Shown one piece after another: positions 1 to 64,000 of a DNA stretch of 64,000 nt; position 1 is the first letter of the stretch, and each line of letters begins with the position of its first letter. A program made the position numbers and the translations under genes. The stretch comes from Herbiconiux sp. SALV-R1. GTDB lineage: Bacteria > Actinomycetota > Actinomycetes > Actinomycetales > Microbacteriaceae. The DNA is taken from the NCBI RefSeq assembly GCF_013113715.1, contig NZ_CP053344.1, positions 806,001 to 870,000 of the forward strand. The letters run 5' to 3'. The notes below the pieces were generated by a model. The model made no database searches, had not been told where the DNA came from, and worked only from the letters and a program-made list of their open reading frames with translations.

Positions 1-1
1 C

Positions 2-691
2 AAGGGCAACGCGAAGCGTGCCGACCGCTCCACCAGCGAGGGCCTCGTCGCCGCGAAGCAGGGCGACGGCGCTGCGACGCTCCTCGAGCTCGCCTGCGAG
101 ACCGACTTCGTGGCGAAGGGCGACAAGTTCATCGCCCTCGCCGACGCCGTTCTCGAGGCCGTCTTCGCCGCCGGTTCGACCACCGTCGAGGAGGCCCTGG
201 CCGCCTCCGCCGGTGACAAGACCGTCGCCGACCTCATCAACGACGAGGCCGCCATCCTCGGCGAGAAGATCGAGCTGCGCCGCATCGCGCGTCTCACCGG
301 CGACTCGTTCGAGATCTACCTGCACAAGACGAGCAAAGACCTGCCCCCGCAGGTCGGCGTGGTCGTGGCCTACACCGGCGCCGACGCCGACACCGCCCGC
401 TCCATCGCGCAGCACATCTCGTTCGCCGACCCGCAGTACCTCTCCCGCGACGACGTGCCCGCCGAGGCCGTCGAGAAGGAGCGTGCGATCGTCACCGAGA
501 TCTCGAAGAACGAGGGCAAGCCCGAGGCGGCTCTGCCCAAGATCGTCGAGGGTCGCGTCACCGCCTACTTCAAGCAGGTCGCCCTGCTCGAGCAGGACTA
601 CGCGAAGGACAACAAGCTCTCGGTGTCGAAGGTGCTCGCGGATGCGGGCATCCAGGTCACCGGCTTCGCCCGATTCAAGGTCGGCGCGTAA
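2..691 (+). CDS. tsf: Elongation factor Ts, C-terminal part
   Basis: Guanine-nucleotide exchange factor that reloads EF-Tu with GTP during translation. The reading frame is open from base 2, so the 5' end (about 45 codons) is cut off by the window edge and 229 residues remain. The conserved TDFV motif of the N-terminal EF-Tu contact region is near residue 36 of the fragment, and the rest matches the dimerisation core of the family. It ends with TAA and is followed directly by a strong hairpin with a T run, so transcription from the expected upstream rpsB-tsf unit probably stops before pyrH. Family assignment is secure; only the start is missing. Confidence 0.96.
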   Translation, partial: KGNAKRADRSTSEGLVAAKQGDGAATLLELACETDFVAKGDKFIALADAVLEAVFAAGSTTVEEALAASAGDKTVADLINDEAAILGEKIELRRIARLTGDSFEIYLHKTSKDLPPQVGVVVAYTGADADTARSIAQHISFADPQYLSRDDVPAEAVEKERAIVTEISKNEGKPEAALPKIVEGRVTAYFKQVALLEQDYAKDNKLSVSKVLADAGIQVTGFARFKVGA

Positions 692-706
692 CGCACAATC
701 ACGAGG

Positions 707-739
707 ACGGGCTCGGGTCGAACGACCCGGGCCCGTTTT
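707..739 (+). terminator. Rho-independent terminator after tsf
   Basis: A 14-bp stem with one G-T wobble (arms beginning ACGGGCTCGG and ending CGGGCCCGT) is followed by TTTTC. It lies 16 bases after the tsf stop and ends before a candidate -10 box (TAGCCT, 745-750) for pyrH. Confidence 0.85.
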
Positions 740-782
740 CTCTGTAGCCTGAACACGGACACGACGAAGGGACGCACGACGG

Positions 783-1505
783 ATGTCAGAGCCGGACGGC
801 AAGCGCAGGGTACTCCTCAAACTCTCCGGTGAGGCCTTCGGGGGTGGAGCGCTCGGTGTGAACCCCGACGTGGTCTCCGGCCTCGCGAAGGAGATCGCCG
901 AGGCGGCGAAGGAGGTCGAGGTCGCGATCGTCGTCGGCGGCGGCAACTTCTTCCGTGGCGCCGAGCTCTCGCAGCGCGGCATGGACCGAGGACGCGCCGA
1001 CTACATGGGCATGCTCGGCACCGTCATGAACGCCCTCGCCCTGCAGGACTTCCTCGAGCAGGCGGGCGCCGACACGCGCGTGCAGTCCGCCATCTCGATG
1101 ACCCAGGTCGCCGAGCCCTACATCCCGCTGCGGGCCATCAGGCACCTCGAGAAGGGGCGCGTCGTCATCTTCGGTGCGGGTGCCGGCCTGCCGTACTTCT
1201 CCACCGACACGGTCTCGGCGCAGCGTGCGCTCGAGATCCACGCCGACGAGGTGCTGGTCGCGAAGAACGGCGTCGACGGGGTCTACTCCGACGACCCGCG
1301 CACGAACCCCGACGCGATCAAGCTCGACACGCTCACCTACAACGACGCCCTCCTCCAGGGGCTCAAGGTCGTCGACTCGACGGCGTTCAGCCTCTGCATG
1401 GACAACGGGATGCCCATGCACGTGTTCGGCATGGAGCCGGCCGGCAACGTGGCCAAGGCGATCCGGGGCGAGCGCATCGGCACCCTCGTCGCCACGAGCC
1501 ACTGA
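783..1505 (+). CDS. pyrH: UMP kinase
   Basis: Cytosolic kinase of the amino-acid-kinase fold that phosphorylates UMP to UDP in pyrimidine nucleotide synthesis. The 240-residue length is normal for bacterial PyrH. The Lys-bearing LKLSGEAF motif near residues 12-19, the glycine-rich VGGGNFFRG near residue 51, and [12 protein letters not shown] are all present. A candidate -10 (TAGCCT, 745-750) and a GAAGGG ribosome binding site precede the ATG. Position between tsf and frr is the usual actinobacterial order. Only the exact promoter is uncertain. Confidence 0.97.
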
Positions 1506-1582
1506 GCCACGAGCACTGAGCCGATGAGCCCCCAGGGCCACTGACTACACTTGACAGCACTGATCCACCGAAGGAGCTCCCC

Positions 1583-2137
1583 GTGATCGCGGATGTACTG
1601 GCAGACGCCACCGAACGCATGAACAAGGCCGTCGAGGTCACCAAAGACGACTTCTCGAACGTGCGCACCGGCAGGGCGAACCCGGCCCTGTTCCAGAAGA
1701 TCCTGGTGTCGTACTACGGCACCCCCACCCCGCTGGCCCAGCTCGCCTCGCTGCAGAACCCCGAGGCGCGCTCGCTCATCGTCACCCCTTACGACAAGGC
1801 GGCACTGCGCGACATCGAGCAGGCCATCCGCGACATGCCGAACCTCGGTGCCAACCCCACGAACGACGGCACCATCATCCGTGTCACCCTGCCCGAGCTC
1901 ACCGAGGAGCGCCGCAAGGAGTACGTGAAGATCGTGCGCACCAAGGCCGAAGACGGCAAGGTGTCGGTGCGCAACATCCGTCGCAAGGCCAAGGACGACC
2001 TCGACGCGCTGAAGAGCGAGGTCGGCGACGACGAGGTGGCCCGCGGCGAGAAGGAGCTCGAGCAGGTCACGAAGAGCCACGTCGACGCCATCGACGACGC
2101 CCTGAAGCGCAAGGAAGCCGAGCTCCTCGAGGTCTGA
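1583..2137 (+). CDS. frr: Ribosome recycling factor
   Basis: Splits post-termination ribosomes together with EF-G. The 184-residue length and the conserved segment with VRTGRANP and YYGTPTPL near residues 28-50 are diagnostic. The start is GTG at 1583, chosen because AAGGAG lies at 1571-1576 with normal spacing; the long charged C-terminal helix follows. The 77-base gap to pyrH contains a possible TACACT -10 (1546-1551), so an extra promoter is possible but weak. Confidence 0.97.
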
Positions 2138-2156
2138 CCTCGACCGTCGACGCCGC

Positions 2157-3122
2157 ATGAGCCACGACCAGGGAGTCCCGCCGACGCCGAGGCCGTCGCC
2201 CGTGCGACGCGCGCGTCCGCTCTCGCGCGCCGACATCCAGGCCCAGGTGAAGGCCCGCCGGGAGCAGTTCGAAGAGGCCAACGAGAAGATCACCGCGCGC
2301 TCGGGCCGCAACCTCGTCTCGGCCATCCTCATCGGTGTGGTGCTGGCCGGTGTGGTGGTGCTCAGCCTCGTCGTCATCAAAGAGCTGTTCATGGTGTTCG
2401 CCGTGGTGCTCGTGGTGTTCGGCACGCTCGAACTCGCCACGGCGCTCCGGCACGCCGACATCTGGGTTCCCCGGGTGCCCGCCGCCGTGGTGGGCGTGGC
2501 GATGGTGCCGGCCGCCTACTACTGGCAGGCCGAGGGGCAGTGGCTGGTGTTCATCGGCGGCGTCGTCGTCGTGGCGCTCTGGCGGCTGGTCGAGATCGCC
2601 GTGGCCCGGAAGGGCAGGGGAGCCCTCGCCGCGCTCCGCGACCTCGGGGCCGGCGTGTTCGTGCAGGTGTACGTGTCGTTCCTCGGCAGCATCGCGGTAC
2701 TGCTGGTGTCGAAGGAGGGCGGCCAGTGGTGGGTGCTCTCGTTCATCGTCGTGACGGTGCTCGTCGACGTGGGGGCTTATGCCACGGGGCTCAACTTCGG
2801 CAAGCATCCGATGGCCCCCACCATCAGCCCGAAGAAGACCTGGGAGGGCCTCGCCGGTGCGGTGGCCGCTGCGCTCATCGGGGGAGTGCTGCTCGCCCTG
2901 TTCGTGCTCGGTCAGCCGTGGTGGGTGGGCCTCGTGTTCGGCGCGGTGATCGCCGCGACGGCGACGGCCGGCGACCTCGCGGAGTCGCTGCTGAAGCGCG
3001 ACATCGGCATCAAGGACATGAGCTCCTGGCTCCCCGGGCACGGCGGATTCCTCGACCGGCTCGACTCGATGCTGCCCTCGGCGGCGGCGGCGTACATGCT
3101 CTGGGTGATCTTCTCAGGCTGA
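2157..3122 (+). CDS. cdsA: Phosphatidate cytidylyltransferase
   Basis: Integral membrane enzyme making CDP-diacylglycerol from phosphatidic acid and CTP, the precursor of phosphatidylglycerol and cardiolipin. It has 321 residues: a basic, helical cytoplasmic N-terminus of about 55 residues, then roughly eight hydrophobic segments. The CDS signature is complete near the C-terminus (SLLKRDIGIKDM, then PGHGGFLDRLDS), and SPKKTWEG lies upstream of it. It follows frr by 19 bases, as in related actinobacteria, and is probably co-transcribed with it. Confidence 0.95.
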   Translation: MSHDQGVPPTPRPSPVRRARPLSRADIQAQVKARREQFEEANEKITARSGRNLVSAILIGVVLAGVVVLSLVVIKELFMVFAVVLVVFGTLELATALRHADIWVPRVPAAVVGVAMVPAAYYWQAEGQWLVFIGGVVVVALWRLVEIAVARKGRGALAALRDLGAGVFVQVYVSFLGSIAVLLVSKEGGQWWVLSFIVVTVLVDVGAYATGLNFGKHPMAPTISPKKTWEGLAGAVAAALIGGVLLALFVLGQPWWVGLVFGAVIAATATAGDLAESLLKRDIGIKDMSSWLPGHGGFLDRLDSMLPSAAAAYMLWVIFSG

Positions 3123-3141
3123 TCTTCGGCACAATAGACCC

Positions 3142-3702
3142 GTGAGCGTACCGTTTCCCCGCACCCGCACCTCGAGCCTCGGCTACGACACCGAGGAGGT
3201 CGACGACTTCCTCGCCAAGGCGCGACTGGCGTACGACGACCGTGCCGCGGGCCCCGGTGGCGCCCCGGTGCTCACCAGCGAGATGGTGCGCAGCACGGCC
3301 TTCACCATGCAGAAAGGCGGCTACTACCCGCCCGCCGTCGACGCGGCGCTCGAGCGGCTCGAAGACGCCTTCGCGCTGCGCGAGCGCGACGCCGCCTACC
3401 GCGAGACCGGCGACGAGCGTTGGTACGCCGACGCCAGGCAGCGCGCCGCCGAGATCCTCGCCCGCCTGGAGCGGCCCGAGGGCAAGCGCTTCACGAAGGC
3501 CGGCCCGCTGAGCGTCGGGTACCACCCGAAAGACGTAGACGAGTTCGCCGACCACCTGGTGGAGTACTTCCGCTCGGGGGCGGATGTGAGCGTCACGGAT
3601 GTGCGCACCGTCGCCTTCCGCTCCCGCCGCGGCGGGTACAGCGAGGCGCAGGTCGACGCGGTGCTCGACGCCGTCGTCGACGTCATGCTCGCGGTGCGCT
3701 GA
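3142..3702 (+). CDS. DivIVA-domain repeat protein
   Basis: A 186-residue soluble protein of the actinobacterial DivIVA-domain type. Two related units are visible: GYDTEEVDDFLAKAR near residue 14 with a following VRSTAF...GGYYPPAVDAAL, and GYHPKDVDEFADHL near residue 125 with VRTVAF...GGYSEAQVDAVLD. In this family such units resemble the membrane-binding N-terminus of DivIVA/Wag31, but the long coiled coil of a true polar-growth scaffold is absent. The GTG start is 19 bases after cdsA and close behind a CACAAT box. Function unknown; a link to cell-envelope positioning is inference only. Confidence 0.8.
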   Translation: MSVPFPRTRTSSLGYDTEEVDDFLAKARLAYDDRAAGPGGAPVLTSEMVRSTAFTMQKGGYYPPAVDAALERLEDAFALRERDAAYRETGDERWYADARQRAAEILARLERPEGKRFTKAGPLSVGYHPKDVDEFADHLVEYFRSGADVSVTDVRTVAFRSRRGGYSEAQVDAVLDAVVDVMLAVR

Positions 3703-3788
3703 AGCGCGCGCGAAACCGTCGCCGCGCGACGATTATCCGCGTGAACATTTCGATCGGGTAAAGAATCGTTCTTGACCGTGGCCCCCGG

Positions 3789-3817
3789 TTGGGTGACGAT
3801 GGCTCTTTGTGTTAGCT
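3789..3817 (+). promoter_or_regulatory. Candidate promoter of the peptide ABC operon
   Basis: TTGGGT (3789-3794) and TTAGCT (3812-3817) are separated by 17 bases and would start transcription about 30 bases before the binding-protein ATG. The match to the sigma-70-type consensus is moderate. Confidence 0.35.
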
Positions 3818-3853
3818 ATGACTTCTCACAGCAACACACAACAGGAAGAGGTC

Positions 3854-5488
3854 ATGACGGATATGTCATCCGCATTCACTCGCGCTCGGCGCGCCCTGGT
3901 CATCACCGCGAGCGGGGCGGCCTTCGCCCTCGTGCTCGCCGGATGCTCGGCCGGCTCCTCGAACGACGCACCCTCCGGTGGAGAGGCACTCATCGTCGGC
4001 ACCACCGACAAGGTCACCACGCTCGACCCCGCCGGCTCGTACGACAACGGCTCCTTCGCCGTCATGAACCAGGTGTTCCCGTTCATCATGAACACCCCCT
4101 ACGGCAGCCCCGACGTCGAGCCCGACATCGCCGAGAGCGCCGAGTTCACCGGGCCCACGGAGTACACCGTGAAGCTCAAGGAGGGCCTCACCTTCGCCAA
4201 CGGCCACGAGCTCACCTCCTCCGACGTGAAGTTCAGCTTCGACCGTCAGCTCGCCATCGCCGACCCGAACGGGCCGTCGTCGCTGCTGTACAACCTCGAC
4301 TCGGTCGACACCCCCGACGACCTCACCGTCGTGTTCAACCTCAAGAGCGAGAACGACCAGGTCTTCCCGCAGATCCTGTCGAGCCCGGCCGGCCCGATCG
4401 TCGACGAGGAGGTCTTCGCCGCCGACGCGATCACGCCCGACGAGGAGATCGTCGACGGCGAGGCGTTCGCCGGTCAGTACACGATCTCGAGCTACGACTT
4501 CAACAACCTCATCTCCTACGAGCCCTTCGCCGACTACAAGGGCGTGCTCCCGGCAGCTGAGTCGCCCATCAACGCGAAGTACTACGCCGACTCGTCGAAC
4601 CTCAAGCTCGACGTGCAGGAGGGCAACATCGACGTCGCGTTCCGGAGCCTCTCCGCGACCGACGTCGAAGACCTCTCCGGCAACGACAAGGTGAAGGTCT
4701 ACGACGGCCCCGGCGGCGAGATCCGCTACATCGTGTTCAACTTCGACACGCAGCCCTTCGGCGCCACGACCCCCGAGGCCGACGCGGCGAAGTCGCTCGC
4801 GGTGCGGCAGGCCGTCGCCGACCTGATCGACCGCGACGAGATCGCCGACCAGGTCTACAAGGGCACCTACACCCCGCTCTACTCCTTCGTGCCCGCGGGC
4901 CTCACCGGCGCCACCGAGGTGCTCAAGGAGACCTACGGCGACGGCAACGGCGGCCCCTCGGTCGACAAGGCCAAGGAGACGCTCACCGCGGCGGGCATCA
5001 CCAGCCCGATCGAGCTGAACCTGCAGTACAGCCCCGACCACTACGGCCCCTCCTCGGGTGACGAGTACGCGCTCATCAAAGACCAGCTCGAGTCGTCGGG
5101 CCTGTTCACGGTGAACCTGCAGTCGACCGAGTGGGTGCAGTACGCGAAAGACCGTACGGCCGACCTGTACCCGGCGTACCAGCTGGGCTGGTTCCCCGAC
5201 TACTCCGACGCCGACAACTACCTGACGCCGTTCTTCCTCACCGAGAACTTCCTCGCCAACCACTACTCGAACCCCGAGGTGAACGACCTGATCCTCAAGC
5301 AGGCCACCACCACCGACCCGGCCGAGCGCCAGTCGATCATCGAGGAGATCCAGGCGAAGGAGGCGCTCGACCTGTCGACGGTGCCCTACCTCCAGGGCGC
5401 GCAGGTCGCCGTCGCCGGAACCGACGTCGACGGGGTCACGCTCGACGCCTCGTTCAAGTTCCGCTACGCACCGCTCACCAAGGGCTAG
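3854..5488 (+). CDS. ABC transporter substrate-binding lipoprotein, peptide/nickel family
   Basis: Extracellular solute-binding protein (SBP_bac_5, DppA/OppA class) for a peptide-type importer. I chose the ATG at 3854 because AGGAAGAG sits just upstream; an in-frame GTG at 3809 and ATG at 3818 lack this. The resulting 544-residue protein starts with a basic N-region, a hydrophobic stretch and the lipobox LAGC, so it should be lipid-anchored. The body has the expected motifs, such as TVKLKEGLTFANG and the SSDVKFSFDR segment. The two permeases and the ATPase follow. The substrate cannot be read from sequence. Confidence 0.93.
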   Translation: MTDMSSAFTRARRALVITASGAAFALVLAGCSAGSSNDAPSGGEALIVGTTDKVTTLDPAGSYDNGSFAVMNQVFPFIMNTPYGSPDVEPDIAESAEFTGPTEYTVKLKEGLTFANGHELTSSDVKFSFDRQLAIADPNGPSSLLYNLDSVDTPDDLTVVFNLKSENDQVFPQILSSPAGPIVDEEVFAADAITPDEEIVDGEAFAGQYTISSYDFNNLISYEPFADYKGVLPAAESPINAKYYADSSNLKLDVQEGNIDVAFRSLSATDVEDLSGNDKVKVYDGPGGEIRYIVFNFDTQPFGATTPEADAAKSLAVRQAVADLIDRDEIADQVYKGTYTPLYSFVPAGLTGATEVLKETYGDGNGGPSVDKAKETLTAAGITSPIELNLQYSPDHYGPSSGDEYALIKDQLESSGLFTVNLQSTEWVQYAKDRTADLYPAYQLGWFPDYSDADNYLTPFFLTENFLANHYSNPEVNDLILKQATTTDPAERQSIIEEIQAKEALDLSTVPYLQGAQVAVAGTDVDGVTLDASFKFRYAPLTKG

Positions 5489-5497
5489 CACACCGCT

Positions 5498-5541
5498 CTG
5501 CACGAGGGGCGGCCGGGTCGAACCGGTCGCCCCTCGTGCAG
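5498..5541. terminator. Strong hairpin between binding protein and permease genes
   Basis: A perfect 14-bp stem (CTGCACGAGGGGCG paired with CGCCCCTCGTGCAG) encloses a 16-base loop. It is 9 bases after the binding-protein stop and is followed by GTCTGCATG rather than a T run. In such operons hairpins here often stabilise the upstream mRNA or attenuate the permease part; that role is inferred. Confidence 0.7.
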
Positions 5542-5568
5542 TCTGCATGATCCGACCGATTGGCAACG

Positions 5569-6654
5569 ATGACGACAAGTCTGCTCCCGACCGACGCACC
5601 GTCGGTGGTGGCTCCGAAACCGAAGAGCTCAGGCGGTGGCCTCGGCCGCTACCTCCTCATCAGGTTCCTCCTGATCTTCCCGACCATCTTCATCCTGGTC
5701 ACTCTGGTCTTCCTCCTCATGCGCACGGTCGGCGACCCCATCACGGCGGCGCAGGGCGGCAGGCTCACCGCCGAGCAGCTGCAGGAGCGCATCCACGCCG
5801 CCGGGTACGACCGACCCGTGCTGGTGCAGTACTTCGAGTACCTGGGCCAGGTGTTCACCGGCAACTTCGGCAACACCATCAGCGACAACCGGCCGGTCAC
5901 CGAGGTGCTGCTCACCTACGGCGGCGCCACCCTCGAGCTCGCGTTCTACGCGCTCATCGTCGCCTTCATCGTCGGCATCCCGCTCGGGATGCTCGCGGCG
6001 GCCTTCCGCGACCGTGTGCCCGACGCGGTGCTCCGCGTCTTCGCCATCCTCTGCTACGCCACCCCCGTCTTCTTCGCCGGCATGCTGCTGAAGCTCGTGT
6101 TCTCGGTCTGGCTGCAGTGGTTCCCGGTGGCGGGCCGCGCCTCCACCCGCACCGAGCTGTCGATGCAGACCCTCGACACCAAGACCGGCATCTATTTGAT
6201 CGACGCGATCTCGCTGGGCAGCCCCGCCGCGATCGGCGACGTGCTCTCGCACGCCGTGCTCCCCGGCATCGCGCTCGGGCTCCTCACCGCGGGGGTCTTC
6301 CTCCGCCTCGTGCGCACCAACGTCATCGGCACGCTCGGCACCGACTACGTCGACGCCGCCCGCTCCCGCGGGGTGGGTGAGTTCCGGCTGGTGCGGAAGC
6401 ACGCCTACAAGCCGGCCCTCATCCCGATCATCACCGTCATCGGCCTGCAGATCGCCCTGCTGCTCGGCGGCGCGGTGCTCACCGAGACCACCTTCGAATG
6501 GAAGGGCCTCGGCTTCCAGCTCGCCGCCTACCTCGCCGCCCGCGACTTCGTCGCCGTGCAGGGCATCGTCGCCCTGCTCGCGGTGATCGTGGCCGTCACC
6601 AACTTCATCGTCGACGTGATAGCGGCGCTCATCGACCCGAGGGTGAGGTACTGA
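5569..6654 (+). CDS. ABC transporter permease, DppB/OppB type
   Basis: Inner-membrane permease subunit of the peptide-type importer. It has 361 residues with an N-terminal membrane helix (about residues 28-50), a long extracytoplasmic loop, then five more helices. The cytoplasmic coupling motif DYVDAARSRGVGEFRLVRKH near residue 262 is the EAA loop that docks on the ATPase. I start at ATG 5569; an in-frame TTG at 5560 is possible and neither has a clear ribosome binding site. It is separated from the binding-protein gene by the strong hairpin and from the next gene by only 2 bases. Confidence 0.92.
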   Translation: MTTSLLPTDAPSVVAPKPKSSGGGLGRYLLIRFLLIFPTIFILVTLVFLLMRTVGDPITAAQGGRLTAEQLQERIHAAGYDRPVLVQYFEYLGQVFTGNFGNTISDNRPVTEVLLTYGGATLELAFYALIVAFIVGIPLGMLAAAFRDRVPDAVLRVFAILCYATPVFFAGMLLKLVFSVWLQWFPVAGRASTRTELSMQTLDTKTGIYLIDAISLGSPAAIGDVLSHAVLPGIALGLLTAGVFLRLVRTNVIGTLGTDYVDAARSRGVGEFRLVRKHAYKPALIPIITVIGLQIALLLGGAVLTETTFEWKGLGFQLAAYLAARDFVAVQGIVALLAVIVAVTNFIVDVIAALIDPRVRY

Positions 6655-6656
6655 CC

Positions 6657-7700
6657 ATGACCACCTCCCTCGACCGCGAACCCGTCGGCGCCCTGCCTCC
6701 GACGAAGAACGGCTTCGTCGGCCGGCTCCCCGTCGTGAAGCAGCTGCGCCAGAGCGTGGGGCTGCAGCGCGGCATGCTCGTCGCCGGACTCGTCATCACC
6801 GCGATCTTCGTGCTCGTGGCGATCTTCGCCCCGCTCATCGCCCCCTACGGCTTCGCGCAGCTGCGCGACGCCCAGGGTGCCTTCGGGGCGCAGCAGCCGC
6901 CGAGCGCCGCCCACATCATGGGCACCACGGTGGGTGGGTACGACGTGTTCTCCCGGGTCATCTGGGGCGCGCAGACGGCTCTGCTCGTCATCATCATCGC
7001 CGTGCTCTGCTCGATCTTCATCGGCATCCTGCTCGGCCTCGTCTCGGGGTACATCGGCGGCTGGCTCGACCGGGTGCTCGTCGTCATCGGCGACGCCATC
7101 TACGCCTTCCCGTCGCTCCTGCTCGCGATCGTGCTCTCGATCGTCATCTCGGGCGGCCAGTCGAGCCTCTGGGGCGGTATCTTCGCCGCGGCGCTCTCGA
7201 TCACCGTCGTGTTCATCCCGCAGTACTACCGCGTCATCAGGGCCGAGACCATCCGCATCAAGGCGGAGCCCTACGTCGAGTCGGCCAAGATGCTCGGGGC
7301 CTCGGCGCCGCGCATCATGTTCCGGCACGTGCTGCGCAACGCCACCCGCACCCTGCCGATCATCTTCACGCTGAACTCCTCCGAGGCGCTGCTCACCCTG
7401 GCGGGTCTCGGCTTCCTCGGCTTCGGCATCGAGCCGACCGCCGCGGCCGAGTGGGGCTACGACCTCAACAAGGCGCTCTCCGACGTCACGAGCGGCATCT
7501 GGTGGACCGCGCTCTACCCGGGCCTCGCCATCGTGCTCTCGGTGCTCGGCATCACGCTGGTGGGCGAGAGCCTGAACGACCTCGCCGACCCGCGTCTGCG
7601 CGGCCGCAAGCGGGTCAAGGCGGCAGCGGGAACGGTGTCGATGACCTCGGTCGACAGCTCGCTGCCCTCCGACGTCGAGATCCGGGAGGAGAACTCATGA
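6657..7700 (+). CDS. ABC transporter permease, DppC/OppC type
   Basis: Second membrane subunit of the same importer, 347 residues. It has an N-terminal helix after a basic segment (about residues 39-62), then the five-helix permease domain. The EAA-loop equivalent AEPYVESAKMLGASAPRI is near residue 203. The ATG at 6657 follows the previous stop by 2 bases, and the gene ends overlapping the ATPase start by 4 bases (ATGA), so translation is coupled through the operon. Confidence 0.93.
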   Translation: MTTSLDREPVGALPPTKNGFVGRLPVVKQLRQSVGLQRGMLVAGLVITAIFVLVAIFAPLIAPYGFAQLRDAQGAFGAQQPPSAAHIMGTTVGGYDVFSRVIWGAQTALLVIIIAVLCSIFIGILLGLVSGYIGGWLDRVLVVIGDAIYAFPSLLLAIVLSIVISGGQSSLWGGIFAAALSITVVFIPQYYRVIRAETIRIKAEPYVESAKMLGASAPRIMFRHVLRNATRTLPIIFTLNSSEALLTLAGLGFLGFGIEPTAAAEWGYDLNKALSDVTSGIWWTALYPGLAIVLSVLGITLVGESLNDLADPRLRGRKRVKAAAGTVSMTSVDSSLPSDVEIREENS

Positions 7701-9508
7701 GCGACCGGATGCGCGGAGCCGCCCCCAGCGCGGGCACCGCACCCAGCGAGGTCGTCGCCATCGACGACCTCACCATCTCCTTCGCCACCGACGCCGGCGC
7801 GGTGAAGGCCGTCGACGGCGTGAGCCTCCGCGTGAACCGCGGCGAGGTGCTCGCCATCGTCGGCGAGAGCGGCAGCGGCAAGACCGTCACCGCGAAGACC
7901 ATCCTGGGCCTCCTGCCCGAGACCGCCACCACCGGCGGCGCCGTGCTGCTGTCGAACCGGGAGGGCACCGCCGTCAACGACGTCGTCGCCCTCGACGGCA
8001 AGAAGCTCCGGGCCCTCCGCGGCACCGATGTCTCGATGGTGTTCCAGGAGCCCTCCTCGGCCCTCAACCCGGTGTACACCGTGGGCTGGCAGATCGCCGA
8101 GGGGCTGCGCGCCCACCGCAGGCTCTCGCGGGCCGAGGCCAAGCGCGAGGCCGTCGAGATCCTCCGCAAGGTCGGCATCCCTCAGCCCGAGACCCGCGTC
8201 GACCACTACCCGCACCAGTTCTCGGGCGGGCAGAAGCAGCGCATCGTCATCGCCGCGGCCCTGGTGCTGAACCCCGGCCTCATCGTCGCCGACGAGCCCA
8301 CCACGGCGCTCGACGTCACCGTGCAGGCCGAGATCCTCGACCTGCTGCGGCGGTTGCGCGACGAGTTCGGCACCGCCATCGTGCTCATCACCCACAACAT
8401 GGGGGTGGTGGCCGACCTCGCCGACCGGGTGGCGGTCATGTACCAGGGCAAGGTCGTCGAAGAGGCGGATGCGCGCACCCTGTTCGCCTCACCGCAGAAC
8501 GACTACACGAAACGGCTCCTTGCCGCGGTGCCGCGCATCGGCCAGGGTCGCGCCCGCACCGAAGAGCGCGCCCGGGAGGGTGCCGCCCGAGCCGCCCGCC
8601 AGGCCGCGGTCGGCACCGCTGATGGGGCCGGCGCCGCAGCACCCGTCGTCGAGGCCTCGCACCTCGCCATCGAGTACCCCGGCCGCCTCGGCCGCAAGCC
8701 CTTCCGCGCCGTCGACGACGTGTCGTTCCGCATCGCGCCGGGCGAGGTGCTCGGTCTCGTGGGCGAGAGCGGCTCGGGCAAGACCACCATCGGGCGCGCC
8801 ATCGGCGGCCTCACCCGGGCGACCGGTGGCTCGCTGAAGGTGCTCGGCCACGAGATGGTGGGCTTCTCGGAGCGGCGCTTCAAGCCGCTGCGCGCCGACA
8901 TCGGCTTCGTGTTCCAAGACCCGGCGGCGAGCTTCAACCCGCTGCTCACCATCGCCGACGCCGTCGCCGAGCCGCTCGTCATCCACGGCCGGGCGAAGAA
9001 CCCGGCAGCGGCGCGGAAGCGCGTCGACGAGCTGCTCGAGGCGGTGCAGCTGCCGCGCAGCTACGGCGACCGCTTCCCGCACGAGCTCTCGGGTGGTCAG
9101 CGCCAGCGCGCGAGCCTCGCCCGCGGGCTCGCCCTCGACCCGACGCTGCTCATCGCCGACGAGCCCACCTCCGCGCTCGACGTCTCGGTGCAGGCGCGCG
9201 TGCTCGAGCTGTTCGCCGAGCTGCAGCGTGAACTCGGCTTCGCGGCCCTGTTCATCAGCCACGACCTCGCTGTCGTCGACCTGCTCGCCGACCGCATCGC
9301 CGTGCTCTACCACGGGCGTCTGGTCGAAGAGGGAACGGGAGCCGAGGTGCTCGACGACCCCCGCGACCCGTACACGCGCCGGCTGCTCGCCTCGCTGCCC
9401 GTTCCCGACCCCGTGGAGCAGGCGGCCCGCCGCGCGACGCTCGCCGCCCTCACCGGAACGACAGCATCCGGCAAATCCGCCGGATCGACGGAGGCGCCGT
9501 CGGCCTGA
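7697..9508 (+). CDS. Fused double ABC ATPase of peptide importer (DppD-DppF type)
   Basis: Both nucleotide-binding domains are in one 603-residue chain, where many bacteria use two proteins. Domain 1 has Walker A GESGSGKT near residue 56, signature FSGGQKQR and Walker B LIVADEPTTALD. Domain 2 has Walker A GESGSGKTT near residue 356, signature LSGGQRQRASLARGLAL and LLIADEPTSALD. Domain 1 ends with the typical oligopeptide C-terminal extension before an Ala/Arg-rich linker. With the binding protein and two permeases this completes the importer; no dedicated regulator is nearby. Confidence 0.94.
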   Translation: MSDRMRGAAPSAGTAPSEVVAIDDLTISFATDAGAVKAVDGVSLRVNRGEVLAIVGESGSGKTVTAKTILGLLPETATTGGAVLLSNREGTAVNDVVALDGKKLRALRGTDVSMVFQEPSSALNPVYTVGWQIAEGLRAHRRLSRAEAKREAVEILRKVGIPQPETRVDHYPHQFSGGQKQRIVIAAALVLNPGLIVADEPTTALDVTVQAEILDLLRRLRDEFGTAIVLITHNMGVVADLADRVAVMYQGKVVEEADARTLFASPQNDYTKRLLAAVPRIGQGRARTEERAREGAARAARQAAVGTADGAGAAAPVVEASHLAIEYPGRLGRKPFRAVDDVSFRIAPGEVLGLVGESGSGKTTIGRAIGGLTRATGGSLKVLGHEMVGFSERRFKPLRADIGFVFQDPAASFNPLLTIADAVAEPLVIHGRAKNPAAARKRVDELLEAVQLPRSYGDRFPHELSGGQRQRASLARGLALDPTLLIADEPTSALDVSVQARVLELFAELQRELGFAALFISHDLAVVDLLADRIAVLYHGRLVEEGTGAEVLDDPRDPYTRRLLASLPVPDPVEQAARRATLAALTGTTASGKSAGSTEAPSA

Positions 9509-9514
9509 GTGGGC

Positions 9515-9520
9515 TAAAAT
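9515..9520 (+). promoter_or_regulatory. -10 box close to start codon
   Basis: TAAAAT lies 10 bases before the GTG at 9531, which would leave a 5' leader of only a few bases. Confidence 0.45.
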
Positions 9521-9530
9521 CGTTCGAATC

Positions 9531-10223
9531 GTGGCAAAGCACTCCCTGACCGAAGCGCGCCCGAAGCCCGCACCCCGGGCTCGAGGCGCCGTCAGGCGCA
9601 CCCCGAACCGGGGCCGGGTGGCCCTCCAGGTCATCGGCCTGGCCGCCGTCACCGCCTGCGCCTTCGTCACCGTCGTGGCGCCGAACCTCCAGGTGCAGCC
9701 CGCTGTCGCCTCCTTCGACGGCACCTTCGCCCAAGGTGACGTCGAGGTGCAGAACCTCGACGTGAGCGGTTCGGTCGCGGCGTCGGTGTTCCGCGACGGC
9801 TACTCCGTCACCGAGGCACCGAAGCCGGTCATCGTCGAGGTCGCCGTGCCGAAGGGCTCGTCGTCGTCCTCGTCTTCCGACGACGACGGCTGCCCCGACC
9901 CGAACGCCGCCGTCGCCGACCCGGCCGGTGCCCAGGCCGTGGCCGCCGAGCTCGCGGCGGCCCGCGGGTGGACGGGTGCACAGTTCGACGCCCTGCTCGC
10001 CCTGTGGAGCCGCGAGTCGGGCTGGCGCGTCAACGCGCTCAACAAGTCGAGCTGTGCCTACGGCATCCCGCAGGCCCTCCCGGGGTCGAAGATGTCGGCG
10101 GCCGGAGCCGACTGGCTCACCAACCCCGCCACGCAGATCACCTGGGGCCTCAACTACATCCAGGGTCGCTACGGCGATCCGCTCTCGGCCCTTGCGCATT
10201 CCGACGCGAACCACTGGTATTGA
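9531..10223 (+). CDS. Secreted aggregation-promoting-factor-like protein, first copy
   Basis: A 230-residue exported protein. A basic N-terminus (about 22 residues) is followed by a hydrophobic helix near residues 25-45, acting as signal or anchor. A Ser/Asp linker (KGSSSSSSSDDDG region near residue 107) leads to the C-terminal domain, residues about 125-230. That domain carries LWSRESGWRVNALNKS, then YGIPQALPGSKM, WLTNPATQITWGLNYI and a terminal WY. It matches the lysozyme-like domain of Lactobacillus APF proteins and actinobacterial lytic-transglycosylase-like proteins, with Glu of RESGW as candidate catalytic residue. Cell-wall cleavage is expected but unproven. The next gene is a paralogue. 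Confidence 0.82.
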   Translation: MAKHSLTEARPKPAPRARGAVRRTPNRGRVALQVIGLAAVTACAFVTVVAPNLQVQPAVASFDGTFAQGDVEVQNLDVSGSVAASVFRDGYSVTEAPKPVIVEVAVPKGSSSSSSSDDDGCPDPNAAVADPAGAQAVAAELAAARGWTGAQFDALLALWSRESGWRVNALNKSSCAYGIPQALPGSKMSAAGADWLTNPATQITWGLNYIQGRYGDPLSALAHSDANHWY

Positions 10224-10227
10224 ACCG

Positions 10228-10893
10228 ATGACGCTGCTCCGAAAGTCCACCCCGCCCGCGCTCCGCGTCGGGCTGCAGGTGCTGGCGTTCGGCGTCGCTG
10301 CCTCCTTCGTGGCGCTGTTCGCCATGGAACCCCATCTCACCGGCGCCAATGCCTCCGAGGCGTATGCACCCGAGATCGTGGCCGCCGCAGGGTCGGCGCA
10401 GTCGTTCGCCGTGACGGGAACCGGCGCAGCATCCGTTCAGCGCGACGACTACACCATCACCGACCCGCCGCCTCCACCCCCGCCGCCCGCACCCGAACCG
10501 GTGGCGCAGCCGGTGGCGAAGAGCCCCTCGTCGGGAGGTGGCGGCGGTGCCGCTGCCGGATGCTCGGCGAACGTCGTGCCCACCCCCGGCGAACCCGACC
10601 CCTCGAGCTACCAGGGCATCGCCTGGACGGCGCTGCAGGGCTACGGCTTCGGCATCCAGGAGTACTACTACCTGCTCGCGCTGTGGAACAAGGAGTCGGG
10701 CTGGAACCCGCTCGCGCACAACGCCTCCTCCGGTGCCCACGGCATCCCGCAGGCGCTGCCGGGCAGCAAGATGGGCCCGGGGTGGGAGAGCGACCCCAAC
10801 GTGCAGATCGACTGGGGCCTGCGCTACATCATGGGCGTCTACGGCTCGCCCTGCGAGGCCTGGGCCTCGTCGGTCAACCGCGGCTGGTACTGA
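10228..10893 (+). CDS. Secreted aggregation-promoting-factor-like protein, second copy
   Basis: Paralogue of the preceding gene, starting 4 bases after it, so the two form a tandem duplication and operon. It has 221 residues: a short basic N-terminus, hydrophobic helix about residues 12-33, a Pro-rich linker (PPPPPPPPAPEPVAQP near residue 80), then the lysozyme-like domain. The domain contains LLALWNKESGWNPLAHN, HGIPQALPGSKMG, VQIDWGLRYIMGVYG and a terminal RGWY. Signal and linker sequences differ strongly from copy one while the domain is conserved, which suggests an old duplication with different surface placement. Confidence 0.82.
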   Translation: MTLLRKSTPPALRVGLQVLAFGVAASFVALFAMEPHLTGANASEAYAPEIVAAAGSAQSFAVTGTGAASVQRDDYTITDPPPPPPPPAPEPVAQPVAKSPSSGGGGGAAAGCSANVVPTPGEPDPSSYQGIAWTALQGYGFGIQEYYYLLALWNKESGWNPLAHNASSGAHGIPQALPGSKMGPGWESDPNVQIDWGLRYIMGVYGSPCEAWASSVNRGWY

Positions 10894-10962
10894 GCCGCCG
10901 CCAGGCGCGCCCAGCGCGTGCCCGGCAGAGACATCCGCCCCGGGCGGAGGCGTCCCACTCGC

Positions 10963-10968
10963 TAGGCT
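10963..10968 (+). promoter_or_regulatory. -10 box of leaderless type before the antiporter gene
   Basis: TAGGCT ends 6 bases before the ATG at 10975, so transcription should begin at or next to the start codon. Confidence 0.55.
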
Positions 10969-10974
10969 GAGCGC

Positions 10975-12624
10975 ATGAAGCCCGAGATCATCGCGGTGGT
11001 CTGCCTGATCATCCTCGTCGGGGTCTCGGCCCTCTCGCCGAAGCTCCGCCTCGCCACCCCCATCCTGTTGGTGGTCATCGGCATCGGCATCTCGATCATC
11101 CCCGGTGTTCCGCCCGTGCACGTGCCCTCGGAGTGGATCCTCGCCGGCGTGCTCCCGCCGCTGCTGTACTCCTCGGCCATCAACCTGCCGCTCGTCGACT
11201 TCCGCAAGAACTTCGGGTCGATCGCGGTGCTCTCGGTGCTGCTCGTCATCGTGAGCGCGCTGGTGACGGGGTTCCTGCTGTTCATGATCCTTCCCGATCT
11301 CAACCTCGCCGCGGCCATCGCCCTCGGCGCCGTCATCAGCCCCACGGATGCTGTGGCTGCGACCTCCATCGGCAAGCGGCTCGGGCTTCCCCCGCGACTC
11401 ATCGCCGTGCTCGAGGGCGAGAGCCTCGTGAACGACGCCTCCGCGCTGGTGCTGCTGCGCACGGCGATCGCGGCCTCGGCCGGAACGATCGCGCTCGGGG
11501 GTTTCGGCGGGGTCACCGTCGACTTCGCCTACTCCTCCGTCGTCGCGGTCGCGGTCGGTCTCGTCGTCGGGTTCGTCACCGTCTTCTTCCGGTCGAAGCT
11601 CACCGACTCGGTGCTCACCACCGCGATCTCGTTCGTCATCCCCTTCATCGCCTACATCCCCGCCGAGGCGATCGGAGCATCCGGAGTTCTGAGTGTCGTG
11701 GTGGCGGGTCTCTACACGGGCCATATGGGGGCGAAGCACTTCTCGGCCTCGACCCGCATCAGCGAGCGGCTGAACTGGCGCACCATCCAGTTCCTGCTCG
11801 AGAACGGCGTGTTCCTGCTCATGGGGCTGGAGCTGAAGGACATCTTCCTCGACGCGCTCAACCCGCGGGCGTCGGCCGACGACCTCGACGCGATCGGCGC
11901 CGTGGGGCTGGGGCTCGGGGCGGCGGCGGCGCTGTTCGTCATCCGCTTCCTCTTCGTGGGCCCGCTGCTCGCGGCCCAGCGTGCCCGCGCGCACCGCAGA
12001 GACCCGCACAGCGACGAGGCGCGGGAGGCGACCGGCTGGCGGGGCGGGCTGGTGCTCACCTGGGCGGGCATGCGCGGCGTGGTCACGGTCGCCGCAGCCC
12101 AATCGCTGCCGGAGGACATCCCCTATCGCAGCCAGCTCATCCTCATCGCCTTCACGGTGTCGATCGTGACGCTGCTGCTGCAGGGCGGCACGCTGCCGTG
12201 GATCATCAGGGTGCTGAAAATCCGCGGGGTCGACGAGGCAGCCGACCACGCCGAGTTCGCGACGCTGGTCGACGAGCTGAGGGATGCCGGGCTGCAGGTG
12301 CTCGAGACACCCGAGCTGGTGCTGCCGGGCGGTGAAGAGGTGGTCGAGGGGGTCGTCGAGCGGGTGCGCAGCGACGCCGATCTGCGCAGCGAATCGGCCT
12401 GGGAGCGGGCCCGCTCGGCCGAGCCCGAGGCCGACGTCGAGCGGGGTGCACCCCATCGGCAGTACCGGGTGCTGAGGCTCGAGGTGCTGAAGGCAGAGCG
12501 GCTGGCGCTGCTGGATGCGCGGGGCCAGGCCCGCTACAGCTCACGCATCCTGGTGCGGGCACAGCTCATGCTCGACCAGGAGGAGTCGCGGCTGCAGCAG
12601 AGCGACGGTTCCGACGGCCACTAG
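10975..12624 (+). CDS. Na+(K+)/H+ antiporter, CPA1/NhaP family
   Basis: A 549-residue cation/proton antiporter of the CPA1 type, which exports Na+ or K+ in exchange for H+ to control pH and salt. Residues 1-410 form about 12 membrane helices. The ion-binding motif SPTDAVAATSIGKR is near residue 122, and ESLVNDASALVL near residue 147 supplies the conserved Asn-Asp pair. The last 140 residues are hydrophilic, rich in Glu and Arg, and probably a cytoplasmic regulatory tail. The ATG is 6 bases after a TAGGCT box with no ribosome binding site, so the mRNA is probably leaderless. Confidence 0.92.
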   Translation: MKPEIIAVVCLIILVGVSALSPKLRLATPILLVVIGIGISIIPGVPPVHVPSEWILAGVLPPLLYSSAINLPLVDFRKNFGSIAVLSVLLVIVSALVTGFLLFMILPDLNLAAAIALGAVISPTDAVAATSIGKRLGLPPRLIAVLEGESLVNDASALVLLRTAIAASAGTIALGGFGGVTVDFAYSSVVAVAVGLVVGFVTVFFRSKLTDSVLTTAISFVIPFIAYIPAEAIGASGVLSVVVAGLYTGHMGAKHFSASTRISERLNWRTIQFLLENGVFLLMGLELKDIFLDALNPRASADDLDAIGAVGLGLGAAAALFVIRFLFVGPLLAAQRARAHRRDPHSDEAREATGWRGGLVLTWAGMRGVVTVAAAQSLPEDIPYRSQLILIAFTVSIVTLLLQGGTLPWIIRVLKIRGVDEAADHAEFATLVDELRDAGLQVLETPELVLPGGEEVVEGVVERVRSDADLRSESAWERARSAEPEADVERGAPHRQYRVLRLEVLKAERLALLDARGQARYSSRILVRAQLMLDQEESRLQQSDGSDGH

Positions 12625-12664
12625 AGCGAGCATCCGTCTCGGCCGCGGCACGGGACGACGCTCG

Positions 12665-12670
12665 TAGACT
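12665..12670 (+). promoter_or_regulatory. -10 box of leaderless type
   Basis: TAGACT ends 6 bases before the ATG at 12677. Confidence 0.55.
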
Positions 12671-12676
12671 GGGTGC

Positions 12677-12979
12677 ATGCCCCGCAGCAACCGACCCCGC
12701 CGCCGCGCCGGCGGGGGAGGCAGCGAGGAGGAGTCGGGGCTCGACCGCATGATCTCGGGGTGGAAGCGCGTCGAACAGCGGCGCACCGGCGAGTGGAACG
12801 TGCAGCCGGTGTCGGGTGCCGCCGCGGTGAAGGAGTACACCTGCCCCGGATGCGGTCAGGTCATCGCCCCCGGAACAGCCCACCTGGTGACCTGGCGCGC
12901 CGACGGCGTGCTGGGCGACACCAGCGACCTCGCCGCGCGGAGGCACTGGCACACCCACTGCTGGAGGATCGGAGCCTGA
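12677..12979 (+). CDS. Small conserved protein with a putative zinc site
   Basis: A 100-residue protein with an Arg/Gly-rich basic N-terminus ([14 protein letters not shown]), then LDRMISGWKRVE and a compact C-terminal half. CPGCGQVIAPG near residue 56 and RRHWHTHCW near residue 89 together offer Cys-x2-Cys plus His/Cys ligands, consistent with a small zinc ribbon. Homologues in actinobacteria are often labelled 'ATP/GTP-binding protein' without a P-loop; I see none here. It overlaps the next gene by one base (TGATG) and so is translated with it. Function unknown; nucleic-acid binding is plausible. Confidence 0.75.
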   Translation: MPRSNRPRRRAGGGGSEEESGLDRMISGWKRVEQRRTGEWNVQPVSGAAAVKEYTCPGCGQVIAPGTAHLVTWRADGVLGDTSDLAARRHWHTHCWRIGA

Positions 12980-13701
12980 TGAGCACTGTCGAGATCCGCG
13001 CCGGAGTCGAGCTGCCCGCCCTGCGGGAGGAGATCGAGCTCCACACCGACGACGGGCTCACGCTCGTGGGGGAGCTCGCCCTGCCGCTCTCGGGCGACCC
13101 GGTGGCCACGCTCGTCACCCTGCATCCGCTGCCCACCCACGGCGGGTTCATGGACTCGCACGTGCTGCGCAAGGCGGCCGCCCGCCTGCCGGCCCTCGCC
13201 GATCTCGCGGTGCTGCGCTTCAACCTGCGCGGCGTCACCTCGCCGCGCGGCACGAGCGAGGGCGAGTTCGACGGGGGAGACGCCGAGCGCTACGACGTGA
13301 AGGCGGCGATGGACTTCGTGGCCGAGCGGGGGCTGCCGCATCCGTGGCTCGTGGGCTGGTCGTTCGGCACCGAGCTCACCCTCAAGTACGGGGCGCAGTA
13401 CCCCATCGAGGGAGCCATCCTGCTCTCGCCGCCGCTCCACCGGGCCACCGCGGCCGAGGTCGCCGCCTGGGAGGGCAACGGCAAGCGGCTCGTGGCCATC
13501 GTGCCGGAGCTCGACGACTACCTCAGGCCGCCCGAGGCGCGCGAGCGATTCGCGAGCGTGCCGAGCCTCGACCTCGTCGAGGTGGAGGGCGGCAAGCACC
13601 TCTGGGTCGGCGAGGCCCAGGTACGCCGCGTCCTCGACGAGATCGTCGCCCGCACCAACGCGCACGCCCACCCGTTGCCCACGACCTACGACCTGGGCTG
13701 A
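12979..13701 (+). CDS. Alpha/beta-hydrolase family protein
   Basis: A 240-residue cytosolic hydrolase-fold protein without signal peptide. HPLPTHGGFMDSH near residue 48 gives the oxyanion-loop strand. GWSFGTELT near residue 125 is the nucleophile elbow with Ser in G-x-S-x-G form. GGKHLWVG near residue 205 carries the catalytic His. The start overlaps the upstream stop codon (TGATG). Small hydrolases of this kind act on esters or dipeptides, but no substrate can be deduced. Confidence 0.82.
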   Translation: MSTVEIRAGVELPALREEIELHTDDGLTLVGELALPLSGDPVATLVTLHPLPTHGGFMDSHVLRKAAARLPALADLAVLRFNLRGVTSPRGTSEGEFDGGDAERYDVKAAMDFVAERGLPHPWLVGWSFGTELTLKYGAQYPIEGAILLSPPLHRATAAEVAAWEGNGKRLVAIVPELDDYLRPPEARERFASVPSLDLVEVEGGKHLWVGEAQVRRVLDEIVARTNAHAHPLPTTYDLG

Positions 13702-13710
13702 CGAGCGGCT

Positions 13711-14766
13711 TCAGCGCTCATTCTGGATGGGGATGACGACCTGCTTGATGATGAGGAGGATGCTCGCGGCGATGGGGATGGCGATGAGCGCTCCGAGCAC
13801 CCCGAGCAGGGTGCCGCCGGCCAGGGCCGCGATGACGACGATGGCGCCGGGCACCGAGACCGCCCGGTTCATGATCTTCGGGCTGAGCAGGTACGCCTCC
13901 ACCTGCATGTAGACGAGGTAGTAGATGGCGGCCACCAGGGCGGTGACGGGTGAGCCGAGACCGGGGATGAGGCAGACCAGCACGATGATGGTCGAGCCCG
14001 AGATGGTGCCGACCAACGGGATGAGCGAGAGCAGCCCCGCGAGGAAGGCGAGCACCGCCGAGAACGGCGCCTGGATGATCGACAGGAAGATGAAGCTCAG
14101 GATGCCGTTGCAGAGAGCGAGGCTGATCTGGCCCACCACGTAGCGGCCGACGGCGCCCGTCACCTGCTCGCTGAGGTCGGCGAAGCGCTCGCGCTTCGTA
14201 GCCGGCACGAGGCGGTACGCGGCCCGCTTCATGTGGTTGAGCGACGCGGTGAAGTAGAGGGTGAGGATGAGCACGATGATCGTGCCGAACACCCCGCTGG
14301 CCACCCCGATGCCGACCTGCAGCGCGCCGCCCGCGAGTGCGGTGACGTTGCCGGCGTCAGCGAAGTAGTTCACGACGGCGTTGTAGACCTCGTTGACGTC
14401 GATGAAGCCGCCGAGCTGATCGGTGAGGCTGTCGCGCCAGTTCTGGTCGAGCACTTGGTTGACGATCGTGGGCACCAAATCGATCAACTGGGAGGTCTGC
14501 TCGACGATGATGGGCACCACGGCGAACACCAGGCCTGTGAAGATGCCCAGAACAGCCACCAGGACGGTGAGGATGGCGAGCCAGCGCGGCCAGCGCTTGC
14601 GCTCGAGCCAGGAGATGATGGGATCGAGGCCGAGAGCGATGAAGATCGCCACCCCGATGTAGGTGAGGATGGTCGCCAGAGACGCGACAGCGCCCAGGAT
14701 CAGGAGGCCGACGCCGACTCCGAGCGTGGCGACCAGACCGAGGGTGAACGCGTTCTGGATCTTCAC
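13711..14766 (-). CDS. AI-2E family transporter
   Basis: Integral membrane protein of the AI-2E (TqsA/PerM, UPF0118) family, 351 residues and about eight helices. The family includes quorum-signal exporters and Na+/H+ antiporters, so the name does not fix the substrate. Typical features are the N-terminal helix pair, PIISWLERKRWPRW near residue 49, and the C-terminal GGTLLGVLGALIAIPIAA repeat. The start is GTG at 14766 with GGGAGA just upstream. It ends 9 bases from the converging hydrolase gene. Confidence 0.88.
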   Translation of the reverse strand: MKIQNAFTLGLVATLGVGVGLLILGAVASLATILTYIGVAIFIALGLDPIISWLERKRWPRWLAILTVLVAVLGIFTGLVFAVVPIIVEQTSQLIDLVPTIVNQVLDQNWRDSLTDQLGGFIDVNEVYNAVVNYFADAGNVTALAGGALQVGIGVASGVFGTIIVLILTLYFTASLNHMKRAAYRLVPATKRERFADLSEQVTGAVGRYVVGQISLALCNGILSFIFLSIIQAPFSAVLAFLAGLLSLIPLVGTISGSTIIVLVCLIPGLGSPVTALVAAIYYLVYMQVEAYLLSPKIMNRAVSVPGAIVVIAALAGGTLLGVLGALIAIPIAASILLIIKQVVIPIQNER

Positions 14767-14944
14767 AGGGTCTCCCTCGGGCGTCGTCGGGCGGGACGTT
14801 GCTCAATACTATGGGGGAGGCGGAGGTCACGATCCGGTATCGACCCGGGGTTGCATCGTGTCGTGGTGAGTGCCTCCTGAACGTTCGCTGCATGGGCGGG
14901 CGGGGCGAATCGGCTATCTTTTAATGTCTTTGTCAGGAGAATCC

Positions 14945-16759
14945 GTGCGCTTCATCTTCGCTATCCTCGCCTTCATCATCGCGACCGCGCTGATCGGCGC
15001 CGGCATCGCGCAGAGAACCGTCTTCCTCCCGCCCAACACCGTGTCGTCGTCGGTGTCGATCGAGGGCTCCGCGCCCTACGTCATGATCGACTCCGACGCC
15101 CTCCGCGCCCACGACGGCCGGCAGACGCTCGAGCTGAGCGGCAGCGACACGATCTTCGCCGCCTATGGCCGCACCACCGACGTCGAGGCCTGGCTCGACG
15201 GCTCCTCGTACGACAGCGTCGGCTACGACGCCGAGACCGACGAGCTCGTCTCCACCGTGGTCGACGCGAACCCCGACGGCGCCGACAACGTCGCGAGCGG
15301 CTCGGCCAACCCGGCGGGCAGCGACCTCTGGCTCGAGCAGTTCTCGGCCGACGGCGCCATGTTCCGCACCCTGAACCTCCCCGCCGGCTACTCGGTCATC
15401 GTCGCCTCCGACGGCACCCAGCCCGCCCCGAGCGAGGTCAAGCTCTCCTGGCCCATCGCCAACGCCACGCCGTGGGTCGGCCCGCTGCTGACGGCGGGTG
15501 TGGTGTTCCTCCTCGCCGGCCTCGTGCTGCTCGTGCTCGGCCTCCTCCACATGCGCCGCTCGCACCGCCCGCGCCGCAAGCCACCGGCGCTGCCGAAGGG
15601 CAAGCGCTTCTCGCCGTCGCGCACCAACGCCATCGAGTCGGGCATGAAGCGCGGCCGCCGCTCCATCGCGCCGCTCGTCGCCGCTCCCGTCGTGCTGGCC
15701 TCGGTGCTGGCGGTGAGCGGATGCTCGGCCGACTACTGGCCGCAGGCCGCCGAGCCCGTCGCCACCGACGGGGCCACCGTGGCCGCCACGGCGACGCCCG
15801 ACCCCTCGGCCACCCCGGGCTCCGAGACCGAACCCACGACCGCCGTCGACGACGACACCCCGAGCCCCGCGGTCACCGAGGCCCAGCTCGAGTCCATCGT
15901 CAGCACCATCTCCACCGTGACTGCCGAGGCCGACGCCTCCTCCAACGCCGACACGCTTGCTCAGCGCTTCTCCGGCCCCGCCCTCGAGCTCCGCACCGCC
16001 ACCTACGCCATCCGCGGCGGCTACCCCGAGTACCCGGCCCCGCAGGCGATTCCGTCGGGTCCGCTGCAGGTCGCGCTCCCGCAGGCCTCCTCGGTGTGGC
16101 CGAAGACCGTCTTCACGGTCGTGCAGGGCGACGACACCTCGGTGCCGCCCGTGGCCCTCATGCTGGTGCAGGAGACGCCGCGCTCGAACTACAAGGTGTA
16201 CTACGAGATCACGCTCGAGCCCGACACCAGTCTGCCGCCGGTCGCCGCCGCGAGCGTGGGCACCACGAAGCTCGCGCCCGACACCAAGCTGCTCAAGATG
16301 ACCCCCGACGAGCTCAAGACGGCCTACGCCGACATCCTGAGCGTGGGCGATTCCAGCCAGTACATCGACCTCATCGATCCCGACGGCGACACCCTCCGTA
16401 CCCAGGTCGGCGTCGACTACAAGAACACCAAGAAGGGCGCACTCCCCGCCACCGCGTCGCTCGACTTCGCGCAGGTCGCCGCCGATGGCCAGAACATCGC
16501 GCTCGCCACCAGCGGCTCGGGAGCCCTCGTGGCAGTCGAGCTCCGCGAGTCGGAGACGGTGAAGCCGGTCGAGTCGGGCGCGACGGTGAGCCCCGAGGGT
16601 GCGGTGAAGGCCCTCTCGGGCGTCACCGAGACCGCCAAGGGCGCCGAGGCCGTCTACGACTACCAGCTGCTGTTCTACATCCCGCCGTCGGGTGACGCCG
16701 GCAAGGCGGAGCTCCTGGGCTTCACCCAGGGCCTCATCCAAGCGAAGGAGTTGCCGTGA
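14945..16759 (+). CDS. Large membrane protein with an internal lipoprotein-like signal
   Basis: A 604-residue protein that I do not recognise by function. Residues 1-24 form a membrane helix, an extracytoplasmic domain follows, and a second helix lies near residues 180-204, then a basic cytoplasmic stretch. From Met-234 the sequence looks like a fresh lipoprotein start: MKRGRR, a hydrophobic run and the lipobox-like VSGC at Cys-260, then a Thr/Pro-rich linker. The domain after it (residues about 300-604) resembles a family I remember as DUF8094 in Microbacteriaceae. I start at GTG 14945 after AGGAGA; ATG 14924 is the alternative. It overlaps the next gene by 4 bases. Confidence 0.75.
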   Translation: MRFIFAILAFIIATALIGAGIAQRTVFLPPNTVSSSVSIEGSAPYVMIDSDALRAHDGRQTLELSGSDTIFAAYGRTTDVEAWLDGSSYDSVGYDAETDELVSTVVDANPDGADNVASGSANPAGSDLWLEQFSADGAMFRTLNLPAGYSVIVASDGTQPAPSEVKLSWPIANATPWVGPLLTAGVVFLLAGLVLLVLGLLHMRRSHRPRRKPPALPKGKRFSPSRTNAIESGMKRGRRSIAPLVAAPVVLASVLAVSGCSADYWPQAAEPVATDGATVAATATPDPSATPGSETEPTTAVDDDTPSPAVTEAQLESIVSTISTVTAEADASSNADTLAQRFSGPALELRTATYAIRGGYPEYPAPQAIPSGPLQVALPQASSVWPKTVFTVVQGDDTSVPPVALMLVQETPRSNYKVYYEITLEPDTSLPPVAAASVGTTKLAPDTKLLKMTPDELKTAYADILSVGDSSQYIDLIDPDGDTLRTQVGVDYKNTKKGALPATASLDFAQVAADGQNIALATSGSGALVAVELRESETVKPVESGATVSPEGAVKALSGVTETAKGAEAVYDYQLLFYIPPSGDAGKAELLGFTQGLIQAKELP

Positions 16760-17721
16760 GCATGCCCCCGCCCCCCGCAGGAAGCCTCCGCGGAGCCGTC
16801 GACCTGTCGTCGCTCGTGAACCGCGCCAACACCCCGGCACCTGCGCCGGGTGCCGGCGGGGGAGCGGGCGGGCCCGCGGCGGGCGGCGTGCCGTCGCTCG
16901 TCATCGAGGGCAGTGACGCGAACTTCACGCAGATCATCGAGCTGTCGAACTCGGTGCCCGTCATCGTCGACCTCAAGGCCGACTGGGCCGAGGCGAGCGT
17001 CGAGCTCACCGCCGTGCTCACGAAGCTCGTCACCGAGTACCGCGGGCGCCTCGTGCTCGTGGGCGTCGACGCGCAGGCGAACCCGCAGCTCGCCCAGGCC
17101 TTCCAGGCGCAGTCGGTGCCGACGGTGGCCGCGATCGTGGGCGGGCGCCCGGTGTCGCTGTTCCAGGGCTCCTACCCCGAAGACGAGGTGCGTGCCGTGC
17201 TCGAGCAGGTGCTGCAGCTCGCCGCCCAGAACGGGGTCACGGGCACGGTTCCCGTGGGCGACACGGATGCTGCGGCCGGCGACGAGGCGGCGCCGGTCGA
17301 AGAACCCCTGCCCCCGCACCACGCCGAGGCCTACGAGGCGATCGAGCGCGGCGACTACCAGGCGGCCATCGCCGAGTACCAGACCGCCATCGCGCAGAAC
17401 CCGCGCGACGCCCTCGCGGTCGCCGGGCTCGCCCAGGTGAGCCTGCTCGCCCGCCTCGACGGGAAGACTATGGACGAGGTGCGCGCCGCCGCGGCCGAGA
17501 ACCCCACCGACCTCGACGCCCAGCTGCTCGTCGCCGACCTCGACCTCTCCGGCGGCCACATCGACGACGCCTTCGGCCGTCTCCTCGACCTCTTCCCCAC
17601 CCAGACCCCCGACGCCAAGACCGCCATCCGCACCCGCCTCCTCGAGTACTTCGAGGTCGTCGGAGCCGAAGACCCGCGCGTCGCCGCAGCACGCAGGCGC
17701 CTGGCGGCGCTGCTGTACTAG
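16756..17721 (+). CDS. Thioredoxin-fold TPR protein (CnoX/YbbN-like)
   Basis: A 321-residue cytosolic protein. After a Pro/Gly-rich N-terminus, residues about 50-160 form a thioredoxin-like domain (VPVIVDLKADWAEAS, then VGVDAQANPQLAQAFQ and SVPTVAAIVGG with the cis-Pro). The active-site CxxC is replaced by A-E-A-S, so redox catalysis is not expected. Residues about 185-321 hold tetratricopeptide-like repeats, including YEAIERGDYQAAIAEYQ. The architecture matches the chaperone-like YbbN/CnoX group. It starts with a GTG overlapping the upstream stop by 4 bases, which ties it to the membrane protein. Confidence 0.85.
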   Translation: MSMPPPPAGSLRGAVDLSSLVNRANTPAPAPGAGGGAGGPAAGGVPSLVIEGSDANFTQIIELSNSVPVIVDLKADWAEASVELTAVLTKLVTEYRGRLVLVGVDAQANPQLAQAFQAQSVPTVAAIVGGRPVSLFQGSYPEDEVRAVLEQVLQLAAQNGVTGTVPVGDTDAAAGDEAAPVEEPLPPHHAEAYEAIERGDYQAAIAEYQTAIAQNPRDALAVAGLAQVSLLARLDGKTMDEVRAAAAENPTDLDAQLLVADLDLSGGHIDDAFGRLLDLFPTQTPDAKTAIRTRLLEYFEVVGAEDPRVAAARRRLAALLY

Positions 17722-17729
17722 TTCCCGCA

Positions 17730-17832
17730 GGGGCCGTGCTGCGCGCGGCTCCTGCGGCCGTCGCCGGTCCTCGCCCGGCGCCGGGCGACATGTTCGCGTG
17801 CGGTCGCTGGCGCGGCCGCGCGCTCACCCTGG
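17730..17832 (+). repeat. 103-nt dispersed repeat, copy A
   Basis: This stretch matches the reverse complement of 27199-27301 over its full 103 bases, with about 15 differences by hand alignment. Identical blocks include GGGGCCGTGCTGCGCGCGGC at the start, TCCTCGCCCGGCG, and CGGTCGCTGGCGCGGCC. It fills most of the 178-base space between two converging genes and can fold into hairpins. No coding frame is likely. Confidence 0.8.
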
Positions 17833-17899
17833 TTCGTCGAGAAGGGCCCGCAGCTTTCGGCCCCGCACCTCCGTGTCTGGCGAGGGGCCGCGACCGTCG

Positions 17900-20122
17900 C
17901 TACTGGGTCTTGTGGGGGCGGAGGTAGAGGGCGGCGAGTGGGGGGAGGGTGAGCTCGACCGAGGCGGGGCGGCCCGACCAGGGGACGTACTCGGCCTCGA
18001 CCGAGCCGTAGTTGCCGACGCCTGAACCGCCGTACTCGACAGCATCCGTGTTCACCAGCTCGTCCCAGCGACCGCCGAACGGCAGACCCACACGGTAGGG
18101 CCCCACGGGCTGGCCCGAGAAGTTCATGAGCACCGCGATCGGGTTCCCGGCGGAGTCCCACCGCAGGAACGACACGAGGTTCTGCGACGACGATCCGCCG
18201 TCGATCCACTCGAACCCTGCCGGCTCGTTGTCGAGCGTCCAGAGCGCCGGGTTCTCCTTGTAGACCGTGTTGAGGCGCGACACCAGGCCGAGCAACTGCT
18301 GGTGCACCGGCTGGTCGAGGATCCACCAGTCGAGCCCCCGCTCCTCGCTCCACTCCGACGGCTGACCGAACTCCTGCCCCATGAACAGCAGCTGCTTGCC
18401 CGGGTGGGCCCACATGAAGCCGAGGTAGGCGCGCAGGTTGGCGAGCTTCTGCCAGTGGTCGCCCGGCATCTTCGCCAGCAGCGAGCCCTTGCCGTGCACC
18501 ACCTCGTCGTGCGAGATCGGCAGCATGAAGTTCTCGCTGAACGCGTAGAGGAACGAGAAGGTGATCTCACCGTGGTGGTACTGCCGGTACATCGGGTCGG
18601 TGGAGATGTAGCCGAGGGTGTCGTGCATCCACCCCATGTTCCACTTCATACCGAAGCCGAGCCCGCCCCGATCGGTCGGATGCGTCACGCCCGGCCACGA
18701 GGTCGACTCCTCGGCGATCATGACGATGCCCGGGTTGGTCTTGTACGCGGTGGCCGTGACCTCCTGCAGCAGGCTGATCGCCTCGAGGTTCTCGCGGCCG
18801 CCGTACTGGTTCGGAATCCACTCGCCTTCCTTGCGCGAGTAGTCGAGGTAGAGCATCGACGCCACCGCGTCGACCCTCAGTCCGTCGATGTGGAACTCCT
18901 CGAGCCAGTACAGCGCGTTCGCCACGAGGAAGTTGCGCACCTTGCTGTTGCCGAAGTCGAACACCAGCGTTCCCCAGTCGGGCTGCTCGCCACGACGCGG
19001 GTCGGGATGCTCGTACAACGCCTCGCCGTCGAAGCGGGCGAGCGCCCACTCGTCTTTGGGGAAGTGCCCCGGCACCCAGTCCATGAGCACGCCGAAGCCC
19101 GCCTGGTGCAGCCGGTCGACGAGGTAGCGCAGGTCGTCGGGGTGCCCGAACCGCGAGGTGGGCGCGTAGTAGGAGGTGACCTGGTAGCCCCACGACCCGC
19201 CGAACGGATGCTCGGCGAGCGGCATGAACTCCACGTGCGTGAAGCCGAGGTGCTCGAGGTAGGGGATGAGCTCGTCGGCGAGCGAGCGGTAGTCGAGCCC
19301 CGGCTTCCACGAGCCGAGGTGCATCTCGTAGACGCTCATCGGGCTGGTGTGGGGGTCGACCGAGGCCCGGGCGCGCATCCAGTCGCCGTCGGACCACTCG
19401 TACGAGGAGGTGCCGATCACCGAGGCGGTGAGCGGGGGCCGCTCGGTGTACCGCGCCATCGGGTCGGCGCGCTGCACCCACCGCCCGTCCTGCGTGAGGA
19501 TCTCGAACTTGTAGTTGCTGCCGGCGCCGAGGCCCGGGATGAACAGCTCCCACACACCGGTGCCGCCGAGGCTGCGCATGGCGTGCCGCACGCCGTCCCA
19601 TCCGTTGAAGTCGCCGATCACGCGCACCGCCTGGGCGTGCGGCGCCCACACGGCGAACGCGGTGCCCGCCGTGGCGGCGTCGACGCCCCATTTCTCCTCG
19701 ACCCGCGAGCCGAGCACCTCCCAGAGCTTCTCGTGCCGGCCCTCGCCGATGAGGTGGAGGTCGACCTCGCCGAGGGTGGGGGAGTAGCGGTAGGGGTCGT
19801 CGGCGGTCCAGACGGCGCCGTCGGCGTAGCGCGCCTCGATCTGGTAGTCGTTGAGTCCGGTGAGCGTGAAGCCCTGCCAGATGCCGCCCCAGAGGTGGGT
19901 GAGCTGGGCGCGCGCCCCGTTCGAGAGCACGGCGCTCACCTCGTCGGCGAGCGGGCGGAGGGTGCGGATGACCGTGATCGGGTCGCTCACCCCCTCGGCG
20001 TGCACGAGGTGCTGGCCGAGCACCGCGTGCGGGTCGTAGTACGACCCGGCGGCGACTCGCTGCAGCACGTCGAGCGGGATCTCGGGGAGGGTGAGGGCGG
20101 TGGAGCCGTCGGGGCTGGGCAT
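17900..20122 (-). CDS. glgB: 1,4-alpha-glucan branching enzyme
   Basis: GH13 enzyme introducing alpha-1,6 branches into glycogen-like glucan, 740 residues. I start at ATG 20122, where the codon overlaps the glgE stop by one base (TGATG); longer upstream frames run inside glgE. An N-terminal beta-sandwich ([11 protein letters not shown] near residue 30) and the CBM48 domain precede the barrel. Catalytic residues are Asp near 418 ([10 protein letters not shown]) and Glu near 471 (MIAEEST), and [12 protein letters not shown] marks the later conserved region. It is the second gene of a glgE-glgB operon, as in Mycobacterium. Confidence 0.96.
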
Positions 20123-22260
20123 CAGGATGCGCCGCCTTCCTGGGGGGTGACGTGGAGGATGTGCGCGGGCTGGGTGAAGGAGTCGAGGCGCACGTAGTCG
20201 TGCTCCGACCACTCCCAGACGCCGTCGCCGAGGAGGTCGGTGACCGTGAAGGTCGAACCGGGCGCGAGGCCGAGCTTGGCGAGGTCGAGGTGCACCGTCG
20301 TCTCCCGCGCCGAGTGCGGGTCGGTGTTCACCACGACGATGATCGTGTCGGCGACGCCCGTGGGCGAGAACTCGGCGGCGAGGTGCTTGGAGTAGACCAC
20401 GATCGCGTCGTCGTCGCTGCCGTGCACGTGGAGGTTGCGCAGCTGCCCGAGGGCGGGGTGGGCGCGCCTGATCGCGTTGAGCCGCGTGATGTCGCCCGCG
20501 ATGGAGCGCCCCTCCGCCTCGGCGGCGGCGAAGTCGCGTGACTTGTACTCGTACTTCTCGTTGTCGATGTTCTCCTCGGCCCCGGGGCGCGCGACGTTCT
20601 CGATGAGCTCGTAACCGGAGTACACGCCCCAGGTGGGCGCCCCCGTCGCCGCCAGCACCGCACGGATGCGGTAGGCGGGCACCCCGCCGAACTGCAGGTA
20701 CTCGGTGAGGATGTCGGGGGTGTTCACGAACAGGTTGGGGCGGAAGAAGGCCGCGGTGTCGTGGGCGAGCTCCGTGAAGAACTCCTCGATCTCGGTCTTC
20801 GTGTTGCGCCAGGTGAAGTACGTGTACGACTGCTGGAAGCCGACCTTCGCGAGCCCCTGCATCGCCGCGGGGCGCGTGAACGCCTCGGCGAGGAAGATGA
20901 CCTCCGGATGCGCGGCGTTCACCTCGTGGATGATCCACTCCCAGAAGTTCAGCGGCTTCGTGTGCGGGTTGTCGACCCGGAAGATCGTGACGCCGAGCGA
21001 GATCCAGTACTCCAGCACCCGCAGCGCCTCGGCGCGGATGCCCGCGGGGTCGTTGTCGAAGTTGATCGGGTAGATGTCCTGGTACTTCTTCGGCGGGTTC
21101 TCGGCGTAGGCGATCGAGCCGTCGGGCAGGGTCGTGAACCACTCCGGGTGCTCCTTCACCCAGGGGTGGTCGGGCGAGGCCTGCAGCGCGAAGTCGAGGG
21201 CGAGCTCGAGCCCGTTCTCCTTCGTCGCGGCGAGGAAGGCGGTGAAGTCGTCGACGGTGCCGAGATCGGGGTGGATCGTGTCGTGACCCCCGGCCTCACC
21301 GCCGATCGCCCAGGGCGACCCCGGGTCGCCGGGCTTCGGGTCGAGCGTGTTGTTGCGGCCCTTGCGGAACGCCTCGCCGATGGGGTGGATGGGCGGCAGG
21401 TAGAGCACGTCGAAGCCCATCGCCGCGACGGCGGGCAGCCGGTCGATGGCGGTGCGGAAGGTGCCGCTGGTCCAGCTGCCGTCGTCGTTCTGCACGGCGC
21501 CCACCGAACGCGGGAAGAACTCGTACCAGGCGCCGACGCCCGCCCTGGCCCGCTCGACGCGGAGCGGGTGCCAGGCCGAGTACGTCACGAGGCTCTGTGC
21601 AGGAGTGCGGCGGAGCGCATCCGTCACCTCGGTCGAGTAGGCAGGAGCGAGACGCTCGGGTACGGGGCCCGCCGTCTGGCCAAGCGAGGTGGCGACCCGG
21701 GCGAACAGCTCGCGGTCGGTGGCGTCGCGCTCGGGCTCCGCGGCGAGCCGGGCGAACAGCTGCTCGCCGATGGCGAGCATGAGCTCGACGTCGATGCCGG
21801 CGGCGATCTTCACCGAGGCGTTGTGCTCCCAGGTGGCGTAGTCGTCGGAATACGCGCGGATGCGGAAGCGCCACGAGCCCTCGGAGGTCACCTGGGCGAG
21901 GGTCGTCCACTCGTCGGCCCAGCTGAAGGTGCGGGTGAGCGGCCGGTCGGTGACGGTGCCGTCGGGGGCCCCGAGCTCGAGGTGGGCACCGACGGCGTCG
22001 TGGCCCTCGCGGAACACCGTCGCACCGAACGGGATGACCTCGCCGACGAAGCCCTTCGCAGCCCAACGCCCGCCGTCGACCTGCGGGAACACGTCGATGA
22101 TGGGGATGCGGCCGATCTCGGGCTCGAACGGCTGCTGGGGCTCGACGGCCTGGTTCGGCTCGGCGGCCTGTTCGGGCTCGGCGCTCGTCTCCGGCTCGAG
22201 TGGAGGTGCGACCGGCTTCACGACCGGAGCGGATGCAGATTTCTTTCGCGTGGCTGCCAC
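20122..22260 (-). CDS. glgE: Alpha-1,4-glucan:maltose-1-phosphate maltosyltransferase
   Basis: GH13_3 enzyme that adds maltose units from maltose-1-phosphate to growing alpha-glucan. It has 712 residues, with an N-terminal Glu/Pro/Gln-rich low-complexity stretch (about residues 20-48) and an N-domain beginning [16 protein letters not shown]. The predicted nucleophile Asp-430 lies in [10 protein letters not shown] and the acid/base Glu-459 in FLAEAFTRP. Their 29-residue spacing equals that of Asp394/Glu423 in Streptomyces coelicolor GlgE. The GTG start is 7 bases from a TAGGGT box, so a leaderless mRNA is likely. Paired with glgB downstream and divergent from glgP. Confidence 0.95.
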
Positions 22261-22267
22261 ACCTCAG

Positions 22268-22273
22268 ACCCTA
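22268..22273 (-). promoter_or_regulatory. -10 box of leaderless type before glgE
   Basis: On the minus strand TAGGGT ends 7 bases before the GTG at 22260. The divergent glgP box TAGGCT is at 22339-22344, so both promoters share the 127-base intergenic region. Confidence 0.5.
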
Positions 22274-22387
22274 CCCACTCCGTGCGGGGCTGCAACGGTG
22301 CGAAGGATGCTGTTCACCCGGCCGAAACGCACCTGGCCTAGGCTGGCGGGGTCGATCGGGCACACCGTTCCTGAAGGAGTCACCAGC

Positions 22388-24979
22388 GTGAAGGCAATTC
22401 GCAGATTCACCGTCCGTTCCGTGCTTCCCGAGTCGTTGGGAGCGCTCGGCGAACTCGCGGCGAACCTCCGGTGGGCATGGCACGAGCCCACCCGGCAGAT
22501 CTTCGCCCACATCTCGCCCGACGACTGGAAGGCCACCCTCGGCGACCCGGTGGCCCTGCTCGGCGCCGTGCGGCCGGAGCGGCTCGAGCAGCTCGCCGCC
22601 GACCCCGGCTTCGTCGCCTGGGCGAACAGCCTCCGCGACGACCTGAACGCCTACCTCACCGAACCGCGCTGGTACCAGGGTCTGGAGGGTCCGCGCCCCG
22701 GCAGCATCGGGTACTTCTCGCCCGAGTTCGGTATCGCCGCAGCCCTCCCGCAGTACTCCGGCGGACTCGGCATCCTCGCCGGCGACCACCTCAAGGCCGC
22801 CTCCGACCTCGGCGTGCCCATCATCGGTGTGGGCCTGTTCTACCGCTCGGGCTACTTCTCGCAGGCCATCTCGCGCGACGGCTGGCAGGAGGAGAGCTAC
22901 CCGGTGCTCGACCCCGACGGCCTGCCGCTGTCGGTGCTGCGCCAGGCCGACGGCACCGCCGCGCAGATCGTGCTCGCCCTCCCCGGCGGGCGCGCTCTCT
23001 ACGCCCGCATCTGGCAGGCGCAGGTGGGCCGGGTGCGGCTGCTCATGCTCGACACCGACATCCCCGACAACGACGACGACCTCCGCAGCGTCACCGACCG
23101 GCTCTACGGCGGGGGTGGCGAGCACCGCCTGCTCCAGGAGCTGCTGCTCGGCATCGGCGGCGTGCGCGCGCTCGAGGTGCTCGCCGAGCTCACCGATTCG
23201 CCGATGCCCGAGGTGTACCACACCAACGAGGGGCACGCCGGGTTCCAGGGGCTCGAGCGCATCTCGAACCTCATCGGCGGCGGCCTCTCCTTCGACGAAG
23301 CGCTCCAGGTCGTGCGGGCCGGCACGGTGTTCACCACGCACACCCCGGTGCCCGCCGGCATCGACCGCTTCGAGCGCTCGCTCGTCGAACGCTACTTCTC
23401 GACCGACATGCTGCCGGGGCTCGAGGTCTCGTCGGTGCTCGCGCTCGGCGCAGAGGACTACGAGGGCGGCTCCTCCGAGGTGTTCAACATGGCCGTGATG
23501 GGGCTGCGCCTCGGGCAGCGCGCCAACGGCGTCTCGAAGCTGCACGGCGACGTGAGTCGCGGCATGTTCGCCGGGCTCTGGCCGGGATTCGACAAGGCGG
23601 ATGTGCCGATCACCTCCGTGACCAACGGCGTGCACGCCCCCACCTGGACGGACCCTCTCCTGCAGGAGCTCGCCCGCACGAAGCTCGGCACGGGCGACAC
23701 CACCACCGCCGACTGGGCCTCCGACGCCGTCACCGACGCCGAGCTCTGGGCGGTGCGCGGCGACATGCGCCGCCAGCTCGTGCACGACGCGCGCCGGCGC
23801 GTGACGGAGGCGTGGCGCGAGCAGAACCCCGACAGCATCCCGCCCGCGTGGTACCAGGGGCTGCTCGACCCGCAGGTGCTCACGATCGGCTTCGCCCGCC
23901 GGGTGCCGACCTACAAGCGCCTCACCCTCATGCTGCACGACCCCGTGCGGCTGAAGTCGATTCTGCTGAACCCCGATCGGCCGGTGCAGTTCGTGGTGGC
24001 CGGGAAGTCGCATCCGGCCGACGAGGAGGGCAAGCGGCTCATCCAGAAGTTCGTGCAGTTCGCCTCCGACCCCGAGGTGCGGCAGCGCATCGTCTTCCTG
24101 CCGAACTACGACATCGGCATGGCGCAGCTGCTCTACCCGGGAACCGACGTGTGGCTCAACAACCCGTTGCGCCCGCTCGAGGCCTGCGGCACCTCGGGCA
24201 TGAAGGCGGCGCTGAACGGCGGGCTCAACCTCTCCATCCTCGACGGCTGGTGGGCCGAGTACTACGACGGCGAGGACGGCTGGGCCATCCCCACCGCCGA
24301 CTCCGCGGGTGACGGAGAGGAGCGCGACGCCCTCGAGGCCGAGGCGCTCTACGACCTGCTCGAGAACCAGGTGGCGCCGCGCTTCTACGACCGCGACGCC
24401 GACGGCATCCCGGAGCACTGGATGCAGTCCATCCGCCACACGCTCGCCACCCTGTCGCCCGAGCTCAGCGCCGAGCGCATGGTGCGCGAGTACGTCGAGC
24501 GGCTCTACGTGCCCGCCGCCGAGGCGGAGCGCGCCATGACCGCCGACGACCACGAGGCGGCGCGCGAGCTGTCGCTCTGGAAGGAGCGCGTACGCGCTGC
24601 CTGGTCGGGCGTCTCGGTGAACCACGTCGAGTCGGGCGGGCTCGACGACACCCCGCAGGTGGGCGACGTGCTGCACGTGCGCGCCCACGTCGGGCTCGAC
24701 GGGCTCACCCCGCACGACGTGGCGGTCGAGGTGGTCTACGGGCACGCGGTGCACGGCGACGACATCTCCGACGCGGCGACGGTGGAGCTGACCACGTCGA
24801 CGCCGTCGTCTTCGACGTCCTCGTCTTCGTCTTCGTCGGAGGCGGGCGGCGACTACGTGTACTCGGGCACGGTCGAGCTCGCGCGGGCGGGTTCATTCGG
24901 GTACACGGTGCGCGTCGTGCCGAAGCACGCGAACCTCGCGTCGCCCGCCGAGCTCGGGCTGATCGCCGTCGCGCACTGA
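22388..24979 (+). CDS. glgP: Alpha-glucan (maltodextrin) phosphorylase
   Basis: GT35 phosphorylase releasing glucose-1-phosphate from alpha-1,4-glucan with pyridoxal phosphate as cofactor. It has 863 residues and belongs to the actinobacterial form beginning KAIRRFTVRSVLP. The PLP lysine is predicted at Lys-606 in EACGTSGMKAALNGG. FSPEFGI, YSGGLGILAGDHLKAASDLG and RVPTYKR are also present. The GTG at 22388 is preceded by AAGGAG (22373-22378) and a TAGGCT -10 at 22339-22344. A serine run near residue 807 interrupts the C-terminal domain, probably as a disordered loop. Confidence 0.95.
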   Translation: MKAIRRFTVRSVLPESLGALGELAANLRWAWHEPTRQIFAHISPDDWKATLGDPVALLGAVRPERLEQLAADPGFVAWANSLRDDLNAYLTEPRWYQGLEGPRPGSIGYFSPEFGIAAALPQYSGGLGILAGDHLKAASDLGVPIIGVGLFYRSGYFSQAISRDGWQEESYPVLDPDGLPLSVLRQADGTAAQIVLALPGGRALYARIWQAQVGRVRLLMLDTDIPDNDDDLRSVTDRLYGGGGEHRLLQELLLGIGGVRALEVLAELTDSPMPEVYHTNEGHAGFQGLERISNLIGGGLSFDEALQVVRAGTVFTTHTPVPAGIDRFERSLVERYFSTDMLPGLEVSSVLALGAEDYEGGSSEVFNMAVMGLRLGQRANGVSKLHGDVSRGMFAGLWPGFDKADVPITSVTNGVHAPTWTDPLLQELARTKLGTGDTTTADWASDAVTDAELWAVRGDMRRQLVHDARRRVTEAWREQNPDSIPPAWYQGLLDPQVLTIGFARRVPTYKRLTLMLHDPVRLKSILLNPDRPVQFVVAGKSHPADEEGKRLIQKFVQFASDPEVRQRIVFLPNYDIGMAQLLYPGTDVWLNNPLRPLEACGTSGMKAALNGGLNLSILDGWWAEYYDGEDGWAIPTADSAGDGEERDALEAEALYDLLENQVAPRFYDRDADGIPEHWMQSIRHTLATLSPELSAERMVREYVERLYVPAAEAERAMTADDHEAARELSLWKERVRAAWSGVSVNHVESGGLDDTPQVGDVLHVRAHVGLDGLTPHDVAVEVVYGHAVHGDDISDAATVELTTSTPSSSTSSSSSSSEAGGDYVYSGTVELARAGSFGYTVRVVPKHANLASPAELGLIAVAH

Positions 24980-25003
24980 GGTCGCGGCCGCCTGCTCGCG
25001 ACC
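24980..25003. terminator. Hairpin between converging glgP and tetR
   Basis: A perfect 7-bp stem (GGTCGCG and CGCGACC) with a 10-base loop begins immediately after the glgP stop. It lacks a T run and could serve either strand. Confidence 0.5.
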
Positions 25004-25013
25004 GACGCCCCCG

Positions 25014-25637
25014 CTAGGCGCGGGGTGGCGCGCCAGTGCGCACGGGCGGGTGCGAGGCGCGCACGAGGTCGAGCTTCTCAGGGAAGACCGAGGTCATGAG
25101 CTCCCGCACGTCGGGGTCGGTCTCGAAGTCGTCGAACATGCGCACGCCGAGCACCACGTTGGCGAGCATGCCGCCGGCGAGGAACCCGTTCGCCTGCTCG
25201 GGCGTCATGCCGGCCTCGTCGCGCAGCAGGCGGTACACGTCGAGGAACCCGCAGCGGGCGGCGGGGCCGATCACCGGGTCGGCGCCGAGCGCGAAGGCGT
25301 GCATGAGGCAGAGCAGGATGCCGCGGTCGGCGGTCAGCTCGAAGTAAGCGAGGCCGAGGCGCCGCTCGAGCGGCACCTGGGGGTCACCCGCGATGGCCTC
25401 GCGGAAGGCCGCGAAGATGCGCTCGAGCCCGCGGCCCAGCACGTCGAGGAAGAGCTGCTCCTTGGTACCGAACATGCGCACCACGTAGGGCTGGCTCACG
25501 CCGGCGGCGCGGGCCACGGCGTCCGTCGTCGCGCCGTAGTACCCGGCGTCGCCGAAGACGGCGGTCGCGGCGTCGAGGATGAGCTCGCGGCGCTCGTCGG
25601 CGGGCATCCTCGTCTTCTTCTCGCTCACACTTGACAT
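25014..25637 (-). CDS. TetR-family transcriptional regulator
   Basis: A 207-residue repressor with an N-terminal HTH (ILDAATAVFGDAGYYGATT, then VARAAGVSQPYVVRMFG, about residues 20-56) and an all-helical ligand domain. It is divergent from the MFS exporter at 25708, and a perfect palindrome lies between them, so it most likely represses the pump and itself and is released by a pump substrate. I give ATG 25637. GTG 25628 is an equal alternative, because a TGATAC box on the minus strand ends 10 bases before that codon and would give an almost leaderless mRNA. Confidence 0.9.
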   Translation of the reverse strand: MSSVSEKKTRMPADERRELILDAATAVFGDAGYYGATTDAVARAAGVSQPYVVRMFGTKEQLFLDVLGRGLERIFAAFREAIAGDPQVPLERRLGLAYFELTADRGILLCLMHAFALGADPVIGPAARCGFLDVYRLLRDEAGMTPEQANGFLAGGMLANVVLGVRMFDDFETDPDVRELMTSVFPEKLDLVRASHPPVRTGAPPRA

Positions 25638-25647
25638 GGTATCAGCC

Positions 25648-25674
25648 GATTACTTATCGTGCTGCTAAGTAATC
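25648..25674. promoter_or_regulatory. Palindromic operator between tetR and the MFS gene
   Basis: GATTACTTA (25648-25656) and TAAGTAATC (25666-25674) form a perfect 9-bp inverted repeat with a 9-base spacer. A further GATTAC occurs at 25679-25684, suggesting an extra half-site nearer the MFS start. AT-rich 9+9 palindromes are unusual in this high-GC sequence and the position suits a TetR operator. Confidence 0.75.
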
Positions 25675-25707
25675 ATTCGATTACCACTGACTTCCGAAGG
25701 AGTTTCC

Positions 25708-27165
25708 ATGGCTCTCATCGATTCCCCGCCGGCGTCGCCGGCTTCTGCTACCCCGGCGAGGCCGGGCGCTCGCCGCCGCATCCCGGTGTGGCTCGCCGTC
25801 GTCGCCGCCTCGGTGCCCATGTTCATGGCCACCCTCGACAACCTCGTCGTCACCAGCGCCCTGCCCGTGCTGGGCCGCGAGCTCGACGCCTCGGTCGAGC
25901 AGCTGCAGTGGTTCGTGAACGCGTACACCCTGAGCTTCGCCACCTTCATGCTTCTGGCCGTCGCCTTGGGTGACCGCCTGGGTCGCCGCCACGTGTTCCT
26001 GGCGGGCATCGCCCTGTTCACCGTCGCCTCGGCGCTCTGCGCGATGGCCCTCGAGCCGTGGATGCTCATCGCCGCCCGCGCCGTGCAGGGTCTCGGCGCG
26101 GCAGCACTCATGCCGCTGTCGTTGACGCTCCTGGTCGGTTCGGTGAGCGAGCGGATGCGCCCGCTCGCCATCGGCATCTGGGGTGGCATCTCGGGGCTCG
26201 GTGTGGCGCTCGGTCCACTCATCGGCGGGGCGGTCATCCAGGGCTGGAGCTGGGACGCGATCTTCTGGCTCAACGTGCCCGTGGGCATCCTGAGCATTCC
26301 GCTGGTCCTGATCGCCCTGCCGAACTCGTTCGGTGCGCGGTTGCGGGCCGACCTGCTCGGGGTGCTGCTCGCGGGCGGCGGAGTGCTCGCCGTGGTCTAC
26401 GGCATCGTGCGCGGCAACGACGCGGGCTGGGGGAGCCTCGAGGTGACCGGCACACTCGCGCTCGGTGCGCTGCTGCTGGTGGCGTTCATCCTGTGGGAGC
26501 GGCGGGTGCCGAACCCGCTGCTGCCGCTGCGGCTCTTCCGCGACCGCAGCTTCTCGGTGGCGAACGTGGTGGGGCTCGTCTTCAGCTTCGGCATCTTCGG
26601 ATCGGTGTTCATCCTCATCCAGTACCTGCAGATCGTGGGCGGGGCGACACCGCTCGAGGCAGGAGTCATGACCATGCCGTGGACGCTCGCGCCGATGGTG
26701 GTGGCGCCGCTGGCGGGGCTCGTCGCGTCGCGGGTGGGCACCCGCGCGCTCATCGTGGCGGGGCTGCTGCTGCAGGCCGCCGGGGTGGGGTGGCTCGCAC
26801 TCACCCTGTCGACGACGCTCGACTACGCGGCGCTGGTTCCGGCGTTCGTGTTCGCGGGAGTCGGCATGGGACTCGTCTTCGCGCCCTCGTCGACGGCGGT
26901 TCTGGCGAACATGTCGGCCGACGACAACGCGAAGGCCTCCGGCACCAACTCGACGCTCCGCGAGATCGGTGTGGCCCTTGGCATCGCGGTGCTCACCGCC
27001 GTCTTCACCGGCGCGGGCGGCAGCTTCACCCCCACCGGCTACGTCGACGCCGCCATCCCCGCCATCTGGGTCGGCGCCGCCGCCCTCCTCGCCGCCGCTC
27101 TCACCGCCCTAGCCCTCCCCGCCGGCCGCGCCCGCGCGGCCACAGCGTCGGCAGGGCGGCGGTAG
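25708..27165 (+). CDS. MFS drug exporter, DHA2 (EmrB/QacA) type
   Basis: A 485-residue proton-driven efflux protein with about 14 hydrophobic segments. The DHA2 motif LDNLVVTSALPVL is near residue 48. GDRLGRRHVFLAG near residue 90 is the MFS loop 2-3 signature, and GLGVALGPLIGGAVI near residue 167 is motif C of drug:H+ antiporters. The ATG at 25708 follows AAGGAG. It is divergent from a TetR regulator across a perfect palindrome, typical of a substrate-inducible efflux pair. The exported compounds are unknown. Confidence 0.92.
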   Translation: MALIDSPPASPASATPARPGARRRIPVWLAVVAASVPMFMATLDNLVVTSALPVLGRELDASVEQLQWFVNAYTLSFATFMLLAVALGDRLGRRHVFLAGIALFTVASALCAMALEPWMLIAARAVQGLGAAALMPLSLTLLVGSVSERMRPLAIGIWGGISGLGVALGPLIGGAVIQGWSWDAIFWLNVPVGILSIPLVLIALPNSFGARLRADLLGVLLAGGGVLAVVYGIVRGNDAGWGSLEVTGTLALGALLLVAFILWERRVPNPLLPLRLFRDRSFSVANVVGLVFSFGIFGSVFILIQYLQIVGGATPLEAGVMTMPWTLAPMVVAPLAGLVASRVGTRALIVAGLLLQAAGVGWLALTLSTTLDYAALVPAFVFAGVGMGLVFAPSSTAVLANMSADDNAKASGTNSTLREIGVALGIAVLTAVFTGAGGSFTPTGYVDAAIPAIWVGAAALLAAALTALALPAGRARAATASAGRR

Positions 27166-27198
27166 ACGCGGCACAGCTGCGGGCCGCGCTCAGACGAC

Positions 27199-27301
27199 CC
27201 AAGGTGAGTGGGTGGCCGCGCCAGCGACCGCCCACTCACATGTCGCGCCGCGCCGGGCGAGGACCGGCGCGGCCGGCCGGAGCCGCGCGCAGCACGGCCC
27301 C
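27199..27301 (-). repeat. 103-nt dispersed repeat, copy B
   Basis: Inverted copy of 17730-17832, again between two converging genes and next to the 3' end of a glucan gene (glgX). The outer stem here is GTGAGTGGG (27204-27212) with CCCACTCAC (27231-27239). In copy A the equivalent arms have different bases that still pair. Confidence 0.8.
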
Positions 27302-27310
27302 GGCCGCAGC

Positions 27311-29371
27311 TCACACGGCGCGGTAGAGCTGCAGCGAGGCCGCCGCCACCGACACCACCTCGCCCGGCGCGAAGCGCGGGAGGGGGGCGTCGTGGTGGTG
27401 GGTCTCGGGCACGTCGACCGAGGAGTCCCAGAGCAGCTCGTAGGCCTCGACGCCGTCGTGAACGGGCAGCGTGATGTCGATGGGCGACTCGACGCCGTGG
27501 ATGACGGTGAGGATGCGGTTGAACTCCTCGTGCTCCGGCGTCGACGCCGCCACGTACTGCAGCGTGCGGTTCTCGGGGGAGTTCCAGTCGCTGATCGACA
27601 TCGACTCGCCGGCGGCGTCGTACCAGTCCATCTGGCTCGAGCTCGGGGTGCGCTCGCCGAACACCCCGTAGCGCACGGGCCGCAGCGCGGAGTTCTCGCG
27701 CCGCACCCGCAGCAGGTGCTGGGTGGTGCGCCACAGGTCTTTCTGCCAGGTGCGCCTGTCCCAGCTGATCCAGGTGAGCTCGGAGTCGTGGCAGTAGGCG
27801 TTGTTGTTGCCCTTCTGCGAGCGCCCGAACTCGTCGCCGGCGGTGATCATGGGCACCCCGGCCGAGAGCAGCAGCGTGCCCATGAGGTTGCGCATCGCGC
27901 GGCGCCGCGCCTGCTCGATCGTGCGCGACGTGGTGGGGCCCTCGATGCCGTGGTTGTACGACATGTTGTTGTCGGTGCCGTCGCGGTTGGCCTCGCCGTT
28001 GCCCACGTTGTGCTTGACGTTGTAGGCGGTGAGGTCGGCGAGCGTGAAGCCGTCGTGCGCCGTCACGAAGTTGATCGAGGCCAGCGGGCCGCGCTGCTGC
28101 GCGAAGGTGTTCGACGATCCTGCGATGCGGGTGGCGAGCATCCCGACCCCGTCGCCCGGGTTGCCGTTCTCGCGGATCGACTTGATGTCGCGCAGCCAGA
28201 ACTTGCGCATCCGGTCGCGGAACCGGTCGTTCCACTCCGACCACCCGGCCGGGAAGTTGCCGGTCTGCCACCCGCCCATGCCCACGTCCCACGGCTCGGC
28301 GATCATCTTCACGCCCGCCAGCTCGGGGTCGTTCACGAGCGCGGTGAGCAGCGGATGCTGGTTGTCGTAGTAGTGGTCGGCGTTCCGCCCCAGCGTGGCG
28401 GCGAGGTCGAAGCGGAACCCATCGATCTGCACCTCATCGGCCCAGTACTTCACCGAGTCGAGCACGAGCCGCGCCACGGCCTCGACCGAGGTGTTCACCG
28501 AGTTGCCGCATCCGGTGACGTCGACGTAGTCGCCCTGCGCGGTCTGCCGGTAGTAGTGGGCGTTGTCGATGCCGCGGAAGCTCGTGGTCGGGCCCATCCG
28601 CCCCTCTTCGGCGGTGTGGTTGTACACCACGTCGAGGAACACCTCGAGCCCGGCCTCGTGCAGCAGCTTCACCATGCCCTTGAACTCGCGCAGCACCGCG
28701 CCGGGGCCCTCGGCCTGCGCGGCCTTCGAGGCGTAGAGGGGGTGCGGGGCGAAGAAGCCGAGCGTGTTGTAGCCCCAGTAGTTCGTGAGCCCCTGCTTCA
28801 TCAGCCGCTGCTCGGAGACGAAGGCGTGAACCGGCAGAAGCTGCACGGCGGTGACGCCGAGGCTCTTGAGGTACCCGATGCTCTTCTCGTGCGCGAGGCC
28901 CGCGTAGGTGCCGCGCAGGTTCTCGGGGATGCGCGTGTTGATCTTCGACAGGCCCTTCACGTGGGCCTCGTACACGACGGTGTGGTCGAGGGGCGTGTTC
29001 GGCTTGGTCACGCCGTTCCAGTTGAACTCCTCGTCGACGACGACGCTCCGCCACTGCTCGTGCCCGGTGCGCGCGAGCCCCTTCGCGTAGGGGTCGAGCA
29101 GGGGGAGGCTCGGGTCGAAGGCGTTCTGCGGGCCGTCGGGCCCGTCGACCTTCAGGCTGTAGCGGCGACCGGGAACGAGACTGCGGGTGCGGCACGACCA
29201 GACGTCGTTCGCATCCTTGGTGAGGGGCACCGTCTTGTAGACCCAGTTGGGGTCTTTGTGGTCGTAGAGACAGAGCTCGATACTGGTCGCCGTGGCCGAC
29301 CACACCCTGAGCTCGCCGCCGCTCGAGGTCTGGCGAACACCGAGGCGGGCGAGGGGGTCGGCCTGAGTCAT
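27311..29371 (-). CDS. glgX: Glycogen debranching enzyme, GlgX/isoamylase type (first of two)
   Basis: GH13_11 enzyme hydrolysing alpha-1,6 branches in glycogen or limit dextrins, 686 residues. I start at ATG 29371 (MTQADPLARLG), 7 bases after a TACTCT box on the minus strand. An N-terminal CBM48 segment precedes the barrel, with [19 protein letters not shown], the nucleophile region [13 protein letters not shown] and acid/base AEPWDVGMGGWQ. It stands alone, unlike the paralogue at 51722-53923 in the trehalose cluster, so it probably serves glycogen turnover with glgP. Copy B of the 103-nt repeat lies just after its stop. Confidence 0.94.
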   Translation of the reverse strand: MTQADPLARLGVRQTSSGGELRVWSATATSIELCLYDHKDPNWVYKTVPLTKDANDVWSCRTRSLVPGRRYSLKVDGPDGPQNAFDPSLPLLDPYAKGLARTGHEQWRSVVVDEEFNWNGVTKPNTPLDHTVVYEAHVKGLSKINTRIPENLRGTYAGLAHEKSIGYLKSLGVTAVQLLPVHAFVSEQRLMKQGLTNYWGYNTLGFFAPHPLYASKAAQAEGPGAVLREFKGMVKLLHEAGLEVFLDVVYNHTAEEGRMGPTTSFRGIDNAHYYRQTAQGDYVDVTGCGNSVNTSVEAVARLVLDSVKYWADEVQIDGFRFDLAATLGRNADHYYDNQHPLLTALVNDPELAGVKMIAEPWDVGMGGWQTGNFPAGWSEWNDRFRDRMRKFWLRDIKSIRENGNPGDGVGMLATRIAGSSNTFAQQRGPLASINFVTAHDGFTLADLTAYNVKHNVGNGEANRDGTDNNMSYNHGIEGPTTSRTIEQARRRAMRNLMGTLLLSAGVPMITAGDEFGRSQKGNNNAYCHDSELTWISWDRRTWQKDLWRTTQHLLRVRRENSALRPVRYGVFGERTPSSSQMDWYDAAGESMSISDWNSPENRTLQYVAASTPEHEEFNRILTVIHGVESPIDITLPVHDGVEAYELLWDSSVDVPETHHHDAPLPRFAPGEVVSVAAASLQLYRAV

Positions 29372-29378
29372 GAGACAT

Positions 29379-29384
29379 AGAGTA
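29379..29384 (-). promoter_or_regulatory. -10 box of leaderless type before glgX
   Basis: On the minus strand TACTCT ends 7 bases before the ATG at 29371. Confidence 0.45.
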
Positions 29385-29441
29385 GTTGCACCGTCGCACA
29401 CGTCTGTAATCGGTTCCACACCCCGATCGTCCTTGAGGATC

Positions 29442-30650
29442 ATGCCCGTCTATCTCGATCACGCGGCCACCACGCCGATGCTCCCCGCGGCACGCGACGC
29501 CTACGTCGACGCCCTGGGGCTGGTGGGCAACCCGTCGTCGATCCACTCGCAGGGGCAGCAGGCGAAACGGATGCTCGAGGAAGCCCGCGAGGTGGTCGCG
29601 GCCTCGCTCGGGGCCGAGCCGATCGAGGTCGTCTTCACCTCGGGCGGCACGGAGTCGATCAACCTCGGGGTGAAGGGGCTCTACTGGGCACGGCAGAAGG
29701 ACGCGGCCCGGCCCGTCGTGCTGCTGCCGGGCGGCGAGCACCACGCCACCGTCGATGCCGTCGAGTGGCTGGAGCGGCACGAAGGGGCGCGTGTCGTCTC
29801 GCTGCGCGTTGACGAGGTGGGGCGGCTGCTGCCTTCGGTACTGGAGGAGGCGTTGGCGGTGCACGGAGCATCCGTCGCTCTGGTGACGCTGCTCTGGGCC
29901 AACAACGAGGTGGGCACCGTGCAGCCGGTGGCCGAGCTCGTGGCGGTGGCGGAGCGGTTCGGGGTGCCGGTGCACCTCGACGCGGTGGCGGCGTACGGCT
30001 ACCTGCCGATCGACTTCGGCGCGGTGGGGGCCGCCGTGCTGAGCGTGTCCGCGCACAAGATCGGCGGGCCGGTGGGCATCGGGGCGCTGGTGGTGGGGCG
30101 GCGGAGTGAAGTGGAGCCGCTCATCCACGGCGGGAACCAGCAGCGGGTGCGGTCGGGCACGCAAGACGTGGCGGGAGCGGTGGGGTTCGCGGCGGCGGCG
30201 CGGGGGGTGCCGGCGGCTGTCGGGTCTGGTGCTTCGGGGTCACTGTCTTCTGATGGGTTTCTGGTAGGGCTCGCCGCGCTGCGCGACCGGCTCGTGGCCG
30301 GCGTGCGGGAGGCGGTGCCCGAGGCGGTGCTGCGGGGCGACCCGTCGCCCGAGGGGCGGCTGCCGGGCAACGCGCACGTCACCTTTCCGGGGTGCGAGGG
30401 CGACTCGCTGTTGTTCCTGCTCGACATGGCGGGGTTCTCGGTGTCGACCGGGTCGGCCTGCCAGGCCGGGGTGCCGGAGGTCTCGCACGTGCTGACGGCG
30501 ATGGGGGTGCCGGAGGCGGAGGCCCGCGGCGCGCTGCGGTTCACGCTCGGGCACGGCACGACGGAGGCGGAGGTCGACGCGCTTGTGGCGGCGCTGCCGG
30601 CCGCGTACGCGGCGGCGCGCAAGGCGGGGTTCGCGGATCGGGTGGTGTGA
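29442..30650 (+). CDS. Cysteine desulfurase (NifS/IscS class)
   Basis: PLP enzyme taking sulfur from cysteine to form a persulfide for Fe-S clusters or thio-tRNA. It has 402 residues, starting YLDHAATTPML. The cofactor lysine is predicted at Lys-206 (SAHKIGGPVGIG) and the persulfide cysteine at Cys-340 (STGSACQAG). The ATG at 29442 follows GAGG. A longer frame extends upstream but starts within the glgX promoter region. mnmA lies one gene further on the same strand, so this enzyme is the natural sulfur donor for tRNA 2-thiolation, a pairing also seen in other actinobacteria. Confidence 0.94.
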   Translation: MPVYLDHAATTPMLPAARDAYVDALGLVGNPSSIHSQGQQAKRMLEEAREVVAASLGAEPIEVVFTSGGTESINLGVKGLYWARQKDAARPVVLLPGGEHHATVDAVEWLERHEGARVVSLRVDEVGRLLPSVLEEALAVHGASVALVTLLWANNEVGTVQPVAELVAVAERFGVPVHLDAVAAYGYLPIDFGAVGAAVLSVSAHKIGGPVGIGALVVGRRSEVEPLIHGGNQQRVRSGTQDVAGAVGFAAAARGVPAAVGSGASGSLSSDGFLVGLAALRDRLVAGVREAVPEAVLRGDPSPEGRLPGNAHVTFPGCEGDSLLFLLDMAGFSVSTGSACQAGVPEVSHVLTAMGVPEAEARGALRFTLGHGTTEAEVDALVAALPAAYAAARKAGFADRVV

Positions 30651-30684
30651 GGGGCCGGGCCGCGACTGGGCTGCGGCGGCTCGC

Positions 30685-31671
30685 TCAGAGGTTGAGCGTC
30701 GTGACGAGCGCGAGGTGGTCGGAGTCGCCGGCCCGCATGGTCTCGTTCGAGACCACGTCCATGCCGCGCTGCAGCAGGTGGTCGGGCCGCGTGACGGGAG
30801 CCGACGCGGGCCAGGTGAAGCCGAAGCCGCCGCCGTTCTGGTTCGGCTCGCGGAGCTGATCGGTGAGCCCCGTGAGGTTGCGGTCTGACGAGCCCGCGTT
30901 GAAGTCGCCCACCATGATGAGCCGCTCGTTCTCGTCGCGCGGCACGAAGTCGGCGAGGTTCGCGAGCATCTCGTCGCGCGTGGCGTGGTCTCCCGGGCGC
31001 GCCGAGGCGAGGTGCACCACGTAGATGCTCACCGCTCCGGTCGGGGTCGAGAGGTCGGCCGCGATGCCGCGCTGCCAGCCGAGCCCGAGGTCGAGCGCCT
31101 GCGCGTTCTCGATCGGATACGTGCTCCACATGCCCACCGTGCCGATGCCGTAGGAATAGGGGTGGCTCTCCGAGAGCACGGCCTCGACCTGCTCGCGCGC
31201 GCCGGCGTCCATCTCCTGCAGCGCGATCACCTGGGCGCCGGTCGCGGCGAGAGCGCTCGCCGACTCGGCGGCGGTGCCCGATCCGTCCTCCACGTTCTGG
31301 CTCGCCACCGTGAGGGTGGTGTCGGATGCGGTGGGTGCGCTCCACGACAGCGGCACGATCGCGGGCACGAAGAGCACGGCCCAGACCAGCGCAGAGGCGA
31401 GCGCCGAGCCGATCGCCGCCTTGCTGCGGCTCACCAGCGCCGCGATGAAGACCACGGGAATCGCGAGCCCGAACCAGGGGAGCGCGGAATCGATGAGCAG
31501 CCCGGCCCCGAACAGGTCGGGGAGGAAGCGGTGGAAGGCCAGCAGCCCCGCGAGGAGCAGAGCCAGAACGGTCACCAGGATGGCGAGACCCGTGCGGGCG
31601 CGAGGTCGGCGGCGCGCACTCTGCGGTGCGGCCTGGCGGGGCGGCTCGAGCAGTGCTGACATCGCACTCAT
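30685..31671 (-). CDS. Membrane-anchored endonuclease/exonuclease/phosphatase-fold protein
   Basis: A 328-residue protein with three N-terminal hydrophobic helices (about residues 28-110) and an extracytoplasmic catalytic domain. EEP-fold motifs are [20 protein letters not shown] with the metal-binding Glu, [11 protein letters not shown] and a C-terminal DHLALV. The family includes DNases, sphingomyelinases and phosphatases; the exposed position favours a nuclease or phosphodiesterase. I start at ATG 31671; ATG 31662 is possible and neither has a clear ribosome binding site. It is inserted on the opposite strand between the desulfurase and mnmA genes. Confidence 0.82.
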
Positions 31672-31792
31672 TGTGCACCCGCACGCTGAGGGAATCCCCG
31701 AACCACCGTGTGAAGAGACCGGGTCGCGTCGTGTCGTCGCATCGTCTGCGGGGGCCGACGATAGCCCCCGTCCCGCTGTCGGTGGCCGCACG

Positions 31793-31798
31793 TATGCT
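31793..31798 (+). promoter_or_regulatory. -10 box of leaderless type before mnmA
   Basis: TATGCT ends 7 bases before the ATG at 31806. Confidence 0.55.
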
Positions 31799-31805
31799 GG
31801 ACGGC

Positions 31806-35326
<3,521 letters not shown>

Positions 35327-35342
35327 CGGGCGGCACCTCGCG

Positions 35343-36407
35343 ATGAGTGTGGTGAAGCGGCTTGCCGTCGCGGCGGGTGCCCTCGCTGCGGTCGCGGGCG
35401 CCGTCGCGGTCGTGCTGCGGGCGACGCCGTGGCCGTCGGTGCTCGTCATCCGCAAGGCGTTCGAGCGCGGGGCGGTGAGCAACACCGCGCAGCTGCGGCG
35501 GCACCCGCCTGCCCGTGCGGTCGAGGTCACCACCGGCATCCCCTACACCCACGCCGGGGCGCCCACCTTCGACCTCGTGCTCCCCGCGGGCCACCCGCGC
35601 GACGAGGCGCTGCCCGTCGTCGTGTGGGTGCACGGGGGCGCCTGGATCTCAGGTTTCGCCGCCGACAACGTCCCCTACCTCGAGCACCTCGCGGCAGCGG
35701 GTTACGCCGCCGTCGCCCTCGACTACACCGTCGCGCCCGAGGCCAGGTACCCCACGGCCGTGCGCCAGCTCGACGAAGCACTCGGCCACCTCACCGAGCA
35801 CGCCGCCGAGCTCGGCATCGACCCCGAGCGCATCGTGCTCGCCGGCGACTCGGCGGGTGCGCAGCTGGCCAGCCAGCTCGCGGCCCTCACCGTCGACCCC
35901 GAGTACGCCAGGGCCCTGGGCCTGCGCGCCTCCCTCCGCCCCGAGCAGCTGCGCGGCGTCGTCCTCCAGTGCGGCGTCTACGACATCGCCGCCATGGCCG
36001 ACGTGCACGGCATCGCCGGCTGGGGCTTCAAGGCGGCACTCTGGGCACTCACCGGCGAGAAGGACTGGTCGCACAGCGGCGCCGCGAGCACCATGTCGAC
36101 GATCGACGTCATCGGCCGTACCCCGGAATCCACCGACGGCGACGACTCCGAGCATCCGATCGCCCCCTTCCCGCCCGTCTTCATCTCGGGCGGCAACGGC
36201 GACGCTCTCACGAGCATCCAGTCGCTGCCGATGAGCGAACGGATGCGCGCCGTCGGCATCGACGTCACCACCCTGTTCTGGCCGGCCGACCACGAACCCC
36301 CGCTGCCGCACGAGTACCACCTCCACCTCGACCGCCCCGAGGCGCACGATGCCCTCCGTCAGACCCTCGACTTCGTGCGCAGGGTCACCCGCAGAACCAC
36401 CGAATAG
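35343..36407 (+). CDS. Alpha/beta-hydrolase, hormone-sensitive-lipase-like esterase
   Basis: A 354-residue esterase with one N-terminal hydrophobic segment (about residues 7-25), probably exported or membrane-anchored. VWVHGGAWISG near residue 97 is the HGG oxyanion motif, LAGDSAGAQLAS near residue 166 carries the nucleophile Ser in GDSAG form, and the final His is expected in the DHEPPLPHEYHLH stretch. This places it in the HSL/BD-FAE group of carboxylesterases acting on small acyl esters. It begins 16 bases after ligA and may be read with it. Confidence 0.85.
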   Translation: MSVVKRLAVAAGALAAVAGAVAVVLRATPWPSVLVIRKAFERGAVSNTAQLRRHPPARAVEVTTGIPYTHAGAPTFDLVLPAGHPRDEALPVVVWVHGGAWISGFAADNVPYLEHLAAAGYAAVALDYTVAPEARYPTAVRQLDEALGHLTEHAAELGIDPERIVLAGDSAGAQLASQLAALTVDPEYARALGLRASLRPEQLRGVVLQCGVYDIAAMADVHGIAGWGFKAALWALTGEKDWSHSGAASTMSTIDVIGRTPESTDGDDSEHPIAPFPPVFISGGNGDALTSIQSLPMSERMRAVGIDVTTLFWPADHEPPLPHEYHLHLDRPEAHDALRQTLDFVRRVTRRTTE

Positions 36408-36410
36408 AAT
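36405..36410 (+). promoter_or_regulatory. Candidate -10 of the gatCAB operon
   Basis: TAGAAT overlaps the stop codon of the upstream esterase gene and would begin transcription about 30 bases before gatC. No convincing -35 is visible. Confidence 0.4.
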
Positions 36411-36447
36411 CGACGCACACCCCTCGCGAACAGAACACCGGAGCACC

Positions 36448-36747
36448 ATGTCCGAAATAACCCAGGAGCAGGTCGCGCATCTCGCGAACCTCGCCCGGAT
36501 CGCCCTGACGCCCCAGGAGATCGAGAGCCTCACCAGCGAGCTTGCCTCGATCGTCGACAACGTGGCCAAGGTGTCTGAGGTGGCGACGGCCGACGTGCCC
36601 GCCACCAGCCACCCCATCCCGCTGCAGAACGTCTATCGCGACGACGTTCCCGGCACCACCCTCACCCCCGAGCAGGCACTCGCCGGCGCGCCCGACCACG
36701 ACGGTTCGCGCTTCCGCGTCACCGCCATCCTGGGGGAGGAGCAGTGA
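36448..36747 (+). CDS. gatC: Asp/Glu-tRNA amidotransferase subunit C
   Basis: Small subunit (99 residues) that holds GatA and GatB together in the complex converting Glu-tRNA(Gln) and Asp-tRNA(Asn) to Gln- and Asn-tRNA. The family pattern [18 protein letters not shown] and the C-terminal [14 protein letters not shown] are clear. First gene of gatC-gatA-gatB; its stop overlaps the gatA GTG by 4 bases. Confidence 0.95.
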
Positions 36748-38288
36748 GCCACCACGAGCACGAGATCGTGCGCCTCTCCGCCTCCGACCTGGCCGCCAAG
36801 CTCACGGCCGGCGAGGTTACCTCCGAAGAGGCGACCCGCGCCCACCTCGACCGCATCGGTGCGGTCGACACCGACGTGCACGCGTTCCTGCACACCGATC
36901 CCGAGCTCAGCCTCGCCGCTGCCGCCGCGATCGACGCTCGCCGCGCTGCCGGCGAGGAGCTGCACCCGCTGGCGGGCGTACCCATCGCCATCAAAGACGT
37001 GATCGTCACGAACGACATGCCGACGACCTCCGGCTCGAAGATCCTCGAGGGCTGGATCCCGCCCTACGACGCCACCGTCATGCAGAAGTTGCGCGCCGCC
37101 GGCCTCGTGCCGATCGGCAAGACGAATATGGACGAGTTCGCCATGGGCTCCTCCACCGAGCACTCCGCCTACGGCCCCACCCGGAACCCCTGGGACCTCG
37201 AGCGCATCCCCGGCGGCTCCGGCGGTGGCTCGGCCGCGGCCGTCGCCGCCTTCGAGGCGCCGCTCGCCCTCGGCTCCGACACGGGCGGCTCCATCCGCCA
37301 GCCCGCGCACGTCACCGGCACCGTCGGCGTGAAGCCGACCTACGGCGGCGTCAGCCGCTACGGCGCCATCGCGCTCGCCTCGAGCCTCGACCAGATCGGC
37401 CCGGTGAGCCGCACCGTGCTCGACTCGGCGCTGCTCCACGACATCATCGGCGGTCACGACCCGCTCGACTCCACCTCCCTCACCGACAGCTGGCCGAGCA
37501 TGGCCGAGGCCGTCAGGCGAGCGGATGTCGCGGGCCTGAAGATCGGCGTCATCTCCGAGCTCGACGGCGACGGGTTCCAGCCCGGCGTGCTCGAGTGCTT
37601 CCGTGAGGCGCTCGACCTGCTCGCCGCGAACGGCGCCGAGATCGTCGACGTGAGCCTGCCGAGCCTGGAGTACGCCATCTCGGCCTACTACCTCATCATG
37701 CCCGCCGAGGCCTCCTCGAACCTGGCGAAGTTCGACTCCGTGCGCTTCGGCCTGCGCGTCAACCCGCCGGGCGGCGGCACCGTCGAAGACGTCATGTCGG
37801 CGACCCGCGAGGTGGGCTTCGGCGCCGAGGCGAAGCGCCGCATCATCCTCGGCACCTACGCGCTGAGCGCCGGCTACTACGACGCCTACTACGGCAGCGC
37901 CCAGAAGGTGCGCACGCTCGTGCAGCGCGACTTCGCCGCCGCGTTCGCCGGCGTCGACGTGCTCGTCTCGCCGACCGCCCCGACCACGGCGTTCAAGCTC
38001 GGCGCGAACGACGGCGACCCGATGGCGATGTACCTCAACGACATCGCGACCATCCCCGCGAACCTGGCGGGCATCCCCGGCATCTCGCTGCCAGTGGGTC
38101 TCGCCCGGGAGGACGGACTGCCCGTCGGCATCCAGTTCCTCGCCCCCGCCCGCGAAGACGCCCGCCTCTACACCGTCGGCGGCGCGCTCGAGCGTCTGCT
38201 CGAGGAGAAGTGGGGCCACACGCTGATCAGTCAGGCACCCGATCTCGCCCCGGGCGAGATGAGCGCCGCGCAGGAAGGGGCCGTCTGA
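36744..38288 (+). CDS. gatA: Asp/Glu-tRNA amidotransferase subunit A
   Basis: Amidase subunit, 514 residues, that frees ammonia from glutamine for transamidation of misacylated tRNA. The amidase signature is intact: catalytic Lys-84 (IAIKDVIV), the glycine-serine-rich [13 protein letters not shown] with the cis-Ser, and the nucleophile in [25 protein letters not shown] is also typical. GTG at 36744 overlaps the gatC stop (GTGA), and the stop overlaps gatB ATG by one base, so the three subunits are made together. Confidence 0.97.
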
Positions 38289-39805
38289 TGGCGAAGGCCA
38301 AGCTGATGGACTATGACAAGGCACTCGAGCTGTTCGAGCCGGTGCTCGGCTTCGAGGTGCACGTCGAGCTCTCGACGAAGACCAAGATGTTCTCCTCCGC
38401 CCCGAACTACTTCGGCGGCGAGCCGAACACGAACATCACGCCCACCTGCCTCGGCCTCCCGGGTTCGCTGCCCGTGGTGAACGGCCAGGCCGTGCGCTAC
38501 TCGATCAGCCTCGGCCTCGCCCTCGGCTGCTCCATCGCCGAGTCGAGCCGCTTCGCGCGCAAGAACTACTTCTACCCCGACCTGGCGAAGAACTACCAGA
38601 TCTCGCAGTACGACGAGCCCATCGCCTACGGCGGCTCGGTCGACGTCGAGCTCCCCGACGGCCGCGTGTTCACCGTGCCGATCGAGCGGGCGCACATGGA
38701 GGAGGATGCGGGCAAGCTGACCCACGTCGGCGGCTCGACCGGCCGCATCCAGGGCGCCGAGTACTCGCTCGTCGACTACAACCGGGCGGGTGTGCCGCTC
38801 GTCGAGATCGTCACCGACATCATCTACGGTGCCGACAAGGACGCGCCGGAGCTCGCGAAGGCCTACGTGTCGACCATCCGCGACATCGTCATCGCCCTCG
38901 GCATCTCGGAGGCGCGCATGGAGCGCGGCAACCTGCGCTGCGACGCGAACATCTCGCTGCGCCGCCGCACCGCGCCCGGTGAGGAACCGGCGCCGCTCGG
39001 CACCCGCACCGAGACGAAGAACGTGAACTCGCTGCGGTCGGTGGAGCGGGCCATCCGGTACGAGATCCAGCGGCAGGCGCAGATCCTCGACGACGGCGGC
39101 ACCATCATCCAGGAGACGCGCCACTGGCACGAAGACACCGGCACCACGTCGGCCGGCCGCCCGAAGTCCGACGCCGACGACTACCGGTACTTCCCCGAGC
39201 CCGACCTGCTGCCCGTCGTGCCCTCGCCCGAGCTGATCGAGGAGCTGCGCGCCGCTCTGCCCGAGGCACCTGCTGCACGGCGCCGACGTCTGAAGAGCGA
39301 GTGGGGTTTCACCGATCTCGAGTTCCAAGACGTGCAGAACGCCGGGCTGCTCACCGAGGTCGCCGCGACGGTCGAGGCGGGCGCTTCACCCCAGGCTGCG
39401 CGCAAGTGGTGGTCGGGTGAGATCTCGCGCATCGCGAACGCCCGTGGTGCCGAGGCGTCGGCTCTGGTCTCGGCCTCCGACGTCGCGGCGCTCGTGGCGC
39501 TCGTCGATTCGGGGGCGCTCAACGACCGCCTCGCCCGCCAGGTGCTCGAGGGCGTCATCGACGGGGAAGGCACCCCGCAGGAGGTCGTGGATGCGCGCGG
39601 ACTCGCGGTGGTCTCCGACGACGGTGCGCTCATCGCCGCCATCGACGAGGCGCTCGCCGCGCAGCCCGACGTGCTCGCCAAGATCAAAGACGGCAAGGTT
39701 CAGGCTGCGGGCGCCGTCATCGGCGCCGTCATGAAGGCCATGAAGGGCCAGGCCGACGCCGCCCGCGTGCGCGAACTCGTGCTGGAGCGCGCCTCGGCCT
39801 CGTAG
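38288..39805 (+). CDS. gatB: Asp/Glu-tRNA amidotransferase subunit B
   Basis: Kinase and tRNA-binding subunit of the amidotransferase, 505 residues. It activates the tRNA-bound carboxylate with ATP before ammonia transfer. [16 protein letters not shown] near residue 22, the [16 protein letters not shown] segment and [12 protein letters not shown] are GatB signatures. The C-terminal YqeY-like helical domain (about residues 350-505) binds the tRNA. The ATG overlaps the gatA stop (TGATG). The gene ends at a cluster of three hairpins. Confidence 0.97.
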
Positions 39806-39815
39806 CGCGCGGCCC

Positions 39816-39835
39816 GGCGGGCGGCCAGGCCCGCC
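39816..39835. terminator. Hairpin 1 after gatB
   Basis: GGCGGGC and GCCCGCC form a perfect 7-bp stem with a 6-base loop, starting 10 bases after the gatB stop. Confidence 0.5.
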
Positions 39836-39838
39836 CGC

Positions 39839-39864
39839 GCAGCGCCCGGGGCCCCGGGCGCTGC
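39839..39864. terminator. Hairpin 2 after gatB, perfect 26-bp palindrome
   Basis: GCAGCGCCCGGGG continues into its exact reverse complement without spacer. It is part of a compact block of three hairpins between converging genes and may also act as a protein-binding palindrome. Confidence 0.55.
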
Positions 39865-39888
39865 GACGCGGCGCGCCGGCGCCGCGTC
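39865..39888. terminator. Hairpin 3, at the 3' end of the converging gene
   Basis: GACGCGGCG and CGCCGCGTC form a perfect 9-bp stem with a 6-base loop. It touches the stop codon of the minus-strand gene and would act on its transcript. Confidence 0.5.
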
Positions 39889-40474
39889 AGCGGCGGTCGT
39901 CGCGTCCCGTGAGGGCGAGCAGGCGCGACTGCAGGGGCGCGTCGTCGGCAACGGGCACCGGCGAGGCGAAGAGGCCGCTGGCCTCGAGGGTGTCGCGCTG
40001 GGGCTCGAAGACGGTCCAGACGGCGGCGACGAGCTCCTCGTCGAGATTCTCCTCGGCGCCCACGGCTCGGGAGAGGTCCCAGGTGTGGATGGTGACGTCG
40101 GCCACCTGTTCCTTGAGGTACTCGATGGTCGTCACGGTGTCCGACGCGAGGTTCACCTCGGCCTCGGGCCGGGCGTCGTGCCAGGCCGTGGTGGCGGCGA
40201 GCGAGTAGATGCGCCACTCGTGGTGGAGGTCGGACGAGAGGGGGCGCAGCCTGCTCTTGGCCTGTCGCGTACTGAGGCCCGAGAGCAGCCACGGCACCCA
40301 CTGCTGCTCCTCGATGACGTGGCTGACGAGGTCGCGCACCGTCCACTCGGTGTCGGGTGTGGGGCCGTCCCAGTCGGAGACCGCGGCGACGCGGGCGGAG
40401 AACTCGCGGTGCGCGCGCTCTTGGAGTCGCAGCCAGGTGCTGGCTTCGACGAGGGGCAGGGTGGCGTCGGTCAT
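39887..40474 (-). CDS. DinB-fold protein, TIGR03086/maleylpyruvate-isomerase-like
   Basis: A 195-residue actinobacterial protein of the DinB-like four-helix group related to mycothiol-dependent isomerases. WTVRDLVSHVIEEQQWV near residue 45 contains the first metal-site His, and HTWDLSRAVG near residue 140 the second region. Such proteins bind zinc and may use mycothiol, but the substrate is not predictable. I start at ATG 40474 because AAGGAG lies just upstream; the longer frame reaches into the neighbouring promoter. Confidence 0.8.
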   Translation of the reverse strand: MTDATLPLVEASTWLRLQERAHREFSARVAAVSDWDGPTPDTEWTVRDLVSHVIEEQQWVPWLLSGLSTRQAKSRLRPLSSDLHHEWRIYSLAATTAWHDARPEAEVNLASDTVTTIEYLKEQVADVTIHTWDLSRAVGAEENLDEELVAAVWTVFEPQRDTLEASGLFASPVPVADDAPLQSRLLALTGRDDRR

Positions 40475-40593
40475 CGGTGCTCCTTCACGATCTCTCATGA
40501 CAAGGATGGCGTGCCCGCCCGCATTCCTCACGCGCACGACGGATGCGCGTGGTCCGCGCACAGCGAACACACCGCATCCGGAACCGCGCCCGC

Positions 40594-40599
40594 TAGGCT
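40594..40599 (+). promoter_or_regulatory. -10 box of leaderless type
   Basis: TAGGCT ends 6 bases before the GTG at 40606. Confidence 0.5.
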
Positions 40600-40605
40600 C
40601 CTGAC

Positions 40606-41157
40606 GTGAACCAGAGCGCACCCGACCTCGTCCTCCGTCCGCTGACCCCCGCCGATGTTCCGGCGCTGGTGCTGCTCAACCGGGCGAGCGTTCCCGCCGT
40701 GAACGACATCGACGAGCGGGAGATGGCGGAGCTCGTGGCCTGGTCGACGACCGCGGTCGGTGCGGTCGTGCCCACGCATCCGGATGCGGTGCTCGGCTTC
40801 GTGCTCGCCCTCCCGCCCGGCCTCGACTACGCCAGTGAGAACTACCGGTGGTTCAGCGAGCGCGGTGCCGACTTCAGCTACGTCGACCGCATCGTGGTGG
40901 CCGAGGGGCAGCGCGGGTCGCGCGTGGGGGAGCGGCTCTATCAGGCGGTGTTCGAAGGTGCCCGCGCCGCCGGCGCGACCGAGGTCGACTGCGAGGTCAA
41001 CGTCGAGCCGCCGAACCCGGGGTCGCTCCGCTTCCACGGCCGGCTCGGCTTCGCCGAAGTCGGGCGGCAGGCGACCAAGGGCGGCAGCGTCGTCGTCGCG
41101 CTGCTCGCGCGGCCGCTCGAAGCGAGCGACGCCACCGCCCCCGCGCCGTTGCCCTAA
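40606..41157 (+). CDS. GNAT-family acetyltransferase
   Basis: A 183-residue N-acetyltransferase fold protein. LRPLTPADVPALVLLN is the usual N-terminal strand-helix. VDRIVVAEGQRGSRVGERLYQ near residue 89 contains the acetyl-CoA pyrophosphate loop (Q/R-x-x-G-x-G/A, here QRGSRVG), and SLRFHGRLGFAEVG near residue 140 is the C-terminal signature. Acceptor unknown. The GTG start is 6 bases after TAGGCT, so a leaderless mRNA is likely. Its stop codon overlaps that of the converging aldo/keto reductase gene by 4 bases. Confidence 0.87.
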   Translation: MNQSAPDLVLRPLTPADVPALVLLNRASVPAVNDIDEREMAELVAWSTTAVGAVVPTHPDAVLGFVLALPPGLDYASENYRWFSERGADFSYVDRIVVAEGQRGSRVGERLYQAVFEGARAAGATEVDCEVNVEPPNPGSLRFHGRLGFAEVGRQATKGGSVVVALLARPLEASDATAPAPLP

Positions 41158-42155
41158 GGCCGCGTCTCGGGCGAGACCGTGAGCGCGGCGTCGCGCTCGG
41201 CGAGCCCGCCGATCGCCTCGTCGATGCGGTCGAGCGCCTCCTGCGGAAGCGTCACGCCCGCCGCCTTCACGTTCGACTCCACCTGCTCGGGCCGCGAGGC
41301 GCCGATGATGGCCGAGGCCACGTTCTCGTTCGCGAGCACCCAGGCGATGGCGAGCTGGGCGAGCGTGAGCCCGAGCTCGTCGGCCACCGGCTGAAGACGC
41401 TGCACGCCTTCGAGCACGTCGTCGCGCAGGAAGCGCTTCACCATGTCGGCGCCGCCCTTCTCGTCGGTGGCGCGGCTGCCCTCGGGCACCGGCTGCCCGG
41501 GCTTGTACTTGCCGGTGAGCACACCCTGCGCCACCGGAGACCAGACGATCTGCGAGATGCCGAGCTCCTCCGAGGCCGGAACGACCTCGCCCTCGATGAC
41601 GCGCCACAGCATCGAGTACTGCGGCTGGTTCGAGATGAGCTGCACCCCGAGCTGCTGCGCCAGCGCGTGGCCCTGCCGCAGCTGCTCCGCGTTCCACTCG
41701 CTGACGCCTATGTAGAGCGCCTTGCCCTGGCGCACGACGTCGGCGAAGGCCTGCATGGTCTCCTCGAGCGGCGTCTCGTAGTCGAAGCGGTGGGCCTGAT
41801 AGAGGTCGACGTAGTCGGTCTTGAGGCGCCGGAGCGACCCGTCGATCGACTCGAGGATGTGCTTGCGCGAGAGCCCCGAGTCGTTCGGCCCCTTGGGTCC
41901 GGTGGGCCAGTACACCTTCGTGAAGATCTCGAGCGACTCGCGTCGTTCGCCGGCGAGCGCGTCACCCAGCACGACCTCCGCCGCCGTGTTCGCGTAGGCG
42001 TCGGCCGTGTCGAAGGTGGTGATGCCGTTCGAGAGCGCGGCCTTCACGCACTCCTTGGCGATGTCGTTCTCCACTTGCGACCCGTGCGTCAGCCAGTTGC
42101 CGTAGGTGATCTCCGAGATCTTGAGTCCGCTGCGTCCGAGGTATCGAAATTCCAT
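41154..42155 (-). CDS. Aldo/keto reductase
   Basis: NADPH-dependent oxidoreductase of the TIM-barrel family, 333 residues, closest in pattern to the Kv-beta/YghZ-type group. The catalytic tetrad is visible as Asp and Tyr in FDTADAYANTAAE, Lys in IFTKVYWP, and His in LYQAHRFDYE. The C-terminal SAIIGASRPEQVESN binds the cofactor phosphate. It starts at ATG 42155, 7 bases after TAGCGT on the minus strand. Substrate unknown; small aldehydes or methylglyoxal are typical. Confidence 0.92.
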   Translation of the reverse strand: MEFRYLGRSGLKISEITYGNWLTHGSQVENDIAKECVKAALSNGITTFDTADAYANTAAEVVLGDALAGERRESLEIFTKVYWPTGPKGPNDSGLSRKHILESIDGSLRRLKTDYVDLYQAHRFDYETPLEETMQAFADVVRQGKALYIGVSEWNAEQLRQGHALAQQLGVQLISNQPQYSMLWRVIEGEVVPASEELGISQIVWSPVAQGVLTGKYKPGQPVPEGSRATDEKGGADMVKRFLRDDVLEGVQRLQPVADELGLTLAQLAIAWVLANENVASAIIGASRPEQVESNVKAAGVTLPQEALDRIDEAIGGLAERDAALTVSPETRP

Positions 42156-42162
42156 GCTCGCC

Positions 42163-42168
42163 ACGCTA
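42163..42168 (-). promoter_or_regulatory. -10 box of leaderless type before aldo/keto reductase
   Basis: On the minus strand TAGCGT ends 7 bases before the ATG at 42155. Confidence 0.45.
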
Positions 42169-42208
42169 CCCCCGCACGCCGCGCGCTCACCCCCTGAGGA
42201 GCGCGCAC

Positions 42209-44791
42209 TCATCTCACGCGGAGCGCGCGCACAGCCTGCCTCGTCGAGGTGGTGGGCAGATAGGCCCGGCCGAGCGCGTAGCCGATGCCGGGAAGGGCGA
42301 GCGGGTCGGGGCAGCAGAGGTAGAGCGGCCGGTGCTCGGGCCGGAACTTCGCCTTGAAGCGCATGAGCGACCGGAACCCGTACACCGGCTCGAGCACCCG
42401 GCTGAGGTAGCTCAGCACACCAGGCGCGTCGTCGCCACTCGTGGCGAGGGGCGCCGCCGAGAGGCTCACGAACGACACCCCGTCGAGCTGCGCCTGCTGG
42501 ATGGTGCGGGCGATGAGGAACTCCATCACCCCGTTCATGCCGTCGGGCCGGCGGCGCATGAAGTCGAGCGTCCAGCCGGTCACCTCGCCCTCCTGGAAGG
42601 TCGGCAGCCAGCTGGTCACCCCCTGCACACGCCCTTCCGCGTCGACGGCCACCATGAGCCGCACCTCGGGGTCGGTCAGCTCGTCGACGCCGCCGAGGGT
42701 GAACCCCATCTCGGGCAGGCCCTTCTCCGCCACCCAGAACTCCGAGATCTCGGTGATCTGGGCGCGCGTGGCGGCGCCGAGCTCGCCGAAGCGCACCCAC
42801 TCCGCGTGCACTCCCTCCCGGTCGGCCCGGTTGATCGAGCTGCGCAGGTCCTGCATCCGCTTGCCGTCGAGCGACCAGCCGGCCGTCGAGACGACCGTGT
42901 CCTCCGCCACCTGCAGCGACGACCAGCCGGCCTCGCGCAGGGTGCGGCGCACCGCATCCGTCGCCGAGTAGAACACCGGGGTCCACCCGTGCTCGATGCA
43001 GTAGGCGGCGAAGCCCAGGGCGGTCGACGGATGCGCGGAGCGCGGCCCGAACGGATCCCCCGTCGTGATGGCCACGGCGTTCACCACCCGGTACGCCACG
43101 GCGCCGCCCGCCGGGGAGAACCAGTAGTGGTGGCCCGGCCAGGTGACCATCCAGCTGAGGGTGGAGGGGGCGTCGGCCGCGGTCGACCCGTCGCCGGCGT
43201 GCAGGAGGGAGCGCACGCGTGAGTCGTCGCTCTCGCCGCCGCGCGGGCGGTGGGGCCGCATGCCGAGGAGGGCGATGGCGATCACGCCGATCCAGAACAG
43301 CGGGCCCACCCACTGCGTCGCGATGACGGCCACCGGCCCCTCGGGCAGGATGTCGGCGGGCTCGAGCGCGAGGAAGCTCGTGGGCACGAAGCGCTCGGGC
43401 AGGTCGAGCAGCAGGTCGCCGAGACCCGCGGTCGGCGTGAACTGGTCGCGGGCGAGCGCGGCCACCACGAAGTACACGGCCGCGACGGCGACGAAGAGCG
43501 CGGTCACCCGGGCGAGGAAGCGCAGCGCGCCGTCGCTGCCGTCGGAACGCGCCGGGAGCAGGCGCCTCGACGACACCAGGAGCACCGCGATGACAAGCGG
43601 CACCGCGGCACTCACCACCTCGAACGCGAGATGGTCTTCGGCGAGGCGTGCGGGAAGCCCCGAGCGCGAGTCGGAGGCGACGAGCGGGATGAACCCGAAG
43701 TAGACCGCGGCGAGCATCGCCTCGACGAGGTTCACCCCGATGCCGAGCCACAGGGCCACCCGGTGGCCGCGCTGGATGCCCCACGCCGCGATGAGCAGCG
43801 CGAGCAACGGCAGCAGGGTGAGCAGCACCGCTCCCGGGCCGTCGAGGCGGGAGAGCGCGACGACCTCGGCGCAGTGCTTGGTGAGCGTCACGTTCTCGCA
43901 GCGCACCGCCGCCACCGCGTAGTCGCGCAGCGGGTCGCGGAAGAGCACCCCGAGGGGGTTCAGGATGCCGGGGCCCGAGGGCGACACGATCGAGACCAGC
44001 GGGCCCAGGGCGGTGATCGCCACCACCGCGGCGAGCAGGGTGCGGGTCTCCCGGCGGGTGGCGCGGGGCACGACACCGGGGAGAACGGCGGCCGCTGCAC
44101 GGCCCGTCGCCGCCCGCCGCAGCACCATGCCGAGCACGAGCCCCGCGATCGCCGCGAACAGGCGGTAGAGATCGGAGGGGTGCCCCGAGTAGAGCACGAA
44201 CACGAGCACCGCCGAGAACCCCACGACGCGCACGCGGCGGCGCAGCAACGGCCCGGCGAAGGCGCTCGCCGCCATCACGACCCCGACGACCGCGATCACC
44301 GGGTCGACGGTGCGATAGGTGCGCGTCACCTCGGCCGCGTAGAGGTCGAGCCCGAGGCCGAGGGCCTGGGTGGCGAGACCCAGCAGGATGCCCACCACGG
44401 TCACGATCACGAACGCCACGATCGTGCGCAGATGGCCGAAGCGTCGTTCCGCCCAGCCCACACCCACGAGCACGACCACCGCGACGACGGGCAGTGCCGC
44501 CAGCGCGCGCACGAAGAACACCGAGGTGAGCGTGGAGGCCCAGTCGTGGTGCACGAACACGGCGTCGTACCCGGTGGCGACGAAGGCGTCGATGCCGCCG
44601 CGGGCCTTGCCGGGTTTCAGCGCCAGGCGGGTGACGCTCGCCGCGACGACGAGGCCGGTGACCACCCAGGCCACCGGGATGCTGCGTGCCAGGCGCAGCA
44701 TCCGCTCGACCAGGCGGGACGCTCTCTTCAGGGCCGGCCGGCGCTCGCGAACGACGTCGTGAGCGCCGCGGCCGCCGGGTGCCGCTGTCAC
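42209..44791 (-). CDS. Membrane aminoacyl-phosphatidylglycerol-synthase-like protein (MprF/DUF2156)
   Basis: An 860-residue protein with a long multi-helix N-terminal half and a cytoplasmic C-terminal DUF2156 domain from about residue 545 (MVTWPGHHYWFSP, AYRVVNAVAITTGDPFGP, FMRRRPDGMNGVMEF). That domain transfers an amino acid from tRNA to a lipid headgroup in MprF, LysX and AlaPGS. The N-terminal part has a rhomboid-like look (WAERRFGHLRT) but I see no catalytic GxSG. I chose GTG 44791 because it overlaps the stop of the upstream esterase gene (GTGA). Amino acid and lipid specificity cannot be read. Confidence 0.82.
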   Translation of the reverse strand: MTAAPGGRGAHDVVRERRPALKRASRLVERMLRLARSIPVAWVVTGLVVAASVTRLALKPGKARGGIDAFVATGYDAVFVHHDWASTLTSVFFVRALAALPVVAVVVLVGVGWAERRFGHLRTIVAFVIVTVVGILLGLATQALGLGLDLYAAEVTRTYRTVDPVIAVVGVVMAASAFAGPLLRRRVRVVGFSAVLVFVLYSGHPSDLYRLFAAIAGLVLGMVLRRAATGRAAAAVLPGVVPRATRRETRTLLAAVVAITALGPLVSIVSPSGPGILNPLGVLFRDPLRDYAVAAVRCENVTLTKHCAEVVALSRLDGPGAVLLTLLPLLALLIAAWGIQRGHRVALWLGIGVNLVEAMLAAVYFGFIPLVASDSRSGLPARLAEDHLAFEVVSAAVPLVIAVLLVSSRRLLPARSDGSDGALRFLARVTALFVAVAAVYFVVAALARDQFTPTAGLGDLLLDLPERFVPTSFLALEPADILPEGPVAVIATQWVGPLFWIGVIAIALLGMRPHRPRGGESDDSRVRSLLHAGDGSTAADAPSTLSWMVTWPGHHYWFSPAGGAVAYRVVNAVAITTGDPFGPRSAHPSTALGFAAYCIEHGWTPVFYSATDAVRRTLREAGWSSLQVAEDTVVSTAGWSLDGKRMQDLRSSINRADREGVHAEWVRFGELGAATRAQITEISEFWVAEKGLPEMGFTLGGVDELTDPEVRLMVAVDAEGRVQGVTSWLPTFQEGEVTGWTLDFMRRRPDGMNGVMEFLIARTIQQAQLDGVSFVSLSAAPLATSGDDAPGVLSYLSRVLEPVYGFRSLMRFKAKFRPEHRPLYLCCPDPLALPGIGYALGRAYLPTTSTRQAVRALRVR

Positions 44792-46131
44792 CGGTTCAGG
44801 CCCCAGTGGTCGGCGACGATGCCGAGGCCCTGCTTGAACACCGCCGACCACGTGGTGGCGTCGTGGGCGCTCCCCGGCACCTCGATGTAGGTGGCGTCCA
44901 TGCCCGCGGCCTGCGCGTCGGCGTAGAGCCGTTGCACCCCGGGCTTGAAGGCGTCGTCGGCGCTGCCGACACCGAACACCGCGATCGTGTTCGGGTAGGG
45001 CGCCTTCGCCGCCATGATCGCTGCCGGATGCGCGGCGGCGTACGCGGCGGCGTCTCCGCCGAAGCCCTGGTCGATGGTCTTCTGCTCGTCGCCGAGGGTC
45101 GGGAACTCCTCACCCGAGGCGTCGATGATGGCGCTGAACAGCTCGGGGTGCGCGGCACCGAGCTGGATGGAGCAGGTGCCGCCCTGGGAGAGACCCCCGA
45201 CGCCCCAGTACTGCGGGGAGGGGAGCACGGGCAGGTTGGCGCGGATCCAGTTCGGCACGTCGACGGTGAGATAGGTGGCGGAGTTGCCGATCGGCGAGTC
45301 GACGCACATCGGGTTCACGGCCGGGTCGGTGAGCTGGTCGGGGGAGACCACGATGGGCGCGAGGCCCTTGTGGGCTGCCGCGTAGGCGTCGAGGCTCTCC
45401 TGCAGGTGATCGGTGGTGAGCGGGTCGTCGGGCGTGCCGGGCTGCCCCGACATCATGATGAGCACGGGCAGCTTCGGCGGGTTCGCGGTCAGGGCCGCCG
45501 GGGGCAGGTACACCACCGCAGGGCGTGCCTTGAAACCGGATGCGGTGGCCGGGATGTCGACGGAGCTCACCGAGCCCTGTGCCGGCATGCCGGCAGGGGG
45601 CGTCCAGTCGGCGAGGGCAGCGGTGGAGTCGGCGCCGCCGTCGGCTCCGTCGGTGGGCGCCCCGCTCGCGTCGGGGCCGAAGGTGGGCAGGGCGTTCCCG
45701 GCGAAGGCGCTGAGGCCGAGCGCGCTGCGCACGGTGGGGTACTGGCCGAAGTCGATGTTGATCGACATGGCCGTCGTGGTGGCGAAGAGCACGATGGCCA
45801 GCGCCGCGGCGACGGCGCGGAGCGGGCGGGGGCGCCAGAGCGAGGCGGCGGCGACGGCGATGGCGGCGAAGCCGACGGCGATCCAGGTGCGCACGACGGG
45901 CGTGAGCACGGCGCCGAACAGGTCGAGCTGATCGGAGAGCAGCCAGGTCAGCCCGAGGCCGAGGAGTGCTCCGGCGACCGCCGCGACGGCGGCGGTCAGC
46001 AGCCACCCGCGGCGCGACCAGCGCGGGCCGGGTCGACGCACGACGAGCAGCACGAGTGCGGCGGCCGCGAGCAGGTACACGGCGATGACGAGCGGTCCGG
46101 AGAGGATGCCGAGGTCGAGCAGAGCGTTCAC
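44788..46131 (-). CDS. Membrane-anchored esterase, partner of the lipid aminoacylation gene
   Basis: A 447-residue protein with four N-terminal membrane helices (about residues 8-125), a disordered Gly/Asp-rich stretch and an extracytoplasmic alpha/beta-hydrolase domain of the esterase-D/antigen-85-like type. The nucleophile is in GVGGLSQGGTCS near residue 305, and the catalytic His is expected in PGSAHDATTW. It overlaps the DUF2156 gene by 4 bases. From memory, Corynebacterium glutamicum encodes an esterase beside its aminoacyl-PG synthase that removes the amino acid again; a similar role here is inference. Confidence 0.8.
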   Translation of the reverse strand: MNALLDLGILSGPLVIAVYLLAAAALVLLVVRRPGPRWSRRGWLLTAAVAAVAGALLGLGLTWLLSDQLDLFGAVLTPVVRTWIAVGFAAIAVAAASLWRPRPLRAVAAALAIVLFATTTAMSINIDFGQYPTVRSALGLSAFAGNALPTFGPDASGAPTDGADGGADSTAALADWTPPAGMPAQGSVSSVDIPATASGFKARPAVVYLPPAALTANPPKLPVLIMMSGQPGTPDDPLTTDHLQESLDAYAAAHKGLAPIVVSPDQLTDPAVNPMCVDSPIGNSATYLTVDVPNWIRANLPVLPSPQYWGVGGLSQGGTCSIQLGAAHPELFSAIIDASGEEFPTLGDEQKTIDQGFGGDAAAYAAAHPAAIMAAKAPYPNTIAVFGVGSADDAFKPGVQRLYADAQAAGMDATYIEVPGSAHDATTWSAVFKQGLGIVADHWGLNR

Positions 46132-46259
46132 GGGTGACTTTCGGATCCGGGGGCCGCGAGCGCGGGCATCGCACAGTCTTTTCCCGTCGTCTGTGTGAAT
46201 TCTGAGAGCACGCGGTGGGCCGGCCGAGAGCGGGGTCTGCCGATGTCGGTGGTGGCGCT

Positions 46260-46265
46260 TAGGCT
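46260..46265 (+). promoter_or_regulatory. -10 box of leaderless type before dinB
   Basis: TAGGCT ends 6 bases before the ATG at 46272. No LexA-like box was recognised near it. Confidence 0.55.
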
Positions 46266-46271
46266 CTCAGC

Positions 46272-47495
46272 ATGGAGCCCAGTCCGCCCATCCTGCACGT
46301 CGACATGGATGCCTTCTTTGCCTCCGTCGAACTGCTCGAGCGGCCAGACCTCAAGGGCAAGCCCGTCATCGTCGGCGGGCGGTCGGCGCGCGCCGTCGTG
46401 ACGAGCGCCACCTACGAGGCGCGCGCCTACGGCGTGCACTCGGCGATGCCCGTCGGCGCGGCGCTCCGGCTGTGCCCGAAGGCGATCGTGCTCGAACCGC
46501 ACATGGAGCGCTACCGCGACGCGTCTCGGCGGGTGATGGCGCTGTTCCGCGAGGTGACGCCGCTGGTCGAGCCGCTCAGCATCGACGAGGCGTTCCTCGA
46601 CGTGGCGGGGGCCAGGCGGCTGCTCGGCGAGTCCGACGTCATCGCCACCGCGCTGCGGGCCCGCGTGCTCGCCGAGACGGGGCTCACCTGCTCGGTGGGG
46701 GTGGCCCCCACGAAGTACATGGCGAAGCTCGCCTCGGGGAGGGCGAAGCCCGACGGCATGCTCGTCATCCGCCCGTCGGAGGTGCTGGCGTACCTGCATC
46801 CGCTGCCCGTGCGGGCGCTCTGGGGCGTGGGCGGCAAGACCGCCGAGCACCTCGAGCGCTACGGGCTCATGACCGTGGGCGAGCTCGCCGCCGCGCCGCT
46901 CGGCACCGTGGTGGCGGCCGTCGGCGAGGCCGCCGGCACGCGGCTGCACGAGCTGGCGAACGGCATCGACCCGCGCGAGGTCGTCACCACCTCGCAGGAG
47001 AAGAGCGTCGGGCACGAGCGCACCTTCGACGTCGACGAGCGCTCGCCCGAGGTGCTGCGCCGCGAACTGCTGCACCAGTCGAACCGGGTGGCGGCGCGGC
47101 TGCGGGCGGCGGGGCTCGTGGGCAAGACGGTGGCGCTGAAGCTGCGGTTCTCCGACTTCACCACCATCTCGCGCTCACGCACCCTCGCCGAGCACACCGA
47201 CCTCGGCAAGCGCATCTACGACGAGGTGTCGAGCGTGCTCGAGGCCGCGTGGAAAGACGGCGCCCCCGTGCGGCTCATCGGCGTGCGCGTCGAGCAGCTC
47301 ACCGAGGCGGGTGAGACCCTGCACCAGCCGTCGCTCTGGGCCGACGAGACCGTGCCCTCCGAGGGGTGGCACGATGCCGAGCGCACGATCGACAAGGTCG
47401 CCGCGCGCTTCGGCACCGACATCGTGCGCCCCGCCTCCCTCATGCGCTCACCCGCCTCCGGCGAGACCGCCGAGCGCAACGGCACCCGCCGCTGA
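46272..47495 (+). CDS. dinB: DNA polymerase IV
   Basis: Y-family translesion polymerase, 407 residues. The metal-binding sites are in LHVDMDAFFASVE at the N-terminus and LSIDEAFLDVAG near residue 100. CSVGVAPTKYMAKLAS and the HhH-type GVGGKTAEHLERYG follow, then the little-finger domain with KSVGHERTF. A beta-clamp peptide was not clearly seen at the Arg-rich end. The ATG is 6 bases after TAGGCT, so the mRNA is probably leaderless. It converges on treZ across a hairpin. Confidence 0.95.
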   Translation: MEPSPPILHVDMDAFFASVELLERPDLKGKPVIVGGRSARAVVTSATYEARAYGVHSAMPVGAALRLCPKAIVLEPHMERYRDASRRVMALFREVTPLVEPLSIDEAFLDVAGARRLLGESDVIATALRARVLAETGLTCSVGVAPTKYMAKLASGRAKPDGMLVIRPSEVLAYLHPLPVRALWGVGGKTAEHLERYGLMTVGELAAAPLGTVVAAVGEAAGTRLHELANGIDPREVVTTSQEKSVGHERTFDVDERSPEVLRRELLHQSNRVAARLRAAGLVGKTVALKLRFSDFTTISRSRTLAEHTDLGKRIYDEVSSVLEAAWKDGAPVRLIGVRVEQLTEAGETLHQPSLWADETVPSEGWHDAERTIDKVAARFGTDIVRPASLMRSPASGETAERNGTRR

Positions 47496-47496
47496 C

Positions 47497-47517
47497 GGGT
47501 GGGGCGGAGCCCCGACC

Positions 47518-47518
<1 letters not shown>
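47497..47518. terminator. Hairpin between converging dinB and treZ
   Basis: GGGT-GGGGC and GCCCC-G-ACCC pair around a 3-base loop with one bulged G. It fills the 22-base gap between the two stop codons and can serve both genes. Confidence 0.6.
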
Positions 47519-49335
<1,817 letters not shown>

Positions 49336-49340
49336 CTCGT

Positions 49341-51695
49341 TCAGTCCTCGTCGTCGACGCGCTGCAGCAGCGCGACCGGATAGTGGAACAGCAGGTCGCT
49401 CACGCTCACGGGCCCGGCGCTCACGAGTCTGCCGGTGAGCGCGTCGACGTAGCCGTTGCGCGCCGCGGGCAGCTCCAGCGTGGTGTCGCGCCAGCCGCCG
49501 CTGCGGGCCAGCCCGATCGGCAGGCGGGTCGCGACGGTGATCGCGCCACCCCGGTCGAAGGCGATCAGGTGCGAGGCCGCGGGGCCGGTGGCCTCGAGCC
49601 CGCGGTACCCGGTGAACAGCTCGGGCCGATCGCGACGCAACCGCAGCGCGACCGAGACCACGAGCAGCTTGGCGGCGCCGAGCTCGTCGAGGGCGGGTGC
49701 CTCGCCCGCGTCCTGCTGCTCGAGCAGCTCGGAGCGCTCGCCGAAGTCGACCGGCCGGCGGTTGTCGGGGTCGACCAGCGAGTAGTCCCAGAGCTCCGTG
49801 CCCTGGTAGACGTCGGGCACCCCGGTGGTGGTGAGCTGCACCAGCTTGGCCGACAGGGAGTTGCTGCGCCCCGCATCCGTGATGGTGGCGACGACGCTCT
49901 CCACGAGTCCGCGCGCGACCGGGTCGGTGAACACCTGGTCGATCGCCGTCTCGAAGCGCCGCTCGAAGTCGTCGGAGGGGTCGAGCCAGCTCGTCGAGAC
50001 GCCCGCCTCGCGCGACGCCTTCACGGCGTAGGCCTTGGCGCGCTCCCGGGAGATCGGCCACGTGCCCACGATCGCCTGCCAGAGCAGGTTCTCGAACGGC
50101 CCGTCGCCGAGGGGCAGCAGCGAGCGGATCTTCGCCAGCGCACCACCCCACCCCTCGCCCAGCTCGGCGAGCACCGAGATGCGGGCCCGAGCATCCTCGG
50201 CCCGCTTCGTGTCGTGGGTCGACAGCGTCGTCATGCTGCCGGGGAGCGTCTCGAGCCGCCGCTTCTGCGCCTCGTGGAACTCGGGCACCGTCACGGCGAA
50301 GTGGTCGGGGTCGGCCCCGACCTCGGTGAGCGAGGTCAGCCGGGTGTAGCGGTAGAAGGCGGTGTCTTCGACACCCTTCGCCATCACCATCCCCGAGGTC
50401 TGCTGGAACCGGATGCTCGGAGCCGTTCCCGTGCGACCGAGCGCCTCCGCGGTCTCCCGCAGCACGCTCTCGAGCTCGGGCCGGTGCCGCACGGCCAGCT
50501 CGAGCGCCTCGTCGAGCTTCTCGCGGCCCGCGGGGAGATACGAGCGGTAGACCGGGAAGCAGGTGAGCAGTTCGGCCACGGCGTCGCGCAGCACCGCGGT
50601 GTCGGTGGGGGTGGGCACCCCGCCGGCGCGCTCGAGGTCGCGCACGATGCGCCGCACCTCGGCGTTCAGGATGCCGTCGGCGATGCCGCGCTTCGTGCCG
50701 TGGATCATCTCGGCGTAGTCCTCGACCGGGAGCCCGCTCGAGATGCGGAGCTCACGGTCGAGCTCGTCGAGCGCCGCCTCGCCGTCGGGGTCGACGAACA
50801 CCCGGTCGATCAGGGCGAGTGCGTCGTATCCGGTGGTGCCGGCCGAGGGCCAGTCGGGCTCGAGCGGCTCGTCGCCCTCGAGGATCTTCTCGATCAGCAC
50901 GTAGCCGCCGCCCGTGAGCTCGGCGAGTCGCTCGAGGTACCCACCGGGGTCGGCGAGCCCGTCGGGGTGGTCGACGCGCAGACCGTCGACCAGACCCTCG
51001 TCGAACCAGCGCTTGATCTCGGCGTGCGACTCGTCGAACACCCACGGCTCCTCCACCCGCACGGCGGCGAGCGAGGAGACCGCGAAGAAACGGCGGTAGT
51101 TGAGGTCGGTGCTCTCGCGCCGCCAGTTCATGAGCTCGTAGTGCTGCCGCGAGTGCACCGTCTCGGCGTCGGCACCGTCGTCGGCGGTGCCGGGGGCGAT
51201 GGGGTAGCAGTGGTCGTAGTACGCGAGCATCGGCTCGCCGCCGCCTCCGTCGCGCTCGATCGTCAGGGCGTCGAGCGAGTCGTCGCCGAGCACCGGGATG
51301 CGCAGCCTGCCGCCCCCGGCGTCCCAGTCGACGTCGAAGGCGTCGGCGTAGCGCGAGCCCCTGCCGTGCTTCAGCAGGTCCCACCACCACGGGTTCTGCG
51401 ACGGGGTCGCCACCCCCACGTGGTTCGGCACGATGTCGACGAGCACGCCGAGCCCCGCCTCGTGGGCCGCGGTAGAGAGGGCGCGGAGCCCGTCGGGGCC
51501 GCCCCGCTCCTCGTCGACCCGCGAGTGATCGGTGACGTCGTAGCCGTGCTGCGAGCCGCGCTCGGCCTGCAGGATCGGCGAGAGGTACACCCAGTCGACG
51601 CCGAGACGCTTCAGGTAGGGAACCAGTCGCGCCGCATCCCACAGGGTGAAGTCGGCGGTGAGCTGGAGTCGGTAGGTCGACCGGGGCACGCGCAT
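49341..51695 (-). CDS. treY: Maltooligosyltrehalose synthase
   Basis: GH13_26 enzyme turning the reducing end of maltodextrin into a trehalose unit by intramolecular transglucosylation. It has 784 residues. STYRLQL near the start, [17 protein letters not shown], the nucleophile stretch [14 protein letters not shown] and acid/base Glu in [11 protein letters not shown] are characteristic, with the C-terminal [16 protein letters not shown] 51695 is preceded by AGGAG. It lies 26 bases after treX and 5 before treZ, giving a compact operon. Confidence 0.96.
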
Positions 51696-51721
51696 CCGGT
51701 GGTCTCCTGTTCGGGTTGAGG

Positions 51722-53923
51722 TCAGCCGACCGAGGGGGTGGTGGGGATGACGATGGCGGAGGTGTCGGCTTGCGCCGAGAGCGAGGCGGCCACCGAGTGG
51801 TCGGGCTCGACCTCGGGCTCGCGGTGGAGGCGCAGCACCTGGAGCGAGCGGCCTCCCACGGTCAGGCTCGACGAGGCGGGGAGCGCCTGAGAGTCGGCTG
51901 CTCCGCCCGCGGTGTCGATCACGACGTCCCATGACTCGGCGTACTCAGCGGACGGCAGGGTGAAGTCCTGGTCTTCGTCGTGTGCGTTGAAGTAGAGCAG
52001 GAAGTGCACGTCGGTGAGCTGCTGTCCCCGCGCATCCCGCGCCCTGATGCCGTTGCCGTTGAGGAACACCCCGACGGCGCGCGAGAGCGGGGAGTCCCAC
52101 TGCTCGGGCTGCATCTCGGTGGCGTCGGAGTTCAGCCAGACGATGTCGGGCAGGGGCTCGCCCGCGCCGCGCTTCACGGGGCGGCCGTCGAAGAAGCGGC
52201 TGCGCCGGAAGGTCGGATGCTCCTTCCGCAGACGCAGCACCGCGGCGGTGAACTCCACCAGCGGCAGGTCTTCGCTGTCCCAGTGCACCCACGACAGCGG
52301 CGAGTCCTGGGCGTAGGTGTTGTTGTTGCCCTCCTGGGTGCGGCCCAGCTCGTCGCCGTGCAGGAGCATCGGCACACCCTGTGAGAGCATCAGCGTGGCG
52401 ATGAAGTTGCGCTGCTGGCGGGCGCGCAGGGCGAGCACCTCGGGGTCGTCGGTGGGGCCCTCCGCGCCGGAGTTCCACGAGCGGTTGTGCGATTCGCCGT
52501 CGTTGTTGTCTTCGCCGTTGGCGTCGTTGTGCTTCTCGTTGTACGACACCAGGTCGCGCAGCGTGAAGCCGTCGTGGGCGGTGACGAAATTGATCGACGC
52601 CACCGGGCGGCGGCCGGAGTGCTCGTAGAGGTCGGCCGACCCGGTGAAGCGGCTCGCGAACTCGCCGAGGGTCGACGGTTCGCCCCGCCAGAAGTCGCGC
52701 ACGGTGTCGCGGTACTTGCCGTTCCACTCCGTCCACTGCGGGGGGAAGTTGCCCACCTGGTAGCCGCCGGGGCCGACGTCCCACGGCTCGGCGATGAGCT
52801 TCACCTGCGACACCACCGGGTCTTGCTGCACGAGCTCGAAGAAGGTGGAGAGGCGGTCGACGTCGTAGAACTCGCGTGCCAGGGCGCTGGCGAGGTCGAA
52901 GCGGAAGCCGTCGACGTGCATCTCGGTCACCCAGTAGCGCAGCGAGTCCATGATGAGCTGCAGCGAGTGCGGGTGGCGCACGTTGAGGGTGTTCCCCGTG
53001 CCGGTGTAGTCCATGTAGTACCGCTGGTCGTCTTCCACCAGACGGTAGTAGGCGGCGTTGTCGATGCCGCGGAAGCTGATGGTGGGGCCGAGGTGGTTGC
53101 CCTCGGCCGTGTGGTTGTACACCACGTCGAGGATGACCTCGATGCCCGCCGCGTGCAGCGACTTCACCATGCCCTTGAACTCCTGCACCTGCTGGCCGCG
53201 GTCGCCGGCGGAGGCGTAGGTCGACTGCGGTGCGAAGAAGCCGATGGTGTTGTAGCCCCAGTAGTTGCTGAGGCCTTTGTCGATGAGTGTCGAGTCGTTC
53301 ACGAACTGGTGGACGGGCATCAGCTCGATGGCGGTGATGCCGAGCTTCAGCAGGTGCTCGATGACCTTCGGATGCGCGAGGCCCGCATAGGTGCCCCGCT
53401 GTTCCTCGGGCACGTCGGGGTGCAGCTCGGTGAGGCCCTTCACGTGGGCTTCGTAGATGACGCTCTGGCTGTAGGGGATGCGCAGCTTGCGGTCGCCCGA
53501 CCAGTCGAAGAAGGGGTTGATGACGACGCCGTAGGTCATGTGCGCCGCGGAGTCGTCGTCGTTGCGGGAGTCGGGGTCGCCGAAGGTGTACGAGAACAGC
53601 GACTGGTCCCAATCGATCTCGCCGCTGGTGGCCTTCGCGTACGGGTCGAGCAGGAGCTTGTTCGGGTTGCAGCGCAGACCGTTCTCGGGGTCGTAGGGGC
53701 CGTGCACGCGGTACCCGTACCGCTGCCCGGGCTGCACCTGGGGAAGGTAGGCGTGCCAGACGAAGGCATCGACCTCCGTCAGATCGACGCAGGTCTCGGT
53801 GCCGTCGTCGTCGAAGAGACAGAGTTGCACGCGCTCCGCCACCTCGCTGAAGAGGGCGAAGTTGGTGCCGCTGCCGTCATAGGTGGCGCCGAGCGGGTAG
53901 GCCGATCCTGGCCACGATTCCAT
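51722..53923 (-). CDS. treX: Glycogen debranching enzyme of the trehalose operon (TreX/GlgX)
   Basis: Isoamylase-type GH13_11 enzyme of 733 residues supplying linear maltodextrins for Tre[19 protein letters not shown] opens the CBM48 domain. [13 protein letters not shown], the nucleophile region [14 protein letters not shown] and acid/base in [14 protein letters not shown] are intact, as in the paralogue at 27311-29371. ATG 53923 follows AGGAGA. A TACGGT box on the minus strand (53949-53954) gives a plausible promoter with a leader of about 20 bases. First gene of treX-treY-treZ. Confidence 0.95.
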
Positions 53924-54026
53924 GGGGTCTCCTGTCGATTCTCCGATCACCGTACCCGGTTAGCGCCGCGCGGCCATCGGCTGGGAAGGGGCTTGTGCAG
54001 GGCTGTTCAGGGCGACCCGTTCGCGG

Positions 54027-54032
54027 TAGCGT
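54027..54032 (+). promoter_or_regulatory. -10 box of leaderless type
   Basis: TAGCGT ends 6 bases before the ATG at 54039. Confidence 0.5.
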
Positions 54033-54038
54033 GTCGCC

Positions 54039-54407
54039 ATGGCCAACCTCGTGGAAACCCTCACCGACGCCACCAAGTCCATCGGGGTGAACGCCGCGTA
54101 CGGCGCCCCCGTCGAGATCGACGGGGCGAGCTTCGTTCCGGTCGCCCTGGTCTGGGCGGGCTTCGGCGGCGGCAACGGCAACGCATCCTCTCCGGGAGCG
54201 ACCGAGAAGAAGATCGGTGCGGGTGACGCCGGCGGCGAGGGCTTCGGCGGGGGCGGCGTGAGCGTGCCGATCGGCGCCTACGTCACGGGCCCCGACGGCA
54301 AGGCCACCTTCGAGCCGAACCTCATCGCGCTGCTCGCGGTGTCGCTGCCCGTGGTCGTTGCGACCGGGTGGGCGCTGTCGCGGTTCGTGCGGGCGCTGAA
54401 GAAGTAG
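54039..54407 (+). CDS. GerW/YtfJ-family protein
   Basis: A 122-residue protein matching the GerW (sporulation protein YtfJ) family: GVNAAYGAPVEIDGASFVPV near the start, a long Gly-rich loop (GFGGGNGN, later GEGFGGGGVSVPIGAYV) and a C-terminal hydrophobic helix (about residues 97-117) that could anchor it in the membrane. In Bacillus YtfJ acts in spore germination, but no sporulation genes are expected in this lineage. Proteins of this family are common in non-sporulating actinobacteria with unknown function. Confidence 0.78.
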   Translation: MANLVETLTDATKSIGVNAAYGAPVEIDGASFVPVALVWAGFGGGNGNASSPGATEKKIGAGDAGGEGFGGGGVSVPIGAYVTGPDGKATFEPNLIALLAVSLPVVVATGWALSRFVRALKK

Positions 54408-54431
54408 CGCCTCTGGGCGTATACTCGGTGC

Positions 54432-54520
54432 CACACGGGAGTCCGGTGAGCCGGGCTGAGAGGAAGGTTCTCAACCTTCGACCGTCGAACCTGATCTGGA
54501 TCATGCCAGCGCAGGGAGGC
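54432..54520 (+). promoter_or_regulatory. TPP riboswitch (THI element)
   Basis: The conserved thiamine-pyrophosphate aptamer elements occur in order: CACGGGAG near 54434, CTGAGAGG near 54456, then GAACCTGATCTGGATCATG (54487-54505) and CCAGCGCAGGGAGG (54506-54519). A TATACT box (54420-54425) just upstream may be the promoter. It lies about 110 bases before ykoE and should turn the transporter genes off when TPP is abundant. The expression platform was not resolved. Confidence 0.93.
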
Positions 54521-54632
54521 ATCTCTACGCCGCGACAGCGGTGTGCTCGCGGGTCGCGCACCAGCGCGCCTGTCGATCGCGCCGCCTGACGGCCAACCCG
54601 TGCCCCTTCCACCGAACGAAAGGGCACGACCA

Positions 54633-55271
54633 GTGCATTCCACCGTCACCACCAGTTCCACCACCTCCGCCCAGAAACCCGGCCGTCGCCGCAGTCTTCG
54701 CTGGCGGGTCGTCGACATCGTCGTGGCCAGCGTCATCGGCGTGGCAGCCGGGCTCATCTTCTGGGCCTGGGGCATCGGCTACACCCCCATCGCCACGCCG
54801 CTCGAGGCGCTCCTGCCCGGCGCCCAGTCGCTCACCGGCGGCGTGTGGCTGTTCGCCGGCGTGCTGGGCGGGCTGATCATCCGCAAGCCGGGCGCGGCGA
54901 TCTACACCGAGCTCGTCGCCGCCGCCGTCTCCGCGCTCGTCGGAACGCAGTGGGGGCCGCTCACCCTGGTCTCCGGTCTCGTGCAGGGGCTCGGCGCCGA
55001 GATCGTCTTCGCCGCCTTCCTCTACGCGAACTACCGCGTCTACGTGGCGGTGCTGGCCGGTGCCGGGGCGGGGCTCGCCCTCGGCCTGAACGACTCGATC
55101 CTCTGGTATCCGGGGCTCGGCACCGCGTTCTACGCCGTGTACATCACCTGCGCCGTCATCGGCGGCGCGATCGTCGCCGGCCTGCTGTCGTGGGTGATCG
55201 CGCGGGCACTCGCGCGCACCGGGGCGCTCAACCGCTTCGCCGCGGGTCGTGAGGTGACGGCGCGCGCGTGA
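54633..55271 (+). CDS. ykoE: ECF transporter S component for a thiamine precursor
   Basis: Substrate-capture membrane subunit, 212 residues with five to six helices, of the YkoE family (SLRWRVVDIVVASVIGVAAG, FWAWGIGYTP, GGLIIRKPGAAIYTEL). It lies behind a TPP riboswitch and before genes for the energising ATPase and T component, so it probably imports hydroxymethylpyrimidine or thiamine. The GTG at 54633 follows GAAAGG. It overlaps the next gene by 4 bases. The usual partner ykoF is absent here. Confidence 0.92.
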   Translation: MHSTVTTSSTTSAQKPGRRRSLRWRVVDIVVASVIGVAAGLIFWAWGIGYTPIATPLEALLPGAQSLTGGVWLFAGVLGGLIIRKPGAAIYTELVAAAVSALVGTQWGPLTLVSGLVQGLGAEIVFAAFLYANYRVYVAVLAGAGAGLALGLNDSILWYPGLGTAFYAVYITCAVIGGAIVAGLLSWVIARALARTGALNRFAAGREVTARA

Positions 55272-57016
55272 GCGGCGAGGCGCGCGTCGGCCCTCCGGGC
55301 CGGACGGGAGGGGCGGCGAGCCCGGGCGACGACCCGGGTGTCGCCGCCGACTCCGTCGCGCCCGCCGGGTTGCGCGCCTCCTCGTGGGGGTGGCGGCACG
55401 CCGGCCGCGAGGCGTGGGCGCTGCGTAGGGTCGACCTCGTCGTCGAGCCGGGGGAGCGGGTGCTCCTGCTCGGGGCCTCCGGCGCCGGCAAGTCGACCCT
55501 GATGCACGCCTTCGCGGGGGTGCTCGGCGGTGCCGACGAAGGCGAGGAGGAGGGCGCCCTCGAGGTGGGCGACACGGATGCGCGGCACGCCAGAGGCCGC
55601 GTTGGCCTGCTGCTGCAGGACCCCGACTCGCAGTTGGTGCTCGCACGGGTGGGCGACGACGTCGCCTTCGGCTGCGAGAACCTCGGGGTGCCGCGCGAAG
55701 AGATCTGGCCCCGCGTGGAGCGGGCGCTCGACTCCGTCGGTCTCGGCGACCTCGCCCTCGACCATTCCACCTCGGCGCTCTCGGGCGGGCAGAAGCAACG
55801 GGTCGCGCTCGCCGGGGTGATGGCGATGCTCCCCGGCGTCGTGCTGCTCGACGAGCCCACCGCGAACCTCGACCCCGAGGGGGTCGTCGAGGTGCGCGAC
55901 GCCGTGGGGCGCGTGGTCGAGCAGACCGGGGCCACCCTCGTGGTGATCGAGCACCGGGTCGACGTGTGGCTCGACGTGGTCGACCGGGTGGTGGTGCTCG
56001 AGCCGGGCGGCGGCGTCATCGCCGACGGCACGCCGCAGCGGGTGCTCCGCGATCGCGGCGCGGAGCTCGCGCGCGACGGCGTCTGGGTTCCGGGCATCGA
56101 CCCGCTGGGCGGTCGCCGCGCGCGCCGCGGCGCGGCGGGTACCGCGGTCGCGGAGGTGGCGGCCGGTCGCGGCGTCACGGCGTCGGGTGCCGGCGTCGGC
56201 ACGGCGGCAGACGGTGCGGCGGGAGCCAGCGAGGCGGAGGCGGTGGCGGCGAAGGCCGGCGCCGGTGTGGCCGACGGGGCGGAGCTGCTCGCCACGCGCG
56301 GGCTCGCGGTGACGCGCGCGCCTGAGGCGCCCGTGGCGGCGGTCGACGACACCGTCGTCGCTGCCGCGCGCGCGGTCGCGGTCACGGGGCGCAACGGTGC
56401 GGGCAAGTCGACCTTCGCGCTCACCCTCTCCGGGCTCCTCCTGCCCGCGGCCGGCGAGGTGCGAGCCTCCGAGCTGCTGCGAGGCGTCGACGGCGATCTG
56501 CCGGCGGTCGATGCCCGGCCGGCCCGGCGCATCCGTTCGCTGCTCGGCCGACGGCGGCGAGCATCCGTGCCGGGGGTGCACCCGGGCGACTGGGGCTCGA
56601 AAGAGGTGCTCACGCGCATCGGCGTCGTGTTCCAAGACCCCGAGCACCAGTTCGTGACAGGATCGGTGCGCGCCGAGCTCGAGGTCTCGCTGCGCGCACT
56701 CGGTCTCTCCGAGGGCGAGATCGCCGAGCGGGTGACCGAGGTGGCGTCGCGCCTGCGCCTCGACCGGCTGCTCTCGGCCAACCCGTACACGCTCTCGGGC
56801 GGAGAGAAGCGCAGGCTCTCGGTGGCCTCGGCGCTCGTCGCGCGCCCCGCGGTGCTCGTGCTCGACGAGCCCACCTTCGGGCAGGACTCGCGCACCTGGG
56901 CCGAGCTCGTGCTGCTGCTCGGCGCCCAGCTCGATCGCGGCACCGCCCTCGTCGCCGTCACGCACGACCGCGCCTTCGTCGAGGCGCTCGCCGACCACGA
57001 GCTGGTGATCGGGTGA
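55268..57016 (+). CDS. ykoD: Energy-coupling factor double ATPase
   Basis: Both ECF ATPase domains in one 582-residue chain. Domain 1 has Walker A GASGAGKST near residue 73, LLLQDPDSQLV, signature LSGGQKQRVALAG and LLDEPTANLD. Domain 2 has GRNGAGKST near residue 376, VVFQDPEHQFV, LSGGEKRRLSVAS and LVLDEPTFGQD. Between the second Walker A and Q-loop an Arg-rich insert (ARRIRSLLGRRRRAS) enlarges that domain. An Ala/Gly-rich linker of about 70 residues joins the halves. Start GTG overlaps ykoE and the end overlaps ykoC, each by 4 bases. Confidence 0.93.
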   Translation: MSGEARVGPPGRTGGAASPGDDPGVAADSVAPAGLRASSWGWRHAGREAWALRRVDLVVEPGERVLLLGASGAGKSTLMHAFAGVLGGADEGEEEGALEVGDTDARHARGRVGLLLQDPDSQLVLARVGDDVAFGCENLGVPREEIWPRVERALDSVGLGDLALDHSTSALSGGQKQRVALAGVMAMLPGVVLLDEPTANLDPEGVVEVRDAVGRVVEQTGATLVVIEHRVDVWLDVVDRVVVLEPGGGVIADGTPQRVLRDRGAELARDGVWVPGIDPLGGRRARRGAAGTAVAEVAAGRGVTASGAGVGTAADGAAGASEAEAVAAKAGAGVADGAELLATRGLAVTRAPEAPVAAVDDTVVAAARAVAVTGRNGAGKSTFALTLSGLLLPAAGEVRASELLRGVDGDLPAVDARPARRIRSLLGRRRRASVPGVHPGDWGSKEVLTRIGVVFQDPEHQFVTGSVRAELEVSLRALGLSEGEIAERVTEVASRLRLDRLLSANPYTLSGGEKRRLSVASALVARPAVLVLDEPTFGQDSRTWAELVLLLGAQLDRGTALVAVTHDRAFVEALADHELVIG

Positions 57017-57759
57017 CCGCCGTGAACCCGGTGGCGAAGCTCGCCGCCTCGCTGCTGCTCAGCGCGCTGCTCATCGTCACCATCGACTGGGTGTCGGCGG
57101 CCGTCGCGCTCGCTCTCGAGAGCATCCTGTTCGTCTGGGCGGGGTTCACGCCGCGCGCCTTCTTCAGGCGCACCCTGGCGATCTGGATCGCCGCGCCCCT
57201 CGCCGGCGTCACCACGCTGCTGTACGGCGTCGCCTCGGGCACGAGCTACGTCGAGTTCTGGCTCGTGCACGTCACCGACGGGTCGATCGCGCTGGCGATC
57301 GCGACGACCTTGCGCATCCTGGCCGTGGGGCTGCCCGCCGTGGTGCTCTTCGCCACCATCGACCCGACCGACCTCGCCGACGGACTCGCCCAGGTCTGGC
57401 ACCTGCCCAGCCGGTTCGTGCTCGGGGCGCTCGCCGGCATGCGCCTCATCGGCCTGTTCCTCGACGACTGGCGACAGCTCGAGCTCGCCCGCCGCGCCAG
57501 GGGCCTCGGCGACCGCGGGCGGCTGCGCCGCTTCGCGGGCCAGGCCTTCGCCCTGCTCGTGCTCTCCATCAGACGCGGCAGCAAACTGGCCACGGCCATG
57601 GAGGCGCGGGGCTTCGGCGGCACGGCGACCCGCACCTGGGCCCGGGAGTCGGTGTTCGGTGCCGGGGACTGGATGCTCGTGGCGGCCGGCGTGAGCATCG
57701 GCGCGGTGGCGCTCGCCGTGTCGATCGCGACCGGCTCGATCAACTTCATCATCGGATGA
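57013..57759 (+). CDS. ykoC: Energy-coupling factor T component
   Basis: Transmembrane coupling subunit, 248 residues with about five helices, of the EcfT/CbiQ type. The cytoplasmic coupling motifs are visible: ELARRARGLGDRGR near residue 157 and AMEARGFGG near residue 196, the A-R-G elements that contact the two ATPase domains. The GTG start overlaps ykoD by 4 bases. With YkoE and YkoD it makes a complete ECF importer controlled by the TPP riboswitch. Confidence 0.92.
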   Translation: MTAVNPVAKLAASLLLSALLIVTIDWVSAAVALALESILFVWAGFTPRAFFRRTLAIWIAAPLAGVTTLLYGVASGTSYVEFWLVHVTDGSIALAIATTLRILAVGLPAVVLFATIDPTDLADGLAQVWHLPSRFVLGALAGMRLIGLFLDDWRQLELARRARGLGDRGRLRRFAGQAFALLVLSIRRGSKLATAMEARGFGGTATRTWARESVFGAGDWMLVAAGVSIGAVALAVSIATGSINFIIG

Positions 57760-57775
57760 ACGGGGCACGCCGACC

Positions 57776-58264
57776 ATGACCGTCATCCTCATCGACGGCC
57801 CGAGCGGATCGGGCAAGACCGCACTCGCGCACCGCGTTCTCGCGGAGTGGAGCGGCGCCGACCGGCCGACCCTCGTGCACCTCGACGACATCTACCCCGG
57901 CTGGGACGGACTCGACGCCGCCAGCGCCCACGTCGCCGAGCACCTGCTCCGACCGCTCCGCGCCGGGCTGCCCGCGCGGTGGCAGCGCTGGGACTGGGCC
58001 GCCCACCGGCCGGCGAAGTGGACCGAGGTCGACCCCGCGCATCCGCTCGTCATCGAAGGGTGCGGGGCGATGAGCGCGGACAACGCGGCGCTGGCCGACC
58101 TGTGCATCTGGGTGGAGGCCGACGACGGGGAGCGCAAGCGGCGCGCGCTCGCCCGCGACGGCGAGCTCTACGCCCGCGAATGGGACAGGTGGGAGCGGCA
58201 GTGGCGGCGCTTCGTGCAGCGGGAGAACCCGCGGGCTCGAGCGACGGTGGTCGTGCCGACCTGA
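57776..58264 (+). CDS. P-loop NTPase, uridine-kinase-like
   Basis: A 162-residue protein with Walker A GPSGSGKTAL at residues 8-17, LVHLDDIYPGWDGLD near residue 36 (the substrate/Asp region of uridine-kinase-like folds) and HPLVIEGCGAMS near residue 90. Small actinobacterial proteins of this type are often called ATP-binding or nucleoside/nicotinate kinase-like, without a proven substrate. It begins 16 bases after ykoC and may be read with the transporter, so a link to thiamine salvage is possible but not shown. Confidence 0.75.
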   Translation: MTVILIDGPSGSGKTALAHRVLAEWSGADRPTLVHLDDIYPGWDGLDAASAHVAEHLLRPLRAGLPARWQRWDWAAHRPAKWTEVDPAHPLVIEGCGAMSADNAALADLCIWVEADDGERKRRALARDGELYAREWDRWERQWRRFVQRENPRARATVVVPT

Positions 58265-58315
58265 GCCGGGTCGTCACGTTTCGGGCGCGTCACGCTTGGG
58301 TGCCGGCTTCAGTCG

Positions 58316-58357
58316 TGCGCTCTCAGCCCTGCGCTCTCAGCCCTGCGCTCTCAGCCC
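58316..58357. repeat. Three tandem copies of a 14-bp unit
   Basis: TGCGCTCTCAGCCC is repeated three times without interruption or mismatch. The third copy covers the stop codon (58351-58353) of the minus-strand gene and the others lie in the gap between two converging genes. Confidence 0.85.
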
Positions 58358-59670
58358 TGGGTGCGGGAGTCGATGAACGCGGTGATGACAGGCACGGGGT
58401 TGAGCAGGCGCCAGATCGGTCCCGGGTCGCCGATGCGGCCGTCGAGCTCGAGGCGCACGGTGACCGGGCCGTCGGGGGTCGTCACCGTGACGCTGCCCAC
58501 CTCCTCGCCCTTCGACCCCGTCGAGAGCTGCTTGGCGTCGACCTGGTACTCGAGCGGGGTCGTCACCCACACCAGCTGCGACTCGGTCGAGGTGGCGACG
58601 CCGTGGGCGGTCTCGCCCCACGGGGTGGTGTAGGTCACGAAGCTCTGGCCCTCGCTCACCACCGGCGTGGGTGCGACGGTGCCGGCGGCGGAGGTGGCGA
58701 GGGCGGCGAGGTCGGAGTCGAGGGTGTCCCAATCGGGTTCGCGGAGGAAGGCGCCGTAGATGAGGGCGGGTTGTGCCGTATCGTCGCCGGTGCCGGTCGC
58801 AGCGCTGGCGTCGCCGTCGCCCGCCTCGCCGGCTGCCGCACCGCCGCTCGGGTCGAGGGCGAACAGGAAGCACACGCCCGCCTCGTCGGTGTAGCTGCGC
58901 GAGATGCCGGTGTAGCCGAGCTCGGGCTGGTACGCCGCGCGGTTGTCGACCGAGCGGCCGCCGGGCAGCGAGGCGGTGTCGAGGGCCATGATCTCCGAAA
59001 TCGACGCCTCCGAGAAGGCGAGCGCGCTCACCCGGGCGAGGTCGGATGCGGTGCCCACGTCGTCTTCGTCAAGGCCGTTGGTGTCGACGAGGGTGATGCC
59101 GTCGAGGCCGCGGGCCGCCAGCCAGGCGTCGGCCGCCTCGAGGTAGGCGTCGACGGACCCGAAGGCCCACTTCGCGAGCAGATCGGCGTGGTTGTTGCTC
59201 GAGCCGAGCAGCATCGCCTCCATCACCTCGCGCTGCGACCACCACTCGCCGGCCGAGACGGGAACGGCGCGAGCGCTCTCGGCGACGAAGCGGTTGTACT
59301 CGGAGACGTCGGCTGCGGTGATCGGAATGTCGGGTCCGTCGCTGCCGGCGAGCAGGGGTCGCTCGCTCAGTACGACGAGGGCGGTCACGACCTTGGCCGT
59401 TCCGGCGATCGGCACGGGTTCTTCGGGGCCGCCGGTGGCGAGCACGGCGGTGGCGACGTCGGCGACGACGGCCGAGGCGCCGGTCTCGGGCATCGCCGGT
59501 GTGAAGGCACCGCTCGCTTCGTTCGGTGCCTCGGCGAGGGCAGCGGATGCGGTGGGCAGCGGCCCGACGAGGGTCGCCGGCCCGTAGACGCCGATGCCGA
59601 GGATGACGACCACACCCACGACGATGCCCAGTGCGCGCAAGGCCTTCCGGGCCGCCGAGGTGTCCGCCAT
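58351..59670 (-). CDS. Peptidase-S11-like (PBP5-type) protein lacking catalytic motifs
   Basis: A 439-residue exported protein with an N-terminal membrane segment (about residues 14-35) and a domain aligning with D-alanyl-D-alanine carboxypeptidases. The SxxK site, normally PIASxTK, reads PIAGTAK here: Gly-90 replaces the nucleophile Ser while Lys-93 remains. The SxN motif is kept (GSSNN, Ser-158). The KTG position is replaced by S-R-S (GISRSYTDEAG, about residues 257-259). Catalysis by the normal mechanism therefore looks impossible, so a binding or scaffolding role is likely. ATG 59670 follows GGAAGG and sits 7 bases from TAGCCT. Confidence 0.82.
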   Translation of the reverse strand: MADTSAARKALRALGIVVGVVVILGIGVYGPATLVGPLPTASAALAEAPNEASGAFTPAMPETGASAVVADVATAVLATGGPEEPVPIAGTAKVVTALVVLSERPLLAGSDGPDIPITAADVSEYNRFVAESARAVPVSAGEWWSQREVMEAMLLGSSNNHADLLAKWAFGSVDAYLEAADAWLAARGLDGITLVDTNGLDEDDVGTASDLARVSALAFSEASISEIMALDTASLPGGRSVDNRAAYQPELGYTGISRSYTDEAGVCFLFALDPSGGAAAGEAGDGDASAATGTGDDTAQPALIYGAFLREPDWDTLDSDLAALATSAAGTVAPTPVVSEGQSFVTYTTPWGETAHGVATSTESQLVWVTTPLEYQVDAKQLSTGSKGEEVGSVTVTTPDGPVTVRLELDGRIGDPGPIWRLLNPVPVITAFIDSRTQG

Positions 59671-59677
59671 GCCTTCC

Positions 59678-59683
59678 AGGCTA
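59678..59683 (-). promoter_or_regulatory. -10 box of leaderless type
   Basis: On the minus strand TAGCCT ends 7 bases before the ATG at 59670. The GGAAGG between them means a ribosome binding site could also be used from another promoter. Confidence 0.4.
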
Positions 59684-59823
59684 GGCGGTGGGGTGGGTGC
59701 CGCCCCAGAGCGACGCGGTGACGAAACGGTATCGGTGGGGCGGCGCCTTGCGAGCGCTGCTGTTCTCCCGTGTCGCGCATCCAGTGTCGCCGTAGCGCGC
59801 ATCCGGTGTCTCGAGCTTGGCGG

Positions 59824-60174
59824 TCAGCCCCAGCCGAGTTCGTGGAGGCGCGCGTCGTCGATGCCGTAGTAGTGGGCGATCTCGTGCACGAGGGTGATGT
59901 GCACCTGGTCGCGCACCTCGTCGACGTCGTCGCAGAGGGCGAGCAGCGACTCGCGGTAGAGGGTGATGCGGTCGGGCATCTCGCCGAAGCCGTACTGGCC
60001 CCGTTCGGTGACGGCGACGCCGTCGTAGAGGCCGAGCAGGTCGAGCGAGCCGTCTTCGGGCCGGTCTTCGACGACGAACACGACATTCTCGAGACCGTCG
60101 AGCATGTCGTCGGGGAGCTGGTCGAGTTCGTCGGAGACGAGTTCTTCGAAGTCGTCGGCCGTCATCTCGACCAT
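59824..60174 (-). CDS. Small zincin-fold metallopeptidase
   Basis: A 116-residue protein of the actinobacterial 'metallopeptidase family protein' group. LVHEIAHYYGIDD near residue 95 is an HExxH zinc motif followed by downstream Asp residues, as in the minimal zincin fold. The N-terminal half is acidic (MTADDFEELVSDELDQLP). It is cytosolic and has no signal. Peptidase activity has not been shown for the family. The gene starts just after the tRNA-His terminator hairpin. Confidence 0.85.
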   Translation of the reverse strand: MVEMTADDFEELVSDELDQLPDDMLDGLENVVFVVEDRPEDGSLDLLGLYDGVAVTERGQYGFGEMPDRITLYRESLLALCDDVDEVRDQVHITLVHEIAHYYGIDDARLHELGWG

Positions 60175-60189
60175 GGCGACCTCCGGGTC

Positions 60190-60206
60190 GGTGGCCCTAG
60201 GCCACC
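60190..60206 (-). terminator. Hairpin after tRNA-His
   Basis: GGTGGCC and GGCCACC form a perfect 7-bp stem with a 3-base loop, 3 bases beyond the tRNA CCA end on the minus strand. Confidence 0.6.
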
Positions 60207-60208
60207 CG

Positions 60209-60285
60209 TGGGGTGAATAACGGGACTCGAACCCGCGACATCCGGCACCACAAGCCAGCGCTCTACCAACTGAGCTATATCCACC
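60209..60285 (-). tRNA. tRNA-His (anticodon GUG)
   Basis: A complete cloverleaf on the minus strand: acceptor GTGGATA pairs with TATTCAC (one G-T wobble), the anticodon loop is TTGTGGT, and the T arm is CGGG-TTCGAGT-CCCG. The features specific to tRNA-His are present: an encoded extra G at position -1 (60285) and discriminator C73. CCA is encoded (60209-60211). A TAGACT box lies upstream on the minus strand (60327-60332). Confidence 0.96.
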
Positions 60286-60348
60286 ATGTTCACCTCGTGA
60301 CGTGAATCACGGGGCAACGAGAGAACAGTCTAATACATCGCCGGGCTA

Positions 60349-60969
60349 TTACAAACGCGAGGCGAACTCCGACACGACGTCGGCCGAGACCGCCTTCAAC
60401 TCGGCCGAGGTGGGGCCGGGTTCGGCGATGAAGACCGCCTTGCGGTAGTACTGCAGCTCGCGGATCGACTCGAGGATGTCGGCGAGCGCGCGGTGCCCGC
60501 CGGCCTTCTCGGGTGCGTTGAAGTAGACCCGGGGGAACCAGCGGCGGGCGAGCTCCTTGATCGAGGAGACGTCGATGCTGCGGTAGTGCAGGTGCCCGTC
60601 GACGCGGGGCATGAACTTCGCGAGGAAGGCCCGGTCGGTGCCGATGGTGTTGCCGGCGAGGGGCGCCTGCTGGGCGCCGGGAACGAACTTCAGGATGTAC
60701 TCGAGCACCTGGTACTCGGCGTCGGCGAGACTCACCCCGTTCGGGATCTCTTCGGCGAGGCCACTGGTCTCGTGCATCGTGGTGACGAAGTCGTTCATGT
60801 TCGCCAGCGCGGAGTCGTCGGGCTTGATGACGATCGCGAACCCGGGGTCGACGAGGTTGAGGTCGAAGTCGGTCACGACGACCGCCACCTCCACCAGCTC
60901 GTCGACCTCGAGGTCGAGCCCCGTCATCTCGCAGTCGATCCACACCAGACGGTCGGAGGGAGCACTCAT
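60349..60969 (-). CDS. orn: Oligoribonuclease
   Basis: DEDDh 3'-5' exoribonuclease degrading 2-5-nt RNA and the linear dinucleotides left from cyclic-di-GMP turnover. It has 206 residues. [10 protein letters not shown] near residue 9 gives the first Asp-Glu pair, [14 protein letters not shown] the middle Asp, and [11 protein letters not shown] the final His/Asp. ATG 60969 lies 6 bases after TAGACT on the minus strand. The tRNA-His gene follows on the same strand after about 60 bases. Confidence 0.96.
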
Positions 60970-60975
60970 GCCACG

Positions 60976-60981
60976 AGTCTA
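60976..60981 (-). promoter_or_regulatory. -10 box of leaderless type before orn
   Basis: On the minus strand TAGACT ends 6 bases before the ATG at 60969. Confidence 0.55.
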
Positions 60982-61041
60982 GGCCGTGCCCCCGACGCCG
61001 GCCCGCTGCGGGCGGCTGCGGCAGCCGTGGGCGGCGGTGCC

Positions 61042-61047
61042 TAGACT
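61042..61047 (+). promoter_or_regulatory. -10 box of leaderless type
   Basis: TAGACT ends 7 bases before the ATG at 61055. Confidence 0.5.
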
Positions 61048-61054
61048 GGCGGCG

Positions 61055-61276
61055 ATGATCACCACACTCGCCATCCTCCTCTTCGTCAACGCCGGCTGGA
61101 ACGCCCTCGTCTGGCCCCAGTTCTTCAAGCGCATCTCCCGCGACCCCCGCGCCCACGACGCTCAGGGCAAGCCGACCCGTTTCCTCGTCGTGCACGTCGT
61201 GCTCATCGCCGTCTCCCTCACGATCGCCCTCGCCTCCCTCCTCGCCGGCATCGCCGCCCTCACCGGCGCCTGGTAG
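61055..61276 (+). CDS. Small two-helix membrane protein (SCO4848 type)
   Basis: A 73-residue protein with two hydrophobic helices (about residues 3-22 and 44-68) joined by a basic loop (FKRISRDPRAHDAQGKPTRF). Size and pattern match the conserved actinobacterial family I know as SCO4848-type membrane proteins; function unknown. Its ATG is 7 bases after a TAGACT box. It is the last core gene before the integrated element. Confidence 0.78.
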   Translation: MITTLAILLFVNAGWNALVWPQFFKRISRDPRAHDAQGKPTRFLVVHVVLIAVSLTIALASLLAGIAALTGAW

Positions 61277-61306
61277 CCGCGGCCCGCCGCGCCCATTAAC
61301 GAGAAG

Positions 61307-61329
61307 ACCCGGCGCCAGAGGCGCCGGGT
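61307..61329 (-). terminator. Terminator of the interrupted tRNA-Thr gene
   Basis: ACCCGGCGCC and GGCGCCGGGT form a perfect 10-bp stem with a 3-base loop. Read on the minus strand it lies 18 bases beyond the tRNA-Thr 3' end and is followed by CTTCTC. This shows that the tRNA fragment still has its native downstream flank. Confidence 0.75.
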
Positions 61330-61347
61330 GGTGGGGTGTCGTTCCTG

Positions 61348-61388
61348 TGCCCCTGGCTGGATTCGAACCAGCGACAAACGGATTACAA
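61348..61388 (-). other. 3' fragment of tRNA-Thr (UGU): attachment site and left end of the element
   Basis: On the minus strand, bases equivalent to tRNA positions 33-73 are intact: loop TTGTAA with anticodon TGT, stem strand TCCGT, a 5-base variable loop, T arm GCTGG-TTCGAAT-CCAGC, acceptor strand CAGGGGC and A73. The 5' half is missing: upstream bases neither pair with TCCGT nor contain a GCCCCTG acceptor strand. A break in the anticodon loop is a classic crossover place for tyrosine integrases, so this is read as one end of an integrated element. The intact tRNA should lie at its far end. Confidence 0.78.
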
Positions 61389-61424
61389 CCGCGCAGGTTC
61401 GACGCCGGTGGTCACCCTCAGCAC

Positions 61425-61787
61425 CTACCGTGCCGCGTCGGGACGCTGACTCTGTTCCCACTCCGGCGCCAGCCCATGCGCCAGCTCATCCGTTCCCTCC
61501 CGGCCTCTGCGGGAAAGCTCATCCAGAAGCAACCTGGTGGGGACGAACTTCAGTCGGTTCTGGACGTCCCGCTGCACGTCGTCGATGCTCATGATGCCGG
61601 CGCAGACGAGACCTACCACGATGTCGGCGTTGTAAGCGCGGGCACACTCGACCACGGCTCGGGCGGGGGGTCGGTTTGTCCGGAACCACGTGGAAACACT
61701 TGTCGGGCTCGCACCAATTTTGGACGCCACAGAGCGAACGGATTCTCCTCCTGACGCCTGGTCGACCCATTCGCGCCAAGTGATCAT
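61425..61787 (-). CDS. Small HTH immunity-repressor-like protein
   Basis: A 120-residue protein beginning MITWREWVDQASGGESVRSV, with an HTH about residues 17-38 (VASKIGASPTSVSTWF). The following PPARAVVECARAYNADIVVGL is typical of repressors of temperate actinobacteriophages. It is divergent from the integrase across 145 bases that should hold the switch promoters, including a CCCC...GGGG inverted repeat (61804-61817). Its stop codon lies 36 bases from the tRNA-Thr fragment, so the attachment site is just behind the repressor 3' end. Role in lysogeny is inferred. Confidence 0.78.
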   Translation of the reverse strand: MITWREWVDQASGGESVRSVASKIGASPTSVSTWFRTNRPPARAVVECARAYNADIVVGLVCAGIMSIDDVQRDVQNRLKFVPTRLLLDELSRRGREGTDELAHGLAPEWEQSQRPDAAR

Positions 61788-61932
61788 GGGACTGACTATC
61801 CCAATCCCCCCTGAATGGGGTTCACAGGATAACTACTACTGAGGTGTCCAGTTTGCCGCACACGGTAGTTGCGGGAGGCAGGGGGCGTATCTACGCTTCC
61901 GGAACTCACAACACGAGACAGGGGGAAAGACA

Positions 61933-62811
61933 TTGCAACATGACACACCGCGACTGCATCTCGTTTCCGCACTCGACTTCTGGGAGTCCTACCTCAAAGC
62001 AGAGGGATCATCCGAGGGGTCAATCCGGCAACGTCTCATCCTGCTGCGCGCGCTCGAGCGACGTGCAGGGAAGCCGCTAGCTGAGATCACGCGACTGGAT
62101 CTGATCACCGACCTGGGTAGGACAGGGCTGTCCGCAAGCACCAGGGCGAACTACAAGAGCCTGTACCACACGTTCTTCACGTGGATGCAGGATGAGGGTC
62201 TGAGGCCCGACAACCCGGGGGCGCGCCTCCCGAGAGTGCGGCTCGCGGCGGTGGAAGCGAACCCCACCAGCACCGACGACATCCAGGTTCTCCTGAACAG
62301 CGGTATCTACGCGCGGACGAGGATGTTCGTGCTGATCTACGCCTACCAGGGGTTCAGGGCTCAGGAGATCGCTGCCGTGCGTGGCGAGACGATCGACTGG
62401 CAGAACCGGCGCATCCTTTCGAAGGACGGCAAGGGTGGCAAAGAGGTATGGAGGCCCATCCACGAGATCGTATGGGAGGAGCTGCAGAAGTACCCCAGGC
62501 GGGGTTTCCTGTTCCCGTCGCCATACCGTGAGGGCCAGCACGTGACCGCTCGCAACGTGTCGAACGTGCTCGGGAAGGCCATGCGTCGCGCCGGTATCGC
62601 TCACCGGCCCCACCAGATGCGGGCCTGGTACGCGACCGAGATGATCGACGGGGGAGCCTCCACGGTGGTCGTGGCGGCTGCAATGAGACACGCAGACATG
62701 CAGTCCATCCAGCACTACGTGCGCGTCTCAGACGAGTCCATCGCCGCCGCCCACGACCTTCTCCCGCGGGTAGTTGTTCCATCGAAGTCAGGACGGCGTA
62801 GGGCTGCGTAG
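61933..62811 (+). CDS. int: Tyrosine-family integrase
   Basis: Site-specific recombinase of 292 residues. An N-terminal SAM-like core-binding domain (about residues 10-95) precedes the catalytic domain. The catalytic residues are Arg-142 (QGFRAQE), a Lys in the beta-hairpin (KDGKGGK, 165-170), His-227 and Arg-230 (HQMR), His-253 (MRHADMQ) and the nucleophile Tyr-262 (QHYVRV), so it looks active. The TTG start follows GGGGGAAAG. It is transcribed away from the tRNA-Thr fragment. It most likely catalysed insertion into tRNA-Thr. Confidence 0.92.
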   Translation: MQHDTPRLHLVSALDFWESYLKAEGSSEGSIRQRLILLRALERRAGKPLAEITRLDLITDLGRTGLSASTRANYKSLYHTFFTWMQDEGLRPDNPGARLPRVRLAAVEANPTSTDDIQVLLNSGIYARTRMFVLIYAYQGFRAQEIAAVRGETIDWQNRRILSKDGKGGKEVWRPIHEIVWEELQKYPRRGFLFPSPYREGQHVTARNVSNVLGKAMRRAGIAHRPHQMRAWYATEMIDGGASTVVVAAAMRHADMQSIQHYVRVSDESIAAAHDLLPRVVVPSKSGRRRAA

Positions 62812-62827
62812 TACCCTTTCGTGGGTA

Positions 62828-62903
62828 GCCTCCGTAGCTCAGTGGATAGAGCAGCAGCCTTCTAATCTGTCGGTCGCGAGTTCGAGTCTCGCCGGGGGCA
62901 CCA
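62828..62903 (+). tRNA. tRNA-Arg (anticodon UCU)
   Basis: Acceptor GCCTCCG pairs with CGGGGGC (one T-G wobble), D arm GCTC/GAGC, anticodon loop CTTCTAA, T arm GCGAG-TTCGAGT-CTCGC, A73 and encoded CCA. The anticodon stem is weak: G27-T43 is a wobble and C31 opposite T39 does not pair. It reads AGA, a rare codon in high-GC hosts, and lies inside the element just after the integrase. Element-encoded origin is likely but a captured host gene cannot be excluded. Confidence 0.88.
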
Positions 62904-62921
62904 TGCCCCACCAACGCCTGA

Positions 62922-62960
62922 AAGCCCCGCACAGGCCCGTCTAGGGCTCGTGCGGGGCTT
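62922..62960. terminator. Long hairpin after tRNA-Arg
   Basis: AAGCCCCGCAC and GTGCGGGGCTT form a perfect 11-bp stem, with a second inner stem GCCC/GGGC. It can terminate both the tRNA (plus strand, followed by CTG) and the converging lipoprotein gene, where AAGCCCC...GGGGCTT is followed by TCAGG. Confidence 0.75.
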
Positions 62961-62972
62961 CTGCGTGACGGA

Positions 62973-63422
62973 CTAGTTAAGGCAATCTTGAGATTCGAGC
63001 ACACCGGGAGTTGCAGCGTCGAGTCCGCTCGGTTCGAACGTTGAGAACGTCTCGGCGACAGCCTCAGCGGTCTGGTATGGGACAGCTTCCTCGGTAGATG
63101 GGTCGCGCACAGTGAACCACACACCTACCGCCGGATCATCCTCGAATCCCGGAGCGGTGAACGACGCGGCCACAAACCACGATCCGTCGGTGGCAGAGAT
63201 AGCTGCGATGTCGACTATGGAAGTACCCAGTTGAACGCCATCGAGACCTCGCTGGACTCCCTCTCGAGCGCCATCTGTGACGTCGAGGCAGGTCACGGCG
63301 TCGGTGGGCGTCGGGTCCGGCGGTGGTCCCGGGATTGGACGAGAGCTCGGCAGCGCGCATCCAGTGAGCACGAGAACAGATGCGATGCCGCACGCCGCGA
63401 AGGCGCTTCCCCTGCGATTCAT
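62973..63422 (-). CDS. Predicted lipoprotein of the integrated element
   Basis: A 149-residue protein with a basic N-terminus, hydrophobic core and lipobox LTGC (Cys-22), so it should be lipid-anchored outside the membrane. A Pro-rich linker (PSSRPIPGPPPDPTPTD) leads to a small domain with TDGSWFVAASFTAPG, VGVWFTVRDPS and a C-terminal ESQDCLN. Two further Cys (about 44 and 147) could form a disulfide. I do not recognise the family. Lipoproteins near phage integrases sometimes act in superinfection exclusion; here that is speculation. Confidence 0.75.
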   Translation of the reverse strand: MNRRGSAFAACGIASVLVLTGCALPSSRPIPGPPPDPTPTDAVTCLDVTDGAREGVQRGLDGVQLGTSIVDIAAISATDGSWFVAASFTAPGFEDDPAVGVWFTVRDPSTEEAVPYQTAEAVAETFSTFEPSGLDAATPGVLESQDCLN

Positions 63423-63495
63423 GCGCGCGAGCTTATCGGTTCTGCGTCCGATCGGGCGAGCTTATATCCGGCACTTTGAAGCTGTGGGCTAATGC

Positions 63496-63906
63496 CTAAG
63501 CGGCGGCGAGCTCAAACGGCTGCGGGTGAGTCGCTTCGGCGGCGCCGGTGGATAGCCGGAAGGTGGCGGAAGAGACGCCTTCATGCTTCTTGAAGTACGC
63601 CTCGATGTCAGCGACTGTGCCGTTCTCTTCGAGGGTGACCGGCAGCTGCGCGATGTTGCCATTGCGGGTGGCTTCGGTGCTCATCACGATGACCGCCTGC
63701 GGATGCGCCTCGCCGTGCGAGACGAAGACGGTGGCCGTGCCACCCAGCGAGCGGATGGCCGTCATGACAGTGGATATCCGATCTCCGGGGAACGCCACGA
63801 GGAACGGCTTGCGACCCGCTTCGTTCACGTAGATCGGTGCTTTCACCTGGGCGAGAGCACGCGCAAGAGACGCCGTCAGCTTCCGCCGGTTCGATTCATC
63901 TGCCAT
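63496..63906 (-). CDS. Unrecognised small protein of the integrated element
   Basis: A 136-residue soluble protein without signal, membrane segment or known motif. It begins MADESNRRKLTASLARALAQ and has alternating strands and helices (AGRKPFLVAFPGD, TVMTAIRSLGGTATVFVSH, DIEAYFKKHEGVSSATFRLS). Its ATG lies inside the last codons of the upstream gene (11-base overlap), so the two are translated together. A candidate for an accessory or regulatory phage protein; no function is claimed. Confidence 0.68.
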   Translation of the reverse strand: MADESNRRKLTASLARALAQVKAPIYVNEAGRKPFLVAFPGDRISTVMTAIRSLGGTATVFVSHGEAHPQAVIVMSTEATRNGNIAQLPVTLEENGTVADIEAYFKKHEGVSSATFRLSTGAAEATHPQPFELAAA

Positions 63907-64000
63907 TTCGCCACATCATCTCGTGCTTCGACATGTCCTCCAGGATGCGGGAGTCAGACTCATAGTAGCCATCGTCTATGTCCTTCTGGCTAGAGATGAA
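63896..64000 (-). CDS. C-terminal end of an unrecognised gene, cut by the window edge
   Basis: On the minus strand a frame is open from the window edge to TGA at 63896-63898 and encodes 34 residues. They are acidic and polar (SSQKDIDDGYYESDSRILED, then MSKHEMMWRNGR at the end). The overlap of 11 bases with the next start codon supports its being a real gene in a tightly packed operon. Nothing can be said about its function. Confidence 0.55.
   Translation of the reverse strand, partial: FISSQKDIDDGYYESDSRILEDMSKHEMMWRNGR

Follow-up and report, generated by a model that had tools for sequence, protein, structure and literature searches.

A temperate phage of Herbiconiux that probably breaks and replaces tRNA-Arg(UCU) and shortens its own repressor in one crossover

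The window, a stretch of 64,000 nucleotides of the genome of Herbiconiux sp. SALV-R1, contains near its right end half of a tRNA gene, followed by an integrase gene and a complete second tRNA gene. The features of this region are as follows (window positions, except for the last).

61307..61329, minus strand: terminator-like hairpin of 10 pairs, downstream of the host tRNA
61348..61385, minus strand: 3' part of the host tRNA-Arg(UCU) (tRNA positions 36-73), orphaned at attL; 38/38 bases identical to the intact same-genus tRNA-Arg(TCT)
61380..61385, plus strand: attL core GGATTA (TAATCC on the minus strand), the 6 bp of strand exchange, from comparison of attB, attL and attR, with mismatches on both sides
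61386..61449, plus strand: first element bases, which across the excised junction would contribute the stop codon of a longer repressor and most of its final 21 codons
61425..61787, minus strand: second helix-turn-helix (HTH) ORF, between attL and the integrase (PHROG 5301 transcriptional repressor, E 9.6e-11; Pfam matches below cut-off)
61933..62811, plus strand: tyrosine integrase, 292 aa, ending GRRRAA (PF00589, 4.9e-20; PHROG_1 integrase, 1e-39)
62808..62819, plus strand: promoter-like stretch GTAGTACCCTTT, recognized by eye, upstream of the cargo tRNA and overlapping the integrase stop codon
62828..62903, plus strand: cargo tRNA-Arg(UCU) with encoded CCA (ARAGORN; Rfam tRNA, 65.1 bits)
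62904..64000, no strand assigned: remaining prophage within the window, continuing to C1:907769
C1:907764-907769, outside the window: attR core, matching the attL core

The minus strand of 61348-61388 reads as the 3' half of a tRNA gene, with unrelated sequence where the 5' half is expected, and ARAGORN called no tRNA gene at this broken copy. The initial annotation had recognized both the half gene and the terminator behind it, and both are borne out, but it had taken the gene for tRNA-Thr(UGU). When the broken tRNA was searched against 60 genomes (its own and 59 relatives), 14 of the 15 same-genus genomes matched at 98% identity, the matches starting at base 61388 (query base 13). Because the matched stretch is part of an intact tRNA-Arg(TCT) in all 14, the broken gene is tRNA-Arg(UCU). 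A threonine identity is rejected, since the tRNA-Thr(TGT) of this genome is intact at C1:371253 and has a different sequence. The anticodon region reads CTTCTAATCC in the relatives and GGTTGTAATCC at this locus; the UGU anticodon is only apparent, because its middle base derives from the element. Host origin is likewise certain for 61348-61385 alone, since 61386-61388 form the element side of the core; the 41-base tRNA segment originally delimited therefore stands as host sequence except for these three bases. A tRNA-His lies within the same fetched locus in 10 of the 14 matching relatives, and one lies nearby in the window at 60209-60284. None of the same-genus relatives has the same truncation, as was anticipated for an insertion: 14 of 15 have the native-type gene intact, and the fifteenth (G014) has at the same locus an intact tRNA-Arg of other sequence.

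The missing 5' half of the host gene is found 40.4 kb to the right, from C1:907804 downwards, and it too is broken. Alignment of both ends with the relatives gives attB as GGCCTTCTAATCCGTTTG, the left end as GCGGTTGTAATCCGTTTG and the right end as GGCCTTCTAATCCTTTTG, which confines the exchange to TAATCC (tRNA positions 36-41), flanked on both sides by mismatches. The element thus occupies C1:867380-907769, about 40.4 kb, and runs 37.8 kb beyond the window; its GC content is 65.1%, against 70.8% in the left 60 kb of the window. The earlier proposal that a tyrosine-integrase element entered through the anticodon region, and that it takes up the sequence from about 61385 rightwards and extends past 64000, was correct, but its far end was misjudged. 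Instead of an intact tRNA in which the last 41 bases recur, the far end holds the orphaned 5' half, and a second copy of the 41-base segment was not found in the genome (1 match when up to 3 mismatches were allowed over 33 bases). A 121-base query around the broken tRNA also gave 1 match in the 4.52-Mb, two-contig genome. Because the crossover lies within 6 bp, neither end rebuilds the tRNA and the 41-base segment stays unrepeated; the pattern typical of canonical restored-tRNA elements, a tRNA 3' end that is directly repeated and a tRNA left intact at one end, is absent here. A 22-bp repeat (95%) in the same region was set aside, as it lies in host sequence left of the tRNA.

Ten of the 64 ORFs predicted in the element were searched against PHROGs. 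Families matched were integrase, terminase, portal, major head, tape measure, major tail and anti-repressor, and three of the ten ORFs encode small repressor-like proteins. Because the tested ORFs match phage structural families, the element is a tailed-phage prophage, presumably an active one.

The cargo tRNA-Arg(UCU) starts 16 bases past the integrase ORF. The stretch GTAGTACCCTTT in front of it resembles by eye GTAGTACGCTTT, which is found upstream of host tRNA-Arg genes; a consensus scan upstream of the cargo tRNA found no sigma-70 site. Among the 46 tRNA genes of the two-contig assembly (found with the Rfam model and typed with ARAGORN), the cargo copy is the only tRNA-Arg(UCU) found intact, and within that set the broken host gene is therefore non-redundant. 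The host would accordingly be served by the complete tRNA at 62828-62903, provided that it is expressed. Since AGA codons are rare, though present (eight predicted host ORF stretches have 4 in 3765 codons, the predicted element ORFs 20 in 11797), we go no further than inferring that tRNA-Arg(UCU) is essential.

The cargo tRNA shares 60 of 73 positions with the broken host gene and 69 of 73 with the native-locus tRNA-Arg(TCT) of G014 (L146, G014:C1:2869083), and its source was therefore probably a related host lineage. The G014 gene, in this respect unlike those of the other 14 relatives, is either the donor of the phage gene or a native gene swapped for a phage-type copy. G011, besides its intact native gene, has another tRNA-Arg(TCT), also with CCA encoded (L152, G011:C9:316473).

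The rightmost ORF of the element (C1:907462-907770) encodes a repressor-like protein of 102 aa, whose TAG stop is completed by the host tRNA base beside the core (GAT-TAG). Read across the excised junction, the same frame encodes 123 aa. The sequence hallmarks of integration-dependent immunity, an attP within the repressor ORF and a shorter prophage form, are both present, and the two forms would be expected to differ in activity. The 102 residues are 64% identical over their whole length to the c1 repressor of Microbacterium phage Min1. Beyond the core, the protein from the Min1 phage genome continues KDYKAAVSDLTAYRAAKAAG and the predicted form of our element KDYNRAGSTPVVTLSTYRAASGR, so that the tail of the longer form resembles that of the Min1 repressor. 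Family searches gave a single Pfam match, below cut-off, and PHROG 4583 at 7.9e-7. The right core is also crossed by further long open frames in this element, in Microcella and in G132; open frames across a site are common at high GC. The second HTH ORF (61425-61787) was considered as the truncated repressor and rejected, because it stops about 40 bp short of the core and the exchange leaves it unchanged.

The arrangement recurs. In a first set of integrase relatives, tRNA-Arg(TCT) adjoins the integrase in 9 of 10 loci, which amount to about 8 distinct elements, 7 of them with the tRNA (L111 and L114 seem to duplicate L105 and L106; the present locus is L108); no tRNA-Arg was found in the remaining locus, L107, from an Arthrobacter MAG. 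A survey of the family found an integrase relative at E <= 1e-20 in 25 of 398 genomes, our own included. The cargo tRNA directly follows the integrase in five of these 25 loci (our own, G304, G028 and G400 with tRNA-Arg, G089 with tRNA-Lys), and in each a broken 3' half of the same isotype precedes the integrase. Both ends could be read in five cargo prophages: our own, G304, G028, Microcella (all Arg) and G089 (Lys); G400 is not counted, as its 5' half stops at a contig end right after TAATCC. In all five the cargo isotype equals that of the broken target, and in none is the tRNA rebuilt. The core of G304 is 15 bp, too short for the T arm. In four of five Arg pairs the cargo and broken tRNAs differ inside the 6-bp core, which, with so few Arg pairs, hints that cargo tRNAs tend to avoid their own core and thereby prevent self-recombination. 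Two or three tandem tRNA-Arg 3' halves lie by the left attachment site in G304 (L120, integrase on the plus strand; T arms at 1121, 1214 and 1281) and Microcella alkaliphila (L105; 4423 and 4487), and are perhaps scars of earlier integrations.

The repressor arrangement accompanies the cargo. In all five cargo prophages read at both ends, the repressor ORF stops at attR with GAT-TAG or GAT-TAA, and in four of the five (G028, G426, G304, G089) an HTH is found above the Pfam cut-off. The small HTH ORFs of G028, G304 and Microcella alkaliphila end GAT-TAG at the right end; in G089, where the target is tRNA-Lys(TTT), an HTH_3 ORF ends GAT-TAA, and its excised form would end ELAAA. Among isolated phages, GATTAC lies in frame inside the repressor gene in all three that were read (Min1, Cole and Gusanita), extending to GGATTAC in the repressor-like genes of Cole and Gusanita, both of which end AA. 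The Gusanita gene has a clear HTH by Pfam; the Cole ORF has no Pfam match, and its HTH was assigned by its annotators alone. The ssrA-like AA ending occurs in the longer repressor of four of eight sequences compared (G304, G089, Cole, Gusanita) and is absent from those of our element, G028, Microcella and Min1. Because only half have it, the route of repressor inactivation is uncertain.

Integrase relatives that carry no cargo behave differently. Larger regions were obtained for 11 of the 20 cargo-less loci (the other nine are G010, G099, G103, G127, G169, G224, G226, G237 and G366), and 10 of the 11 show a direct repeat, 23-90 bp long, that overlaps an intact tRNA (G315, G097, G133, G327, G419, G261, G272, G132, G319, G157), which we read as a restored or unharmed host gene. 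In G319 the two flanking tRNA-Thr genes are 92% identical; in the eleventh locus, G156, neither a repeat nor an attachment site was found. The association of cargo with lack of restoration gives a Fisher p of 3e-4 without G156 and 1.4e-3 with it, with relatedness ignored. An HTH ORF reads into the attachment site in four of nine cargo-less relatives (G419, G272, G261 and G132, by Pfam, G272 just below cut-off), and none was seen by eye in G315, G097, G133, G327 and G157. In G043, a genome from another family, a tRNA-Arg 3' half (L068, C6:85511) and an intact tRNA-Arg(TCT) that shares this 3' half (L080, C6:75476) lie 10 kb apart, as expected of what a restoring element would leave.

On a 32-row integrase tree, 13 cargo carriers (two of them identical) and 11 cargo-less rows are separated by 4 label changes, compared with a mean of 8.2 for shuffled labels, only 1 of 500 shuffles being as low as 4. 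The 11 cargo-less rows are the ten contrast loci, for which tRNA restoration was examined, and M. abscessus prophiGD11-2. G089, the Lys carrier, groups with G157 (support 93/82), which targets Lys, lacks cargo and has a 90-bp repeat; the pair stands apart from the Arg carriers, and this speaks for more than one origin. The rows of G315, G097 and G133, all cargo-less, fall among the Arg carriers, and gains and losses of the cargo tRNA cannot be told apart on this tree. The integrase C-terminus is AA in 17 of the 32 rows and in 10 of the 13 cargo carriers (GRRRAA in our element), which recalls a C-terminal signal for proteolysis that the accessible part of PMC4557955 describes in the integrase of BPs. 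The G304 element is about 17 kb, and six cargo-less ones (G315, G097, G133, G327, G261, G132) are 9.6-16.7 kb; the integrase module therefore also rides elements far smaller than the present prophage.

These sequence comparisons suggest, with good probability, that the element, a temperate tailed phage of 40.4 kb, disrupts and replaces tRNA-Arg(UCU) and truncates its repressor, combining tRNA-dependent lysogeny and integration-dependent immunity in one crossover. The phage is integrated in the anticodon region of the only tRNA-Arg(UCU) gene of its host, which is left as two dead halves, and the cargo tRNA-Arg(UCU) would keep the lysogen alive. Host tRNA bases supply the stop codon of a 102-aa repressor that is presumably stabilised or activated thereby. 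A single exchange would in this way destroy an essential tRNA, turn immunity on and make the host dependent on the prophage, and excision would reverse all three changes. The chances are about even for a broader proposal, that the coupled switch by 6-bp crossover arose at least twice (Arg-UCU and Lys-UUU) from tRNA-restoring phages with integration-dependent immunity, with a cargo tRNA that tends to differ in the core and hence escapes self-recombination.

It is possible, though rather unlikely, that only tRNA-dependent lysogeny operates here, the repressor frame in attP having no regulatory role and immunity coming from another gene. The HTH ORF at 61425-61787, which could be the real repressor instead, matches phage repressor families, and the longer form of the other repressor lacks the AA ending. 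However, a repressor in attP is a feature of all five cargo prophages read at both ends and of all three isolated phages read, always in the frame where the host gives the stop, and HTH ORFs reach the attachment site even in some cargo-less relatives, as described above. Two further explanations concern the tRNA itself. That the locus is an ordinary integrated element whose tRNA is rebuilt from element-borne 3' sequence, as the initial annotation had it and as is usual among the cargo-less integrase relatives, is hardly credible: no second copy of the 3' half was found in the genome, and the far end consists of the 5' half followed by unrelated sequence. A decayed or rearranged remnant, in which a restoring prophage was later damaged at its far end and the tRNA beside the integrase is accidental, would be compatible with the appearance of a single genome, yet it is very improbable, since one 6-bp core fits both ends, the arrangement is also seen with a second isotype and in genera other than this one, and isolated phages also have tRNA-Arg(TCT) beside or near the integrase.

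Each half of the combined switch preferred here has precedents. The cargo-tRNA mechanism of tRNA-dependent lysogeny is experimentally established for Fionnbharth and its relatives, and Guerrero-Bustamante and Hatfull (2024) treat clusters K4, K6, L, X, CQ2 and DL; the published cases, all Mycobacterium and Gordonia phages, involve Lys-TTT, Ile2-CAT and Leu-CAA with cores of 8-17 bp (PMC10865867 and its Table 2, from the accessible text). Our element has the same architecture (attB in a host tRNA gene, a tyrosine integrase, a tRNA on the phage, and a short core with no functional tRNA at attL or attR), but differs in its Arg-UCU target, its 6-bp core, its host family (Microbacteriaceae), a tRNA that adjoins the integrase and an attP that lies within the repressor ORF. 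In the main text of PMC10865867, a word search gave no occurrence of Arg, TCT or Microbacterium.

Published integration-dependent immunity systems usually rebuild the tRNA. Such immunity is described for clusters G, I, N and P, and the truncation mechanism is experimentally established for BPs, whose 136-residue repressor is unstable and whose 103-residue prophage form is active (PMC4557955, accessible text). As in the available account of BPs, attP lies in the repressor ORF, the prophage form is shorter (136 to 103 residues in BPs, 123 to 102 here), repressor and integrase are on the same strand, and a small divergent HTH (cro-like) gene is present; unlike BPs, our element has no evident degradation tag, and its exchange also destroys the host tRNA. 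In the accessible text of PMC10865867, the two systems are presented as different, and among openly licensed PMC papers it is the only one with both terms, 'integration-dependent immunity' and 'tRNA-dependent lysogeny'.

The nearest precedent for combined switches, as far as the available text goes, is M. abscessus prophiT36-2, where prophages with integration-dependent immunity lie at tRNA-Thr and a prophage tRNA-Thr is proposed to compensate for the impaired host tRNA (PMC9934374). That case, as described there, has two prophages in tandem, mismatches within a long core, and about 2 kb between the tRNA gene and attR, whereas ours is a single phage with a minimal core and a recurrent integrase-tRNA pair.

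Closer relatives are found among isolated phages: Min1 and the Arthrobacter cluster FF phages Cole, Gusanita and QuinnAvery encode a related integrase and, next to it or a short way off, a tRNA-Arg(TCT) (in Gusanita the distance is about 0.9 kb). In Min1 (EF579802), sequence comparison places an unannotated tRNA-Arg(TCT)-like gene directly past the integrase match (L115, 4709-4781), overlapped by the annotated integrase ORF, and in Cole and Gusanita (L116, L117) two tyrosine integrases flank the tRNA-Arg(TCT). The accessible text on QuinnAvery (PMC13097055) likewise places a tRNA-Arg(TCT) between two integrases, assigning it no role. Min1 is reported, in the text available, to be integrated in plasmid pMN1; no attachment site is described for Min1 or the cluster FF phages in the accessible literature, which does not include the original Min1 paper.

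Both switches are known separately, and one crossover doing both looks new: two lysogeny switches so far described apart would be joined in one recombination event. This would offer a reason why Min1-like and cluster FF phages carry a tRNA-Arg(UCU) gene by their integrase. The relation of tRNA-dependent lysogeny to canonical tRNA-restoring integration is left open in the accessible text of PMC10865867, and the cargo-less relatives, some with a repressor in attP, provide an evolutionary setting for it. Lysogen candidates of QuinnAvery have been isolated, according to the available text of PMC13097055, and these make the coupled switch directly testable.
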